A DNA stretch of 9,727 nt, from the NCBI GenBank assembly GCA_001803565.1, contig MHDQ01000263.1, forward strand, positions 1 to 9,727, written 5' to 3'. Origin of the DNA: Nitrospinae bacterium RIFCSPLOWO2_12_FULL_45_22. Lineage in GTDB: Bacteria; 2-12-FULL-45-22. Within the stretch, counting starts at the first letter, position 1. Each line of letters starts with the position of its first letter. The position numbers and the translations under genes were made by a program. This document shows positions 1-9,727 of the stretch, in pieces. A model generated the notes under the pieces. That model was given only the letters and a program-made list of their open reading frames with translations. It was not told the origin of the DNA and searched no databases.

Positions 1-93
1 TAAATAAATACCTTCAAAGAACCTCTTTTCAGCAACATAAATTCAAAAAATTGTAACATTTTAGCCCCCCAATAAGGCTTTATGAATATTTGC

Positions 94-346
94 CACGGAT
101 AGACACAGATGAACACGGATTATTGGCGTCATTGCAAAATTAACAATGTAAAATTAGCAATTAACAATTAGAGAAACTAGGAGATTACGAGACTAAAAAG
201 AGATTAAATATTTAGTCTCCTAGTCTCTAGGCTTGTGCTGAACTTGTTTCAGTAAATCTCTTAATCTCAGATCTTTGATTTTGAAATGCTAATTGCTAAT
301 TTTGCATTTTGCATTGAAACGAATCTATCTATCCGTGTTCATCCGT
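94..346. repeat. Nested inverted-repeat cluster in the gene-free left end
   Basis: The first 408 bases contain no credible gene. Most of that stretch is a set of arms nested around a centre near base 204. Outer arms: GATGAACACGGAT at 108-120 is exactly inverted at 331-343. Middle arms: 145-166 is inverted at 287-308 with 20 of 22 matches (core AAAATTAGCAATTA). Inner arms: 177-197 pairs imperfectly with 211-230, including a perfect 9 bp GAGACTAAA/TTTAGTCTC. No transposase or obvious target-site duplication is visible. It resembles the composite intergenic repeats seen in many uncultivated bacteria (recalled from general knowledge, not searched). It lies downstream of the last gene, so its transcript could fold into a large hairpin and slow or protect the 3' end, but there is no U-tract after the stem. 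Bases 1-93 are AT-rich and show nothing I can assign. Confidence 0.75.
232..252 (-). repeat. Short palindromic repeat, copy 1 (inverted)
   Basis: Read on the minus strand this begins CTGAAACAAGTTCAG and continues for 6 more bases. It matches the copy at 349-369 in 20 of 21 positions. The 15-base core is itself a hairpin (CTGAA / TTCAG with a 5-base loop). The two copies face each other, adding another layer to the surrounding nested inverted repeat. It is probably a dispersed intergenic element; genome-wide copy number cannot be seen here. Confidence 0.7.
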
Positions 347-348
347 CC

Positions 349-369
349 CTGAAACAAGTTCAGGACAAG
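349..369 (+). repeat. Short palindromic repeat, copy 2
   Basis: Plus-strand copy of the element at 232-252, starting CTGAAACAAGTTCAG, with one mismatch in 21. One flanking base on each side (348-364) extends the small hairpin stem to 6 bp. It abuts the ATCCGT repeat pair ending at 346, so at least two repeat types are joined end to end. It sits about 40 bp beyond the stop codon of the ABM-domain gene. Confidence 0.7.
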
Positions 370-408
370 GGTTAAAATCCTTATCATGGCTAAACAATTA
401 CAAAAATT

Positions 409-711
409 CTACCTATTTATTCTCTCAATCTCTTCATACATCTCTACTGTTGGGTTCCCGTCCATCAATGGGCCGATAGTAGCGAAGAGTTCTTTAAAAT
501 AGGGTGTAGAGCTATGGAGGTTAAAGGCTGCTTGGTCTTTATATTTTTCATAAAATAGAAACACTCGGGGATCGTTTTTCGACCTGTGCATAATATAGCT
601 GAGCGTACCTTCTTCTTTGGCCCTTACCTCAGGAAACATCTTTAGTAGCGCCTTCTCCATCTCACCTTCTTTACCCTCTTTGGTCCGTAATTTGGCTACG
701 ATAACTAACAT
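409..711 (-). CDS. ABM-domain (antibiotic biosynthesis monooxygenase / YgiN-like) small protein
   Basis: A 100-residue protein forming a single ABM domain (dimeric alpha+beta barrel). The start MLVIVAKL is the first beta strand. A helix follows (about residues 13-32). The segment near residues 50-72, with DPRVFLFYEKYKDQ and then HSSTPYF, is the conserved core of the family. The family includes small quinol and polyketide monooxygenases such as YgiN, but also many members of unknown function. No catalytic residue can be assigned here, so substrate and activity are unknown. The start is well supported: AGGAGG lies 5 bases upstream of the ATG. It follows the carbonic-anhydrase-like gene by about 100 bp on the same strand. 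A role in quinone chemistry beside complex I is conceivable but purely inferred from position. Confidence 0.85.
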   Translation of the reverse strand: MLVIVAKLRTKEGKEGEMEKALLKMFPEVRAKEEGTLSYIMHRSKNDPRVFLFYEKYKDQAAFNLHSSTPYFKELFATIGPLMDGNPTVEMYEEIERINR

Positions 712-743
712 TCTCTCCTCCTTTCTTTAAATTAGAATTCAGG

Positions 744-797
744 ATCCAGTAGTCAGGAGTCAGAATAAAATCTTTTCTTCCCTCCTGACTCCTGGAT
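744..797 (-). other. Hairpin-forming inverted repeat between the two small genes
   Basis: ATCCAGTAGTCAGGAG at 744-759 is the inverse of 782-797 with 15 of 16 bases matching, separated by a 22-base loop. In the minus-strand transcript it would fold between the carbonic-anhydrase-like and ABM genes. The downstream side lacks a T-run, so it is not a standard intrinsic terminator. A partial extra unit of the same type follows at about 803-808. The arms contain the short unit TCAGGAG/CTCCTGA more than once, suggesting a dispersed intergenic repeat. Confidence 0.6.
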
Positions 798-811
798 TCT
801 TACTCCTGCAT

Positions 812-1201
812 TCATCCGTGTATAAAAAGGAATTCCTCACAAACTCTCCAATTTTCATTAACCCACAATCCTATAATCTTCACATTGAAGCCCCATGAGC
901 CAACCACCTTAATTGCAGCAAGAATATGTTTTAATTGAGTTTCTTTGTCCGTAGGATTTCCTGCACAACCATAATGTCCCACTATGGCAATAAGTTTTGA
1001 TCCATGAACATTGACCGATATCTCAACACACTTCTTTATCGCTTCTATTGCAATATGCTCACATTCAGCTAAGAGCTTGTTAACTCCCGGCGCAGTAATC
1101 ATATCTACATAGACTACGCCGTAGTTATTTTTGATGTGTTCAATCACGGGTATTTGTACCCGCCCATCCATACAATTTATGGCCGTGGCGAATTTACTCA
1201 T
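812..1201 (-). CDS. Minimal beta-carbonic-anhydrase-like protein
   Basis: A 129-residue soluble protein carrying the two zinc-site signatures of beta-carbonic anhydrases. CMDGR at residues 10-14 supplies Cys10 and the Asp12-Arg14 dyad. GHYGC at 75-79 supplies His76 and Cys79. In the family these bind zinc and support reversible CO2 hydration. The protein is much shorter than classical beta enzymes (about 200 residues) and lacks the N-terminal helical extension, so it belongs to a short carbonic-anhydrase-like group whose activity is not assured. The ATG at 1201 is used because the CxDxR motif follows at the usual short distance. Its ribosome site is weak (GAGAG-like). It starts 66 bp after the nuoN stop on the same strand, so co-transcription is possible. 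The last few codons and the stop overlap a repeat unit (TTCATCCGTG, 811-820), so the C-terminus may have been altered. Confidence 0.85.
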   Translation of the reverse strand: MSKFATAINCMDGRVQIPVIEHIKNNYGVVYVDMITAPGVNKLLAECEHIAIEAIKKCVEISVNVHGSKLIAIVGHYGCAGNPTDKETQLKHILAAIKVVGSWGFNVKIIGLWVNENWRVCEEFLFIHG

Positions 1202-1233
1202 TATTAGGCTTTTTCTCTCTTTATAATTCCAAG

Positions 1234-1262
1234 AGGAGTGAAGCTCTGTGATCTCACCTCCT
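1234..1262 (-). other. Possible small hairpin between nuoN and the carbonic-anhydrase-like gene
   Basis: In the minus-strand transcript AGGAGGTGA (1262-1254) can pair with TCACTCCT (1241-1234): 8 base pairs with one bulged G and a loop of about 12 bases. No T-run follows, so termination is not indicated. The left arm resembles a strong ribosome site but sits over 50 bases before the next ATG. Function unknown; it may be chance. Confidence 0.3.
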
Positions 1263-1267
1263 AAGCC

Positions 1268-2707
1268 CTAATGCCCTAGATAGGAGATAGAATAATGGGC
1301 TAGCTCTAATATCCGGGCAGGGGTTATGCCAAGTAGGATAGTACCTATGGCAGTAATAACCAGGGCAGCCGCAGAAAAGAAAGGTACTGGTCCATCCAAA
1401 AACTCTTTCTCTGGGTCATACATATACATATAGACTATGATCCGCAGGTAATAGTAAAGGGCTATGGCACTGCCTAATACGCCAATAATAGCCAGACCTA
1501 CATAGCCGCCACTAACCGCAGCGCTAAAGATATAGAACTTTCCAACGAAACCGCCAGTCGGCGGTATACCAGCCAGAGAGAGTAGGAACAGAGACATAGC
1601 CGCACTTAGCATCGGATGTTTATAAGCCAGGCCGCGATAATCGCTAATCGTTAGGTTCTCTTCTTCCTTTTTTTCCACTATTATCACTACCCCAAAGGCC
1701 CCCAGATTCATGAGGCTATATACCAGGAGATAATAGAGAATACTGGAAGAGCCCAGGTCATTACCGGCTACCATAGCTACCAGTATATAACCGGCATGGG
1801 CAATAGCAGAATAGGCCAGCATCCGCTTGATATTTTTCTGATAGATAGCGACAGTATTGCCAAAGATGATGGTAACGGCTGCCAGGAGCCACAGAACCGG
1901 TACCCACTGGCCCTTCAAGGGCTCCAGGGTATAAAAGAATACCCGCAGAAATGCGGCAAAACTAGCTGCCTTCGTACCCACTGCCATAAAAGCCGTTACC
2001 GTAGTAGGAGACCCTTCATACACATCCGGTGTCCACATATGGAAAGGCACTATTGCCACCTTGAAGCCAAATCCTACCAGCAACAGCCCCATCCCGGCTA
2101 AAAATAGGGGGTTCTTGAGGGCTGCTTCCTGAGAGAGGTACTGGGCAATATCTTTAAGGTTGGTATTACCCACTACACCATAAATATTGGCAATGCCATA
2201 GAGTAGAAAGGCAGAAGAAAAAGCCCCCAGGAGAAAATATTTGAAGGCCGATTCATTGGATTTGGGGCTATGGCGCATAAAGCCCGCCAGGATATAAACC
2301 GCCAGGGATAAGATTTCCAGGGCCAGAAAAATGGTTATAAGGTCTGTCCCGCTAGCCATAAACATATAGCCAAAGGTAGCCAGCAAGACCAGGGAATAAT
2401 ACTCCCCTAAATCTATCCCTCCTCGGGTGATATAGTTTATGGATAGTAAGATAGTGAGGGTACAGATGATTAAAAACAGGGCCTTAAAATAGACCGAGAA
2501 ATTGTCTATTGCAACCATGCCATAAAAGGCCTCTTCCCTGAGATCCCATTGCCCCATAGTGATCAGTAATGCCCCAACCGTGCCCAGGACCCCTACGGTG
2601 GCTAATAATACCTTACGGCCACGCCAGGGTAACAGGTCTAAAATAAGTACTATTAGGGCGGTTATTAAGACAATGATCTCTGGTGTTAAAAGCGATAAAT
2701 TTATCAT
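1268..2707 (-). CDS. nuoN: NADH-quinone oxidoreductase subunit N
   Basis: Antiporter-like membrane subunit of complex I, 479 residues, the usual length, with hydrophobic segments throughout consistent with the family's 14 helices. It translocates protons in the membrane arm. Charged residues of the family's proton path are present: Glu131 in ALEILSLA, Lys156 in SAFKYF, Lys216 in GFKVAIVPFH, Lys246 in GTKAAS and Lys390 in GGFVGKFY. The start MINLSLLTPE is typical of NuoN as opposed to NuoL or NuoM. The ATG lies 4 bp after the nuoK stop with no recognisable ribosome site, so translation is probably coupled to nuoK. It is the only one of the three antiporter-like subunits (L, M, N) encoded in this window, and it directly follows nuoK where nuoL would be expected. 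Confidence 0.96.
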   Translation of the reverse strand: MINLSLLTPEIIVLITALIVLILDLLPWRGRKVLLATVGVLGTVGALLITMGQWDLREEAFYGMVAIDNFSVYFKALFLIICTLTILLSINYITRGGIDLGEYYSLVLLATFGYMFMASGTDLITIFLALEILSLAVYILAGFMRHSPKSNESAFKYFLLGAFSSAFLLYGIANIYGVVGNTNLKDIAQYLSQEAALKNPLFLAGMGLLLVGFGFKVAIVPFHMWTPDVYEGSPTTVTAFMAVGTKAASFAAFLRVFFYTLEPLKGQWVPVLWLLAAVTIIFGNTVAIYQKNIKRMLAYSAIAHAGYILVAMVAGNDLGSSSILYYLLVYSLMNLGAFGVVIIVEKKEEENLTISDYRGLAYKHPMLSAAMSLFLLSLAGIPPTGGFVGKFYIFSAAVSGGYVGLAIIGVLGSAIALYYYLRIIVYMYMYDPEKEFLDGPVPFFSAAALVITAIGTILLGITPARILELAHYSISYLGH

Positions 2708-2711
2708 CTGT

Positions 2712-3014
2712 TTAAAATTTCATAATATTAAAGTCATCTATATTAATAGTAGGTTTATTGCGATAGAGGGCAATAAGGATAGCCAGGCCAATGGCCACTT
2801 CAGCCGCTGCGACCGAGATACTCAGCAGGGTATAGACATGCCCCTCCATATTACCTAGATAACGGGAATAGGCAATAAAACTCAGATTCACTCCATTCAT
2901 CATCAACTCAATAGACATTAATACTACTAAGGCATTGCGCCGGGTTAAGACCCCCAGAGTACCCAGGATAAAGAGCATGGCACTGACCAGCAGATAATAG
3001 TGCAGAGGAACCAT
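2712..3014 (-). CDS. nuoK: NADH-quinone oxidoreductase subunit K
   Basis: Small membrane subunit of complex I, 100 residues, standard length, with three predicted transmembrane helices (about residues 5-22, 28-48 and 60-84). The two membrane glutamates of the family are in place: Glu36 in SIELMMN and Glu72 in AAAEVAIG. These connect the quinone site to the antiporter-like subunits through the hydrophilic axis of the membrane arm. An AGGAGG sequence lies about 12 bases upstream of the ATG, somewhat farther than ideal. It starts 16 bp after the nuoJ stop and ends 4 bp before nuoN. The C-terminal tail (about residues 86-100) is polar and faces out of the membrane. Confidence 0.97.
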   Translation of the reverse strand: MVPLHYYLLVSAMLFILGTLGVLTRRNALVVLMSIELMMNGVNLSFIAYSRYLGNMEGHVYTLLSISVAAAEVAIGLAILIALYRNKPTINIDDFNIMKF

Positions 3015-3030
3015 TGTCTATTGTCTCCTC

Positions 3031-3537
3031 CTATTCGTACGGCTTAAGGTGTCTTTTGGACAATATCACGGTACCAATAATAGCTATGAGCAATAAGATC
3101 GAGATCAATTCAAACGGCAGAAGGTATTCTGCAAAGAGTAGTTTACCTATCTCAGTAAGGCTGCCAAAACCCGTCATTACCAGCCCGGGCCTGTTAGGAT
3201 ATGCCTCTGGCAGGGTCTTTACCAGTTCATAAAATACCAGTACTGATAACAATATACCCAGTAACCAGATAAGGTCTTTCCGCTCCTGGAACAAATCTTC
3301 CTCCTTCAGATTGAGCATCATAATCACAAAGAGCATAAGCACCATAATAGCACCGGCATAGATCAATACCTGGATAATGGCAATGAACGAGGCGGTTAAT
3401 AGGGCAAATAGCCCGGCTACACTCAGCAGGGAAAAGATCAGGGCAATAGCGCTATGGATAGGATTCCGCTGGGTAATGACCAGAAAGCCAGGAATTATTG
3501 CCCCTAGCGCAAAGATAACGAACAACAAAAACTCCAT
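3031..3537 (-). CDS. nuoJ: NADH-quinone oxidoreductase subunit J
   Basis: Membrane subunit of complex I, 168 residues, with about five hydrophobic helices. The family signature is at residues 57-76: VLIYAGAIMVLMLFVIMMLN, which contains the conserved Tyr60 and the pi-bulge helix region thought to gate coupling between quinone reduction and proton movement. The RNPIHSA motif near residue 24 is also typical. The ATG follows the nuoI stop codon with no spacer (TAGATG), and AAGGA lies 4 bases upstream inside the end of nuoI, so the two genes are translationally linked. Nothing unusual is seen. Confidence 0.96.
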   Translation of the reverse strand: MEFLLFVIFALGAIIPGFLVITQRNPIHSAIALIFSLLSVAGLFALLTASFIAIIQVLIYAGAIMVLMLFVIMMLNLKEEDLFQERKDLIWLLGILLSVLVFYELVKTLPEAYPNRPGLVMTGFGSLTEIGKLLFAEYLLPFELISILLLIAIIGTVILSKRHLKPYE

Positions 3538-4044
3538 CTAATCCTTGTACCCCCTCTCGGTAGCCATCAGTACATCTTTTTCATAGAGAAAATTTGCCCG
3601 GCTATATTCTGTCAGGGAATATATGCCGCTATCCATCCGGATAGCATCACAGGGACAGGCCTCTACACACAAACCACAAAATACGCAGCGCAATTCATCA
3701 ATCATAAACACGGCTGGATATTTCTCTACGGCAGGGTCTGCGCTCTCTGTCGGCTCGATATAGATGCAGTGGGAGGGGCAGGCCGTGGCACATAACATAC
3801 ATGCCGTACAGCGGGGCATACCATCGTCTTTACGGGTAAGGCGGTGCCGGCCACGCCACCTGGGCGATAGGCCCCATTTTACTTCCGTACGCTCTTCTGG
3901 GTAATAGATAGTAGGGACTTGCTTTATATTGAAGAGGTTCTTAAAGAAGTGCCTGGAAGTAACCAGAAGACCCCGGATTATCTCAGGGATATATATCTTT
4001 TCTAAGAAACCCTGTCCATTATTATCCTTCACCACCATAGCCAT
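3538..4044 (-). CDS. nuoI: NADH-quinone oxidoreductase subunit I (two [4Fe-4S] clusters)
   Basis: Peripheral-arm ferredoxin-like subunit, 168 residues, that passes electrons from NuoG through clusters N6a and N6b toward N2 near the quinone site. Two CxxCxxCxxxC motifs are clear: Cys79, 82, 85, 89 and Cys120, 123, 126, 130. Each is followed by Pro as expected. Two extra cysteines (Cys93 and Cys132) lie next to the motifs; I believe similar variants occur in other bacterial NuoI. The N-terminal amphipathic segment (about residues 18-40) matches the helix that lies along the membrane surface. AGGAG lies 8 bases before the chosen ATG. An ATG two codons downstream (4038) is also possible. The gene lies 26 bp after nuoH and abuts nuoJ. 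Confidence 0.96.
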   Translation of the reverse strand: MAMVVKDNNGQGFLEKIYIPEIIRGLLVTSRHFFKNLFNIKQVPTIYYPEERTEVKWGLSPRWRGRHRLTRKDDGMPRCTACMLCATACPSHCIYIEPTESADPAVEKYPAVFMIDELRCVFCGLCVEACPCDAIRMDSGIYSLTEYSRANFLYEKDVLMATERGYKD

Positions 4045-4070
4045 GCCATTTTCTCCTAGACCGGTTACAT

Positions 4071-5153
4071 CTATGCTAAGGCCAGAACAATAAGCCCGGT
4101 AATAAATATATTAGCTAAAGTTAATGGAAACAGATATTTCCAGCCCAGGCGCATGAGCTGATCGTAGCGGAACCGGGGCAGCGTCCACCTTACCAGCAAA
4201 AGGAACCAGCAGAAAAAGACTACTTTTAACCCGAAAGCTGCTACCTGCAACACTACTACTAACAAGTGGGGCAAAGCCAGAGAAAAACCGCCAGGTAAAT
4301 GAAACCCATCTGCCATAAGGAAAGGTATCTGCCAGCCGCCAAAAAATAGCGTGGTAAGCAGGGCCGAGGCAACCACTATATCGGCAAACTCGGCCAGGAA
4401 AAACATCCCGAACCTCATACCACTATATTCCAGAAAATAGCCAATAATCTCTGACTCGCCTTCGGGCAGATCAAATGGTGTCCGTTTATTCTCTGCAATA
4501 GCCGCACAGAGAAACAAAAAGAAGGCCGCGGGCTGTACTACTATTCCCCATTGGGGTAACCAACCGCCTATCAGATATCCCTGTTGTCGGACCAGGTCAT
4601 CTAACTCCACGGTCCCATAAATCATCAGTAAACCCACAATAGATAGTCCCATGGCAATCTCGTAAGAGATCATCTGGGCAGCAGCGCGTAACCCCCCTAA
4701 GAGAGAGTAGTTATTATGGGAAGACCAACCCCCCAGCATCACCCCATAAATAGCCAGAGAGGCGATAGAGAAGATAAATATGATCCCCACACTCAAGTCC
4801 GCCACCTGGAGGTTGATCTCTCGCCCACCTACCCGCAAGATATCACCGAAAGGTATTACCGCATAGGTAACTAATGCAGGGAACATAGCCACTGCCGGGG
4901 CCAGGCTATGGATAGCTTTATTGGCTCGGGCTGGGATAAAATCTTCCTTGGTAATCAGCTTGATCCCATCGGCTATTGGGTGGAGCAAGCCGTAAAAGGT
5001 AAACCCAAATATATTGGCCCGGTTAGGCCCGATCCGGTCCTGCATCAGGGCGCTCTGTTTCCGTTCTGCCCAGGTCAGTAGCCCAGCCAGGTTCATGATC
5101 ATGCCCAGTACCAGGGCTAGCTTAATCAATATTATCAATGCATCCAGGATCAT
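4071..5153 (-). CDS. nuoH: NADH-quinone oxidoreductase subunit H
   Basis: Membrane subunit that forms most of the quinone chamber where the peripheral arm meets the membrane arm; 360 residues, slightly longer than the 325-350 common in the family. Signatures: WAERKQSALMQDRIGPNR at 28-45, and RTPFDLPEGESEIIGYFLEY at 224-243, whose acidic residues form the coupling loop beside the quinone site. WTLPRFRYDQLM follows near the C-terminus. About eight hydrophobic helices are visible. AAGGA lies 6 bases before the ATG, so the start is sound. Unlike its neighbours, it is preceded by a 140 bp non-coding gap containing a hairpin and repeat units, so its expression may be partly separate from nuoG. Confidence 0.97.
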   Translation of the reverse strand: MILDALIILIKLALVLGMIMNLAGLLTWAERKQSALMQDRIGPNRANIFGFTFYGLLHPIADGIKLITKEDFIPARANKAIHSLAPAVAMFPALVTYAVIPFGDILRVGGREINLQVADLSVGIIFIFSIASLAIYGVMLGGWSSHNNYSLLGGLRAAAQMISYEIAMGLSIVGLLMIYGTVELDDLVRQQGYLIGGWLPQWGIVVQPAAFFLFLCAAIAENKRTPFDLPEGESEIIGYFLEYSGMRFGMFFLAEFADIVVASALLTTLFFGGWQIPFLMADGFHLPGGFSLALPHLLVVVLQVAAFGLKVVFFCWFLLLVRWTLPRFRYDQLMRLGWKYLFPLTLANIFITGLIVLALA

Positions 5154-5173
5154 GCTCTATCCTTAAGTTGAGT

Positions 5174-5215
5174 GCATAGGAATTCCCATTATTAATAAAA
5201 TGAAAAGTCCTATGC
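5174..5215 (-). other. Hairpin in the nuoG-nuoH gap
   Basis: GCATAGGA at 5174-5181 is exactly inverted at 5208-5215, with a 26-base AT-rich loop. In the operon mRNA it would fold about 20 bases upstream of the nuoH start codon, ahead of its ribosome site. It could act as an RNA processing or stability element between two operon segments. No T-run follows, so it is not an evident terminator. Confidence 0.5.
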
Positions 5216-5224
5216 TATCTAGTT

Positions 5225-5244
5225 ATCTGCATGAATCTGCGTCC
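5225..5244 (+). repeat. Repeat unit pair inside the nuo operon
   Basis: ATCTGCATGAATCTGCGTCC contains two ATCTGC units 10 bp apart. This spacing and sequence resemble the ATCCGT pair at 331-346 and the CACGGAT triplet at 94-120. It lies between nuoG and nuoH, in the only sizeable gap of the operon, and may be a degraded insertion of the same intergenic element. The likeness is by eye and short, so it could be coincidental. Confidence 0.5.
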
Positions 5245-5293
5245 TAAATATAGCAATGGCCGCTCTGCAACAATTAGTTCCGTTATCCTGGCT

Positions 5294-6919
5294 TTACGTT
5301 TGGATGCCTTTGTCCCCTATCTTCTCATAATCCAGGCCATGGTAGCGGGGTATTTCGGCTGCGATCTGGCGCATAATTTCTGCTGGCGTATGTTCTTGCC
5401 AGTCGTAACCCATAGCCCGGGCCACTCTACCAAGGATAACCTCATTAGCCAGAGACTCAGGCCGGGGTTGCATGGCCTTAAAGACCCGCTGTACCCGGCC
5501 CTTGTAATTAATAAAGGTGCCATCTACCTCAGCAAAGGTCGCACTGGGCAGGATGATATGGGCCCATTGGCAGCTAGCAGTAAAATTACTGGTCTGAATA
5601 ATCAGCAGCTCCAGGCTAGCTAATGCCTCATTGACCTGTTCGTTATCATAGCTTTCCGTTGGCTCTGCACCCATTATCCATAATCCCTTCAGGGGGTTAG
5701 CCGGGCTGAGCATCTCGGCAGCCCCTATACCACCGGCTCCTGGGCCTATTTCCAGGTCTATTGCCCCACGAGTATTAGGGGTCTTATCCTCACGGATCAA
5801 GAAATCATCCCCGTATCCGGTCAGGCCCTTGAGGAAGTCCAGGTTAGGGGTCTCCAGAACCTCATGAGCGAACTTTTTAAATAGATAATTAGCCTCATTG
5901 GTAGCCTTAGAAGATGCCAGGGCGCCTATTCTCTGCGGACCATATTCGGTCAGTATCTTCTGGACTCTATTTTTAATCTCGTTTATAGCCCGCTCCCAGC
6001 TCACCAGCACCAACTGCCCATCCTGACGGATATGGGGCTGCAAGACCCGGTTCTCATTGACGAGCTTGTAGCTTAGTCTCCCTTCGTCACAGAGCCAGCA
6101 GTCATTCACTTCAGGATTCTCCTTTGGCTTAAGGCGATATATCTGGGCCCGCTGTAAGTTAACATAATGTTTTTTGTTTATACAGATAAAAATATTGCAA
6201 CCATTGGCACACCCTGGGCAGACAGAGGGTGTAGAATACAAGAACCAGGGCCTTATCTTGAAGCGAAAATCCTTACTGGTCAATGCCCCTACCGGGCAAA
6301 TATCTACCGTATTGATTGAGTAGGGGTTATCGAGTTGTTGTCCGGGAAAGGTGGTTATTTGAGAATGATTGCCCCGGTTCTTGGTCCCTATTTCCGGCTG
6401 TTTAGCAATCTCTATACAGAAACGGATGCAGCGGGTACAGAGGATACATCGCTCGGCATCAAATACTATATGGGGGCCGATAGCTACCGCTTTGGGTCGC
6501 TTGATCTTCTCTTCTTTCGCAAAGCGGCTCTTATGCTGGCCAAATTCCATCATATAGAAATCTTGCAGGCCGCACTCACCTGCCTGATCACAGATAGGGC
6601 AATCTATAGGGTGATTGAGGAGCAAAAATTCTAACTGGGCCCGCTGTGCCCTTATGGCCTTAGATGAGTCGGTAGATACTATCATACCCTCTTCTACTGG
6701 CGTGCGGCAGGCGGGCTGCAGCTTGGGCTGGCCCTGGATTTCTACCAGGCACATGCGGCAGCAACCGGCAATGCTAAGCTTGGGATGGTAACAATAATGA
6801 GGGATGAAGATGCCGATACTCCTGGCTGCCTCTAAAATAACAGTACCATCCTCTGCCTGTAAGGCCTGACCGTTTATGGTAAGATTCTTCACCTCTATTT
6901 CCTGGTTTCTGGCAGACAT
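5294..6919 (-). CDS. nuoG: NADH-quinone oxidoreductase subunit G, compact form
   Basis: Iron-sulfur subunit of the NADH module, carrying electrons from NuoF toward NuoI. Cluster ligands in order, numbered from the ATG at 6919: N1b [2Fe-2S] Cys43, 54, 57, 71; N5 His103, Cys107, 110, 116; N4 Cys158, 161, 164, 208; extra cluster N7 Cys234, 237, 241 and Cys274 or 277. A molybdopterin-oxidoreductase-like domain follows. Its start (to about 360) and its end (about 410-510, with LPSATFAEVDGTF and GRVQR) are recognisable, but the long middle is reduced to about 50 residues. The total is 541 residues against roughly 700-900 in many bacteria. No frameshift is visible. The ATG overlaps nuoF by 25 bp and has no ribosome site. 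A GTG at 6892, with AGGA 7 bases upstream, gives a more usual N-terminus and may be the true start. Confidence 0.95.
   Translation of the reverse strand: MSARNQEIEVKNLTINGQALQAEDGTVILEAARSIGIFIPHYCYHPKLSIAGCCRMCLVEIQGQPKLQPACRTPVEEGMIVSTDSSKAIRAQRAQLEFLLLNHPIDCPICDQAGECGLQDFYMMEFGQHKSRFAKEEKIKRPKAVAIGPHIVFDAERCILCTRCIRFCIEIAKQPEIGTKNRGNHSQITTFPGQQLDNPYSINTVDICPVGALTSKDFRFKIRPWFLYSTPSVCPGCANGCNIFICINKKHYVNLQRAQIYRLKPKENPEVNDCWLCDEGRLSYKLVNENRVLQPHIRQDGQLVLVSWERAINEIKNRVQKILTEYGPQRIGALASSKATNEANYLFKKFAHEVLETPNLDFLKGLTGYGDDFLIREDKTPNTRGAIDLEIGPGAGGIGAAEMLSPANPLKGLWIMGAEPTESYDNEQVNEALASLELLIIQTSNFTASCQWAHIILPSATFAEVDGTFINYKGRVQRVFKAMQPRPESLANEVILGRVARAMGYDWQEHTPAEIMRQIAAEIPRYHGLDYEKIGDKGIQT
6890..6903 (-). 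promoter_or_regulatory. Alternative nuoG ribosome site and GTG start
   Basis: AGGA at 6903-6900 precedes GTG at 6892-6890 by 7 bases. The nuoF stop TAG (6897-6895) lies between them, so the genes would be coupled by a stop-start arrangement without overlap. The protein would begin VKNLTING (initiator read as Met), matching the usual NuoG start just before the first ferredoxin strand. The upstream ATG at 6919 has only A/T-rich sequence before it. Confidence 0.55.
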
Positions 6920-8166
6920 TGTTTATTAGTCAGGTGATAATCGAATTCATCACGGTATTTTTTTACCGCTGGCCCAATCGCCATAGCCGCAGCATCGCCC
7001 AGGGGACAGATGGCATTACCCATGATATTGTCACAGATCTCTATCAATAAGTCCGTATCACCAGGTCTACCATGCCCTTCTTCTATATGGTGCAAGATAT
7101 TCTCCAGCCATCCTGTACCTTCCCGGCAGGGGGTACATTGGCCACAGGACTCATGGTGGTAAAAATTAGCCAGGATCAAGGTCGAGCGGACAATACACAT
7201 AGTATGGTCCAGGACAATTATACCGGCTGAGCCTAGCATAGTCCCTGCCTTGGCCAGAGAATCAAAATCCATATTTACCTGTATCTCATCAGGTCTAAGG
7301 ATAGGCGTAGAAGAGCCACCGGGTATAACCCCTTTCAGTTGCCTCCCCTCGAACAGTCCACCAGCATGGTCAAAGATGATCTCGGGCAAGGGTGTACCCA
7401 TGGGGAGTTCATATACCCCGGGACGTTTTACCGGGCCACTGACACAATAGAGCTTAGGGCCATGGTTCTTATCTGTCCCTATGCTGGTATACCATTCCAC
7501 CCCTCGTTCAATGATATGAGGAACATTGGCTAAAGTCTCAACATTATTGATAGTAGTGGGGCAACCAAAGAGTCCTCGATTTGCCGGGAAAGGTGGCCGG
7601 ATGCGGGGCCAACCTTTCTTACCTTCGATAGATTCCATGAGTGAGGTCTCTTCTCCGCAGATATAAGCACCAGCACCAATAGGTAATAGAATGTCCAGGC
7701 TATAGTATTTACCCATAATATTCTGACCTAAGAAATTATGCTCATAAGCCTCCCGGATAGCAGCCTCGCAGCGCTGGATAGCTAGATTGAACTCACCCCG
7801 GATATAGAGATATGCCTGCTGTGCACCAATAGCATACGAAGCTATTATGATGCCTTCCAGCAGTTGGTGAGGGTCTTTCTCTAAGATAACCCGGTCTTTG
7901 AATGTACCGGGTTCGCCTTCATCGGCATTACAGATAAGATATTTCGGCCTCTCAGTCCCCTTGGGCATAAAACTCCATTTTACCCCGGCAGGAAACCCCG
8001 CCCCGCCCCGCCCCCGCAGCCCCGACCTCTTTACTATATCAATAATATCCTCGGGGCTATATTCTCCCAGGGCCTTAGCCAGGGCCTTATAGCCACCGGT
8101 AGCCCGATAAGTCTCTATCTTATGCGAATCGGGCAGATGGATATTTTTAGTAAGTAGCTTTTCCAT
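6895..8166 (-). CDS. nuoF: NADH-quinone oxidoreductase subunit F (NADH- and FMN-binding)
   Basis: The entry point for NADH electrons in complex I: it binds NADH and FMN and passes electrons to cluster N3. It has 423 residues, full length. GRGGAGFP at 52-59 is the glycine-rich NADH loop, and NADEGEPGTFKDR at 80-92 belongs to the FMN site. GAGAYICGEETSL at 164-176 is also conserved. N3 [4Fe-4S] ligands are Cys341, 344, 347 and Cys387 (in ICPLGD). It has no N-terminal thioredoxin-like extension and no C-terminal ferredoxin domain, which argues for complex I over NAD-dependent hydrogenase or formate dehydrogenase. It begins 2 bp after the nuoCD stop with only a weak ribosome site, suggesting translational coupling. 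nuoE, its usual upstream neighbour, is absent here. Codons 49-57 form an unusual G-rich tract. Confidence 0.97.
   Translation of the reverse strand: MEKLLTKNIHLPDSHKIETYRATGGYKALAKALGEYSPEDIIDIVKRSGLRGRGGAGFPAGVKWSFMPKGTERPKYLICNADEGEPGTFKDRVILEKDPHQLLEGIIIASYAIGAQQAYLYIRGEFNLAIQRCEAAIREAYEHNFLGQNIMGKYYSLDILLPIGAGAYICGEETSLMESIEGKKGWPRIRPPFPANRGLFGCPTTINNVETLANVPHIIERGVEWYTSIGTDKNHGPKLYCVSGPVKRPGVYELPMGTPLPEIIFDHAGGLFEGRQLKGVIPGGSSTPILRPDEIQVNMDFDSLAKAGTMLGSAGIIVLDHTMCIVRSTLILANFYHHESCGQCTPCREGTGWLENILHHIEEGHGRPGDTDLLIEICDNIMGNAICPLGDAAAMAIGPAVKKYRDEFDYHLTNKQCLPETRK
7996..8023 (-). other. Putative G-quadruplex motif in the nuoF sense strand
   Basis: On the minus strand (the nuoF mRNA strand) this 28-base stretch has five G-runs of 4 or 5, separated by loops of 4, 1, 1 and 1 bases. 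That satisfies the canonical four-tract G-quadruplex pattern with short loops, which usually fold stably. It encodes Gly49 to Gly57, including the NADH-binding loop, using GGG for four of the five glycines. The surrounding gene is close to balanced in GC, so the tract stands out. Confidence 0.7.
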
Positions 8167-8168
8167 AG

Positions 8169-9727
8169 CTACCGATCATTCTCTCCGCCGATCATATTTA
8201 TCATACCAAAGGTAGCTATAATGTCGGCCACTAACCCGCCCTGGATCATCTTGCTCATCCCTTGCATAAGGGCAAAGCAAGGGGGCCGACAGCGGCACTT
8301 GTATGGTTTGCCCGCACCATCACTAACAATATAGAACCCCAGTTCACCATTACCACCCTCAACCGGAAAATAGGCCTCTCCGGGGGGTGGTTTGATTCCT
8401 TCAAAGATGATCTTGAAATGGTGCATCAGGCCCTCAATAGAGTTATATACTTGTTCTTTCGGCGGTAAAATCACCCTTACATCGTCTAAATTGACCGGGC
8501 CCGGTGGTATCTGGTCCAGGGCCTGTTCGATGATCCGGATACTCTGGCGCATCTCCTCCATCCGTACTAGATAGCGGTCGTAATTATCCCCCTTAGTGCC
8601 CAGGGGTACTTCAAAATCCATCCGGTCATAAACCAGATAAGGCTGTGCCTTCCGCACATCATAACATATGCCGGTAGAGCGTAAGCAAGGGCCAGTAAAG
8701 GCCAAAGCTATGGCATCTTCAGCGGATATATAGCCGGTGCCCCGCATCCGGTCATAAAATATCCGGTTCTTGCTCAAAAGCTTATCTACATCGTTAATGG
8801 CCTTTCGGGCATCCTGCAGCGCCTGGCGGCATTTCTCATCAAACTTTTCCGGCAAATCAAAGGCCCAACCGCCTATCCGGCCACAACTGGGCGTAACACC
8901 CCGACCACCACCTACTTCTTCTATAAGCTTATAAAGGACCTCTCGGGCCTCAATAAAATAGAAAAATACGGTAAAGGCCCCTAACTCCATGGCATTAGCA
9001 GCAATACAGGTCAGGTGATCGGTGAGCCGGGATATCTCACTCATGATTACCCGAATATATTTACACCGTTCGGTTATCTCCACACCAAAGAGCTTCTCGA
9101 CAGTCATGATATAGCCTACATTATTGATCAGGGGTGAGACATAGTTTAGTCGGTCGGTATAAGGGATGCATTGGGTATAGGTGGCGTTCTCACATTCCTT
9201 CTCAAAGCCCCGGTGCAGATACCCCATCTCGACCTCAGAATTGACTATACGCTCGCCATCCAGCTCCAGTATAAGATGAATAATCCCATGCATGGCCGGA
9301 TGGGCCGGTCCCATATGAAGGAATAGGTGCTGGGTCTCTAAATCTTCTGCCTTGGCCTCAGGCCGGAATATCCTGGGCTGGTAAATAATCCGATCAATGG
9401 GCTGCTGTTTATCTTTAGGATAGTCTTTACGTAAGGGGTGCCCTTCAAACTGGTCATAGAGCAGGATGCGGCGCAAATCTGGATGGTTATTAAATTCTAT
9501 GCCATAAAAGTCATAGACCTCGCGCTCAAACCAATTAGCTGCTTGCCAAACCGGTGTTAGGGAGTCTATCCGGCAATCTTCTTCTGGCACCGGGGCCTTT
9601 ATCCTTAGCCGGTGATTATGCTGAAGGGAATAGAGGTGATAGGCTATCTCAAAGCGGGGGTTACGGCCCAAATAATCTACTGCGGTCAGGTCCATCATAA
9701 AATTATAAGCTAATGCCGGCTCATCCC
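8169..9727 (-). CDS. nuoCD: NADH-quinone oxidoreductase subunit C/D fusion (5' end outside window)
   Basis: Fused peripheral-arm subunits C and D, linking the iron-sulfur chain to the quinone site. The open frame runs through the right edge: residues DEPALAYNF precede the ATG at 9698 in frame, so that ATG is internal (MMDLTAVDY is a core NuoC strand) and the true start lies beyond the window. Counting from 9698, the NuoC domain covers about 1-95, ending in EGHPLRKDYP. A short linker follows, and NuoD runs from about 122 to 509, ending in GGENDR. Quinone-site residues are His137 in GPAHPAMHG and Tyr186 in DRLNY (equivalents of Thermus Nqo4 His38 and Tyr87). GPAHP replaces the common GPQHP. C-D fusion is known from E. 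coli and others. The gene ends 2 bp before nuoF. Confidence 0.96.
   Translation of the reverse strand, partial: DEPALAYNFMMDLTAVDYLGRNPRFEIAYHLYSLQHNHRLRIKAPVPEEDCRIDSLTPVWQAANWFEREVYDFYGIEFNNHPDLRRILLYDQFEGHPLRKDYPKDKQQPIDRIIYQPRIFRPEAKAEDLETQHLFLHMGPAHPAMHGIIHLILELDGERIVNSEVEMGYLHRGFEKECENATYTQCIPYTDRLNYVSPLINNVGYIMTVEKLFGVEITERCKYIRVIMSEISRLTDHLTCIAANAMELGAFTVFFYFIEAREVLYKLIEEVGGGRGVTPSCGRIGGWAFDLPEKFDEKCRQALQDARKAINDVDKLLSKNRIFYDRMRGTGYISAEDAIALAFTGPCLRSTGICYDVRKAQPYLVYDRMDFEVPLGTKGDNYDRYLVRMEEMRQSIRIIEQALDQIPPGPVNLDDVRVILPPKEQVYNSIEGLMHHFKIIFEGIKPPPGEAYFPVEGGNGELGFYIVSDGAGKPYKCRCRPPCFALMQGMSKMIQGGLVADIIATFGMINMIGGENDR

Follow-up and report, generated by a model that had tools for sequence, protein, structure and literature searches.

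The canonical nuoA-N operon, as found in E. coli, in Geobacter and in G001, the one genome in our comparison set that shares the phylum of the DNA studied here, carries nuoK, nuoL, nuoM and nuoN in succession, and nuoD, nuoE and nuoF likewise. Complex I may also be encoded by split sets, in which the Nuo subunits of one complex are distributed over several clusters, and both split and single-cluster forms occur in most clades (PMC12361115). Studies cited in PMC9271201 describe deletion mutants without NuoL, or without NuoL and NuoM, that translocate about 1 instead of 2 H+/e-, and according to these citations the complex can remain stable after the loss of L or of both subunits.

The stretch of DNA analyzed here, referred to as the window, is the entire contig C263 (9727 nt) of a metagenome bin that comprises 321 contigs and 3.67 Mb and is 85% complete with 1.3% contamination. 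Its nuo genes encode the same subunits as the canonical operon and are orthologous to them by profile, but nuoK is adjacent to nuoN and nuoD to nuoF, while nuoE, nuoL and nuoM form a separate operon. In this the window resembles the known split sets. It differs from them in the joint relocation of E, L and M, a cut that we found in no other genome examined. With a probability of roughly 0.88, we regard the window as part of a split and rearranged nuo set that encodes an ordinary complex I with three antiporter-type subunits.

Organization of the window

All of the nuo genes in the window lie on the minus strand, in the order nuoCD, F, G, H, I, J, K, N. The nuoCD fusion (8169-9725) has lost its 5′ end at the end of the contig, which falls within nuoC, so that nuoA and nuoB, if they belong to this operon, could only sit past base 9727. 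The best NCBIfam match of the NuoCD protein, a NuoBCD fusion, was considered and set aside, as only the C-D part is covered and the CD protein of G095 has no NuoB match either. nuoF (6895-8166, 423 aa) begins straight after nuoCD with a gap of 2 bp, and nuoE is absent from this position, a point that the earlier note on this DNA had missed. nuoG (5294-6919, 541 aa) encodes a short form in which part of the molybdopterin domain is absent; NuoG is short in most relatives too, at about 516-574 aa. There follow nuoH (4071-5153, 360 aa), nuoI (3538-4044, 168 aa) and nuoJ (3031-3537, 168 aa), the last two recognized by profile matches, and then nuoK (2712-3014, 100 aa, NCBIfam), which ends in a TAA codon at 2714-2712. 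nuoN (1268-2707, 479 aa) starts with the ATG at 2707 and scores 468 bits against TIGR01770 (NCBIfam), for which the cut-off is 333. The 4 bp that separate the nuoK stop from the nuoN start (2708-2711) mark the usual place of nuoL-nuoM, and within the window we found no antiporter-type gene besides nuoN. Downstream of nuoN, positions 812-1201 and 409-711 encode a putative carbonic anhydrase (Pro_CA_2) and a protein with the antibiotic-biosynthesis-monooxygenase fold.

The glutamate and lysine residues of the antiporter-type subunits have functional roles that are well established for complex I. Over its length, NuoN of the window aligns with solved NuoN/NdhB chains, and it keeps the Glu in ALEIL and the Lys residues in GFKVAIVPFH, GTKAA and FVGKF. 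The earlier note had correctly described the 4 bp junction, the solitary status of nuoN among antiporter-like genes in the window and the intact residues of its proton path.

The missing genes are elsewhere in the genome

The earlier note had offered two readings of the junction: either L and M are encoded elsewhere in the genome, or the membrane arm that the organism makes is reduced and has a single antiporter subunit. It had proposed a Proton_antipo_M profile search of the full genome and a comparison of gene order among relatives. The search returned eight genes, namely one nuoL and one nuoM on contig C60, a second nuoL and nuoM on contig C251, nuoN in the window and three Mrp-type genes on C130, where they lie amid Mrp-like small subunits. 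With two nuoL and two nuoM genes, the result points to a split operon, and it bears out the first of the two readings. A reduced complex with a single antiporter subunit would call for a genome without nuoL and nuoM; instead this genome has both in another nuo cluster, which is the observation that the note itself had named as refuting the reduced arm.

On C60, a contig of 7.9 kb, nuoE, nuoL and nuoM form a tight operon in which all three genes are intact, with an overlap of 4 bp (-4) between E and L and a spacing of +17 bp between L and M. These are precisely the genes absent between nuoCD and nuoN of the window, and together the two contigs cover C to N. The K-N junction thus occurs in the same assembly as intact E, L and M genes. 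Full-length alignments were obtained for the C60 proteins with solved NuoL and NuoM, and NuoL keeps its C-terminal lateral-helix region. The Glu of TM5 and the Lys motifs (Glu in M) are kept in NuoN of the window and in NuoL and NuoM of C60. Three antiporter-type subunits with these conserved residues are therefore present in the assembly, and so is the complete NADH-input module, with F and G in the window and E on C60. For the quinone module, CD, H and I are in the window, which ends within nuoC, and the sole nuoB of the assembly is on C251; for the small membrane subunits, J and K are in the window, and the sole nuoA is also on C251.

C60 and the window have no physical link in the assembly. 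C60, C263 and C251 match the rest of the bin in GC content and tetranucleotides, and the correlation of codon usage with the window genes is 0.866 for C60, which contributes only three genes, versus 0.965 for C251. Downstream of nuoM on C60 there are 3.6 kb of unrelated genes, so that here L-M does not lie directly before A-B-C-D, unlike the arrangement in G095. As both contig ends are open downstream of nuoN, C60 might even follow that gene within a few kb. In phylogenetic trees, L and M of C251 fall into a clade (100/100) with G001 and the second set of G095, which excludes their counterparts on C60; the C60 genes are thus no recent copies of those on C251. The tree places C60 L and M closest to G074, a genome with a window-type NuoH, although weakly (56/26), and does not group them with L and M of the orthologous operon in G095. 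Concatenated trees give no firm placement of C60 L/M with H, J, K and N of the window. Among the 30 best NuoE matches, no other genome has nuoE directly before nuoL.

Gene order in relatives

Among about 80 named loci with NuoN relatives, nuoN follows nuoM wherever the upstream sequence suffices, with the exception of one solitary nuoN (L045). In this locus, from an SAR324 bacterium, the 10 kb flanking nuoN on each side contain no other recognized nuo gene. Among the best 30 from a second set of genomes, K is followed by N only in the window and in G095 and G233, two closed genomes that belong to a single genus of another lineage. The gene-order comparison thus shows that the junction recurs, and in these two genomes the operon that contains it is headed by nuoL-nuoM.

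The cluster most closely related to that of the window is the one in G095 and G233, the encoded proteins being 66% (NuoH), 66% (CD), 60% (F), 59% (K) and about 51-53% (N) identical. In the closed genome of G095 it reads L-M-A-CD-E-F-H-J-K-N, and in G233 it is partly interrupted. The two clusters share orthologous H, CD, F, K and N genes, the K-N adjacency and a short NuoG with the window, but in them L-M heads the same operon, E remains between D and F, and nuoG is remote, in G095 at a distance of about 1.88 Mb on the same chromosome. Both genomes carry tandem membrane-arm sets, L-M-A-CD-E-F-H-J-K-N and then J-K-L-M-N (G095, L151 3474-19899 and L157; G233, L152/L158).

Other genomes with a window-type NuoH vary in the degree to which the set is dispersed. 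In G074 one contig carries A-B-C-D-G-H and another E-F-J-K-L-M-N; in G344 the A-B-C-D-G-H contig is separate from its L-M-N; G357, G098 and G215 have A-I or B-I with J-N not alongside; and in G058 and G045 the nuo set is still in one place. The window and C60 together fit the definition of a split set, the subunits of a single complex being encoded by more than one cluster within a genome, and G074, G344 and G095 are analogues. A separate peculiarity was seen in G002, a bin that is 59% complete, where the roughly 1 kb between J-K-L and nuoN (L153:8145-12551) contains no more than a short NuoM-like fragment, so that nuoM is possibly truncated or missing.

A second nuo cluster without nuoN

C251 carries the cluster A-B-C-D-H-I-J-K-L-M, without nuoN and without E, F and G (L009:7355-16010, L093:530-6758). 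Its K-L-M run is orthologous with those of G001 (73-76% identity) and of the second set in G095, and in G001 the corresponding cluster continues I-J-K-L-M-N. The genes that follow nuoM on C251, after about 500 bp, encode an ORF6N protein, type I specificity subunits and the two Hachiman proteins HamA and HamB; a search for a nuoN remnant downstream of this nuoM found none. The only nuoN of the assembly, which is 85% complete, is the window copy. This protein is only 49% identical to NuoN of G001 and is therefore not the C251-type nuoN relocated. The latter must therefore have been lost, lie in the unassembled part or have been replaced by sharing. Antiporter genes number nine in G095 and G233, with two L/M/N sets and three of the Mrp type, versus eight here, and the complement of the window genome equals theirs minus one nuoN. 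The window NuoN may conceivably be shared by two variants of complex I, one of the NADH type encoded by the window and C60 and another without E, F and G encoded by C251, the nuoN of C251 having been lost beside the defence locus. We consider this unlikely, and a nuoN in the unassembled 15% accounts for the gap on C251 equally well. If the sharing were true, an antiporter subunit common to two complexes would be unusual.

Alternative explanations for the junction

That NuoN is the sole antiporter subunit of a truly reduced complex I with a lower proton yield would agree with an operon in which N follows K with neither L nor M between them, and the work cited in PMC9271201 suggests that forms without L, or without L and M, can be stable at about 1 H+/e-. 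However, the same genome has L and M genes beside nuoE, and the orthologous K-N operon of the closed genomes is headed by L-M. As a claim about gene content the reduced complex is already refuted, and as an account of the complex that is made we hold it to be highly improbable. Less probable still is an assembly artefact at 2705-2714, either the loss of L-M or a wrong join between two contigs. The source is a fragmented bin, but inspection of the K-N junction for signs of misassembly revealed none, both frames being intact, the spacing clean and the composition uniform. Moreover, the same adjacency recurs in two closed genomes that were assembled independently, and the intact E-L-M operon accounts for the absent genes.

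Another possibility is that L and M of the window complex are borrowed from C251, where both are intact, while E-L-M of C60 serves something else or both complexes. Sequence cannot prove which L/M pair is used by the window complex. Nevertheless, the K-L-M genes of C251 are a full run of their own type, and C60 complements the window exactly. Because C251 has its own L and M, the pair on C60 is free for the window complex, and we judge borrowing to be very unlikely.

The reading that we prefer, an ordinary complex I encoded by a split set, would operate as follows. The window operon would supply the fused C-D protein and F, G, H, I, J, K and N, the C60 operon would contribute E, L and M to the same complex, and A and B would be encoded past the contig end. 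These products would join into a complex in which NADH enters via E/F/G and electrons pass to quinone at D/B/H, while proton pumping falls to N, M and L, the three antiporter-type subunits of a full-length membrane arm.

Viewed as a whole, this is ordinary biology with a rare gene order, split nuo clusters having already been reported as common. The results remove a false lead, in that the K-N junction does not imply a complex I with one antiporter subunit, and the proton yield is therefore not to be inferred from operon order. They also bear on the automatic classification of complex I as incomplete in fragmented metagenome bins. In this clade nuo gene order is loose, and E and L-M move as units.
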